A DNA stretch of 42,221 bases from a virus. Shown piece by piece: positions 1 to 42,221 of this stretch. Position numbers and translations under genes: made by a program. A model generated the notes under the pieces. It was given only the letters and a program-made list of their open reading frames with translations. It was not told the DNA's origin and made no database searches. The stretch covers positions 1 through 42,221 of IMG/VR virus record IMGVR_UViG_3300033153_002739; one strand, 5' to 3'. The stretch's first letter is position 1; each line of letters starts with the position of its first letter.

Positions 1-114
1 GACTCAAGTGGGAATTTCAGTCTTGATACATCGAGAGCTGGATCCATTGAAGTTGAAGAGGGTAAAAGTGCTATTGCAAACATTGAGACATTAACTGTAC
101 CAAAGAACATGCTA
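1..114. repeat. Terminal direct repeat, left copy (circular closure)
   Basis: These 114 bases are identical to 42108-42221. The reading frame of the AAA+ ATPase gene continues exactly across the join. This is what an assembler leaves when it closes a circular or circularly permuted molecule. A true short terminal repeat, as in T7-like phages, is possible but less likely, because the repeat sits in the middle of a gene and not at a plausible packaging boundary. Confidence 0.95.
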
Positions 115-513
115 TGGTGTGTAGGTACTACGAATGCAGGAGCAGGATACAGTGTTGATAATATAGATGAAGCCTTGGCTGATAGATTTAGAACTGTTGT
201 CAAAAAGATGGGTGAGAAAGAGATCAAGACTATTCTTGAGGGTACAGCCAAGGAGTTTGGTCATGACAAGAAATCAGTCACTAAGTTGATGAAGTTCTAC
301 AAGTCATTCAATACACTCAAAGACAGTGGAGAGCTGAATAAGCTGATCAACTTGCGTCACCTGGCTGAGATCCTAGAGTTTAGTGAAGATGCTACTGATA
401 TTCCTGATGTTGCAACTGACCTCATTCCTACCTGGTGTAGTATGGATCAGCACGGATATCCAAATGAAACTCAAGTCGCTATCATTGAAGGGCTTATTGA
501 AAAGGAGCTGTAA
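1..513 (+). CDS. CobS/MoxR-like AAA+ ATPase, C-terminal part (gene wraps from 41352)
   Basis: This is the 3' part of a gene that begins at 41352; joined across the contig ends it encodes about 422 residues. This part carries the sensor-1 asparagine in GTTNAG (about residue 297 of the joined protein) and the arginine-finger motif DEALADRF (Arg about 314), both typical of the MoxR/CobS/NorQ class. Such ATPases form hexameric rings that work with VWA-domain partners, and the next gene encodes one, overlapping this stop by one base. CobS-like genes are common in marine phages, but their role there is not settled. No CobN-like chelatase subunit is present, so cobalt insertion is not implied. Confidence 0.85.
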   Translation, partial: DSSGNFSLDTSRAGSIEVEEGKSAIANIETLTVPKNMLWCVGTTNAGAGYSVDNIDEALADRFRTVVKKMGEKEIKTILEGTAKEFGHDKKSVTKLMKFYKSFNTLKDSGELNKLINLRHLAEILEFSEDATDIPDVATDLIPTWCSMDQHGYPNETQVAIIEGLIEKEL

Positions 514-2243
514 TGAATTTATTTGGATTTAATCCTGAATATATAGACAGAGATGCAGGACTGAGTGAGTCAGAAAAGTATCGTAAGTGGGTTAGCAAGT
601 CAAATGTAGATATGGTGTTAAATCACTTCTCTCCGTTTACTAAGACTAAGAACCTTAAATCACCAACACGAACCATTGTATCTATTGACGGTACGAATAT
701 TGAAGGTACTGAGGGACCAGTTGTGTTTCATGGAAGCACAGGTGGTAAAAGTAATAAGATCTATGTGAACAATGAACATATCACTAAGGTATTGGATGCT
801 GTACCTGTTGATAAGCGTCTTGATAAATTTAAGACAATGATAAAAGGTGCATATGTTGCACGTAGTGACATTTCATCTTTAGATAACAGAACCTCTATAG
901 ATCAAAAGTCTCCTACAGTACAAGAAGACTATGCAGGCACTACACCATTGGTCGGAAAAGAGAAGATACAAGTCATGCAAGATATTGAGAGACAAATGCT
1001 CTTGACTGCACAACTTATTCAGCATGGATGTCATATACCATCTGATACTACTGAGTTATCATTGCTCGCAGAAAATGAAGAGGTACTTGATCTTGCTCAT
1101 GCTATGGCTGGTGGACATATGCCTAAAAGTACATGGGCACAAGGTATGCTTGGTGATATTAAAGCTGCAGGTAAATTCAGAAGCAAATATAATGATTGGG
1201 CTGATGCATTATCGTCAAAGATAGCACTTGAGTATGGTACTGTAAATCAACAAGATATGAATGTCTCTGAGTTCGGTGATGTTCTTAATGCTGATCTGCC
1301 TATGACACGTAGATATTTTGCAGTGTCCAGACCTAAAAATGAACCAGGTAAATCAAAAGAAGCCTGTAGTGTCGGTAACGGTACTATGGAATACAATGAT
1401 GAACCTACATTTGCAGAAAATGAAAAAGGAGGAGATCAGGAGTTCACTGATACCAATGATATGCTTGAGCGTGATGATATGAAGTCATCAACCAAGAAGA
1501 GTTTCTTTCAAGATGATAGAAAAAAATATCATGAAGCCGATTGGACTAAACGTGATACAAATATGGAGCGTCTTGCTGAGGCACTGTATGAGTCCCTGGT
1601 TGGAAGAGTCGGTAAACGTAACTCTGAAAGTCCAGCCAAGAGATTGAATGTGAAGTCACTGGCAAGTGGGATCAATGATAATATTTATAGATCTAAACTA
1701 CCTTTGGGTGGTAAACACTTACACCTGAATCTTATTCTTGATACAAGTGGATCTATGGGTGGATCTCACATTGAAGACGGAATTGATGTGATCAACTGTG
1801 TAAACAAGTTGGCAATGAGAGGTGTGATCGAAGGTAACTTGATGTTATCATGTAGTGGAGCATCTGCCATGATAAAATTACCTGTAAACCCTGAGCTGTT
1901 ACCAACACTGAGTGCACATAATGGAGGTGAAGGCTTCAAACATACTATGGCACTTCGATGGAAAGAGTTACAGGCTGCTGATTATAATGTAGCGATCACA
2001 GATGGACAGTTGACTGATGGATATATAGATATGAAGCAAATGCATAAAGAGGGTATTGAGATCACCGGATTATATTCAATGCGTAGTGCTAAAGATAATA
2101 AGGCAAGTGTACTCAAATATAGTGGATCATTGAAACGATGGTTTACTAATAGTGCAGTACGAGCAAATGCAGAAGAGATGATCTATTATCTTATTGATAA
2201 TGCGATCCTGTCTTATGATGCAAACCCAAGAATCTCAGCATGA
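513..2243 (+). CDS. VWA-domain protein, CobT-like partner of the AAA+ ATPase
   Basis: 576 residues. The C-terminal third is a von Willebrand A domain with an intact MIDAS: DTSGSMGG starting at Asp410, and a second acidic site in ITDGQ (Asp497). The middle is acidic and charged, as in the linker of CobT and related VWA proteins. The start overlaps the ATPase stop as TAATG, with AAGGAG upstream, so the two are translationally coupled. MoxR-type ATPases paired with VWA proteins remodel or activate protein targets, and the CobS-CobT pair of the cobaltochelatase is one case. What this phage pair acts on cannot be read from the sequence. Confidence 0.85.
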   Translation: MNLFGFNPEYIDRDAGLSESEKYRKWVSKSNVDMVLNHFSPFTKTKNLKSPTRTIVSIDGTNIEGTEGPVVFHGSTGGKSNKIYVNNEHITKVLDAVPVDKRLDKFKTMIKGAYVARSDISSLDNRTSIDQKSPTVQEDYAGTTPLVGKEKIQVMQDIERQMLLTAQLIQHGCHIPSDTTELSLLAENEEVLDLAHAMAGGHMPKSTWAQGMLGDIKAAGKFRSKYNDWADALSSKIALEYGTVNQQDMNVSEFGDVLNADLPMTRRYFAVSRPKNEPGKSKEACSVGNGTMEYNDEPTFAENEKGGDQEFTDTNDMLERDDMKSSTKKSFFQDDRKKYHEADWTKRDTNMERLAEALYESLVGRVGKRNSESPAKRLNVKSLASGINDNIYRSKLPLGGKHLHLNLILDTSGSMGGSHIEDGIDVINCVNKLAMRGVIEGNLMLSCSGASAMIKLPVNPELLPTLSAHNGGEGFKHTMALRWKELQAADYNVAITDGQLTDGYIDMKQMHKEGIEITGLYSMRSAKDNKASVLKYSGSLKRWFTNSAVRANAEEMIYYLIDNAILSYDANPRISA

Positions 2244-2647
2244 TGAAAACATATCACTATACAATATCAGACAGACTTGTTAAGATACTTATTGATGGTG
2301 AGATCAAGGTAATGGAAGAGTCATCCAAGCACGCACATGATGAGGTGTGTTTAGCTTGGCTGACAATTAATCCTGAATGGGATGACACTGCATTCTTTGG
2401 GTATGACAAAAAAGTTTTAGATAATGCAGGACGCATTCGTATTACACTTGGAGGTACATATGATAAACATACTAAACATAGTAGATATATGCCATCAAGA
2501 GTAATGCTTGAAGAGTCTGCTAAATCAGTAGGTGTTAATCCTGAGGATTGGAGAGTGTCTGATAGACCAATAGATATAAGTCGTGTTTCATGCATAGAAT
2601 TATGGCGTGATGAATGCTGGGTAGAAGTACCGATAGGAGAATGGTAA
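2240..2647 (+). CDS. Hypothetical protein, YHYT-type N-terminus
   Basis: 135 residues. Two adjacent start codons (2240 and 2243) overlap the previous stop. The protein opens with TYHYT, then an amphipathic helix ending in DGEI, a conserved-looking WLTINPEWDDTAFF stretch, and a C-terminal ELWRDECWVEV strand. The opening recalls small phage proteins and, loosely, ADP-ribosyltransferase-like folds, but I see no full catalytic triad and assign no activity. It lies in the coupled run between the VWA gene and the Cas4-like nuclease. Confidence 0.75.
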   Translation: MMKTYHYTISDRLVKILIDGEIKVMEESSKHAHDEVCLAWLTINPEWDDTAFFGYDKKVLDNAGRIRITLGGTYDKHTKHSRYMPSRVMLEESAKSVGVNPEDWRVSDRPIDISRVSCIELWRDECWVEVPIGEW

Positions 2648-3396
2648 TGGACGTAAGAAAAGTAGTTGAAGGCTATCAATATTATGATGGCAAAAAAGAA
2701 CACATGAAGTTGAGTGCATCACAGGTAAGTCGTGATGTACTTGAGCTTTACCTGGCTGCAACAGAAGACAGCCAAGAGGGACACTTTGGCAAAGGTAATA
2801 TAGGATCTATATTCCATATGGGTATGGACTCAATGATGTCTGAGCAACTTGAGGTAAAAGGTGGATCCTGTGTAGTTGAAAAGCGTTTCAGTAGGATGCT
2901 GCCAAATGGATGGAAGATTGATGGTAAAATGGACATGGTAGCTTTTATGAAGCATGTTATCAATGATTGGAAAGGTATGAGTGCATCTGCATATACCAAA
3001 TTTAAGTCAAACAAAAAGGATCACAGTATCAATATGCAGTTCGCTGTATATAATTGGCTGCTTGGAGGAGACTTTGCTGCAGAGGCACATTGCTTTATCA
3101 CAGATTGGGATCCCTGTAATGATACGCACCCGGCAACGGCATATCAGCCAGTGACCTGTAATATCTATACGCCTGAGGAAATTGAGGCTTATATGATTGA
3201 GAAAACAGATCTCTTGGCTGGGTACTTAGCTGCTGCTAAGTTACCACCAAAATGTGAGAACGTAATGCCAAGACAGCTACGCAGTGGAGTCTATATAAAC
3301 TCTAAATGTGAATATTATTGTAATCATTCACATGTATGTAAACGTAAGCGTGATGATACAGCCAAGAAACTAGGGCTGGATTGGGGACGTAAGTAA
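2647..3396 (+). CDS. PD-(D/E)XK nuclease, Cas4/RecB-type with putative Fe-S cluster
   Basis: 249 residues from the ATG at 2647. I chose that start because it overlaps the previous stop (TAATG) and has AGGAG about ten bases upstream; an in-frame ATG at 2614 lies inside the previous gene. Order of motifs: GSIFH (His57), IDGKMD (Asp96), NDWKG (Asp107, Lys109) and QxxxY (Gln131, Tyr135). These match the RecB/Cas4 nuclease core. Cys203, Cys221, Cys225 and Cys231 could ligate a 4Fe-4S cluster as in Cas4 and AddB. It probably resects DNA ends for the Sak4-like recombinase further along the operon. Confidence 0.82.
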   Translation: MDVRKVVEGYQYYDGKKEHMKLSASQVSRDVLELYLAATEDSQEGHFGKGNIGSIFHMGMDSMMSEQLEVKGGSCVVEKRFSRMLPNGWKIDGKMDMVAFMKHVINDWKGMSASAYTKFKSNKKDHSINMQFAVYNWLLGGDFAAEAHCFITDWDPCNDTHPATAYQPVTCNIYTPEEIEAYMIEKTDLLAGYLAAAKLPPKCENVMPRQLRSGVYINSKCEYYCNHSHVCKRKRDDTAKKLGLDWGRK

Positions 3397-3578
3397 TGGA
3401 AGCAATTAGAGTTATGTTAGGCATTATATTTATGATGTTGTTTATTGTGCTATTCGTAGGTCCTATGGCATATACCTTTATTGTGTGGGAACCTATTACG
3501 GGAAATGAAGATATGAGACTTGTCGGGCTTGGTTTTGTATCAGGTATTTTATCATTCCTATTGGTAAAAGATCTGTAA
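3396..3578 (+). CDS. Small two-helix membrane protein
   Basis: 60 residues with two hydrophobic segments, roughly residues 6-30 and 41-57, joined by a short acidic loop (ITGNEDMR). The start overlaps the nuclease stop as TAATG. It is probably an inner-membrane protein. A holin-like fold is conceivable, but it lies in the early strand far from the lysis genes, so I assign no function. Confidence 0.7.
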   Translation: MEAIRVMLGIIFMMLFIVLFVGPMAYTFIVWEPITGNEDMRLVGLGFVSGILSFLLVKDL

Positions 3579-3853
3579 TGGAGACAAATATTTATAGATG
3601 TACTGAGCCGTGTGATAACTGTCCATTTATAAATAGGGATGCGTTACATATCTCAGAGGAACGGCTCGATGAGATCAAGGCAGACTTGGATGCAGGTGGA
3701 AATTTTATTTGTCACAAGACTGCATATCCTGATGTCTTCAATGAAGAAGATATAGGTAGACGGATGTGTTATGGTGCTTGGAAGTATCTCAAAGATGCAG
3801 GTAAGCCAAACCAAATTATGCAAATAGCAGAAAGGCTAGGAACAGATGAGTGA
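3578..3853 (+). CDS. Cysteine-rich small protein, DUF6283-like
   Basis: 91 residues with CTEPCDNCPF near the N-terminus, FICHKT in the middle and MCYGAW after it. This spacing of Cys and His resembles small phage and plasmid proteins of the DUF6283 type and suggests one metal site. It overlaps the previous stop by one base and the next gene by eight. The function is unknown; the family call is from memory of the pattern. Confidence 0.72.
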   Translation: METNIYRCTEPCDNCPFINRDALHISEERLDEIKADLDAGGNFICHKTAYPDVFNEEDIGRRMCYGAWKYLKDAGKPNQIMQIAERLGTDE

Positions 3854-4196
3854 TAAATGTGGAATTAGAATGACCAAATGTTTTTGGTGTGGAGAAGCTG
3901 ATGGTATAATGATACCTAAGCGACTTAGTAAATGGGATGATGGATATTGTCCACCTGTTGTTATATCATACGAGCCATGTAAAAAGTGTGAGGATGTATT
4001 CAAGACAGGCGTTCTCATTATGGAAGCTGAAAGCTCACCGTTCAATGAAAATCAACCTGAAATACAAAAAGGTGTATATCCCAGTGGTAATCATTGGGTT
4101 GTCAAAGAAGGTTCACTGGGTGAACACAAAGCAGGTGATAAAATGTTTGTTGACAAAAAAACTGCAGAAGAGATAGGACTCTATGGAGATAAGTGA
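3846..4196 (+). CDS. Small zinc-ribbon-like protein
   Basis: 116 residues. CFWCG near residue 12 and PCKKCED near residue 44 form two CxxC knuckles about 30 residues apart, a typical zinc ribbon. The C-terminal half (HWVVKEG, MFVDKKTAEEIG) has no metal residues. The gene overlaps its neighbours on both sides. Similar two-knuckle proteins occur in many phages without a known role. Confidence 0.75.
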   Translation: MSDKCGIRMTKCFWCGEADGIMIPKRLSKWDDGYCPPVVISYEPCKKCEDVFKTGVLIMEAESSPFNENQPEIQKGVYPSGNHWVVKEGSLGEHKAGDKMFVDKKTAEEIGLYGDK

Positions 4197-4413
4197 TACT
4201 GATATATTATCAATGGATGAATGTGAAGTAGATCTTCGTGTGCTTAATGCACCAAGGCTAAATATACGCAGCCAAGGAGTGACATTGAAAAGCATTAAAT
4301 TAAAAAGTGTATGTGCAGGATATACTCTTGCAAGTCAATTATTTAAACACCAGGAGGAATTAAATGAAGCACGAAGAAATAATGAAAAAACTGTTGAAGA
4401 AACACAAGATTAA
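4183..4413 (+). CDS. Hypothetical protein, 76 residues
   Basis: A small charged protein (MEISDTDIL start) with a helical C-terminal half rich in Glu, Asn and Arg. The start lies inside the end of the previous gene, with ATAGGA upstream. The last 50 bases overlap the next gene in another frame. I recognise no domain. Confidence 0.6.
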   Translation: MEISDTDILSMDECEVDLRVLNAPRLNIRSQGVTLKSIKLKSVCAGYTLASQLFKHQEELNEARRNNEKTVEETQD

Positions 4414-4549
4414 AAGTGGAGTAATTATTCACTGTACATACTCTTGTAGTGAACGTGTAGACTATTCTATTATAAGTGAAGGTCTTGGTCATGGAAGTTC
4501 TTCTTCTATAAGAACTACAACATATGATGAGTTAAAGAAGATAAAATGA
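4364..4549 (+). CDS. Hypothetical protein, 61 residues
   Basis: A small basic protein with a Lys-rich N-terminal helix and a Ser-rich middle. It has one of the best ribosome binding sites in the window (AGGAGG, six bases before the ATG), which lies inside the previous gene. The stop overlaps the helicase start as ATGA, so it may couple translation into the helicase. No known domain. Confidence 0.65.
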   Translation: MKHEEIMKKLLKKHKIKSGVIIHCTYSCSERVDYSIISEGLGHGSSSSIRTTTYDELKKIK

Positions 4550-6024
4550 AACTAAGAAAATATCAAAGTGAGGCTGTTGAATATGTAGAAGCATCTGCTG
4601 CCTTTGGTAGTACAAAGATTATCATTGATGCTCCTACAGGTAGTGGAAAGTCACTGATGATCAGTGAGTTATGTAAGAGGTTCAGTCATGAGCGTATTAA
4701 TATTCTTGTGAATGTGAGTAAATTGGTTGGTCAGATATCTAAGCATCTTACGGAAGTTGGAGTTGATCACAGTATATTAAAGTCAGGTATGGAGGATGAT
4801 TATGACGAGAGTAAAAGGGTACAAATATTCATGGAACAGACGTATGATAAACGGAAGGATAAAATATCAGCTAAAGCTGGGATTATTATACGTGACGAGC
4901 ATCATATTGGTTTCACTGGTACTAGGTTCAATAGCATTGTGTCTGCAGTCCGTCCTAAACTAATAGTTGGGTTCAGTGCAACACCGTATGATTCATATGG
5001 TGTAGCACTACCCGGTTATGAGTTGGCTACATTTGCAGATATAAAGAAGCTTACTAAGGATGGGTATCTTATGGATGCACAGACTTTTGTTCCTAGATTT
5101 GGACAGCAGATAAATCTATCCAAGATAGGTAAGTCATCTGATTACAGTGAGTCTGAACTCGATGACCTGTTAAACAATGATGAGTATAATAGTAGTGTTG
5201 CTGATGAATATGTCGGATGGTTTGGTAGAAAAGCTATTTTGTTTGTTAGTGGAACACAACATGCAGAAGATATGACCAAGATGTTTCAAGACAAAGGCAT
5301 TAAGGCTATGAAATTGCATTCTAAAATGACAAAAGTAGAACAGGCAACTGCAATGGATTCATTCCAGGGTAGAGCTGTATTCACTACGGATGTCTTGATC
5401 ACAGTGTCTATGTTGACTACAGGATTTGATATGCCTGAGTGTTCTATGGTTATTAACTGTAGACCAACCAAGGTGAGATCCCTGTATGTTCAGATGATAG
5501 GTAGAGTATTGCGTCCACACTGGGGAGATCCATTGATGGAAGCAGTGATACTTGATTGTTGTCGTGCTACAACTGAACATGGACTATATGACGAACCCTT
5601 CACCATACATAAAGATAGGGTTAGTGCGAAGACCGAGCGTAAGCGAAGGTCTGAGCCAATTATAGACTATATCTCAGCCAAGCATAACAAGACAATCTCA
5701 ATAACAATAGGACTACTTGCAAAAGAGTATAAAGATGTATTTAGAGATGATTCAACAAATGCAATGGTTTGGATATTTGAGAATGTAGATGATGTCAGAG
5801 ATCTACTTGGTGCAACAGCAAATCTATATAGGAAATTCCATAAGATGACTGTAAAACAAAGCACAATAGATTGGGTAATGGAAGAGGTTGGACCTGCTAT
5901 GAAATGGATGTCCTTAAACACGATACGTAATAGGCTTCGTAAGATGCTTATGGAGAAAAAGAAATTTGGTGGGATAAGAAGTTATCCTAAATGGTTTAAA
6001 GCAAATATTCTAGGAGGATATTAA
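4546..6024 (+). CDS. SF2 DEAD/DEAH-like helicase
   Basis: 492 residues with the superfamily 2 motifs in order: APTGSGKS (Walker A, residues 29-36), RDEHH (motif II, 117-120), FSATP (motif III, around 144), LFVSGTQHA (motif IV region), TTGFDMPE (motif V) and QMIGRVLRP (motif VI, 316-324). The closest general type is the RecG/UvsW/DEAD-like group that unwinds or remodels branched DNA. It is the only clear stand-alone helicase here, so it probably serves replication or recombination restart next to the Cas4-like and Sak4-like genes. Confidence 0.9.
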   Translation: MKLRKYQSEAVEYVEASAAFGSTKIIIDAPTGSGKSLMISELCKRFSHERINILVNVSKLVGQISKHLTEVGVDHSILKSGMEDDYDESKRVQIFMEQTYDKRKDKISAKAGIIIRDEHHIGFTGTRFNSIVSAVRPKLIVGFSATPYDSYGVALPGYELATFADIKKLTKDGYLMDAQTFVPRFGQQINLSKIGKSSDYSESELDDLLNNDEYNSSVADEYVGWFGRKAILFVSGTQHAEDMTKMFQDKGIKAMKLHSKMTKVEQATAMDSFQGRAVFTTDVLITVSMLTTGFDMPECSMVINCRPTKVRSLYVQMIGRVLRPHWGDPLMEAVILDCCRATTEHGLYDEPFTIHKDRVSAKTERKRRSEPIIDYISAKHNKTISITIGLLAKEYKDVFRDDSTNAMVWIFENVDDVRDLLGATANLYRKFHKMTVKQSTIDWVMEEVGPAMKWMSLNTIRNRLRKMLMEKKKFGGIRSYPKWFKANILGGY

Positions 6025-6025
6025 G

Positions 6026-6367
6026 ATGGAAAAAGTAGATACAAATAATGAAGAAGCTGTGCATTTTGCAGAGATGGATGAAGAGTATGAGAAACTGAGA
6101 GCACAAGCTGCTGAGGCAGAAGCTAAATATTTTGCACATAAAAATGTAGTTGATGATGCAACCAAGTCGATGAAGGAAGCAAAGTCAGAGATGGTTGCCT
6201 TGGCTGCTAAAGGAATTGAGTTCCCTCAATCTATAGTGGATCATAGAAAGCGTGCCGGTGCATATGACATGAAAGCTTTACAACGTGATCTTAAGTTGAA
6301 TGATCAAGACTTACAAAAATGGAGAAAACCTGAGGTTGATATGGTATATATCGTGTTGAAGAAGTAG
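6026..6367 (+). CDS. Hypothetical coiled-coil protein
   Basis: 113 residues. Residues about 10-60 form an Ala/Glu/Lys-rich heptad region expected to be a coiled coil, followed by a mixed domain ending in VDMVYIVLKK. GGAGG seven bases before the ATG gives a strong ribosome binding site. It closes the first coupled run of the early operon; a structured gap follows. No known family recognised. Confidence 0.7.
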   Translation: MEKVDTNNEEAVHFAEMDEEYEKLRAQAAEAEAKYFAHKNVVDDATKSMKEAKSEMVALAAKGIEFPQSIVDHRKRAGAYDMKALQRDLKLNDQDLQKWRKPEVDMVYIVLKK

Positions 6368-6540
6368 GCGAGAAAGTTATTTATTCTTACTATATTATAG
6401 TCTCAACGAGGGAAATATAGAAGGTATCAACTTTCTTTGTCGCTTACGCTAGAAAGTATACCGAAATTATTCCTGATTGTCAAGTAGTTATATAATAGGG
6501 AGTGTAAATAATAATCAGAATCAATATTGAAAGGATATAG
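6368..6540 (+). promoter_or_regulatory. Intergenic control region with hairpin and possible promoter
   Basis: This 173-base gap has no convincing gene. A strong stem-loop lies at 6423-6462: GGTAT and ACTTTCT pair with AGAAAGT and ATACC, with a two-base bulge and a 13-base loop. There is no U-run after it, so it is not a classical terminator. Downstream, TATAAT followed by AGGGAG (about 6490-6503) looks like a -10 element with no good -35 at 17 bases. A transcript boundary between the first and second early runs is plausible but inferred. Confidence 0.5.
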
Positions 6541-6777
6541 ATGACAAATTATAACACCAAGAAGAACTGGATATTAGCTGATCTTGATATCAATGAGACT
6601 ATTGAAACAAGAGGTGATGCAGAGCAAATGTTTTGTGAATGGTTTCATTTGGGTCCAGTAACATTTACCAAGACGTTGAATAAAATGTATAGTGAAGGCT
6701 TACTTGATAGAAAATATATTTCTGTTGATGGAGCTTGGAGCTATGTATATAGATTGAAGGAGAAGAAAGATGGGTAA
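6541..6777 (+). CDS. Hypothetical small protein, winged-helix-like
   Basis: 78 residues. The pattern of a helix (DAEQMFCEWF), a turn and a second helix (TFTKTLNKMYSEGLLDRKYI), then a WSYVYRL strand, resembles a small winged helix, so DNA binding is possible. AAAGGA precedes the ATG. It is the first gene after the intergenic control region, where a phage regulator could sit. The fold is inferred from pattern only. Confidence 0.65.
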   Translation: MTNYNTKKNWILADLDINETIETRGDAEQMFCEWFHLGPVTFTKTLNKMYSEGLLDRKYISVDGAWSYVYRLKEKKDG

Positions 6778-6919
6778 TACATATACTGTAACATCAGGGT
6801 GTGGTACAAGTCTTGAGCATTATTATGGAACAGAATGGCTTGTTGTTGCTTTGTTTTATTTATATAAAATAAAAATAGATCATAACAAAGTTTATTGGAA
6901 AAAATTACAGATAAACTAA
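6770..6919 (+). CDS. Hypothetical protein, 49 residues
   Basis: A small gene (MGNTYTVTSG start) with AGGAG nine bases upstream inside the previous gene and an overlap of eight bases. A hydrophobic stretch WLVVALFYLY near residues 23-32 may be a short membrane segment, and the C-terminus is basic. It fills the gap before the primase exactly, which supports it. No family recognised. Confidence 0.55.
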   Translation: MGNTYTVTSGCGTSLEHYYGTEWLVVALFYLYKIKIDHNKVYWKKLQIN

Positions 6920-6929
6920 AGGAGAAAAA

Positions 6930-8999
6930 GTGAATAAAACAGTTAAAGAAATGTTAAAGGTCATTAACTTAACCGATCCAACCATTCATAATGATATAGC
7001 ATTAAATGCAATTCATTATTCTATGGGCTTAGTATCCTCTGCAAGAGGTGTCAAGTTCAATATGTATGATACAGAATTACCTGTGAATTACTTTGGGTTG
7101 ACCTTGGCTGGCTCAGGAGAAGGTAAAGATAGAAGTGTAGATATATCTAAACGTATACTTGCACCTTCTATTGCCCTATATCAGATAGAGTTAGAGAAAC
7201 AGTTCGCTGCCTTTAACTCTAAATTGACAGCCAAGGATAAGCCTTTGATGTTGCCTATGTTTGAATTTGAACGTGCAACTGTTGAAGGTTTCTTGAGTCC
7301 AAGAGTTGATATTCAGACCGTAGGGTTTGGATGTACCAATCTTCGTATCCCTGAAATACAGGATATGTTGTCATCAAAGGATAGTCTTGAAATATTTAGT
7401 GAAGTGGTTAAAGCATGGGAATCAGGAGATACAGGTGGGAAGACTAATAGAGGTCATCCTATTGCTCCTACTACTGGTATCCCTGTTAATGTCCTTGTAT
7501 ATGGATCACCAAATGCAATCAAGACAAACAAACAGTCAAGTGAACACTTACTCAAGATGCTTACATCAGGTCTAGGTAGACGTGCATTCTTGGCTGTACC
7601 ATCTAAGCATGAGGTGCAATCTTTACTAAAGGCATTGCCTGTACCAAGTGATCAGAGTAGAAAAGATGAAGCAAAGGCTCAAGCTGATGCTAAAGTCTTG
7701 TCTAAACTCATAGGTAGTGATGTTAAGAGTTTAATTATGGGTACAGTAAATGTGCTCAAAATGAGCGATGAAGCCCATAAAGCATACTCGGAATACAACT
7801 ACGTATGTAAGACTGCGTTCGTGGATAATAACACGGTTTCTGATGGATTGGTGGCAGAAATGTTAGGACGAGCATGGAAGGCTATTAGATTAGCAGCTAT
7901 GTATGCTTTTTATGATGGTCAAGATGAGATAACTGATCTAAATATGGAAGATGCTATTGAATATACTGAGAAGTGTGGACAAAATGTAAAAGATCTATAC
8001 CATGTACCAAGCAACCAAGAGTTAATGTTGTCTTATCTTGGTATACAGGAAGGTCCTGTGACACGTCAGGCTATTATGAAAGAGGCACTTGATACAAGTA
8101 CGGTTTCTGTGTTTAATGATACGTTGTCCTTGGCTGAGGAATTAGCTGATGAGCGTAATCAGATCATAGAGATAAGTGATGATAAGATTCCTAGATTTTC
8201 TTTAACGCAATTATCAAAGATTGAGTTATCGAAGATCACCTTATCTACAAGTAAGCGTATGGGTGAAGGTTGGAAGCCATTGACAGGTGAGTTTGAGGAT
8301 TTAGGTTCCCTCGTAGCAAGCCCGGTATGGTATTCTGCAGGTACATTTAAAGATGGACTGAGATTGAATGATAATTATGAGCAGAAACAAGACGTTATGA
8401 TTTTCGATATTGATGAAGATATGACGCTTGATACAGCCAAAGCATTCTTCTCAGATTTCAAGTGTATTATCGCTACAACCAAGTCACATCAGAAGGAAAA
8501 GCACCCTGGAACAGGAGACATTTGGGACAGATTTCGTATAATATTAGTACCCGACTCACGCATTGAGTTAGATCCCGAAACCTATTCTCGCTTTATGTTA
8601 AACGCCATGGATATGATGGGTATCCCTGCAGATAGAAAAGCTATTGATCCTGCAAGATTCTTCTTTGGATACGATGGAGCAGAGGTTTGGTACAGCCCAG
8701 GTGAGAAATTATTCCCTGTGAAGGCATGTATCCCTAGCACATCCAAGGCAGAGACAGTCCACAAACGACTTGAGAAGTTTGATACTGTAGAAGGTATTGA
8801 AAGATACTTTATTTCTAGCACTGATAAAGGTGACAGAAATAATAAGCTGTGGAGATATGCTTGTGTTCTTAAAAAGAATGATGGATATTCTGATGAAGAG
8901 ATAGAGGAAAAGGTTATTGCACTCAATCAAAAGATTGCAGATCCATTGCCTGAACGAGAACTTCGAGTCACTGTACTTAGAAGTATAAGGAGAAAATGA
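6930..8999 (+). CDS. Primase-helicase: P-loop ATPase + AEP-like primase + PriCT
   Basis: 689 residues from a GTG with AAAGGAG in front. Residues about 50-370 resemble the DUF3987-type phage ATPase, with a P-loop-like LAGSGEGKD near 59-67. Residues about 480-600 look like an archaeo-eukaryotic primase/polymerase domain: FDIDED (Asp493, Asp495), SHQK (His520), RFRIIL and DPARFFF. The last 75 residues resemble PriCT (RNNKLWRYA, then LPERELRVTVLRS). Combined primase-helicases usually put the primase first, so this order is unusual. With no DNA polymerase found, this protein probably starts phage replication and recruits host machinery. Confidence 0.8.
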   Translation: MNKTVKEMLKVINLTDPTIHNDIALNAIHYSMGLVSSARGVKFNMYDTELPVNYFGLTLAGSGEGKDRSVDISKRILAPSIALYQIELEKQFAAFNSKLTAKDKPLMLPMFEFERATVEGFLSPRVDIQTVGFGCTNLRIPEIQDMLSSKDSLEIFSEVVKAWESGDTGGKTNRGHPIAPTTGIPVNVLVYGSPNAIKTNKQSSEHLLKMLTSGLGRRAFLAVPSKHEVQSLLKALPVPSDQSRKDEAKAQADAKVLSKLIGSDVKSLIMGTVNVLKMSDEAHKAYSEYNYVCKTAFVDNNTVSDGLVAEMLGRAWKAIRLAAMYAFYDGQDEITDLNMEDAIEYTEKCGQNVKDLYHVPSNQELMLSYLGIQEGPVTRQAIMKEALDTSTVSVFNDTLSLAEELADERNQIIEISDDKIPRFSLTQLSKIELSKITLSTSKRMGEGWKPLTGEFEDLGSLVASPVWYSAGTFKDGLRLNDNYEQKQDVMIFDIDEDMTLDTAKAFFSDFKCIIATTKSHQKEKHPGTGDIWDRFRIILVPDSRIELDPETYSRFMLNAMDMMGIPADRKAIDPARFFFGYDGAEVWYSPGEKLFPVKACIPSTSKAETVHKRLEKFDTVEGIERYFISSTDKGDRNNKLWRYACVLKKNDGYSDEEIEEKVIALNQKIADPLPERELRVTVLRSIRRK

Positions 9000-9463
9000 T
9001 GGATAGAAAAGAATTAAATAGCTTCTTTATGAAAGGAGCAGGGATCATTGCACCAATGAATTCTTGTATTGGATGTGACAAATCATATTGCTGTAAAGGG
9101 CAACGTGATATTGCTGTTACTGGTACATGGATTGAAGAAATCAAATCTATGATCACAACCAAGCAACGTGAGCGATTTGATACTATGAGAGATGATGGAC
9201 TTATTGATTGTCCATTTAATAGAGAGGATGGTAAATGTGAGATCTATGATCATAGACCGTTTGTCTGTGCATCATATCATGTACTTGAAAGTCCTGAAAG
9301 ATGTAACACTGACCTAGTAAAAGAAGAGATCTCAATGATTCATCCTGCAGCTACACTACAGTGTGCTATGGATTTAGGTAGAGCACCATTTACTGATCAG
9401 TTGAAAAAAGAGTTCGACTCAGGTAACTTTTCTATCTTGGATGCATTTAAGGACACAGAATGA
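8996..9463 (+). CDS. YkgJ-type CxxCxxxCC protein (putative metal cluster)
   Basis: 155 residues. The N-terminal CIGCDKSYCC (Cys24, 27, 32, 33) is the hallmark of the YkgJ / zinc- or iron-chelating family, and CPF...GKCEIYDHRPFVCASY in the middle is the usual second half. The family is widespread in bacteria, thought to hold Fe-S or zinc, and of unknown biochemical role. The start overlaps the primase stop as ATGATG, so it is made with the replication protein. Its place between primase and recombinase suggests a DNA-related role, but that is inference. Confidence 0.8.
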   Translation: MMDRKELNSFFMKGAGIIAPMNSCIGCDKSYCCKGQRDIAVTGTWIEEIKSMITTKQRERFDTMRDDGLIDCPFNREDGKCEIYDHRPFVCASYHVLESPERCNTDLVKEEISMIHPAATLQCAMDLGRAPFTDQLKKEFDSGNFSILDAFKDTE

Positions 9464-9639
9464 GAACAGAAGAAGAAATACTAGCAGTTCTTGATGGAAA
9501 AAATAAAGCAGAATTGGATTTTTATTCACTTCCATATATAGATGGAGTAATTGATGCATTAAAATGGGCATTAAGTACAGATCATGATGAAGACATGGCG
9601 AAGGAGCTATTCACTGACTATATCGAAGATCAAGAGTAA
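9460..9639 (+). CDS. Hypothetical acidic protein, 59 residues
   Basis: A small acidic, mostly helical protein (MRTEEEILAVLDG start, YIEDQE end). Its ATG overlaps the previous stop as ATGA, and it has no stop until 9639. Position, coupling and composition support it. No domain recognised. Confidence 0.6.
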   Translation: MRTEEEILAVLDGKNKAELDFYSLPYIDGVIDALKWALSTDHDEDMAKELFTDYIEDQE

Positions 9640-9677
9640 GAGTCACAGCCCACGCATTAAGGCTCTAAAAGGATACG

Positions 9678-9703
9678 AAGCATAAGGAAATATTCCTACG
9701 CTT
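9678..9703 (+). promoter_or_regulatory. Stem-loop in the leader of the recombinase gene
   Basis: AAGCATAAGGAA and TTCCTACGCTT form a stem of about ten pairs with one mismatch and one bulge around a three-base loop. It ends 17 bases before the start codon, just ahead of the AAAGGAG ribosome binding site. There is no U-run, so translation control or RNA processing is more likely than termination. Confidence 0.5.
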
Positions 9704-9720
9704 GTTGAAAGGAGTCACCG

Positions 9721-10413
9721 ATGGTAGAAATCAAAGGTGCGAAAGACATCTCAACTGATGGAGTCAAGTGTTTGATTTACGGTACAGCAGGTACAGGTAA
9801 AACTACATTGGCATCTACGTTAGATCATAAGAGAACTCTCATTGTTTCATTTGAGTCAGGATTGTTATCTCTATTGGACGAACCAGGATGTGAAGACATA
9901 CAGTATGTAGATGTTACTACTTTAAAAGAATTGAATGAAGTGTATGCAGAGTTGTGTAAACCAGCTATGCAAGCTAAGTTCGACAATATATTTATTGACT
10001 CTCTAAGTGAGATCAGTGAATTGGTGCTGGCAACAGTTAAGGCAGATCCTAAAGTTTATAAGGGAATGCAAGACAACATGAAATTATACATGATAACCCA
10101 AGAAGAGATGGTCAAGGTTGCCAAGGCATTTAGAGATCTCAAGGGTTACAATATATTTATGACAGCTCTTGGAGAACCTTATGTTAAAAACATGAAGGAG
10201 ACAATGCGTCCATTGATGGTTGGTCAGAAGCTAGGTACAAAGATGTTGAGTCTATTTGACTTCATCTTTTATATGGCAGCAGAAGACGATGGCACACGTG
10301 TATTATTTACGCAGCCAAGTACAACCCATGAAGCAAAGAGTCGTAGCAGAAAGCTACCAAATAAAGAGGAAGCCAATCTTGGTAAGATCCTCAATAAAAT
10401 ACTAGGAGTATAG
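9721..10413 (+). CDS. Sak4-like P-loop recombinase (AAA_24 family)
   Basis: 230 residues with GTAGTGKT (Walker A, 21-28) and NIFIDSLSE (Walker B, Asp93), in the arrangement of the phage nucleotide-binding family that includes Sak4 single-strand annealing proteins, shortened relatives of the RecA core. AAAGGAG lies eight bases before the ATG. The next gene looks like an ssDNA-binding partner, as is usual for Sak4. Together with the Cas4-like nuclease and SF2 helicase it makes a plausible phage recombination set. Confidence 0.85.
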   Translation: MVEIKGAKDISTDGVKCLIYGTAGTGKTTLASTLDHKRTLIVSFESGLLSLLDEPGCEDIQYVDVTTLKELNEVYAELCKPAMQAKFDNIFIDSLSEISELVLATVKADPKVYKGMQDNMKLYMITQEEMVKVAKAFRDLKGYNIFMTALGEPYVKNMKETMRPLMVGQKLGTKMLSLFDFIFYMAAEDDGTRVLFTQPSTTHEAKSRSRKLPNKEEANLGKILNKILGV

Positions 10414-10414
10414 T

Positions 10415-11101
10415 ATGAGTTTTTTTAAAATAGATAGTGAGTTAGTAGAAGCAGCAAATGTGATCAATGCAGAAGAGGCAAAGAGTTTTAGTACGCCAAG
10501 TGCACTCTATCCAATAGTGATCAATGTTGCATATGTAACAGAGAGTTCAACGTCAGAAGCAGTTGCAATGACTATTGAGTATTCAGCAGAGGGTTGGAAG
10601 TTCCCTAAGAGAGAAAGCATGTGGTTCCGTGGAGCAAATGGATCTGAGACACGTATGGCTAAAAAGCGTGATGGTACAGAGTACCCGGATGAGACATTTG
10701 GTCACAAGCAAATTGCAGGACTATGTGATGTTCTTGGTATTGATCGTACAAAACTTGAGACATCAGAAGGTATCATCGAAACAAAAGATGGTAACAAAAC
10801 TGTTCAAGCGTTTGCAGAACTTGCAGGTAAAACCTTGGTTGTTGGTCTTCAAGAAACTCTTGAGGACAAATATGGTGATGAGTCTGAGTCAAGAAGTGTA
10901 TCTCCTATTGTATGGGTTGGTAGAAGTGACACAGATGAAGAAGGTACTGTATTCCCTTGGGGTAGAAAACAGTCTGCAGAAAAATGTTTAGCTGCATTAG
11001 CTAAAAATCCTATTGTAGATAACCGTGAGTTGTCTAAGCCAGGTGCAGAAGGTGGAGGAGAAGAAGCTGCAGAAGCATTCTCTGCATTCGGTCAAAAGTA
11101 A
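10415..11101 (+). CDS. Putative ssDNA-binding protein next to Sak4
   Basis: 228 residues, beta-rich in the middle (YPIVINVAYV, AVAMTIEYSAEGW, TLVVGLQETLED), with a Gly/Glu/Ala-rich flexible tail ending in AFSAFGQK. The architecture and place directly after Sak4 fit the ssDNA-binding protein usually encoded there. The tail lacks the classic DDDIPF end of bacterial SSB, so the call rests mainly on context. The start follows the Sak4 stop by one base. Confidence 0.65.
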   Translation: MSFFKIDSELVEAANVINAEEAKSFSTPSALYPIVINVAYVTESSTSEAVAMTIEYSAEGWKFPKRESMWFRGANGSETRMAKKRDGTEYPDETFGHKQIAGLCDVLGIDRTKLETSEGIIETKDGNKTVQAFAELAGKTLVVGLQETLEDKYGDESESRSVSPIVWVGRSDTDEEGTVFPWGRKQSAEKCLAALAKNPIVDNRELSKPGAEGGGEEAAEAFSAFGQK

Positions 11102-11265
11102 TGGCTTCGGTCAAAGACTCTAGCGAGGCTCAAGCTATGCTTGACCTCGCAGAAGAGTGTGGTGACTTTGAAGGCATGACATATCAAGAAGGTGTACTCG
11201 CAGCATTGCTGTGGGTATTAGGACATACAGATGAAGCTCCGTATAGCGAAGACGATAAGGAATAA
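11101..11265 (+). CDS. Hypothetical acidic protein, 54 residues
   Basis: A small gene starting at the TAATG overlap with the previous stop and ending three bases before the next ATG. It begins MASVKDSSEA, has a helical YQEGVLAALLWVLG segment and ends in an acidic tail. This resembles small phage proteins of unknown role. The tight fit between neighbours is the main support. Confidence 0.65.
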   Translation: MASVKDSSEAQAMLDLAEECGDFEGMTYQEGVLAALLWVLGHTDEAPYSEDDKE

Positions 11266-11268
11266 GAC

Positions 11269-11607
11269 ATGAAAATAGTATTAAATAGAGAAGACATTGA
11301 AGAAGCAGTAGAAGCATACATCAAAGATAAGTATTTACCATATGGTGATACACGTGAGTTGAACATTGTTCAGGGATCTAAAGCATCTGCAGTTGTAACA
11401 TTCGTGCAAGAGAACAAGTTACCTGGTCTTGATAAGGTAGAGACAGAAGATATAGAGGAAGATGATATTCCTCATACAACTGCTGCTACTGTAGCCAGTG
11501 ATGAACCTGAACCCGAAAAAGCTCCATTTGACGATGAGCCTGAGCGTGAAGCACCACCTGAACCTAAGCCTATAGGAATGAAGGCTCCTACGTTTCCAAA
11601 GGCATAA
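11269..11607 (+). CDS. Hypothetical protein with acidic, proline-rich tail
   Basis: 112 residues. About 55 N-terminal residues form a small alpha/beta domain (MKIVLNREDIEEAVEAYI, then ASAVVTFV). The rest is low-complexity Glu/Pro/Asp, probably disordered. The tail recalls the acidic tails of SSB-like or partner-recruiting proteins in replication operons, but no motif proves that. Confidence 0.65.
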   Translation: MKIVLNREDIEEAVEAYIKDKYLPYGDTRELNIVQGSKASAVVTFVQENKLPGLDKVETEDIEEDDIPHTTAATVASDEPEPEKAPFDDEPEREAPPEPKPIGMKAPTFPKA

Positions 11608-11609
11608 TT

Positions 11610-12143
11610 ATGGAATGGACATACAAAGGTAAAGAAGTTACCAATCTTCCCCCTGGGAAGATTGGCTTCGTGTATGTCACTCATTATTCTGATGGTAGCT
11701 TTTATATAGGTAAGAAGTTAGCTAGAAGTGACAGAATTTCTCCTGTTTCTCTACACAAGAAACCAAGACCATATAAGATTGTCAAAAAATTAATTGTTCG
11801 TTCTCAAATGACAGGTAAAATTTTGACAAAGAAAAAAGAGATAGCTGCAGCAAAGAGACGTGGTGTTCCAGCGAAGATGGAGTCCTACTATATCGTACCA
11901 ACTGAACATAAGTGGCGTGAGTATGAAGGTTCCTCTGATATCAAAGATGGATATACCTTGGTTGCAAAAGAGATCACTGCATGGTGCAATACTGAAAGAG
12001 CTATGACTTTTATAGAGACTGACCTTCAATTTCGTACAGGTTCCCTGTTTGATGTGAAGTGTCTTAATCGTAATATACTTGGGAAGTTTTATCCCAACGT
12101 ACTCGATGGGGAGGATATTGATGGCAAAGACAGTTTACATTAA
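11610..12143 (+). CDS. GIY-YIG family endonuclease, phage Seg-like type
   Basis: 177 residues. The GIY-YIG core appears as GFVYVTH (residues about 19-25) and SFYIGKK, with the later blocks KWREYEGSS, KEITAW, the catalytic-type Glu in TFIETDLQF, and LNRNILGKFYPN. This matches the Putative Seg-like GIY-YIG group common in large phages, some of which are homing enzymes. Here it sits inside a compact operon with no intron or disrupted gene beside it, so a role in recombination or DNA processing is equally possible. Confidence 0.75.
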   Translation: MEWTYKGKEVTNLPPGKIGFVYVTHYSDGSFYIGKKLARSDRISPVSLHKKPRPYKIVKKLIVRSQMTGKILTKKKEIAAAKRRGVPAKMESYYIVPTEHKWREYEGSSDIKDGYTLVAKEITAWCNTERAMTFIETDLQFRTGSLFDVKCLNRNILGKFYPNVLDGEDIDGKDSLH

Positions 12144-12315
12144 ACTGATGAATAAAGATGAAGAAAAAGAACCGATACATGTGCCTGTAAAAGCAGGTCA
12201 ATTAGTAACAAATAGGCATGGCTTTGTTGTGCCTATGCGTCCATACGAAGGTATGAGAACAATGAGTGTTGAGAAAATCGAAGAACGATTTGAGCAACCA
12301 AGGACATTGCGATGA
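12121..12315 (+). CDS. Hypothetical protein, 64 residues
   Basis: I start it at 12121 (MAKTVYIKLM) because GGGGAGG lies eight bases upstream; an in-frame ATG at 12079 is deep inside the nuclease gene. It has a small beta-rich body with PIHVPVKAGQ and GFVVPMRPY. It overlaps the genes on both sides. No family recognised. Confidence 0.65.
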   Translation: MAKTVYIKLMNKDEEKEPIHVPVKAGQLVTNRHGFVVPMRPYEGMRTMSVEKIEERFEQPRTLR

Positions 12316-12515
12316 AGATAATTAAACTTAATATTCATCCTAGAATGGGCTGGATGGGAGACATGTTTTTCGCAGGAAGAAACATTGTCAGTGGACGTGT
12401 TCCTGTTTTTGAGATAAGCAAAGTCTTTTATGATAAAGAGAAGTGTAGAGAGTATATCAAAGAACATAATATTCTTTTTGATAGACAACAAGAAGATTTA
12501 TTGGCAGCAGAATAA
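12312..12515 (+). CDS. Hypothetical protein, 67 residues
   Basis: The start overlaps the previous stop as ATGA. A Gly/Met-rich loop (MGWMGDMFFAGRN) precedes a charged helix (KEKCREYIKEHN). It is the last gene of this coupled run before a structured 221-base gap. No known domain. Confidence 0.6.
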   Translation: MKIIKLNIHPRMGWMGDMFFAGRNIVSGRVPVFEISKVFYDKEKCREYIKEHNILFDRQQEDLLAAE

Positions 12516-12736
12516 TCTGTGGAAGTCCAATACTGTCAGGATAAGCCGATTTAGTTACGGGCAGCAGTTTCTACGAGTGCAATATAATTGTAGTTATAGT
12601 TTGACGGTGGGTAAAGAGCCACGATGTATAGCTGTGTCACTCAGTCCGAGTGGCATATAATTTGACGCTGGAAAGACAGACTTGAACCTATTCTCGTAGG
12701 TAGGTTCTTGTGTGTGTTTAATATAATGGAGACAAT
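12516..12736 (+). other. Structured noncoding gap with a repeated 16-base element
   Basis: No convincing gene lies here. TATARTTTGACGSTGG occurs at 12595-12610 and again at 12656-12671, 61 bases apart, and each copy is followed by a stem-loop. The first hairpin is at 12636-12654 (GTCACTC/GAGTGGC, loop AGTCC). The second is at 12684-12707 (GAACCTA/TAGGTTC) and is followed by a TTGTGTGTGTTT stretch, so it may be a terminator. The unit layout suggests duplicated promoters or small RNAs. Confidence 0.45.
12684..12707 (+). terminator. Possible terminator hairpin upstream of the last early gene
   Basis: A seven-pair perfect stem (GAACCTA/TAGGTTC) with a ten-base loop that can add TA and GG pairs, followed by a U/G-rich tail. 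It is not a strong U-run, so partial termination or RNA processing is as likely. Confidence 0.4.
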
Positions 12737-12973
12737 GTGAAGAGTACAAAATATTTATACGGTATAGAAGCTTGTGTATTAGAGGACGCTCCTTACAAGA
12801 TGGCTTTGAAGTATAAAGTAAAGATGGCGAAAAAGGTTATGAAATGGATGAGACTTCGAGTCAAATATATGACTAAAGACCATGAGCGATATGTAAAATT
12901 CAGGGACAGATACTTGGCTGCAGAAAAAGCTAAAGATTTTAATGAGGAATTATTGAATGAATTAAGAAATTGA
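12737..12973 (+). CDS. Hypothetical basic helical protein
   Basis: 78 residues from a GTG, with GGAG eight bases upstream. An ATG two bases earlier is followed at once by a stop. It is Lys/Arg/Met-rich and strongly helical (KYKVKMAKKVMKWMRLRVKYM), with an acidic C-terminus. Nucleic-acid binding is possible by charge alone. It is the last plus-strand gene before the converging late block. Confidence 0.65.
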   Translation: MKSTKYLYGIEACVLEDAPYKMALKYKVKMAKKVMKWMRLRVKYMTKDHERYVKFRDRYLAAEKAKDFNEELLNELRN

Positions 12974-13064
12974 TGTTATAATGTTTTGTGGCTTTGACAC
13001 CACGTCCCCTTTTAATTTTTTTATCCTAAAGAATCTCTGCCGAAGCCGTAAGGCTGAGGCACTT
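12974..13064. terminator. Convergent-gene junction with hairpin (candidate bidirectional terminator)
   Basis: The two big transcription units meet here. A stable hairpin lies at 13039-13060: GCC, a GA/GA internal loop, AGCC, GTAA tetraloop, GGCT, GGC. The GA/GA pair and the GNRA-type loop make it unusually stable as RNA. T-rich sequence lies to its left (about 13010-13024) and ACTTTTAAAA to its right, so it could stop transcription from either side, though neither run is ideal. Confidence 0.5.
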
Positions 13065-14810
13065 TTAAAATCTATCCCCATAATTCGGTTTACTTACTCT
13101 TTGACTTCCACCTATTTGATTCATACTCTCTATCTTTCTTAATAGATCATCTTCTTCGTTTGATTGATGAATAGCAAGACCTTGATCTTCATTTACAGCC
13201 AAGTATTCAAGTAGATTAGACACAAGCATCTCTAGGGAGTCAAGTCTATCATCATGCTTTAAGCATTTAGGCTCTCTCGTTATGTGAGTAAGTTGATATG
13301 TAAGTGAATAGACACCTTTGCCCTCACTGTCCTTCTCGATGACACGCTTATCCACAATGAGTCTATGTTGATTCATTATTGGTTCAAGAGTCTCAATGAT
13401 CCTAATTTCTTTTTGTTTGATAGATCGAACCTCTTCTATCATTTGTCCAACCAAGAATGGTTTTAACATTTGTAAATAGGCACCATCCCCAAAGTTAGAC
13501 TCGATGACCACAGTATTTACTCTGTACTTCTTGCATAAAGCGTCTATAGTTGTGAACGACTCATCATCATATCCACCCTTGATTCCACCGTTATCTAGTA
13601 AATATATTTTACCATTTAATAGACCACCGATAGAGTAACCGGTTTCATCTTCACCACGACCTGATGGATCTATTGACATCACTACATAAGAAAAGGGTGC
13701 CCTTTCCTCTGATACCCAGCCAGGTGGAACAAAGTAGTCCGTAGTAAATCCATTATGTTTAAGTGAGTAAACTTTATTTATAGAGGAGTAAACCATCTTG
13801 ACCGGGTTGCTTGGTAGATCTCTATCTGAGCCATTATCAATGTCTGTAATAATCAGATCACGTAACTTGAGTGGGAACTTTGTCTCATCACTATCACTAG
13901 GATCCAAGTTATATTGCAACTGAAATGCTGAATTACCTATCTTGAGTTTTCTACTTTTGAGAACATCATCACCAAACCTGGCATCAACTGCTTGTCCAGC
14001 CAAGCTAGGATCTGCATCAATCCTGTCTTGGATGAATGGAGCAAGTCGTTTACCGTACTTGTGTTTCTTCTCCGGGTACTGAGAAGGTATGATCATAACT
14101 TTATATCCACCAGTTTCTATACCTAGATATATAGACTCCGTTGACTGATAAGTTCCGAGTATAATAACTTCACCCTGGTTTCCTGTTCCGTCTGAGATAA
14201 GAAGGTTGATCGCCTCGTTAAAGAAGTGCGTAATAGTTGCTCTAGCTTCAATGGTACGACTGTTAGTCGGTTGTTCGATATCGTCAGATACGATAATAGT
14301 AGCTCTAAATCCTGCAAGCCCAGTCCCAATTCCTGCTGCATATAGGTTAGGTGAATCTGACGGTTTCGATCCATTAATGTCAAAGTGGTCACTTGCTCTC
14401 CTTTGGTCTGAGCGTGGATATAGGTGCTTTAATAAAGGTATTGATTTCAACATTGATAACACGAAGTTTGTAAAGTTCTTTGAACGCTTACTTGATCCGG
14501 AGATTACAAGGATGTGCTCATTGTTGTTGCGAAGTAGTCTCCATATAACATATAGCTGAGAAAAAAGTGATTTACCTAATCCCCTTAATGCAAGTAGCAT
14601 CTTGTCAGGATCTTTGGTATTACCAAGATACTCAGCGATCATTAACTGAGACTCACTTGGCTGAGGTAAACCCATCTGCTCAAACATATATATGGTGAAC
14701 TTTGGAAATGAGTTTATGATCTCAGGAAGTTTGTATGTGAGAGAATCTTTAGGTGCCCACTCTTTTATGAGTGGGTTCATTAGGATGTTAAGATATTTAT
14801 TCGATAGCAT
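13065..14810 (-). CDS. Terminase large subunit, T7 gp19-like
   Basis: 581 residues. The ATPase half has the T7-style Walker A ALRGLGKS (74-81) and Walker B TIIVSDD (Asp176, Asp177; Glu179). The nuclease half has MSIDPSGRGED (Asp381), VVIESNFGDG (Glu437) and KHDDRLDSLE (Asp520, Asp521, Asp524). It drives DNA into the prohead and cuts the concatemer. Length and motifs match the T7 group closely. It is the last gene of the late block, and its start overlaps the preceding small gene by 14 bases. Confidence 0.95.
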   Translation of the reverse strand: MLSNKYLNILMNPLIKEWAPKDSLTYKLPEIINSFPKFTIYMFEQMGLPQPSESQLMIAEYLGNTKDPDKMLLALRGLGKSLFSQLYVIWRLLRNNNEHILVISGSSKRSKNFTNFVLSMLKSIPLLKHLYPRSDQRRASDHFDINGSKPSDSPNLYAAGIGTGLAGFRATIIVSDDIEQPTNSRTIEARATITHFFNEAINLLISDGTGNQGEVIILGTYQSTESIYLGIETGGYKVMIIPSQYPEKKHKYGKRLAPFIQDRIDADPSLAGQAVDARFGDDVLKSRKLKIGNSAFQLQYNLDPSDSDETKFPLKLRDLIITDIDNGSDRDLPSNPVKMVYSSINKVYSLKHNGFTTDYFVPPGWVSEERAPFSYVVMSIDPSGRGEDETGYSIGGLLNGKIYLLDNGGIKGGYDDESFTTIDALCKKYRVNTVVIESNFGDGAYLQMLKPFLVGQMIEEVRSIKQKEIRIIETLEPIMNQHRLIVDKRVIEKDSEGKGVYSLTYQLTHITREPKCLKHDDRLDSLEMLVSNLLEYLAVNEDQGLAIHQSNEEDDLLRKIESMNQIGGSQRVSKPNYGDRF

Positions 14811-15000
14811 CTTTTATCCTTTCACCCATTCCCCCTTCTTTCTTTGGTGGAGTTATCACTTGGTTGTTCTTCAAATAAGTAACTGCCACATTAAGATCTC
14901 TAAGATCATCCAAGTCAGACTTAGTGGAAGTATCAAATATATCCAGCATTTTGTCCAAAACTTTTTCATCAAGCTTCTCTAGCTTTTCTCGTTTGTCCAT
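14797..15000 (-). CDS. Putative terminase small subunit
   Basis: 67 residues, highly charged and helical (KLEKLDEKVLDKMLDIFD, then DDLRDLNVAVTYLKNN), with a Pro/Lys/Gly tail. It directly precedes and overlaps the large subunit, as T7 gene 18 does. It is shorter than T7 gp18 (about 89 residues), but the pattern of a helical DNA-binding core fits. The call rests on context and general composition. Confidence 0.65.
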   Translation of the reverse strand: MDKREKLEKLDEKVLDKMLDIFDTSTKSDLDDLRDLNVAVTYLKNNQVITPPKKEGGMGERIKDAIE

Positions 15001-18000
15001 TAATCTTTATCTCCTGTTGCAGATATACCTGCTCTTACTGCCCAATCATACCATATTAAATTGTTCATAGGAGTTATTGCTCGTACAATGTCTAGTCCCT
15101 CTTTCACAGAAGGATCACCGATAAATTGACTTGACTCTCTTGTGAGTTGTGCTATGTTCTGCAAGGCAGGTCCACCTACAAATTTGGAGACATCACTTGC
15201 ACTTGATCCAAAGTTACCGGAAAGAATACCACCATCTAGGTCAGTAAATCCTCCGAGTTCCAATGCCATACCAGGTAAAGATCCATACGACTGTGTGATT
15301 GCAAGTCGTCTAAAGAACTTACCTGCATTTTCATTGTATGGCAAGATAGCCTTCTCACGTTCTTTTACTCCACCTGCAACCAAGAGTTCTTCCTGGATCA
15401 TACCGATGGCACCAAGCAGTGCACCGGATGAGATCATCCCCACTGCAGCCATTGCTTTATTGTCATTAAGCCCAGCCAAGAGTAACTTGTCATAAGACAT
15501 CATGGAGAAACTCATAAACTGTTTAGTCAGATCAACTATAGCAGAGGCATCACCATCTGTCATCCAGGCAGGTAGTCTCAGTGCCTCATGTCTTAGAACT
15601 ACATCCCGACTCATACGCCCAATAGTTCTTTGTACTTTGATGGCTAATTCCTGATCTTTCCATGAAGCAAAATCGAAATCCTGAAACTTATCCTTGTCCC
15701 AGTTCTTCTCATCAAGTATCTTTTTTAGACCGATCATATCTTGTTCCGTCATACCCCAACGCTCAAGCGTATTAGATATGTTCTTTCCTGCAGCGAGGTT
15801 GTCAAATAAGCGTCCCATGAACGCTCTTGGTAAGATTACCTTGGTAAAGACTGTAACAGCCTCTAATCCCGATACTCTAAACATTGTTTCCTGTAGTCCT
15901 CTTGCTTTTTCAGATGCAACATTTTTCCAATTTGTATCATATCCTGATTTCAGCATTGTATCTACATCACTAACATCACCGATTGCAGATCTATTTGTGT
16001 TTTGATATATCTCTGCAGCATCAGAGAACCTAACTATGTCCCTAAAGTTCTGAGCCTCAGGTGTATTTGCTGTGATGTCTTTTACCTGGTACATCTCTTT
16101 GACCATTCTAGCTGCAGCAGGTATTTCTTTTGCTACGTTCTCGAACCCTAGCTTGGCTGCAGCTACACCCAACTCAGATAGTCCATACTTGGCAAATCCA
16201 CCTGCATCAGTCAAATAGTTGAATGCCTTGATGTCACGTGCAATATTCTTGTATGCGATACCAGGATCAGATGGGATCTGTCTAGTTCCAAGTGCTGTCT
16301 CAAACATAGTCCGGAGAAGCTTTCTCTCCTCCCCCTTGATTCTTGGATCAAGATTATCCATGTACTTCTCAACATCTGATGTATTAAACATCTTGTTGGT
16401 AGACACTTCACCCTTCATCTTATAGTGGTACGCCTGTCTTACCTCAGCACCATTATTGTTAAGGTACTTAGAGATCTTGGTTGAGTCAAGAGATTGGCTT
16501 CTACGTCTTAATGCACTTGCTGTCTTTTTCTCTTTTGAGAATAGCATGTCAACCAAGTTCTCTGACTGTTGAAGTTTCTTAATAAGACTATCTGCTTGTA
16601 ACCTTGCTGCTCTACGAATTGCTATACGCTCACCAACTTTGGTTATGGCATTTACATTTGCCTCAGCTTCAAGCTTTATAGCTCCGTCCTTTATCCAAGG
16701 ATTGTCTACATTGCCTTTTCCAGCGATTGTCTGATCACTTCTAAAGTATTCGTCTTTGAACTGGATGTCACCCATTTCTCCTACTTGTCTATTGTGTTCC
16801 ATTTCATGCAAGACTAGGAACTCAGTTGCTTCTTCATCAGACATTTTTTCTATAGACTTTTTGAAATCGACACCATATTCTTTTTTCATAAAGTCAGTTG
16901 TGTATCTCTTTTGCTCTGATACAAAGTTCTTGGATGTGGATGGAACTCTTTTGTCAAACTCTATGTGCTTCAATATCTTGGCTGCAGTAATGTCTGCTGC
17001 TAATATTATGCTTCCATCTTCTTTTCTGTACGCTAGTTTACCACTCATTTTTTCATCTACTGTGAAATCTAGTTTTTTATAATCACCTTTTGCTATGCTT
17101 CTTGGACCATACAATATTGCATCGGTAAAGTCATCTAATATTTGCTTTGGATCTGCAGTCATTATCATGTCTTTATCATACATACGATGACCATACATCT
17201 CAGGATCAAATGCACCTCTTGGATCTATACCTGCTATCTTTGCTTGATCTGCCATCTCCTTGGAGTATCTGTTGTTTGCATTAAGTACAGTCTGTATGCT
17301 CTTTGGTAATTTAGAAATATCTCCTGCAGGAGTCATGTCTCTAGCCATCTTGTCAAACTCTTGGTTCATAACGGTATCTACATAGTCTTGCTGTGCAGGT
17401 GTGATCTCAAGTTCTTCTGACTCTTTTGTGAGTGTGGTCTTCTTGTCACCCGACTCAGCCAAGATCTCTTTCTTGAATGTCATTGTATCAAATGGAGCTA
17501 TCTCTTGCATATGCTTATCTACATACTCAATAGTTCCATCAGGTAAAGCTTCTGTCTCAAACAATTCTTTTTCAACTGATGTTTTTACTGATTCTACTTT
17601 AGCATCATCTTCAAATAGTGTATTTCTATTCTTCTCTTTTGAAAGTGAATATTGATATTCTGCTTCATATCTTGCTTTCTCTACATTGATCTCAAATTCT
17701 TTTAGTGTAGGAGTATCTTTTTTATCTACACCATTCACTCTATATTCTTCGATCATTTCTTTATACCCGATGGTCTTGTGCATGTCAGCATCACCGAGTG
17801 CACCGGATAGTGCATATTGAATATCAGATACATTCTCTCTTGCATGAAGGTTCACTCTGCCTTCTTTGTCTTTTACAGTAAATGTTTGAACATCATACTT
17901 GGTTGTCTCTACTGCAGCTAACTGTTTGGACAGGTGCCCGTCTGATGTAGGCTTAGACTCATATGCACCTTTTACTATACGAGATTGTGGAGATAGTGTA

Positions 18001-18875
18001 AACTTCATACCAAAGATCTTGTTTACTTTTTTTGCAATCCAACTTCCACCGATCTCAATTCTATCTGCAGAGGAGAAATCTTCTGTACGAACAACTACTT
18101 GTTCCTCATTCATTTCATCAACCCATTTACCTTCTTCCTCAAGGCTTGGCTTGTGAACTGAGTCTGCAGTCTCAGAGTCCTTTATGAATTTCCTCTTTAC
18201 TGTAGATGTCTCAGTCCAATGCCCTATAAGATTACCTGTGGAACTTACTCCACCACCAAGCAATATACCAGTAGCAAATGCAATACCTACAGAGTTTGTG
18301 TCTTCCGTTGATGCTGCCTGGATGAGTGCTTCTGATGCAGCATTCTCAGTACCAGCCAAGAGAGCATCTGTTCCTGCAACTGACTTACGTGAGAAGTTTG
18401 CCATCTTTCTTGCTGCATTTACTCTACTGTATATTCCCATACCTACCCATAGAGTTGGATCAAATGGCATAGCCAGTGTTGAATATAATAGTGTTTCAAC
18501 AATACCTGCTTTAGCCATTACTTCGTTTGCCTCAGTCATTGACTTTATTGCACCAACTTTCTTTTTCATTTGATAGAGAGATCCTTGGTTGAACACATCT
18601 TCTTTATAGTCTATGCCAACAGAATCAACCAATGCTTTTGCCTCAGGTGTTGTTCTATCAAAGTTTGGGTTTTCTCCATAATTATATAGACTAAATATAG
18701 AACCTTCTGTTGCTGCTCCTGCTAGACCTGGGATGAAAGTCTTTGCTGTTGCAGCTAACTTTGCTCCTGTAGTTGGAGTTGTGAATGCTTCTTGTGCTGC
18801 TTCTTCTCGGAGAGATCCTTGAAGAGAGTCTTGTGGATCACTCTCTTCAAGGTACATTGGTCCAAATTTTGCCAT
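15000..18875 (-). CDS. Large internal virion protein with metallopeptidase signature
   Basis: 1291 residues, the size and position of the T7 gp16-class internal core/ejection protein, although the transglycosylase lies in the neighbouring protein instead. Long helical Glu/Lys-rich regions surround Gly-rich hydrophobic stretches (about 210-235, and near the C-terminus around MISSGALLGAIGMI) that could help form a membrane channel. At 690-694 HEMEH is followed about 44 residues later by KLEAEAN. This pairing is the gluzincin pattern of IrrE/ImmA-like zinc peptidases. AAAGGA precedes the ATG. A role in DNA ejection is expected; the peptidase call is inference. Confidence 0.8.
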   Translation of the reverse strand: MAKFGPMYLEESDPQDSLQGSLREEAAQEAFTTPTTGAKLAATAKTFIPGLAGAATEGSIFSLYNYGENPNFDRTTPEAKALVDSVGIDYKEDVFNQGSLYQMKKKVGAIKSMTEANEVMAKAGIVETLLYSTLAMPFDPTLWVGMGIYSRVNAARKMANFSRKSVAGTDALLAGTENAASEALIQAASTEDTNSVGIAFATGILLGGGVSSTGNLIGHWTETSTVKRKFIKDSETADSVHKPSLEEEGKWVDEMNEEQVVVRTEDFSSADRIEIGGSWIAKKVNKIFGMKFTLSPQSRIVKGAYESKPTSDGHLSKQLAAVETTKYDVQTFTVKDKEGRVNLHARENVSDIQYALSGALGDADMHKTIGYKEMIEEYRVNGVDKKDTPTLKEFEINVEKARYEAEYQYSLSKEKNRNTLFEDDAKVESVKTSVEKELFETEALPDGTIEYVDKHMQEIAPFDTMTFKKEILAESGDKKTTLTKESEELEITPAQQDYVDTVMNQEFDKMARDMTPAGDISKLPKSIQTVLNANNRYSKEMADQAKIAGIDPRGAFDPEMYGHRMYDKDMIMTADPKQILDDFTDAILYGPRSIAKGDYKKLDFTVDEKMSGKLAYRKEDGSIILAADITAAKILKHIEFDKRVPSTSKNFVSEQKRYTTDFMKKEYGVDFKKSIEKMSDEEATEFLVLHEMEHNRQVGEMGDIQFKDEYFRSDQTIAGKGNVDNPWIKDGAIKLEAEANVNAITKVGERIAIRRAARLQADSLIKKLQQSENLVDMLFSKEKKTASALRRRSQSLDSTKISKYLNNNGAEVRQAYHYKMKGEVSTNKMFNTSDVEKYMDNLDPRIKGEERKLLRTMFETALGTRQIPSDPGIAYKNIARDIKAFNYLTDAGGFAKYGLSELGVAAAKLGFENVAKEIPAAARMVKEMYQVKDITANTPEAQNFRDIVRFSDAAEIYQNTNRSAIGDVSDVDTMLKSGYDTNWKNVASEKARGLQETMFRVSGLEAVTVFTKVILPRAFMGRLFDNLAAGKNISNTLERWGMTEQDMIGLKKILDEKNWDKDKFQDFDFASWKDQELAIKVQRTIGRMSRDVVLRHEALRLPAWMTDGDASAIVDLTKQFMSFSMMSYDKLLLAGLNDNKAMAAVGMISSGALLGAIGMIQEELLVAGGVKEREKAILPYNENAGKFFRRLAITQSYGSLPGMALELGGFTDLDGGILSGNFGSSASDVSKFVGGPALQNIAQLTRESSQFIGDPSVKEGLDIVRAITPMNNLIWYDWAVRAGISATGDKD

Positions 18876-18885
18876 GTAAATCCTT

Positions 18886-21800
18886 TTATTTTGTGTTTCT
18901 AATTACTTTACCGAGAGATGTAGTTTTATACTTTCCAGGTGTAAATTGAAATCTTGTTTTTAATGATGGACTCTTATCGTCTTCAAGCACTACGTAATAT
19001 TCATAGTCAAGTAGTGGCTTACCATTATCATCAAGTTTTCCTGTTGGTACTTTACCTTCACTCCTTGTGAACGTAGCACCATTATCCATTATGTGATCTC
19101 TATACTCAAGTGCTCTACTATGTGGTATTCCACTTGATGCAATGGTTTGAACAATAATACTTGCTATATCGTTTTTACTCTTTCCTTTAAATTCAGCTAA
19201 CATTGTGCTGTCACTATAGTATGCTATATCTGTTCTAGCTGTGATAAGTTCTCCTGCAGCAAATCCTTCTCCAAATGTTGAAGTGTTAAGTGTTGCATAT
19301 TTACCTAGGACTTCTCCGTGAACTGCCTTTAGCATTCTACTATTCCCAGCCAAGGTCAATGCTTGAGCTGTCATCATTATTTCTTCTCTGTCTTGCCACT
19401 GAACACCTGGGCTATCATTCCAGCTTGATATGAAGTCTTCAAGAGCATCATTGCTTTCAAGTTCTTCGGCTACCTCATCACTCATCTTTCTTCCTGTAAG
19501 CTGAGAAAGTTTAGTCATAAATAATAATTCACCATCTTGTTCAAATAGTTTTTCTTTTCCTTGTTGTGCAGCAACTTTAGAAAGTATTGCAAATGAATTA
19601 TATTTAGTACGTGAAGCCATTCCTTCTTTACCGGGTTGCTCTGCCATTGATACCTTAACTCTGCTGTGACCAAGTACACCTGGATTGATCTTATATGCAT
19701 CATAAAATGATGATGGTGTTTTTGTGTATGGAACAATCTTGTTTGCTACAAAATGATTTAATACTTGACTGTCTAACTTAAACCCATTCTCTCCATTTAG
19801 TAAGTCTGTAAATCTCTGCTTGGATGCATTGTCTCCCTCTGACATATTTCCATATAGGTTATCCATCTTTTTGTATTCACGTATAAGATACTCTTTCTTT
19901 TCTGTCCCATTCAATCTTCCAATGTCAACAGAGTATGTACCTATAGGTTTATTCCTAGATAGATCAATCTGATATTTTTCTGATTTTACATACTTATCAG
20001 CTTTTAACATAATTTCGTTTTTAAGTATTGGATCTTTTATTGCATCTATATTATCTTCAATCATAACAACTGTTTTTTCATCTATATTTTCAGATAATAA
20101 AACTACAGCCTGAGCATCTAATGGTTTTGTCTGTCCAGTGTTTTCTTTTATTACCATCTCGTTATATTTATTTACAATAGAGTCGCCTATAAGTCCATAT
20201 CCTTCACCCTTCAACATGTCATCAAATTGAGGTATGATCTTACCCATTGCTTGATCTACTGTTGCTCCACCACCAATCTCAGCATCAAGCAGCTTGGAAA
20301 TACCTTTATCAAACATACGTTGATTATATGCTTGATCAGATGTTCTTTGTGCTGCCAATACTGCCTTGATCTCTGTATCAGTAAAGTGTTCTTTATCTGC
20401 CATCTTGAGAAACATCTTATTAGAGTTTTCCATATAGTCTATCACACCTGAATAATCACCTGACTCTTTGGCTTTTGTCATCATGTATTTTTTATCAGAT
20501 GTCATCTTGCCTTCAAGCGTCTTCACTGAATCACTTGTGACCTTCTCTTTAGATGAATCAAATGCAAGTGAGTTCTTTAACTCATTAAGTGCAGTCTTTG
20601 ATGTATCAATAGGTGATTGCCCTGGTGCATAAGAATAGTTACCTGTCTGAACTTTGCCACCTTCAAACTTTGTTGACCAATGCTTGATATAGTTCTCCTT
20701 GGTTGGCTCCATACCACTTGGTAAATTAGCTGCGATCTTCTTTTTACGAACTGCAGACAGTGGCTTGTCAGATAATATCTCTTTAAAACCCTTCACACCT
20801 TGATTGTGAGCACCCCAAAGGTTGAACTCAGTAGTTGGTATGCCTGACTTGGATAAAGACGTAGCATTGTCTTCTGTGAACTTTGCGAACATCTTATCTT
20901 GGTTTTCAGGTTTCTTCCACTCTGAGTATTTTATACCTAATTTAGCAGCATACTCTTTTGCAGTGTCAGGCATAAATTGATATCTACCATATGCACCTGA
21001 GTCATTCTCTGCAGTGTATGATCCTTGAGATTCAAACTGTGATAATTTATCTGTGAAGTTTTTTGCTATACCACCGGAAATAGCTTGATCACTCTGTTCC
21101 ATAACTCCCATAGCAGCAGTATTTCTTTTTAATACCTTTTCTATTCTAGCTTTTTCGCCTAAGTCTTTTGTCTCTTTTAGTCTTGCTCTTAGTGCAGTAT
21201 TCTGTTCACCAAGATTTGCAATGCCTTTTTTATTGGCAGCCAAGGTAGCCTTTGTTGATGCTGCTGATATCTTTAATGTTTCATCTACTGCATCTTGCAT
21301 GATAGGTGCTAGTGCTCTTGACAATATGTATTTAGCTTCTTGGTTTTTTGTGTTGAATTTAATAATACCGTCTTCTGTAACCTCAGCCAAGCCCATAAAG
21401 CTTTTACCTCTTAGCATGTCAGCACGCTGATTTGCATTAAGAGTAGGATCCTTGGTTGCATCTGTAACAAGATGTTTTGCTGTAGCTGTAGCAGCTTTAA
21501 CTTCTACATCTGCATCACCGTTCTTGAGATATGGTGCAAGTCTAGTCTTCCACACAGCCAAGACAGTGCTTGCTGTATCAGACTCCATGTTGTTTGATAT
21601 ATTTAGGAAGTTATCGAAGTCACGACTAAGAACTGCTTTGTCTATATCTTCCTGTTCTTTCTCCCAAGTAGACATTGCATTTGTAGCCATCTTTCTTGCA
21701 GATGGGATATAAGTTTTATCATACTCCATTGCAGCATCACCAGTAAGCCCTGCAGCTATTCCTGATGTTGATGCGATAGATGATGAGAGTCTTTGTATTG

Positions 21801-22089
21801 CAGCGTTCCTATCGTCACCTGGCTTCATTGTCTTATTGATAAATGCGATCTCTTCGTTCATAGACATAAGATGATCAGATGCCATACGTTTTGCGATACC
21901 TGCACTGACTGCATGTTCTTGACGCATGATATTTGCTTTTGAACCCATGAGTGACTCAAAGTCATTTGTAGCATCTACTGTTGCACCTGCCTGTGCAGAG
22001 ATCCTTGGTCTAAATGCCTGCTGAGTTTCCTCTTTAGTTCTATATACTTGACCTACTTCTTTTGTGCTTTCATCTATAGTCTTTGCCAT
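18886..22089 (-). CDS. Internal virion protein with lytic transglycosylase domain
   Basis: 1067 residues. Around residues 345-460 is a soluble lytic transglycosylase-like domain: catalytic-type Glu353 in FESQG, then GAYGRYQFMPDTAKEYA and NLWGAHNQG. The flanks are long helical regions typical of the T7 gp15/gp16 core proteins. It probably opens the peptidoglycan during DNA ejection. In T7 the transglycosylase sits at the N-terminus of gp16; here it is in the middle of the gp15-position protein, so the parts are shuffled. The start overlaps the previous stop (TAATG). Confidence 0.85.
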   Translation of the reverse strand: MAKTIDESTKEVGQVYRTKEETQQAFRPRISAQAGATVDATNDFESLMGSKANIMRQEHAVSAGIAKRMASDHLMSMNEEIAFINKTMKPGDDRNAAIQRLSSSIASTSGIAAGLTGDAAMEYDKTYIPSARKMATNAMSTWEKEQEDIDKAVLSRDFDNFLNISNNMESDTASTVLAVWKTRLAPYLKNGDADVEVKAATATAKHLVTDATKDPTLNANQRADMLRGKSFMGLAEVTEDGIIKFNTKNQEAKYILSRALAPIMQDAVDETLKISAASTKATLAANKKGIANLGEQNTALRARLKETKDLGEKARIEKVLKRNTAAMGVMEQSDQAISGGIAKNFTDKLSQFESQGSYTAENDSGAYGRYQFMPDTAKEYAAKLGIKYSEWKKPENQDKMFAKFTEDNATSLSKSGIPTTEFNLWGAHNQGVKGFKEILSDKPLSAVRKKKIAANLPSGMEPTKENYIKHWSTKFEGGKVQTGNYSYAPGQSPIDTSKTALNELKNSLAFDSSKEKVTSDSVKTLEGKMTSDKKYMMTKAKESGDYSGVIDYMENSNKMFLKMADKEHFTDTEIKAVLAAQRTSDQAYNQRMFDKGISKLLDAEIGGGATVDQAMGKIIPQFDDMLKGEGYGLIGDSIVNKYNEMVIKENTGQTKPLDAQAVVLLSENIDEKTVVMIEDNIDAIKDPILKNEIMLKADKYVKSEKYQIDLSRNKPIGTYSVDIGRLNGTEKKEYLIREYKKMDNLYGNMSEGDNASKQRFTDLLNGENGFKLDSQVLNHFVANKIVPYTKTPSSFYDAYKINPGVLGHSRVKVSMAEQPGKEGMASRTKYNSFAILSKVAAQQGKEKLFEQDGELLFMTKLSQLTGRKMSDEVAEELESNDALEDFISSWNDSPGVQWQDREEIMMTAQALTLAGNSRMLKAVHGEVLGKYATLNTSTFGEGFAAGELITARTDIAYYSDSTMLAEFKGKSKNDIASIIVQTIASSGIPHSRALEYRDHIMDNGATFTRSEGKVPTGKLDDNGKPLLDYEYYVVLEDDKSPSLKTRFQFTPGKYKTTSLGKVIRNTK

Positions 22090-22970
22090 TAAAATGCTCC
22101 TTCTTCAATACCACTCAACCAAGCATCCAATGTCATCCTACCTGTAGGATTTCCCTTAGGATCTTCACCCAAGAACAACTCTGTTCCTGCGTCCATCAGA
22201 CCACTTTGTGTAAGTATGTTACCATATTTTACTATATCATTGAGCCATTGACCTGATTGTTCAGCCATAACTTTATCGTGTGATAAATAACCTTGTTTAA
22301 CTGATGGTGCTATTCCTGCATATGTTTGTGCATAACCACGATCATAGGCTGCTGCTGCACCACTAGGAGTAAAGACAGTTGCTATCTTGGATGCAATGTT
22401 AGATCTCTTGTTCTTGGCTGACAGTCTTTCCATAGAAAGTCTTCTGCTGATATTGAGTTTGTCATTTGCTGCTCTACCTATAAGAACTGCGTTATCAAAT
22501 TGTTCATTAGATCTTGCATCTCTTGTAGCTACCTCAGTAGTTCCACCCTCTGTACCTGTACCTGCTCCACCAGCAACCAAGCGAGCTTCTGCCTTCATTG
22601 CATCAATAGCATTGCGAGACATCATATTTCCCACAGTCTCATCAACTGCTTGTGTCTGCTCTGCAGCTATAGATTTTTGCATCAACAGTTCTTCATTTGA
22701 AGCATTCAGTTGTTTCTCTATAGAGTTTAGTTTTTGCTTCCCAGTCCAAATATAGTTTTCCATATTTACCTGAGCACCAAACTGTGCCTGGTTCTTAGCA
22801 TCTTCTTGGATGAAGAAAGAAGCTTGTTCTCTCTCCTGATCTGCTATTGAATTTCTCCCATAGGCTTCAAGGTCAGCATCTATATCACTTCCAGTTTTCC
22901 ATGCCTTAGCAACATCTGTGAACATACCAAAGCCACCTTGTGCTATACCAAACCCATCTGACAAATTCAT
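22089..22970 (-). CDS. Internal virion protein, T7 gp14-like
   Basis: 293 residues. A Gly-rich, weakly hydrophobic N-terminus (DGFGIAQGGFGMF) is followed by long Ala/Gln/Glu helices and a Gly/Thr/Ala-rich hinge near residue 150. Size, composition and the place before the gp15/gp16-like genes fit the T7 gp14 role as the outermost ejection protein that enters the outer membrane. GGAGAG precedes the ATG. Confidence 0.75.
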   Translation of the reverse strand: MNLSDGFGIAQGGFGMFTDVAKAWKTGSDIDADLEAYGRNSIADQEREQASFFIQEDAKNQAQFGAQVNMENYIWTGKQKLNSIEKQLNASNEELLMQKSIAAEQTQAVDETVGNMMSRNAIDAMKAEARLVAGGAGTGTEGGTTEVATRDARSNEQFDNAVLIGRAANDKLNISRRLSMERLSAKNKRSNIASKIATVFTPSGAAAAYDRGYAQTYAGIAPSVKQGYLSHDKVMAEQSGQWLNDIVKYGNILTQSGLMDAGTELFLGEDPKGNPTGRMTLDAWLSGIEEGAF

Positions 22971-22980
22971 GCTACTCTCC

Positions 22981-23427
22981 TTATGCTTCTAGTGTTGCTT
23001 CCATCTGAACATCAATCAATGCAAGAATGTTCGTGAGGTCAGTATTTTTAAGTTTAACTTTTTGACCGTCTGCTGTAAACCAGTTCTGACTCTTGTTTGC
23101 ATTTCCTGTTGTCTTCATCAGTGCAACAGCAATTCTGTTCTGTGCTTCAAGTTTACCACTGAATTGATAATCTGTACCCTTAACCTTGTACGTTACAAGT
23201 ATATCATTAATAGCAGCAGTGATGTTTGCTTCACCTTCTTTGAGTGCATTAGCTTCATCTTCTGCTTGAATCTTAGCTAAGTTACCAGTACCATCTTGGT
23301 TGTACCATCTAAAATAATCACCATTAGAATCTTTCTCAAAATTTACCAATGGATGCCAAGTATCATCTTTTTTCTTTTGGCTACTCATTAGGTAGCCATT
23401 ACCATTTAGTTTACCATATCCTACCAT
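22981..23427 (-). CDS. Tail-fibre-associated protein, DUF4376-like
   Basis: 148 residues. The C-terminal 100 match the DUF4376 layout seen at phage tail-fibre ends: YQFSGKLEAQNRIAVALM, then WFTADGQKVKLKNTDL and LIDVQM. It overlaps the previous stop by one base and ends the fibre cluster. It may be a fibre tip, chaperone or assembly factor. Confidence 0.65.
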   Translation of the reverse strand: MVGYGKLNGNGYLMSSQKKKDDTWHPLVNFEKDSNGDYFRWYNQDGTGNLAKIQAEDEANALKEGEANITAAINDILVTYKVKGTDYQFSGKLEAQNRIAVALMKTTGNANKSQNWFTADGQKVKLKNTDLTNILALIDVQMEATLEA

Positions 23428-23810
23428 TAGTCCTTACCTCCAAATACTTGTATTGATACAGCAGAAATATTCTCAGCTACCCCATTTTCATCTATTGTGG
23501 CTACATTAAATTTACCTACTGTATCGGCAAACGGATAATGTACTACAGCATTTAAATTACCTGCTCCGTTAATTGAATAGTTTACATTATCAAGGGCAAC
23601 TGTAAGGTTAATTTCATAATTGCCTGGGTCTGTTCTAACTACATCATCTACGTTAAAGCTGTCTTTTATTGTGGGTGGTGTAGTGCTTCCATCAAACCTA
23701 ACCCAAGCAGTACAGATATTCTTACCTGTATCTTCTATCTTATCTAGACCTGCTACGTCTACACCTTTACCTGCTGAGTTTTCAATTCTTGCTGTTGTTA
23801 CCTGACTCAT
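23427..23810 (-). CDS. Tail-fibre-type beta-rich protein
   Basis: 127 residues with ICTAWVRFDG, SFNVDDVVRTDPGNYEINL and NVNYSINGAGN, the pattern often found as a C-terminal module of phage tail fibres. Here it is a separate gene. Its job may be receptor contact or decoration of the fibre. It is tightly packed between other fibre genes. Confidence 0.65.
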   Translation of the reverse strand: MSQVTTARIENSAGKGVDVAGLDKIEDTGKNICTAWVRFDGSTTPPTIKDSFNVDDVVRTDPGNYEINLTVALDNVNYSINGAGNLNAVVHYPFADTVGKFNVATIDENGVAENISAVSIQVFGGKD

Positions 23811-23811
23811 T

Positions 23812-24180
23812 TTATACCACCTCTCTTAGTTCAAACCACTTTAAGGTTTCAGATGCATTTACTTGATATGTGCTACCAGCAGGTATAATTCCAGTTACAC
23901 ATATACCAGTAGCACTGGTTGTTGCAGCTTTTGAATTTGTTGCTATTGTTAAACTGTCTACTATTAATAACAACCACTCAAGTGCCGTTGAATTGTCAGT
24001 ATACACATTTATCATTATAGGTTTCTCTGTACTGTTTGTATATTCTGTAGAACCGGCTCTACTTGCTGTCATGTCTTGCCAAGTCTGACCTACACCAATA
24101 CCACCTAAACCTTTCATATCTTCACCTGAGACAACTACGGGATTACCTAAGTCGTCATATAATGTTATTGAACTTGCCAT
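23812..24180 (-). CDS. Putative tail-fibre/virion protein, 122 residues
   Basis: I use the ATG at 24180, which overlaps the previous stop as TAATG and has AAGGTGG upstream; an in-frame GTG nine bases earlier is less likely. The product is Thr/Ser/Gly/Val-rich and beta-like, with GIIPAGSTYQVNASETLKW near the end. No enzyme motif. Its place in the fibre cluster suggests a small virion or adaptor protein. Confidence 0.6.
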   Translation of the reverse strand: MASSITLYDDLGNPVVVSGEDMKGLGGIGVGQTWQDMTASRAGSTEYTNSTEKPIMINVYTDNSTALEWLLLIVDSLTIATNSKAATTSATGICVTGIIPAGSTYQVNASETLKWFELREVV

Positions 24181-24659
24181 TATTTCCACCTTCCAGTTAC
24201 TACTGTTTTAAGATATCCGTCTTGGTCTGACTTAGATACACTACACATGAGCTTAAAGTTAGGGAAGTGAGTAAGAGCCGACTCTGTTGAGGTAGCTGTT
24301 CCAATCCATATATTAGCACCTGCTACAGTAAGCTTCATACCATAATTTAGTGTATCAGCATGAACTATTTCTAAAGGAAGTAGGGTTTGCCCTATGGCTG
24401 CTGTAGTATATAGTGAACCTGCTACAGTCGTTATGGAAAGACCAGCAACAGACTGTTCCTTACTAACTGACACATTTCCGTTAGCCCACTTAGTAAAAAC
24501 ACCTAAATCTGAACCACCTACTATACTACCATCACGTTTACATAATGATGCATAAGGGTTAGCTCCTATAATTCCTACAGCAGTTAAATCTGCTCCACTC
24601 AATACAACCAAGTCTGTGTCTGTATCAAAATTGTCTGAACCTTTTATTACACTAGGCAT
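24180..24659 (-). CDS. Putative tail-fibre/virion protein, 159 residues
   Basis: It starts at the ATG at 24659, overlapping the collagen-like fibre stop as TAATG; an upstream in-frame start lies inside that gene. The protein is beta-rich with Gly/Ser/Thr, for example NGNVSVSKEQSVAGLS and TVAGANIWIGTATS, as in fibre shaft or knob domains. Function is inferred from neighbours and composition. Confidence 0.6.
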   Translation of the reverse strand: MPSVIKGSDNFDTDTDLVVLSGADLTAVGIIGANPYASLCKRDGSIVGGSDLGVFTKWANGNVSVSKEQSVAGLSITTVAGSLYTTAAIGQTLLPLEIVHADTLNYGMKLTVAGANIWIGTATSTESALTHFPNFKLMCSVSKSDQDGYLKTVVTGRWK

Positions 24660-25831
24660 TATACTACGCTCCAATTCGCACCATCGGGTACTGTTACTGT
24701 AACTCCATCATCTATCTCGATTGGACCTGATGACATTGCATTTTTTCCTGCTGTGAGTGTATAATCTTCTGTGACATTTTGACTATTCTCATAGAATATA
24801 TCATCTTGTCCACCACCTTTAGCACCTCCACCGATTGTTCCCCAATCAGTTCCGTTATGTCCTTCAAAGCCAGTATTGGTTGAATTAAATCTCATCATAC
24901 CTTGAACTGGTGTACCATCTCTTTCAAGTGTAGTACCCACTGGCATCTTGGCTGAACCTGTAGCACCTGTTTTTTCAACGTATGTTCCTGCTGAGATTGG
25001 TGGACCTTCGGGACCAACTGGACCTTCGGGACCTACATCCCCTTGAGGACCAGTATTTCCTATAGGTCCTTGTGATCCTGTGTCACCAGTTAGACCAGTA
25101 TCTCCAGTATTACCAGTTATACCAATATCACCTTGAATACCTTGATCTCCAACCAAGCCTTGAGGTCCTCTTACCTGACCTACATTTGCCCAAGTAGAAA
25201 CACCATCAGCTACATATCCATCACCAAGTACACCGGGGACTGCTGCACCACCATCTGTGTCTGTTGCGATCCAAGTATCTCCCTTGGTTGTAGCTGGCTT
25301 CAATAGAATATTTGCAATAGTATCAGAACCAGTTATTGTTGCAGTCTCTCCAATATCACCCTTAGGTCCAGTAGGACCTACTGCACCAGTAGCACCAGTA
25401 TCACCCTGTATACCTTGAGGACCTCTAATGAACCCAACGGTAAGCCACTTTGTTCCACCAGCAACTATACCGTGTCCTGGCTCAACTGTGGTACCATCAC
25501 TGTCTGTACCTGTTGATGTTGAGATCCACATGTGTCCATCAATTACTGTCTTAGATAAAATATTGACTATCGTATCGGAACCTTGTACCTCAACACCTGC
25601 ACCCGGATCACCTTGTGGTCCCTGTGGTCCAGTTACGTCAGTTCTATAGTAGTTATTTTCAAGCACAGCCAAGGCATCTGCTACAGTAGAAGACTGAATT
25701 AATCCTGACTTGGTTGTTAATGTGAACAGCTTTCCTGCAAGCTTTACACTTACAACTGATCCTATAGGCACATCATATATACCTACATCGGACTCATTTA
25801 TAAATTCAAATATCGGTTGTTTGTTTGGCAT
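24659..25831 (-). CDS. Collagen-like tail fibre protein
   Basis: 390 residues with three Gly-X-Y blocks (for example GPQGPQGDPG near residue 70, GPQGIQGDTGATG near 135, and the longest, about 215-280). Between them lie two copies of a roughly 55-residue unit with GSDTI-NIL, a DxWI-T pair and WxxVG-xRGPQG. The C-terminus (NAMSSGPIEIDDGVTVTVPDG) is a common phage fibre end. Collagen-like stretches form trimeric rods, so this is probably the host-recognition fibre shaft. Such repeats change length easily. Confidence 0.85.
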   Translation of the reverse strand: MPNKQPIFEFINESDVGIYDVPIGSVVSVKLAGKLFTLTTKSGLIQSSTVADALAVLENNYYRTDVTGPQGPQGDPGAGVEVQGSDTIVNILSKTVIDGHMWISTSTGTDSDGTTVEPGHGIVAGGTKWLTVGFIRGPQGIQGDTGATGAVGPTGPKGDIGETATITGSDTIANILLKPATTKGDTWIATDTDGGAAVPGVLGDGYVADGVSTWANVGQVRGPQGLVGDQGIQGDIGITGNTGDTGLTGDTGSQGPIGNTGPQGDVGPEGPVGPEGPPISAGTYVEKTGATGSAKMPVGTTLERDGTPVQGMMRFNSTNTGFEGHNGTDWGTIGGGAKGGGQDDIFYENSQNVTEDYTLTAGKNAMSSGPIEIDDGVTVTVPDGANWSVV

Positions 25832-26556
25832 TAAATATCTCCTACTATCATAATTGTAACTTCATCACCGTTATCCAGTGGTGTACCGAATGTGAATCCA
25901 TCTGCATTGTAACTAAATTTTGTTCTACGTTGCATGACTCCATTAAGAAATACAATAAACGGTTTTGTTCCTATTGGTGCTGTGAATGTTGAGTCACCAA
26001 GTTCTGATGCTGGATACTCAATATAATGACTATCTAGCCTTGTATCATATTGTGTTGCTAGTGCATCTACATATTCCTTGGTTGCTACATCCAATGGAGT
26101 TGCTGGCACATATCCTGTTGACATCTGCTTTGATCCATCTTGCATAATGAATAGATCTTGTAGACCTTCACTAAACTCAGCCAAGTGAGCCTTTGTCATA
26201 AGGTATCCATCATTCAATGTTGCAAGTGGTTTATATGATCCTGAGTATTCAAACATTACACCTGATCGTAACCAAAAAGTACCATCAAATAATTTCTTTT
26301 CAAGATTATCTGTAATTAGTTTTGAAGCTTCAACCTTAACAAGTTCAGGATCAAGTGCGTACCAAAATGTATACGGTGTAACAATGTGTGCGTTTAAACT
26401 TTTATTGAAGATTGTTGTTTCATCTGTATATACATACCCGGCTAACTGTGTATCAACATTACCCTCTCTTGTTTGTATTCTAGTAAACTCAGCGTCAAGC
26501 TTATTTGAAACTGCTTGTCCTGAATCACCTTGTACTATCTCTCCTGGCTGCCACAT
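25831..26556 (-). CDS. Tail fibre protein, proximal/adaptor type
   Basis: 241 residues. PLDVATKEYVDA near residue 155 is a repeat unit common in phage tail fibres, and the C-terminal FIVFLNGVMQRRTKFSYN with GDEVTIMIVG is another frequent fibre module. It follows the tail nozzle gene and precedes the collagen-like fibre, so it may tie the fibre to the tail. AAAGGA lies upstream. Confidence 0.75.
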   Translation of the reverse strand: MWQPGEIVQGDSGQAVSNKLDAEFTRIQTREGNVDTQLAGYVYTDETTIFNKSLNAHIVTPYTFWYALDPELVKVEASKLITDNLEKKLFDGTFWLRSGVMFEYSGSYKPLATLNDGYLMTKAHLAEFSEGLQDLFIMQDGSKQMSTGYVPATPLDVATKEYVDALATQYDTRLDSHYIEYPASELGDSTFTAPIGTKPFIVFLNGVMQRRTKFSYNADGFTFGTPLDNGDEVTIMIVGDI

Positions 26557-26566
26557 ATATTTTCCT

Positions 26567-29500
26567 TTATGCTAAATTGAAGCGTTGATTAACTCTTGCT
26601 TCTTGTATTATATCATGGATCCTAAATCCATAGTCTCTTTCCTCATCTGCATAACTTGAGATCACTACCCTAGTTGATGCATTTGAGCCACCTACCATGA
26701 CAGGAACATCCTGTCCAAATAGGTTCGCCTTTTCAGCATTGTTCTGTGGAACTTCATCTCCATCAGTATTTGCTATTTCTGCAGAGTCAAAAGCTCCACC
26801 AACATCTCCTGACTCAATACTTCTATCGCTGTATATTGTACCACCAATATTCTGTGGTACTGTTATTCCTATTGTGTCAAAGGTAGTTCCGTCAGGAGTA
26901 TTTCTACCATCAACATTTACTCTTTGCATTTCCTGCGTAAAGAAGTTAGATGCAAGTCCTATACCTTTGAACTTCTTGTTTGCCAATGGTCCTACTTCAC
27001 GCACCCTTGATGTATCAAGATTTCGTATAAGTATTGTATGTAAAGAACTAGGATCAGTCTTTAGGTTTATAGTTTTTAACATAGTGCTTGCAGAAGAGTA
27101 TCTCTTGGATGCTCTGTCCTTGAATATAAACTCACCCAAGTCAATATATGCTCTATTCACATAGTGACCAAAATCTTTATAGTCAGATAACAGTGTGATC
27201 GTGTCATCAAAGATTGAACCCTTGATCTCATAGTCGTTTGTTACTGACTCAAGAAACGGTGGTCTAAGAGCTTGCTTTGCAAATCTTCTTTGTGTCTGAA
27301 TGCTTTGCAAGTAAGCAACTTCCGTCATGTTCCAATTCATCTCTGTCATGTCCCATGGCAAATTCATATCCCATGTTCCATCACCTATAGTATATAAAGT
27401 TTGATCTGCACCAAATTCATGATCTATATCAAGGTAAAGGATACCTCTTGCTGCTGTCACTTGAAGTACACTACCTCTATAGTTCCACTTGAACCATGCA
27501 GACTGAACTCTTTGATTACCACTGTCAGAGAATTTGTATCCATAAACGATACGTCTTGGAGTGATTATTCCTTCTGTTGCTTCTGTTCCATATGCACTGT
27601 TGAGATATGCATCACCTGTAAGGATGTCACCAAATACAGGCACTCCCTGTAATCCATGAAGTGTCTCTCTGTGATCTGATGCAATGATAAAGATCATGTC
27701 ATCTTCGTTACTCGCAGCCAAGCAAACAGCGTCTTTCATAATATAACCAGGTACATGAGCAGTAAGTGCTGTTGCCTCTGCTATTCCATACGATTGGTTA
27801 TACACATATTCATATACAATAGTTGACTTGTCTGTACCACCAACCATGATGATCTTGTTATCAGATACTATAGGTTCAATATCGAGATCAAGTATATAGT
27901 GAGATACCTCATTCACCTTGACTGACTTAGGACCAAATACTGCTCCACCGTCCATAACGAATTGTACGTTATCAGCAAAGATAAATATCTTGTCTTGGTT
28001 CATTACTGTATGTCTCAATGCAGTAGATGAATTTGTCGATACAATGAAGTCAATAGGATCAGAGTCAAGCGTTGTTATCGCTGTACTTCTCCACAGATTA
28101 CTATGGTTCCCTGATTCTGTCATAGATATACCACTATCAGACAAGAAGCCTAGTCTATTTCTGTAGAAGAATATATCACGAATAGGTCTATCATTTAAGA
28201 AGCCCGGTCCTTCATTGGTAATAGCATCACCCATAGCTCTGTCATCCCAGTCTCTACCTGCAATGTCCACAGATGCTATTGAACCTGACTCATAAAACGT
28301 AACCTTCATTTCTATTGGCATAGTGCTATTGTCTATAGCTACAGCATCATCTTCTTGTGTCTCTTCCCACACTGATCCTGACCATCTAACCCAGTAAGCA
28401 ACATCTTCTTCTGCTGTTTCCTGCTTGACTCTAAACTTTAGAAATTTCCATATGTCATATACCTTGGCTGGTAACAACTCTGTACCTGGTATGTCTCTAT
28501 AAAATAATGATATTGCATTGTTACCAAAAGAGTCTGTAGTGGATACATCTTCTCCATTAGTCTCAATAACAAACATACTTCCATATTCATGTACCACATA
28601 TCCTGCAGATCTTATTTTTGATACAAGTTCAGCAGTTGCATCCTCTGTATTGGTAGGACCTTTTATATCCTGATTAATCCATGCATCCAGCTTGTCTTGC
28701 GCTGACTCTAATCTGTTTCTTCTATCTCTATCTCTATATAACTGAGTTAAAGCTGCTTCTCTTGCATCCTTGGCTGCAGTATACGCATTTGCCTGTGCTA
28801 TATCTCCTGCAGTCATCCAAGCTTCTCCATACCAAAGACCTGCAGTCCAACCTGCACCACTTAAATAAACTGGCGTATCATTCCATACTGGCGTAAATCT
28901 ATCACTATCCCATCTCACTGATCTAGGTGATATTGTTGGACGTATTGGAGCAGGATAAGTTACCTCATATGACACTGCACCAATATCACTACTTGGCTGT
29001 GCATAAGACTTAGAGTCAATTCCTCTATCTTTTTGATCTGTCTTATAGTTTGTACCATTTATTGTTACTGTATAGTCTATACCCAATGCTGCATCTGCGT
29101 GTTTAACCCATAATAGTGCATACTGATCTGCACCAAGCCCTATCTTTGTACTGAATGGTGTAGTTAATGGTATCACTGTATCATTTGATATAAGGGTAGT
29201 ATTCTTGATCGTTGTAGTTGCAAACTGTGTTCTTTTATATCCACCTATGTTTGATGCAAGATATTGTGATGCAGTGCTACTTATAGTTATCCCGTCACCG
29301 ACTCTCAATACTTTATAGAATGGCTCAAGCTGAACTATCTCAGGGATACCACTGTTTATGTTCAACTGATAAACTGACTTTCCATCAATGATCATCTTGG
29401 TATACGAGTCACTATCTGATGTGGACATAACAGGTAATGTACCTACTGATCCATCAGGTTGCTGTAGTGGCTCTCTTCTTACTGCACCATACTCTATTGA

Positions 29501-29611
29501 AGGATATACGTTATACATCTCCTCAACTTGGTTGGTACCACGCATACTTGCAGGCTGTTGAGATACACCGTTATATAAAGATCCGTGTGAATTAGCAACC
29601 AAGTTACCCAT
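26567..29611 (-). CDS. Tail tubular protein B (nozzle), T7 gp12-like
   Basis: 1014 residues, somewhat longer than T7 gp12 (about 794). The N-terminal signature NGVSQQPASMRGTNQVE, followed by GAVRREPL, is typical of this family, and the middle has RPIRDIFFYRNRLGFLSDSGI as in its beta-propeller core. It forms the hexameric tip of the short tail through which DNA leaves. The start overlaps the tube A stop. Confidence 0.92.
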   Translation of the reverse strand: MGNLVANSHGSLYNGVSQQPASMRGTNQVEEMYNVYPSIEYGAVRREPLQQPDGSVGTLPVMSTSDSDSYTKMIIDGKSVYQLNINSGIPEIVQLEPFYKVLRVGDGITISSTASQYLASNIGGYKRTQFATTTIKNTTLISNDTVIPLTTPFSTKIGLGADQYALLWVKHADAALGIDYTVTINGTNYKTDQKDRGIDSKSYAQPSSDIGAVSYEVTYPAPIRPTISPRSVRWDSDRFTPVWNDTPVYLSGAGWTAGLWYGEAWMTAGDIAQANAYTAAKDAREAALTQLYRDRDRRNRLESAQDKLDAWINQDIKGPTNTEDATAELVSKIRSAGYVVHEYGSMFVIETNGEDVSTTDSFGNNAISLFYRDIPGTELLPAKVYDIWKFLKFRVKQETAEEDVAYWVRWSGSVWEETQEDDAVAIDNSTMPIEMKVTFYESGSIASVDIAGRDWDDRAMGDAITNEGPGFLNDRPIRDIFFYRNRLGFLSDSGISMTESGNHSNLWRSTAITTLDSDPIDFIVSTNSSTALRHTVMNQDKIFIFADNVQFVMDGGAVFGPKSVKVNEVSHYILDLDIEPIVSDNKIIMVGGTDKSTIVYEYVYNQSYGIAEATALTAHVPGYIMKDAVCLAASNEDDMIFIIASDHRETLHGLQGVPVFGDILTGDAYLNSAYGTEATEGIITPRRIVYGYKFSDSGNQRVQSAWFKWNYRGSVLQVTAARGILYLDIDHEFGADQTLYTIGDGTWDMNLPWDMTEMNWNMTEVAYLQSIQTQRRFAKQALRPPFLESVTNDYEIKGSIFDDTITLLSDYKDFGHYVNRAYIDLGEFIFKDRASKRYSSASTMLKTINLKTDPSSLHTILIRNLDTSRVREVGPLANKKFKGIGLASNFFTQEMQRVNVDGRNTPDGTTFDTIGITVPQNIGGTIYSDRSIESGDVGGAFDSAEIANTDGDEVPQNNAEKANLFGQDVPVMVGGSNASTRVVISSYADEERDYGFRIHDIIQEARVNQRFNLA

Positions 29612-30276
29612 TATCTGCTCACTTCCTGACCTGCAGTTGAGGTCAACATGTTATATTTACCTGAGCGTATTTCATCTCTACGTGCATCAGCATACTTGGT
29701 CATGATATCTTGCTCTGTATATACTTTCTTGGCACTATCACCAACCATGAGTTTTTGATATCTATCAACTGCTACTGCACCAACATACTGAGTGAGTGAA
29801 AAGTGCATCTCATTCCATAGTTCGATGATCACCTCATCAAGTACGATCTCTGTATTTGGCTCACCTAGCACAGTACCGTCATTTGATAGTTCAAGGTTTC
29901 TTGTTCTTAAAACTCCTTGCTGATTAACAAACAGATTATCTGCTTGACCTACAACAGAGAATACATAACTACAGCCAAGTGGCATACCTTCCGTAACACC
30001 AAAGGTATATTTACCTTCACTATCAAGAGTGATCGTTAAAGAATTAAGTGTGTTGAACTCCCAGCCAAGTGCTTGAGTGTTATATACTGCATCAGTGAAT
30101 ATACGAAGTGCGTGCTGACCTTCCATAGTGTCATTGATATTGTCATTATAATCTATACCTGGGTGATCTATTGCAAGAAGCATATCGTTAAGAACAGAGA
30201 ATCTCCATCTTGCTGATGGTGTTTGCCCTACTGCATTTGAAAAGTTTGGGACTGTGGTGTTTTGACCGTAAGCCAT
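29611..30276 (-). CDS. Tail tubular protein A (adaptor), T7 gp11-like
   Basis: 221 residues. The pattern VLNDMLLAIDHPG and FTDAVYNTQALGWEFNT near the start matches T7 gp11-class adaptors that sit between portal and nozzle. GGAGG lies seven bases upstream of the ATG. It is placed, as in T7, between the major capsid protein and tube B. Confidence 0.88.
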   Translation of the reverse strand: MAYGQNTTVPNFSNAVGQTPSARWRFSVLNDMLLAIDHPGIDYNDNINDTMEGQHALRIFTDAVYNTQALGWEFNTLNSLTITLDSEGKYTFGVTEGMPLGCSYVFSVVGQADNLFVNQQGVLRTRNLELSNDGTVLGEPNTEIVLDEVIIELWNEMHFSLTQYVGAVAVDRYQKLMVGDSAKKVYTEQDIMTKYADARRDEIRSGKYNMLTSTAGQEVSR

Positions 30277-30302
30277 GGAGCCTCCTTATTAAGACATAGA
30301 CG

Positions 30303-30324
30303 AGCACTTCCCAAAGGAAGTGTT
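30303..30324 (-). terminator. Stem-loop after the capsid gene
   Basis: Read on the minus strand, AACACTTCC and GGAAGTGCT form a nine-base stem with one mismatch and a four-base loop, just after the capsid stop. There is no U-run. In many T7-like phages a partial terminator or RNase site sits here to keep capsid mRNA abundant; the same is likely but inferred. Confidence 0.5.
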
Positions 30325-30334
30325 CTACTATACC

Positions 30335-31270
30335 TTATACATCAAGGATAGATACTGCAGATTCAGGTCTAAGTACACCTGATCCGATAGCGTAGTACGC
30401 AGTCATAAGAGTTGAATCAAGGAAATCAATTTGATCTTCTTGGTTGGTTTTAAGACCAATCAATTCAAGAACTCCTGCACAATCCATAGTAAAGACCATA
30501 CCTCTAAGTTTAGCAGTAGTAGAACCACCTAGTGAACCTTTAAGGTTATTAGATGAAACAATTCTAACACCAGCAACTTGCATTACTGTACCTGTGTCAT
30601 AACCACCGTTACCTGATGTATAGTCAGCATTTACTGCTTGACCTGATTGTACCAAGTATCCGTAATCTTGTGGAGATACAACTGCTACAGCTTCGCCATA
30701 GTCATCATTCTCTTCAAGTACAGCTTTAGCAGCAAAAATTGCTTCTGCTAGTTGATCACCAAGTTCCATTGCAGTTGGAGTTGTCAATGTTGCCAAGACA
30801 ATGTTTGCATTTGGTCCAGGGTTTCCTGCAAGTGGTAAGTCAGGTGTTATACCTTGTGATGCAGCAAATACTGTATCAGCAATTTTGATATCCACTTTGT
30901 ATGAGAGTGTTTCACCCATCATAGTAGTAATAGGACTACGAACATCGTAGTGAGCTACTCTTTCTTCGAACTGATCAATACGTTTAGCCGTGTAAACTGG
31001 TCTTTCAAGAACGATTGTTCTTTCATCCAAGTCTGCATCAGAGATATCAATTTGAGTCCCTCTTGCGTATGTATCTGTATCAGATCCATCTGTTTTGCCA
31101 CCGATAATGAATTGTCCTGACTTACCTGTTTGGATTGTCTGAACCATTACTAATGACATAAATACGTTACGTCTATTAAACGCTTCGAGTGTTTCGATAT
31201 AAATATCTCTTGAGAGGTCGTTTGTTGTTGTTGCACCGTCTAAGATCGGTGCTGCTCCTGTGTATGCCAT
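30335..31270 (-). CDS. Major capsid protein, T7 gp10-like
   Basis: 311 residues. It has the family layout: LSRDIYIETLEAFNRRNVF at the N-terminus, DERTIVLERPVY, a long helix region with TVFAASQ, and NADYTSGNG with VAGVRIVSSNNL near the C-terminus. It forms the icosahedral shell (HK97 fold). CAAGGAG lies eight bases before the ATG. A 170-base leader suggests its own promoter, and it is the likely most abundant late product. Confidence 0.9.
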   Translation of the reverse strand: MAYTGAAPILDGATTTNDLSRDIYIETLEAFNRRNVFMSLVMVQTIQTGKSGQFIIGGKTDGSDTDTYARGTQIDISDADLDERTIVLERPVYTAKRIDQFEERVAHYDVRSPITTMMGETLSYKVDIKIADTVFAASQGITPDLPLAGNPGPNANIVLATLTTPTAMELGDQLAEAIFAAKAVLEENDDYGEAVAVVSPQDYGYLVQSGQAVNADYTSGNGGYDTGTVMQVAGVRIVSSNNLKGSLGGSTTAKLRGMVFTMDCAGVLELIGLKTNQEDQIDFLDSTLMTAYYAIGSGVLRPESAVSILDV

Positions 31271-31440
31271 AGGATGCTCCTTGTTTGTGTTTTTTAATTA
31301 TGAGTTGTCTGTTTTCCTGACAAATTAAAATACTCAAACAAATCGACTTCCTATACAGGGTTAGAGGAATGTTGCGTAAATGCTTATCTCGCCAGGTAGT
31401 ACCTAACAAGACTCAATAAGAAACTATATCACAGTTTTCT
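31271..31440 (-). promoter_or_regulatory. Capsid gene leader with palindrome
   Basis: This 170-base gap between endolysin and capsid genes holds no convincing gene. AGGTAGTACCT at 31394-31404 is a palindrome with a one-base centre. Closer to the capsid gene the minus strand is AT-rich. A capsid-specific promoter, and possibly an operator, is likely from position; no clear -10/-35 pair is visible. Confidence 0.4.
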
Positions 31441-31878
31441 TTAAATAACAAGCTCTACATGAGGAAGGTCATGGAAATTTTGATCAGTGAAGGTTTCATC
31501 ACCATCCCAATCCATTCCAAGACGGATATCATGAGTGATCTTTCCCTTTGCCTTTAAGCGTATAGCTATCACCTTGAGCATACCCATCATCATATAGAAG
31601 CGTCTGCTGTCAAGCTCATTACCGGAGAAGGCATTGGTACCTTTTTTATAGGGCATTATATCAGCAGCCAAGCTTGGGTAGCTTTGATGCTTTGACTTTC
31701 TTGTTACTCCATTGAGAGTAGACTTACCTTCACGATAATACTTTTTCTGTGTCTCAAGTGATCTATGTCCTTCTATAATAGAGAAGTCATATACCTTGAT
31801 AAGCTCATCCATTATGACTTGCAGATCTTCATGCAGTTCATTTAGGTTTCCTATACTTCTTGTTCCAAATCTATACAT
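31441..31878 (-). CDS. Endolysin, M15-type L-alanyl-D-glutamate peptidase
   Basis: 145 residues. The zinc ligands fit the M15/VanY pattern: SKH (His64) with AADIMP (Asp73), and LPHVEL (His140). IIEGHRSLETQKKYY and IRLGMDWDGDETF are typical of phage peptidases of this type. It cuts peptide stems of peptidoglycan to release progeny. No signal peptide is seen, so a holin must let it through. It overlaps the HNH gene by one base. Confidence 0.9.
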   Translation of the reverse strand: MYRFGTRSIGNLNELHEDLQVIMDELIKVYDFSIIEGHRSLETQKKYYREGKSTLNGVTRKSKHQSYPSLAADIMPYKKGTNAFSGNELDSRRFYMMMGMLKVIAIRLKAKGKITHDIRLGMDWDGDETFTDQNFHDLPHVELVI

Positions 31879-32165
31879 TATAAAAATCCTTTTATGTAAG
31901 TTGCTAATCTCATAAATCTACGATAGTCCCTGGCTGTGCATTTCTTGCGAGTGCTGCCATGAAACTTATTATGATACATACTATGACACTTGCCACATAA
32001 ACATACACCATTTATCTTCTCGAACCGTAGCAGAGGAAAGAAGGTAGCATGATTGAGGTGATGAGCATGTCGCTTATCTCTACTGCCACACAACTGACAT
32101 ACCTTGTCTCTACGGATCACAGCTACACGCCACTTCCTATACTTGGTTGTATTTCTCCAACTCAT
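31878..32165 (-). CDS. HNH endonuclease
   Basis: 95 residues from the ATG at 32165, which overlaps the previous stop (ATGA) and has AGGTGG upstream; a GTG three codons earlier is possible. Two CxxC pairs (CQLCG, CLCGKC) frame HAHHLNHA and CHSMYHNKFHG, the HNH zinc-finger form. The strongly basic protein may be a free-standing homing nuclease or a packaging-assisting HNH. It lies among lysis genes and not beside terminase, which favours the former. Confidence 0.85.
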   Translation of the reverse strand: MSWRNTTKYRKWRVAVIRRDKVCQLCGSRDKRHAHHLNHATFFPLLRFEKINGVCLCGKCHSMYHNKFHGSTRKKCTARDYRRFMRLATYIKGFL

Positions 32166-32494
32166 CTGATCCACCTGGTATAGAATTTGACTCCACTGAC
32201 TATAGACTTACGTTTCCACATAGGTACCTTGGATGCAATCAATATCTCTTCGAGATAATTATCAGCCAAGATATAGTCTCTCCTATCACAGAGATAATCG
32301 TGTACTACGACACCAGGGAAAACAATAGGATCATTTGGAGGGATAAGTCGCCATAACATGCGTGGAATATTGGCACCATTTGTATAGTACCCTATAGGGA
32401 TAATAAGCTCTTTATATTTTATGTCCTTAACTACAACCCAACCATTCCTGGTTGGATGTACGTGAACATCTTCATACTTGAGATCTTCACTCAT
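32162..32494 (-). CDS. DUF1353 family protein
   Basis: 110 residues matching DUF1353: IIPIGYYTNGANIPRMLW, then VVHDYLCDRRDYILADNYLEE and KSIVSGVKFY. The family is common in phages next to tail or lysis genes and has no established activity; the conserved His-Asp and Ala-Asp suggest a metal or catalytic site. It overlaps the HNH gene by four bases. Confidence 0.82.
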   Translation of the reverse strand: MSEDLKYEDVHVHPTRNGWVVVKDIKYKELIIPIGYYTNGANIPRMLWRLIPPNDPIVFPGVVVHDYLCDRRDYILADNYLEEILIASKVPMWKRKSIVSGVKFYTRWIR

Positions 32495-32496
32495 AG

Positions 32497-32790
32497 CTAG
32501 ATGGTCTGCACCGTAGCGATATAACTTATGTCCATGGTGTCCAATGCTTCTTCAACTTCTTCAACAGTACAAGCCCTTGAGTCATTAGCATCCAGCACAA
32601 CTAAACATTCACCGTCACTATTGAGAACAACAGTACCACTACCAGTATTCACAGTGACATCTCCATCACCCTCATTTGATACATTGACGGTTGTATTTGT
32701 GTTTGCATCAGTATCGCCTTCATAATCACCACATGCCGATAGCATGAACACAGCCAAGATAGCCATCATTAAAAATATAATCTTTTTCAC
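32497..32790 (-). CDS. Predicted lipoprotein
   Basis: 97 residues from a GTG with AAAGGAC upstream, overlapping the previous stop. Signal peptide: KK, then a hydrophobic stretch ending in the lipobox LSAC (Cys20), followed by GDYEGD. The mature part is Asn/Thr/Asp/Val-rich. Within the lysis cluster it could be an outer spanin subunit (Rz1-like) or a superinfection-exclusion lipoprotein. The Asp after GlyCys-type context does not settle the membrane. Confidence 0.75.
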   Translation of the reverse strand: MKKIIFLMMAILAVFMLSACGDYEGDTDANTNTTVNVSNEGDGDVTVNTGSGTVVLNSDGECLVVLDANDSRACTVEEVEEALDTMDISYIATVQTI

Positions 32791-32939
32791 TTGTTGTCCT
32801 TTGTCGCTTTATCGACATAATTATCATCTGCCTGCTTAGGCTCATCCATTACTTTACCAGCCAAGTATTTAGCTGCCCATTGTACTCCAAGTCCAGCCAA
32901 CATTTTTAGTGTTGGCATACCGATTAGTGCGTAAAACAT
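32787..32939 (-). CDS. Small amphipathic protein, 50 residues (lysis cluster)
   Basis: It starts where the previous gene stops (TAATG) and overlaps the lipoprotein start. The first 30 residues (MFYALIGMPTLKMLAGLGVQWAA) form one amphipathic or membrane helix, with a charged tail. Size and place fit a holin, antiholin or inner spanin fragment, but one weak helix is not decisive. Confidence 0.65.
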   Translation of the reverse strand: MFYALIGMPTLKMLAGLGVQWAAKYLAGKVMDEPKQADDNYVDKATKDNK

Positions 32940-33382
32940 TATTTCTCCTTCAAGATATGTTCATGTATATGTTTGTTATCTGACTCAACCTTTGACACAC
33001 GTTCAAGTACATGAGTCTTGGTCATATATATAGAGTCTATGTCAGCCTGTGTTACTTCAAAGAATCTCCATGCAATACCAACAGATATACTTATGGCAAG
33101 AATAAACCTACCATAAGAAGCCTTTGCCATTGATGACCTAGCCTCTGTAATAGATTTATTTAACTCTTCTTTTTGCAAGTGCATCTTTTCAGACATAACA
33201 TTTATTCTTGAATATATATCAAGAATGTTGACAGTATGCTCACCAACAGAATCAGCAATACTGATCATTACCTTACCATTCTTTAGTAATTCCTTCATTT
33301 GGTCTGACTGTATCTCTTGTACCACAGTCAAACGCTCAAGAATGAGTTCCATCTTACCTATTCTCTCTTCGGAAGGAGGCAT
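32939..33382 (-). CDS. Coiled-coil protein with one membrane helix (holin/XhlA-like?)
   Basis: 147 residues. A long coiled coil (about 5-85) is followed by one hydrophobic helix (FILAISISVGIAWRFF, about 92-107) and a second short coil. This layout recalls XhlA-type holin partners and other small phage lysis membrane proteins. With endolysin and lipoprotein nearby, a lysis role is reasonable. The start has only a weak ribosome binding site. Confidence 0.65.
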   Translation of the reverse strand: MPPSEERIGKMELILERLTVVQEIQSDQMKELLKNGKVMISIADSVGEHTVNILDIYSRINVMSEKMHLQKEELNKSITEARSSMAKASYGRFILAISISVGIAWRFFEVTQADIDSIYMTKTHVLERVSKVESDNKHIHEHILKEK

Positions 33383-33384
33383 GA

Positions 33385-33768
33385 TTAGATCTTTCTATCG
33401 AAGATAATGTCCATACGATGTATAGTTAAAATATCTCCTGCATTCTCTTTTCTTGATTGAACAATAAGCTCAAACACTCCACCTGCATGTTCTTGAACAA
33501 AAGTATAATTTTTAACGATTTGGTCGTTTACATCTTTTGGCTCAAGTCTTACTTCTGACCATACCGTTCCACCATCTATACTAAATCTAAAGTACGCAGC
33601 AGTAGTGACAGAGTTCAAATTGAATATCATTGATTGTGTTACCTGATATTTTCCAGCATCTCTAGCTGGTGTAGTCAGCCTTGCAACCTCTTCATATGCA
33701 TCATCTGTAACAGTAATTCCCGTTTCGACTGCATTATCGTAAGTCATGTAATTTGCATAACCTCTCAT
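33385..33768 (-). CDS. Hypothetical beta-rich protein, possible virion protein
   Basis: 127 residues of alternating strands (YQVTQSMIFNLNSVTTAAYFRFSIDGG, then GGVFELIVQSRK and ILTIHRMDIIFDR), a jelly-roll-like pattern seen in capsid decoration and fibre domains. GAAGGAG lies about 12 bases upstream. It lies between scaffold and lysis genes, and the exact role is unknown. Confidence 0.65.
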   Translation of the reverse strand: MRGYANYMTYDNAVETGITVTDDAYEEVARLTTPARDAGKYQVTQSMIFNLNSVTTAAYFRFSIDGGTVWSEVRLEPKDVNDQIVKNYTFVQEHAGGVFELIVQSRKENAGDILTIHRMDIIFDRKI

Positions 33769-33769
33769 C

Positions 33770-33919
33770 TTATTCTCCTTCGCATAGCTTTACGCCATTA
33801 TTATCTGTAAGTAGTTGACCATTTGGATCGGTCAAACCACACCCTGCTCTCTGTCTGTATCTACGCCACTTGGCTGGACCAAGCCTTGCTCCACTTGGTC
33901 TTCTTCTTTTAAATGCCAT
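33770..33919 (-). CDS. Small arginine-rich protein, 49 residues
   Basis: It begins MAFKRRRPSGARLGPAKWRRYRQ, so about half of the first 23 residues are Arg or Lys, and ends with a neutral tail containing two Cys (CGL, KLCEGE). GGAG lies upstream, and it is packed between scaffold and the next gene with two-base gaps. The basic head suggests binding of DNA, RNA or the inner capsid surface. No family recognised. Confidence 0.65.
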   Translation of the reverse strand: MAFKRRRPSGARLGPAKWRRYRQRAGCGLTDPNGQLLTDNNGVKLCEGE

Positions 33920-33921
33920 CA

Positions 33922-34755
33922 TTATCTCCTAAATACTACGCTATCAGGAGTAACAGCTTTACGTGCTTCATACTGTGCTCTTGCAGCTTTATCTGTTTTA
34001 CCACTTGGGCTTCTCAAGTAACCAGCATCTTTCAGCATCTCTGCTTGGCTGCCATATGGTTTAACACTTGATTGGTTGTTCACTCTACCTTCAATTCTCT
34101 TTGTACCTGGTGCAGCATTGGGATCTATCTTGGATGCTTGCCATTCTGCATGAAGACCTTTGATCGCATACTCCGATGCTTCTCCACCCAAGTCAGTATT
34201 GAATGCTTTCTTTTGTGCATCACTCATATGTGGACTCATATCAGTCATCATCTCTGCATATGTAGCTTCTCCACCAACTAAGCCATAGGCTTTAGTCATA
34301 TTATCACGAAGCTCAATAGCGCCAAGCTTAAGGTCACGAATATCAATATTAAGCTTTTTCGCTTTTGTCTCCATTTCTGCAGTAAGCTCCATACCGTTAC
34401 GCATAAACTCAGGTACCATTGAGAGGATCTCTGCTCCGGTAGCTTCTGCTGCTGCTGCAGCGTTGGCTGCATTTGTGTTTCTGCCTTTTTCAGCATTCGC
34501 CTCTTTAACAAACTCTTGTGCATTCTTCCATGACTTTGCAAGCTCATATGGATCCTCCTTAAAATCATCGGGTAAGAACCCATCTTGTTTAGCTCTCTCC
34601 CATGGAGTAGCCTGATCTGATGGATTATCTGATGGTAATCCTGTTCCACCTTCACCTGGTGCCGGTGCATCAGCAGGAGGCGTTACTGCTGCTGGATCTC
34701 CTGCTGGTGGTGTTGCTGGCGTATCGCCTACGTTTCCTGCGTGTGTTGCTCCCAT
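33922..34755 (-). CDS. Scaffolding protein, T7 gp9-like
   Basis: 277 residues. Pro/Ala/Gly/Asp-rich disordered N-terminus (about 1-60), helical middle with PEFMRNGMEL and ATYAEMMTDMSPHM, and a basic C-terminus (KAARAQYEARKAVTP...RR) that would bind the coat protein. Composition, length and place between portal and capsid match T7 gp9. The start overlaps the previous stop (TAATG) with AAAGGAG upstream. Confidence 0.8.
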   Translation of the reverse strand: MGATHAGNVGDTPATPPAGDPAAVTPPADAPAPGEGGTGLPSDNPSDQATPWERAKQDGFLPDDFKEDPYELAKSWKNAQEFVKEANAEKGRNTNAANAAAAAEATGAEILSMVPEFMRNGMELTAEMETKAKKLNIDIRDLKLGAIELRDNMTKAYGLVGGEATYAEMMTDMSPHMSDAQKKAFNTDLGGEASEYAIKGLHAEWQASKIDPNAAPGTKRIEGRVNNQSSVKPYGSQAEMLKDAGYLRSPSGKTDKAARAQYEARKAVTPDSVVFRR

Positions 34756-35198
34756 TATTTAGCTCCTTTTTTAATTGCACCTAGTTTCTGTGCAGAGATA
34801 CCATGCTTCTCAGTGATCTCTTTATTCTCCATGCCTGCAGCTACATCATTTAATACTGCATCAGTATCAAGATCTTTACCAGGGATACCAGGTAGATCCT
34901 TCTCCACGATCTGTTTAGGCATCATGCCTTTAATCACATTAAGTACCTGTCCTGATACTTTAAACTTAGCCATGATCTCTGCATCAGAAAGACCATTATG
35001 TAATGCCTGCAGGATATCCTCATGTGGAACCTCAGGTTCATCACCAAGGATCTCTGCTTCTGTAGCCTCAACCAAGGTAGGATCATAGTCAGGCTGATAG
35101 CCCATATCAAGGATTGCTTGTGCTCTCACCTTGTCTCCTGCTGCTTGTGCTTTTCTTAGATCATCGTATTGTGCTACGCTCATTTTTGTCATACTCAT
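34755..35198 (-). CDS. Small protein with two HTH-like repeats
   Basis: 147 residues. Two related segments, LHNGLSDAEIMAKFKVS (about 67-83) and VAAGMENKEITEKHGIS (about 119-135), each followed by a Lys-containing end (IKG, IKKG), look like duplicated helix-turn-helix units joined by a linker. It lies between portal and scaffold, where T7-like phages often have a small assembly gene. It could bind DNA or be a packaging-related protein; it is not obviously the small terminase. Confidence 0.65.
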   Translation of the reverse strand: MSMTKMSVAQYDDLRKAQAAGDKVRAQAILDMGYQPDYDPTLVEATEAEILGDEPEVPHEDILQALHNGLSDAEIMAKFKVSGQVLNVIKGMMPKQIVEKDLPGIPGKDLDTDAVLNDVAAGMENKEITEKHGISAQKLGAIKKGAK

Positions 35199-35207
35199 GT
35201 TACTTCC

Positions 35208-36716
35208 TTATTGTGGTTGTGGTTGTCCAGCCATGTTACCGGCACCTACTTTTCCAAGCTCGTCTGCTCCTGCAGCTAACGCTTGGTCTTCCATAGCTTG
35301 TGTTCTTGCTTTGGCTCTTGCCTCATCTACTTCCTCTTGGGTGTTTATAATGCCAGTGACATCAATACCTTCAAGTGCAGCATACTTCAATGCAAGTGCT
35401 TCTTTGTTGAGGTACTCTTCCATACCCATATTCATTAATCTTCCTACATAGTTATCAAGACTTGTAGCTTCTTGACTTCTACCAAGTGCATCAAGCCCGG
35501 TAATGATCTCAGGTTCTACAGCATCAAACTTGATACTGAGTTCCTGCATGATCATACGAACTATCCACTTACTCCACTTGGTTGCCATCATAGAGTAGAT
35601 ACCTGACATAGAAGACTCTTCAAGCTCCTTAGCCATGAACATGATCTCAGCTTTGGTCACACGTTCAGCATCTCTTGATGCAGACTCATTCATAAGGAAT
35701 GCTGCAGACAGTTCACGCTTGAGGTTAGCTTCACGCTCCATAGGAACTTGGAAGTCATAATTCTTACCAAGCTGAAATGCTGTTACATCATCTGCAGAAC
35801 CATCTACTACATCGCCATTCTTTGAATTAGCTACATCTTTTGTGCGTGTTCTTCCACCACGCTGATCACAAAATAACAATGACTTAGATGCAATAACTGC
35901 ACCATCTGTAAGTACAGATGCAAGCTTATCAAGCTGACTCATATCATTGTAATAGTCTTCAACATATGGACGGTGCATATCTTCACCTGGCATCCAAGTC
36001 CAACCTAGATACTGGTATGGAAGAGTGTCTCTCTTATACTTCTGTTCATCACCTACTTTGTCTTCACCAATAGATTGAACTACGGTCCATCCGTCACCTT
36101 CTTCATCAGAATAAATAAATGTGTATAACTCATATTCATCTTGTACTTCATCTGCAGTAATTCCTTCGGGTAATCTCTTTAGGTTCTCAACGAAACACAT
36201 AGCGAGTGCTTCACCTTGGTTGTCTAAATCAACAGCGATAGTCTTTAGTGGGTGTAGGACAACTCCCTTTTTCTCTTTCTTCTCAACAATAAGTGATCCT
36301 ACAACCATCATGTTTGCAATAAGCATAAATAGTGACTCACGAATTGCTTGTCTTTCTATCTCGGTATTTATTAGTAGGGTTTTTTGTGATAGACCTTTGT
36401 GTATATCGGTCATTGCTTTTTTGTTGTCAGATCCAACGATCTTCTCAAAGGCTTCCTGATTAGGAACAAACCTGAATGAAGACATACTGGCAGGCAGAAG
36501 TGCCATACCCATCTTCGATTTTAGTGTATTGACCAAACGTCCACAGTATGACTGTGAAGTTTCATCATCCATCTCTGTACCTTTTGTTGATCCGTCTTTA
36601 CGCATCAGGTATGGTAGTGTTATAGCTGCAAACTTCTCAGCTCTTGTCTCATAATCTTTTCGATCAGTCTTGTGTTCATCATAAAACTCTTTTGGATTCA
36701 TCTCTTCATATGCCAT
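35208..36716 (-). CDS. Portal (head-tail connector), T7 gp8-like
   Basis: 502 residues. MLP-type start region RAEKFAAITLPYLM, then VNTLKSKMGMALLPASMSSFRF and WMPGEDMHRPYVEDYYNDM, and the stretch SAAFLMNESASRDAERVTKAEIMFMAKELEESS, match the T7 connector family. It forms the dodecameric ring at one capsid vertex for DNA entry and exit. AAGGAGA lies seven bases before the ATG. Confidence 0.92.
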   Translation of the reverse strand: MAYEEMNPKEFYDEHKTDRKDYETRAEKFAAITLPYLMRKDGSTKGTEMDDETSQSYCGRLVNTLKSKMGMALLPASMSSFRFVPNQEAFEKIVGSDNKKAMTDIHKGLSQKTLLINTEIERQAIRESLFMLIANMMVVGSLIVEKKEKKGVVLHPLKTIAVDLDNQGEALAMCFVENLKRLPEGITADEVQDEYELYTFIYSDEEGDGWTVVQSIGEDKVGDEQKYKRDTLPYQYLGWTWMPGEDMHRPYVEDYYNDMSQLDKLASVLTDGAVIASKSLLFCDQRGGRTRTKDVANSKNGDVVDGSADDVTAFQLGKNYDFQVPMEREANLKRELSAAFLMNESASRDAERVTKAEIMFMAKELEESSMSGIYSMMATKWSKWIVRMIMQELSIKFDAVEPEIITGLDALGRSQEATSLDNYVGRLMNMGMEEYLNKEALALKYAALEGIDVTGIINTQEEVDEARAKARTQAMEDQALAAGADELGKVGAGNMAGQPQPQ

Positions 36717-36726
36717 CTATATCTCC

Positions 36727-37236
36727 TTACACATCAAATGTCAGTGGTGTATTAAGACCAGTGGATTCACCCGTAGATACAAGACCTGTATCTTCGGCTA
36801 TCTTAGGTACCAAGAATGAACTCGCAGTATCATCACCTGCAAGACCTAGCCCAGCTTTGAACTTGGCTGCGTATTCAACATCAGGACTCTCTGCTCGTAA
36901 AAGACGTTCCTCATCACGTGCCCTCTTCTCTGCCTCAGCAGATCTTTCCATGGAACCCATCTGACCTTCAAATGCTTCTGCACTTCCTGCCTCTTTTTGA
37001 GCAGCTTGTGCTTTTGCACGCTCTCTGTCAGCCAAGGTCTTGGCTTCACCAAGTTCCTGTGACTCAGCTCTGCTTGCTGCATCTATCTTCATCTTCGACT
37101 CAGCAGCGTCTTCTGCTTTGCCTTGTGCGTATACTGCTGTTCCTGCACCTATACCTGCTGCCAATATCGGCAAATACGGTATAACTGCAGCCAGTGGTGC
37201 GTTATGTGTACGCAGCAACTTTCCTAAATTCATCAT
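36727..37236 (-). CDS. Virion-associated protein with N-terminal membrane helix
   Basis: 169 residues. AAVIPYLPILAAGIGAGTAVYAQG (about 16-39) is one hydrophobic Gly-rich helix, followed by a long Ala/Glu/Lys coiled coil and a Gly/Ser/Thr tail. This shape is like gp14- or gp7.3-class proteins of T7-like phages that sit in the tail or core. The start overlaps the previous stop as ATGATG. Role inferred. Confidence 0.65.
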   Translation of the reverse strand: MMNLGKLLRTHNAPLAAVIPYLPILAAGIGAGTAVYAQGKAEDAAESKMKIDAASRAESQELGEAKTLADRERAKAQAAQKEAGSAEAFEGQMGSMERSAEAEKRARDEERLLRAESPDVEYAAKFKAGLGLAGDDTASSFLVPKIAEDTGLVSTGESTGLNTPLTFDV

Positions 37237-37604
37237 GGCTTCATTCCTTTGTTGATCTGAATGCCTTTTAACTCATCACCGAACATATATAGATTGTCGT
37301 TCAGATAACCGTTATACCTCTTTGCTGCCTTCTCTACTAAATCAAAGTTCTGATTCATCGGTATAATGATATTATTATTATGCTTTATATAATATTTTAT
37401 TCTTTCCCAAAGAGTCTTAGGAAACATATTGCCGGGTGAAGTAGGAAACAGCCACTTGACTCCATCAGGAGCAACCACTATTCCCATAACCCAGCGTTCA
37501 CCTTCTTCGATGATCTCAGCCTCTCTCTCTATATAAGCAATGTCATGCTCAGTCCATCCATGTGCCATATAAAACTTCTTACCTTTATCGCTTACCTTTG
37601 GCAT
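37233..37604 (-). CDS. Putative GNAT-fold virion protein (T7 gp13 / DUF2833-like)
   Basis: 123 residues. AEIIEEGERWVMGIVVAPDGVKWLF, FPKTLWERIKYYI and NLYMFG follow the strand-helix spacing of the acetyltransferase-fold proteins found near the portal in T7-like phages (gp13, DUF2833). I do not see a clear acetyl-CoA binding loop. GAGGTG lies upstream, inside the previous gene. The family call is tentative. Confidence 0.6.
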   Translation of the reverse strand: MPKVSDKGKKFYMAHGWTEHDIAYIEREAEIIEEGERWVMGIVVAPDGVKWLFPTSPGNMFPKTLWERIKYYIKHNNNIIIPMNQNFDLVEKAAKRYNGYLNDNLYMFGDELKGIQINKGMKP

Positions 37605-37746
37605 TCTTCACCTCAGTCTTGATTTCATTTATAATTGATCGTACTCCTGCAGCTTTACCTTGGTTGAATGGTGTAACTTCTACAAGTGGTGTGTGATCCG
37701 GGTATCTACCTTCTAAGAGTTCGAGCAACTCTAATACTTCATCCAT
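37585..37746 (-). CDS. Small acidic protein, first gene of the late block
   Basis: 54 residues from the ATG at 37746 (37749 is also possible); AAGGAG lies six to seven bases upstream. A longer in-frame reading back to 37893 would overlap the divergent gene and has no ribosome site. The protein has a Leu/Glu-rich helix (DEVLELLELLEG) and a basic end. No family recognised. Confidence 0.65.
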   Translation of the reverse strand: MDEVLELLELLEGRYPDHTPLVEVTPFNQGKAAGVRSIINEIKTEVKNAKGKR

Positions 37747-37783
37747 CATTTCTCCTTTTCGTGAACTTATGATACCATAATAT
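37747..37783. promoter_or_regulatory. Divergent intergenic region (late promoter site expected)
   Basis: Only 37 bases separate the two start codons. The block includes the ribosome site of the minus-strand gene and an AT-rich stretch (CCATAATATATG) next to the plus-strand start. Late minus-strand transcription must begin at or to the right of here, probably within or beyond the plus-strand gene. No consensus -35/-10 pair is clear. Confidence 0.35.
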
Positions 37784-38347
37784 ATGAGTTTAAAAACATC
37801 ACTTAGAAGAAACCGTAATGGTGAACGTAATATAATAGTACCCAACAGACTCGATACAATCGAGTTCATGCAGCCAAGGGAGAGAGTACGCAAGGTTATT
37901 GGAGATCTTGACAGTCAGGTAATGAATGCCTTCTTCAACCCACCCAACCGTGGTAAGTTCTATAAACACTACATACGAATGCCTACCTTATATAACAATG
38001 AAGTCATAGACATGTCTCTACGTGGCAGACAATCTGTCTTTGCCTACCTGATCAACCACCATCTCTGTGGTAAACTTGCCTACATGTTAGAACATCCCAA
38101 CATGTACGGTGAGTTCAAGGACTTCAAACGTGCCTGGGTATCCAATGCCCTCTATGCTATGCGTAACACCATACTCAAACAGATGTATCTACGTGGTGAG
38201 ATTGGCACTACTCGCAGTAATTCCATTAATGCCATCATAGCCTTACCCTATCACAAGCCTCTTGACTACTATTCAGGTGGACTCTTGGCTGATAAGTTGT
38301 TTGATATATGCTATGAACGAAGTATGTATCTATTGTCTATACGATAA
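37784..38347 (+). CDS. Hypothetical basic protein, odd base composition
   Basis: 187 residues, basic, with RNIIVPNRLDTIEFMQPRERV, NPPNRGKFYKHYIRMPTLYN and NALYAMRNTILKQMYLRG. No Shine-Dalgarno precedes the ATG, and an in-frame stop lies six bases upstream, so it may be leaderless or start further in. Its coding strand has clearly more C than G (66 to 43 over 38041-38280 by hand count), opposite to the other plus-strand genes. Long open frame and normal protein composition support it. Function unknown. Confidence 0.65.
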   Translation: MSLKTSLRRNRNGERNIIVPNRLDTIEFMQPRERVRKVIGDLDSQVMNAFFNPPNRGKFYKHYIRMPTLYNNEVIDMSLRGRQSVFAYLINHHLCGKLAYMLEHPNMYGEFKDFKRAWVSNALYAMRNTILKQMYLRGEIGTTRSNSINAIIALPYHKPLDYYSGGLLADKLFDICYERSMYLLSIR

Positions 38348-38705
38348 GTATAGCTTATAGGGTTCAATTTTTGGGATACATACGTAATGCACTATCCCCA
38401 TCATAAGTAATTAGTGTTTCCCCCATGGCAGTTAATAGAAGCTAGTAATATAAGGCTTGGTTGTGGTGTAAGATCTAGTTTATTCCCTGTGTGTGTGGGG
38501 TAAACGCAGGTCAATATAATTAGATAACACACAGACAAACTATCAAGTCAAGAGCACTTTTGGGTATGCATGTCATTGTAGACGCTATCCAAGTCATACA
38601 GGCAGAGTGTGTCATCAGTCCATGCCTCTCAACCGTGCAAGTATACTATGTTGCAAAGTTGTCTATTGCCAGTCCTTCCACTACAAGGGCGTGAGTATGT
38701 TCGAA

Positions 38706-38745
38706 GCACATGCAGTCAACCCATTCTTCGGGCGTTGACTTGTGC
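38706..38745. repeat. Stem-loop in the noncoding region
   Basis: GCACA and AGTCAAC (38706-38720, with a three-base bulge between them) pair with GTTGACT and TGTGC (38734-38745). CC and GG extend the inner end, and the loop contains TTCTTC. That gives 14 or so pairs. It is not followed by a T-run. Confidence 0.6.
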
Positions 38746-38784
38746 AGTGAGTATCCATTAGGATTTTTTGACCAGTAATAGTAT

Positions 38785-38855
38785 GACACAGCCACTTCGT
38801 TAAACCTGAGTAACACATAATACAAGTAGTATGTGTTCCTAAGGTTTGCTGTGTC
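38785..38855. repeat. Compound inverted repeat upstream of a small gene
   Basis: Three perfect blocks pair in order: GACACAGC with GCTGTGTC, AAACCT with AGGTTT, and AACACATA with TATGTGTT. This makes 22 pairs, with a nine-base bulge on the left side and a four-by-four internal loop, around a ten-base apical loop. It ends 41 bases before the next start codon, leaving room for a ribosome site. It may be an RNA leader element or an origin cruciform. Confidence 0.65.
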
Positions 38856-38896
38856 CTAAGATTCCTGTTTTAAAAAATTAACCTAAAGGATACACA

Positions 38897-39106
38897 ATGA
38901 ACAAGACAACTAAGAAATGGGCTAACAGCACGCACTACGAACAAGCACACGCTTACCTTGTAGAGAAAGAACTACCAACAGACAACGAACATGTATACTC
39001 ACAGCTTCTTGAGAGTCAAGGACTGACGACAAACTTGCTCGACTGTAAGAAATGGATAGCATCACACAATGTCATCCTCGACACAAAAGGTTTCACTCTC
39101 GCCTAG
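38897..39106 (+). CDS. Small hypothetical protein, paralogue A
   Basis: 69 residues. MNKTTKKWAN at the start, then Y, L, EL and N at matching places and KKWIAS near the end, align with the protein at 40372-40575, so the two are diverged duplicates. AAAGGA lies nine bases upstream. Like the gene before it, its coding strand has more C than G (59 to 47 over 38881-39120 by hand), unlike paralogue B. Function unknown. Confidence 0.7.
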   Translation: MNKTTKKWANSTHYEQAHAYLVEKELPTDNEHVYSQLLESQGLTTNLLDCKKWIASHNVILDTKGFTLA

Positions 39107-39179
39107 AGAGTGTGACCGTGTGTCACCTAATTATAAACTTTGACTGCTATCCATAAAGTTCGGGTGTTCATAAACTATT

Positions 39180-39220
39180 GGGTGTGTATGGTGGTGGTGG
39201 GTGGTGGTGGGACGGGTTGG
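39180..39220 (+). other. G-rich tract with quadruplex potential
   Basis: About 40 bases with repeated GGT units and three GGG runs (39199-39201, 39209-39211, 39214-39216) plus many GG runs. One or more G-quadruplexes could form on the plus strand. It lies at the skew flip and just left of the large inverted repeat. Confidence 0.6.
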
Positions 39221-39391
39221 TAAAAAATTGCCACAGCATGTATGGTCTTGATCTAGGTCAAGGATGTTGTTCTGTTGCTGATGTTATATTGGTGTGGTGG
39301 TTGTTCGCTTTGATGTTGACTTGCTTGTTAATGCATGATATGTGTATGAAGTGAGATTGATTGTTGATTTGAGTTGATCCTGTATGTTACG

Positions 39392-39550
39392 AAATTTCGA
39401 TATGAACAAGTTAAGCATGATGTAACTTACGCTAGTCTGACGCTGTAAAACTCAAGCCCTTCGGGTTTTTGGCTCGTTCCTCACCAAAAAACTTTTCCAT
39501 CCTCAGACTATCCTAAGCAGATCATGCTTAAGAACTTCATATCAAAATTT
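39392..39550. repeat. Large compound inverted repeat (159 bases)
   Basis: Four perfect arm blocks pair in order: AAATTT, GATATGAA, TTAAGCATGAT and TAGTCTGA (6, 8, 11 and 8 pairs, 33 in all). The internal loops are almost symmetric: one by one, four by four and eleven by ten. The 62-base centre holds a small CCCTTCGGG hairpin followed by TTTTT. It ends 20 bases before the next start. The symmetry suggests a selected structure in RNA or extruded DNA. Confidence 0.75.
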
Positions 39551-39570
39551 AGTAACAAAAAGGATTTGTA

Positions 39571-39957
39571 GTGTATGTAAGTATTGAAGAAGTTAAGTTG
39601 AATTTATTGAATGTAATTGATTGTGAAGTAATGCATGATTATATTGTATGTTTGGATGAAGATGGATCGTATTGGGCAACCAAGCAATATCAGCCTAAGT
39701 TTGATGATGTAAAGAGTGTACCATTTGCACCAGCAGCCAAGTGGATGACTGATAGATTTGCTAGATTGCTTGGTAAAGGTCATGGGGATGTGAATGATCA
39801 GCTTGAAGATGCACGTATTAAAGATTTGGCTACTGTATCATTGGAAGAGACTAGATGGACTGATCATGACTTCTTTGGTAGTAAGGATGCTATGATGAAT
39901 GAAGTTATGCCGGGAGCATTTGGTAATGAGTATGCGAACAAGGAGTTTAGTCTATGA
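39571..39957 (+). CDS. Hypothetical protein, 128 residues
   Basis: It starts at a GTG with AAAAGGA seven bases upstream, right after the large inverted repeat. The N-terminal half is beta-rich (NVIDCEVMHDYIVCLDEDGSYWATK) and the rest is charged. It is the first gene of the early strand after the origin-like region. It contains two of the CANCCAAG motifs. No known family. Confidence 0.7.
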   Translation: MYVSIEEVKLNLLNVIDCEVMHDYIVCLDEDGSYWATKQYQPKFDDVKSVPFAPAAKWMTDRFARLLGKGHGDVNDQLEDARIKDLATVSLEETRWTDHDFFGSKDAMMNEVMPGAFGNEYANKEFSL

Positions 39958-40184
39958 AATATCTTGTTGATAAACTTGATTTGCTTTTAGTGTTACTTGT
40001 TGGTATATTGTTAGGATTGTCTACAGCATTTACTATTGAAGTAACTATATCTAATGAAGATATGCATGATATGCAAGTAGAAGCTGTAATGTATGAATGT
40101 GCTCACTGGAATGTAGAGGGTGAGTTTGAATGGAACGGTCCAAGCATGGATGGATTAACTAAAATTGAAAAGGATGAGTCATGA
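39954..40184 (+). CDS. Small single-pass membrane protein
   Basis: 76 residues. LLLVLLVGILLGLSTAFTI (about 10-28) is one membrane helix or uncleaved signal, followed by an acidic domain with Cys and Trp, presumably periplasmic. The start overlaps the previous stop (ATGA). No family recognised. Confidence 0.68.
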   Translation: MKYLVDKLDLLLVLLVGILLGLSTAFTIEVTISNEDMHDMQVEAVMYECAHWNVEGEFEWNGPSMDGLTKIEKDES

Positions 40185-40276
40185 GAAAGTTTAGAAGTGC
40201 GTATTTGGATAAGTTGAAAGAGAAAGATGATAAGGTGCGTGCTAAACGTATAGCTATGAAAAAGAGTTTCAGATAG
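40181..40276 (+). CDS. Very small basic protein, 31 residues
   Basis: The ATG overlaps the previous stop as ATGA, and AAAAGGA lies nearby. Sixteen of 31 residues are charged, mostly Lys and Arg (RKFRSAYLDKLKEKDD, then RAKRIAMKKSFR). The overlap suggests it is real, but such a short frame can arise by chance. Confidence 0.45.
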   Translation: MRKFRSAYLDKLKEKDDKVRAKRIAMKKSFR

Positions 40277-40287
40277 GTAGTAGCATT

Positions 40288-40307
40288 GAGGAGATATTGA
40301 TCTCTTC
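40288..40307 (+). terminator. Stem-loop between early genes
   Basis: GAGGAGAT and ATCTCTTC pair over eight bases (one G-U) around ATTG. Only CATTGG follows, not a T-run. It may be a leader hairpin or weak terminator between the 31-residue gene and paralogue B. Confidence 0.4.
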
Positions 40308-40371
40308 ATTGGTTCAACCCGAAATGTCAGTAGTGACTAACAAATTATAACATACCTGGAGGTATAGAAAA

Positions 40372-40575
40372 ATGAATAAAGAAACTAAAAATTGGGCAAA
40401 CCCTGAACAGTACGCAGCAGCTAAAGTGATCCTTGAAAAACAAGAGTTGGACACTAAAAATATTTACCTGTATGAGAAAGTTCTCAAAGCAATGAAGTTT
40501 GATACATTTATGGGTGACTTGAAACCATGGATCGCAGCACAAGCTGTTGAAGTTGATCTGTCGGAGGTAGCGTAA
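40372..40575 (+). CDS. Small hypothetical protein, paralogue B
   Basis: 67 residues: MNKETKNWAN, then Y, L, EL, T-N and KPWIAA at the places seen in the gene at 38897-39106. CTGGAGGT lies eight bases upstream, a strong ribosome site, so it is probably well expressed. The last codons (GAGGTAGC) also serve as the ribosome site for the next gene. Function unknown. Confidence 0.75.
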   Translation: MNKETKNWANPEQYAAAKVILEKQELDTKNIYLYEKVLKAMKFDTFMGDLKPWIAAQAVEVDLSEVA

Positions 40576-40784
40576 TGTATAAAGAGTATAAAAGAACAGG
40601 TGTTGCAGAGATGACACCATGGACACCTGAAACAGACATGAATAGAGTATCAGTTGACAAAGGTGATGCTGAAAGAGGATCACCACAAACAGGAGACATG
40701 ATCGCTAGAAATTCTAAAGATCATGATAACAGATGGCTTGTTGCGAAAGCATATTTTGAAGATAACTTTGAAGAGGTAGCATAA
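40575..40784 (+). CDS. Hypothetical protein, 69 residues
   Basis: The start overlaps the previous stop (TAATG). GVAEMTPWTP, RVSVDKGDAE, then GDMIARN and RWLVAKAYFEDNFEEV follow a pattern I have seen in small proteins of many phages, without known function. It ends in GAGGTAGCATAATG, again making a ribosome site for the next gene. Confidence 0.72.
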   Translation: MYKEYKRTGVAEMTPWTPETDMNRVSVDKGDAERGSPQTGDMIARNSKDHDNRWLVAKAYFEDNFEEVA

Positions 40785-41350
40785 TGAAGTACAAAGGCAA
40801 AATTAACCATGAGGGTAAAGATTTCGATGAGAAGTTTGCAAAGTGTAAGTCTGATGACTTGCCTATGTTTACTACACTGTATAGAATGGCAACTGCAGTA
40901 ATTGCACCATCAACCGTAACTGACTCTGAAACTGAAAAAGAGAAAGTTGGTGAGTCTATTAGAGTTGGCTATGGGCTTTCTCTTATTTCATCTGTATCTG
41001 TATTTACAGGGATACATGCTAAAAAGAGTTTGATGAATCCATCGTTTTTGGTGGAAGCGTTACTTGATATGGCTAAAGATGAACAATCGTTAATTGGCTG
41101 GGCTGATGGAACAGGTTCTATTATTGCCAATTCAACTACATGTATCTGTCCTAAATGTTTTAATGCATTGGAAAAGAGAGTCTTGAATGATAAGGAAAAA
41201 GCTGTTGATGACAGTTGCATGGCTAAGGTCTATAAGTATGACAAGAAAACTAAGAAGGGTGAAATCCTCAATGGAGAAGATCTACCACCTGAGGTAATTG
41301 ATGCACTTGAAAGCATGATCGCTAACAATAAAAAGAAAGAGGGTAAGTAA
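40784..41350 (+). CDS. Hypothetical protein with CxxC knuckle
   Basis: 188 residues. The N-terminal half has VIAPSTVTD and a mixed hydrophobic region (GYGLSLISSVSVF), the middle CICPKC is one zinc-type knuckle, with one more Cys about 25 residues on, and the tail is Lys/Glu-rich. It directly precedes the CobS-like gene with one base between and may work with it. No family recognised. Confidence 0.68.
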   Translation: MKYKGKINHEGKDFDEKFAKCKSDDLPMFTTLYRMATAVIAPSTVTDSETEKEKVGESIRVGYGLSLISSVSVFTGIHAKKSLMNPSFLVEALLDMAKDEQSLIGWADGTGSIIANSTTCICPKCFNALEKRVLNDKEKAVDDSCMAKVYKYDKKTKKGEILNGEDLPPEVIDALESMIANNKKKEGK

Positions 41351-41351
41351 G

Positions 41352-42221
41352 ATGAATAAAACACCAGTAATCAGTATGGATAATGGAGAGTTGATCGCAG
41401 CTATGGTTATAGAAGAAGAAGCAAGTAAAGTGCTAGGTTCTTCACCATTTGCAACCAAGAAAGATCCTGCTAGAAATATATATTATAGAGGCAGTGATGG
41501 CGTTGTTCACTTCAACAAGATACCGGGTATGATGCAACGTCCATCACCAACAAGTCAAGAGAGTATCAAAGAAACTGTTGCCAAGATCACAGAAGGTATT
41601 GCTGCACCAAAAGCAGAAGCCATTTATGACAGTGTTGCAGCGTCTTTTGCAATCATTGATGTTGAAAATACATTTGAATACCAACCAACTACTGACGATA
41701 TGGCAGAACTTGCTGGTATCTATGATGCGATGATCATTCAACTTGAAGCTATGAAAGGTGGAGCAGGAGGCAACATTGACAGCAAGCTTGAGAAGTATTT
41801 CTTTAAGAAGCATTTACTCATCCAAGGTGAGAAAGGTGGAGGCAAGACATACATGGTATCAAAGATGATCGCTGATATGGATGATGATATTGAAAGTGTA
41901 TCTATCCGTGGAAATGAGTCTATTGAAGCCATTGATCTGCTTGGTCACTATATCAGAACTGAGACAGGTGGACTTGTATGGAAAGATGGACCACTGACCA
42001 GTGCATTTAGAATGGCTGCTGCAGGTAAACCTGTTGTCCTGTTTATAGATGAAATGCTGAGAATACCTAAGCGTGAGTTAAACGTCTTGGTTGGTTCTTT
42101 GTCTCCGGACTCAAGTGGGAATTTCAGTCTTGATACATCGAGAGCTGGATCCATTGAAGTTGAAGAGGGTAAAAGTGCTATTGCAAACATTGAGACATTA
42201 ACTGTACCAAAGAACATGCTA
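41352..42221 (+). CDS. CobS/MoxR-like AAA+ ATPase, N-terminal part (continues at 1)
   Basis: The gene runs off the window end and continues at base 1 of the window in the same frame (codon 253 begins at 42108). Walker A is GEKGGGKT (159-166), Walker B is VVLFIDEM (Asp233, Glu234). The first 150 residues are a variable N-terminal region without clear domain. The intact gene of about 422 residues is likely functional. GGTAAG upstream is a modest ribosome site. Confidence 0.87.
   Translation, partial: MNKTPVISMDNGELIAAMVIEEEASKVLGSSPFATKKDPARNIYYRGSDGVVHFNKIPGMMQRPSPTSQESIKETVAKITEGIAAPKAEAIYDSVAASFAIIDVENTFEYQPTTDDMAELAGIYDAMIIQLEAMKGGAGGNIDSKLEKYFFKKHLLIQGEKGGGKTYMVSKMIADMDDDIESVSIRGNESIEAIDLLGHYIRTETGGLVWKDGPLTSAFRMAAAGKPVVLFIDEMLRIPKRELNVLVGSLSPDSSGNFSLDTSRAGSIEVEEGKSAIANIETLTVPKNML
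42108..42221. repeat. Terminal direct repeat, right copy
   Basis: Exact copy of 1-114, showing that the contig closes on itself. Remove one copy to get the unit genome of about 42,107 bases. Confidence 0.95.

Follow-up and report, generated by a model that had tools for sequence, protein, structure and literature searches.

Long leader hairpins enclosing the Shine–Dalgarno sequences of two successive early genes in uncultivated T7-like phages: candidate translational locks

Introduction

A long inverted repeat lies directly upstream of a plus-strand gene at position 39571 of the window, i.e. the whole 42,221-base stretch of DNA analysed here, which is a complete IMG/VR virus record. A sequence-only reading had taken this repeat for a selected structure, either a structured RNA in the leader of that gene or a DNA hairpin at an origin. 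The question raised by the locus is therefore whether the fold belongs to RNA or DNA and, if to RNA, what it may do to the gene that follows. The gene at 39571 is referred to as gene B, the preceding gene as gene A, and the long imperfect hairpins before them as rods H2 and H1, respectively (Table 1).

Results

Extent and base of the inverted repeat

The four perfect arm blocks reported at 39392–39550 were all found: AAATTT/AAATTT (6), GATATGAA/TTCATATC (8), TTAAGCATGAT/ATCATGCTTAA (11) and TAGTCTGA/TCAGACTA (8). The internal loops between them, described as near-symmetric, are indeed 1×1, 4×4 and 11×10. A mini-hairpin had been placed at the centre; it is present (CCCTTCGGG, 39457–39465) but lies slightly 5′ of the symmetry axis at 39471. 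The 159-base repeat is likewise real, but its extent was under-called, as it continues gapless outward to 39377–39565 and adds ATCC/GGAT and GTTAC/GTAAC. The arms (39377–39421 and 39521–39565) are 45 nt each, ungapped and 82 % complementary. The earlier reading did not include the outermost 15 bases on either arm, the Shine–Dalgarno sequence (SD) at the foot of the rod, or the second rod and tip core described below.

Folded as RNA, 39392–39550 reaches −45 kcal/mol (z −6.8), and the extended rod about −59 kcal/mol (z about −8, from −7.8 to −8.2), with 0 of 200 shuffles as stable in either case. At the base of H2, AGGAT (39561–39565) is paired with ATCCT (39377–39381); the SD of gene B thereby enclosed sits 5 nt upstream of the GTG codon.

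Table 1. Features of the rod region, in window coordinates
Feature	Position	Strand	Basis or remarks
Rod H1, leader hairpin of gene A; SD AAAGGAT in 3′ base strand	38751..38893	+	Fold; z −6.4
Gene A, 69 aa, ATG start	38897..39106	+	Homologues in relatives; paralogue at 40372
G/T-rich spacer, unstructured, between gene A and H2	39161..39376	+	GC skew +0.61
Rod H2, long imperfect leader hairpin of gene B	39377..39565	+	Fold, inverted repeat, covariation with G003
Core strand 1, UAAAA-CUCAAG-(CCC UUC GGG)-UUUUU	39446..39470	+	Common to G003 (L012 4228–4254) and G001 (L002 2288–2315)
Loop CUCGUUCCUCACC	39473..39485	+	UCGUUCCUCAC identical in G003 (alignments)
Core strand 2, AAAAAA-C-UUUU; would pair both ends of strand 1 into a three-way junction	39486..39496	+	Common to G003; 5′ of strand 1 in G001
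SD AAGGAT of gene B	39560..39565	+	Sequence and fold; predicted unpaired probability about 0
Gene B, 128 aa, GTG start	39571..39957	+	Homologues at the same place in relatives

A second rod at the neighbouring gene

A sliding scan of the whole window placed the most structured 200-nt stretch of the minus strand at 39372–39571 and that of the plus strand at 38701–38900, the latter resolving into H1. In the base of H1, GGATAC, which overlaps the SD of gene A, is paired with GTATCC. When the 200-nt leaders of 47 window genes were ranked by structure, gene B came first (z −7.74) and gene A second (z −5.49); in the same ranking of 46 genes of the related phage G003, gene A was second and gene B third. 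The noncoding flanks of the rods remain at chance level (z between −1.5 and +0.8), and the structure signal is thus specific to the rods. A larger RNA filling the 400–550 nt noncoding stretch before H1 was also considered and rejected, its structure being no greater than that of shuffles.

Genome context and related phages

The window is T7-like by its capsid, head–tail connector, terminase and internal virion proteins. Structural genes occupy the minus strand at about 13–38 kb, and the plus strand carries replication genes and a pair of AAA (MoxR/CobS-like) and vWA-like (CobT-like) genes (41352–42221 and 513–2243) that is kept in the phage group. A DNA search of 50,697 phage records with the window returned chance hits only, without a real match, and capsid identity to named phages is at most 35.5 % among the matches listed. 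The vWA protein was matched neither by tblastn among 50,697 phage records nor in bacterial genomes, and a search for relatives with the proteins at 39571 and 40784 returned none. Four related phage contigs were found: G001 (L002/L010), G002 (L003/L007–L009), G003 (L012) and G004 (L023), with capsid identities to the window of 61, 39, 87 and 45 %, respectively. The order gene X, noncoding stretch, A, B, AAA is kept in G001, G003 and G004, and vWA follows the AAA gene in G001 and G003. G002 has the capsid and a connector (54 %) in common with the window; gene X, the AAA gene and the core motif were not found in it.

Homologues of gene A are 50 % (G003), 44 % (G001) and 45 % (G004) identical, and those of gene B 40, 28 and 19 %, respectively. 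A structure model of the gene A protein predicts three helices (pLDDT 76), and a structure search with it gave no significant fold match (best E 0.7); the model of the gene B protein is of low confidence. The paralogue of gene A (window 40372; L012 5324) has a conserved leader of its own (window 40286–40371; L012 5238–5323), consisting of two hairpins, the first GAGGAG...CTCTTC and the second a small one that contains the SD and covaries between ATACCTGGAGGTAT in the window and TATCCATGGAGGATA in G003.

Spacers between genes A and B are G/T-rich and C-poor in the window (Table 1), in G003 (L012 3940–4163, skew +0.38) and in G001 (L002 2607–2675, +0.57). They mark a switch in composition, possibly an origin or a transcription boundary. 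Further upstream, the noncoding stretch that follows gene X contains TTCCCCC in 4 of 4 phages (window 38420, L012 3133, L002 1678, L023 1306), 64–73 nt past the gene X stop in three of them.

Other elements were observed elsewhere in these genomes. In G001, a group I intron (L002 5122–5405 and 5390–5953; Rfam RF00028, E 4e-18) with a GIY-YIG-like endonuclease interrupts the AAA gene at its P-loop. The same codon is interrupted in G003 (L012 about 8345–9220) by similar sequence, below the Rfam threshold, with an HNH-like gene; the AAA gene of the window is uninterrupted there. G003 also has a 360-nt noncoding leader (L012 6940–7300), not seen in the window, before a zinc-ribbon/HNH-like gene; z is −6.1 over the 200 nt that immediately precede the chosen start. 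Among the structural genes, a structured RNA precedes the tail gene after the major capsid gene (window 30276, minus strand, and the matching place in G001, G002 and G004; z −2.9 to −6.0), and is perhaps a terminator like the one behind T7 gene 10.

Recurrence and covariation of the rods

Both rods recur in G003 (L012 3576–3727 and 4164–4341). In G001 a single rod stands before gene A (L002 2166–2393) and gene B is without one, and in G004 a weak version precedes gene A. The z values of the six rods are −6.4, −7.8, −6.6, −5.7, −7.1 and, weakly, −2.4 (G004). All six, over four phages, stop 1–5 nt short of the initiation codon of the gene they precede (A or B), and in each the base contains the SD. 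As in leaders of the T4 gene e type, the SD is paired inside an RNA helix: its predicted unpaired probability is about 0 in the five strong rods (A and B in the window and G003, A in G001), compared with mostly 0.2–0.9 at the comparison genes 40784 and 41352. The SD of gene A in G004 is partly paired. That of G001 seems unpaired in the leader ranking because its rod is cut by the 200-nt limit; with 300 nt upstream included it is fully paired.

Covariation in related phages had been proposed as a check on the structure, and it was found. H2 of the window and H2 of G003 were aligned from sequence alone and the window fold was then mapped onto the alignment. Between these two alignable sequences, 28 pairs are unchanged, 11 have changed on both sides and still pair, none has changed on one side only, 15 are broken and 13 face gaps. 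Sliding the partner by 1–3 columns yielded 0–2 double changes, and 0 of 500 control shuffles attained 11; the pairing therefore appears to be under selection. For example, TAGTCTGA/TCAGACTA in the window stands opposite TAAAATCA/TAATTTTA in G003. Some of the broken pairs coincide with an apparent misalignment of the G003 helix CACCACACC/GGTGTGGT. A 10-mer of the 3′ arm, CATATCAAAA, is kept between the two phages.

A conserved core at the rod tip

The tip is kept in sequence while the remaining rod is rewritten. The window, G003 and G001 share UAAAA-CUCAAG-(3–4 bp stem, UUC loop)-UUUU(U) together with AAAAA-C-UUUU. The stem of the small hairpin varies among the three phages with its pairing kept (CCC/GGG, CCAC/GUGG and CACC/GGUG). 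A junction could form from this hairpin plus the pairing of UUUUU with AAAAA and of UAAAA with UUUU(A); an alternative to the junction is an extended small hairpin in which AAG is paired to UUU. The AAAAACUUUU strand comes after strand 1 in the window and G003 and before it in G001, a difference in strand order interpreted, from the sequences, as one core that has undergone circular permutation. A single copy of AAAACTCAAGC is present in each of the three genomes, and each core strand is single in the whole record of the window and of G001; shuffling the G001 rod 20,000 times yielded AAAAACTTTT in 144 cases.

Among viral contigs, the core motif is real only in G001 and G003. Contigs L014–L018 were rejected as carriers, the matches being chance and without a rod. 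A search of 84,980 genomes of bacteria and archaea gave 14 matches; core strand 2 was not near any of them, and all were likewise judged to be chance.

Known RNA classes and expression signals

The earlier statement that no known RNA family is recognizable holds against Rfam 15: neither the window nor the rods in L012, L002 and L023 gave a match at gathering score or E ≤ 1, the one plant-miRNA match being chance and far below threshold. A group I intron in the rod was rejected in the absence of an Rfam match, as were a retron and tRNA/tmRNA, for which there was no evidence (no reverse transcriptase is among the families found), and an integron attC site, whose boxes are in the wrong orientation by eye. 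No terminator (GC-rich stem and T run) was found in window 37700–39700 or L012 2400–4500; a short stem with TTTTTGG is terminator-like by eye only. Sigma-70-like promoters near or inside the rods were none above chance, and the sigma-70 consensus may not be this phage's type. With respect to RNase III cleavage, the rods have helices of up to 11 bp and small loops.

Discussion

The leader RNA offered by the sequence-only reading is supported: H2 covaries with its G003 counterpart, the rod ends on the gene's own SD, and the same design recurs both at the adjacent gene A and in three related phages; confidence in the strand is lower. H2 is probably a cis-acting 5′ leader RNA of the early gene B that acts as an SD-hiding translational lock, and H1 likewise for gene A. 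In the plus-strand transcript, the leader would fold into an imperfect rod of roughly 65 bp once the 3′ arm has been made. Its basal helix would pair the AAGGAT SD with ATCCT about 180 nt upstream, and with the SD so paired ribosomes, it is proposed, could not load; H1 would hide the SD of gene A in the same manner. SD occlusion is thus expected, on the predicted folds, to lower the translation of A and B. Opening might occur by RNase III-type cleavage of the rod, as at adhE and lambda cIII, or by a transcript starting inside the rod, as at T4 gene e; both are guesses. Pairing that is kept despite changed sequence points to a built-in switch on the making of both proteins.

The tip core may, by conjecture, be the site at which a phage or host factor acts. 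That it is a new RNA module, binding a specific ligand or protein and thereby switching the rod between a state that hides the ribosome site and one that exposes it, as a phage-encoded sensor controlling early genes, is a tentative and rather unlikely proposal.

Two competing explanations concern the strand and the nature of the folding molecule. Across the six rods there are 8 G–U pairs on the plus strand against 33 on the minus strand, and H2 itself folds better on the minus strand (−72.8, z −9.4) than on the plus strand (−59.1, z −7.8), as would suit a leftward antisense RNA or countertranscript over the starts of A and B. However, there is no minus-strand gene here that needs a leader and no promoter above chance, and placement at plus-strand SDs would be coincidence. 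Most of the wobble excess comes from H1-type rods, left of the composition switch, and it is greatest where the plus strand is A/C-rich; a strand mutational bias may have produced the same excess, since drift towards A and C would give A/C mismatches. The strand-neutral mismatches number 3 G/T against 21 A/C over the six rods, and 0 against 4 in the two H2 rods. A minus-strand RNA is considered very unlikely. The wobble counts of the two H2 rods give no support for the plus strand, and lower the confidence of the strand assignment; the position of the rods relative to the SD argues for a plus-strand RNA, and it is from this strand that the RNA is inferred to be made. Wobble counts without plus-strand preference also suit a DNA element, in which a replication origin would contain the rods as cruciforms or as folded single-stranded DNA. 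The DNA folds with z −10.7, a cumulative GC skew minimum lies close by, and the composition switch after gene A has similar counterparts in G003 and G001. Gene orientation diverges at the same point as the skew minimum, however, and this evidence is thus confounded; nor does an origin predict two rods on successive SDs or the rod of G001 at another gene. The origin hairpin of the earlier reading is not supported by position, as the rods track SDs and start codons, and it is given the same low probability as the antisense RNA.

Two further explanations do without a lock. In a T7-like phage, rods between early genes recall the early processing sites of T7, and RNase III may cut them to separate and stabilize early mRNAs, the SD pairing being incidental. 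Such a processing or mRNA-stability signal is quite unlikely, as it explains neither why every base helix contains the SD and stops 1–5 nt from the start codon nor why the tip core is conserved and permuted. The near-ungapped self-complementarity of H2 over 189 nt, with 66 % identity to its own reverse complement, would also be expected of a functionless inverted duplication, decaying or kept alike by template switching. This palindrome, already disfavoured, is extremely unlikely: it fails to account for rods that recur at corresponding gene starts in phages that have diverged, for the SD in each base and for the sequence-conserved core.

If the rods are translational locks, what is new is that an uncultivated T7-like group has large rods at two early genes in succession and keeps them by compensatory change. 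The core, absent from Rfam and permuted between relatives, is a candidate new RNA motif. The locus would offer a small, testable system for phage timing of early translation, in which any ligand of the core is directly searchable.

Leaders that hide the ribosome site are known in phages, mostly as short helices at single genes; those of T4 e, soc, 49 and I-TevI are short, and the early RNase III sites of T7 are much shorter than the present rods. Hammerhead types I–III are a circularly permuted RNA class with a three-way junction and varying strand order. The tip core resembles them in having a putative three-way junction whose strand order differs among examples; unlike them, its CUCAAG / C is not a hammerhead core, and it has no Rfam match. 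T7 mRNAs are processed by RNase III (PMC4858673). Like the early sites of T7, the rods are hairpins in a T7-like phage that separate early genes; they differ in taking in the SD of the following gene, and genes A and B are without named relatives. In E. coli adhE and phage lambda cIII, a ribosome-binding site hidden by RNA structure is opened by RNase III (PMC5371410). The rods share with these the occluded ribosome-binding site and double-stranded RNA suited to RNase III, and differ in that their sequence is unrelated and that they come from an uncultivated phage group. In T4 e, soc, 49 and I-TevI, an mRNA leader helix contains the SD and blocks initiation, and a promoter within the gene e helix also yields shorter transcripts (PMC3014915). 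No promoter was recognized inside the present rods. The phage leader helix with the SD inside is common to both; unlike the T4 leaders, the rods are 140–230 nt long, stand at two successive genes and carry a conserved core predicted to form a three-way junction.
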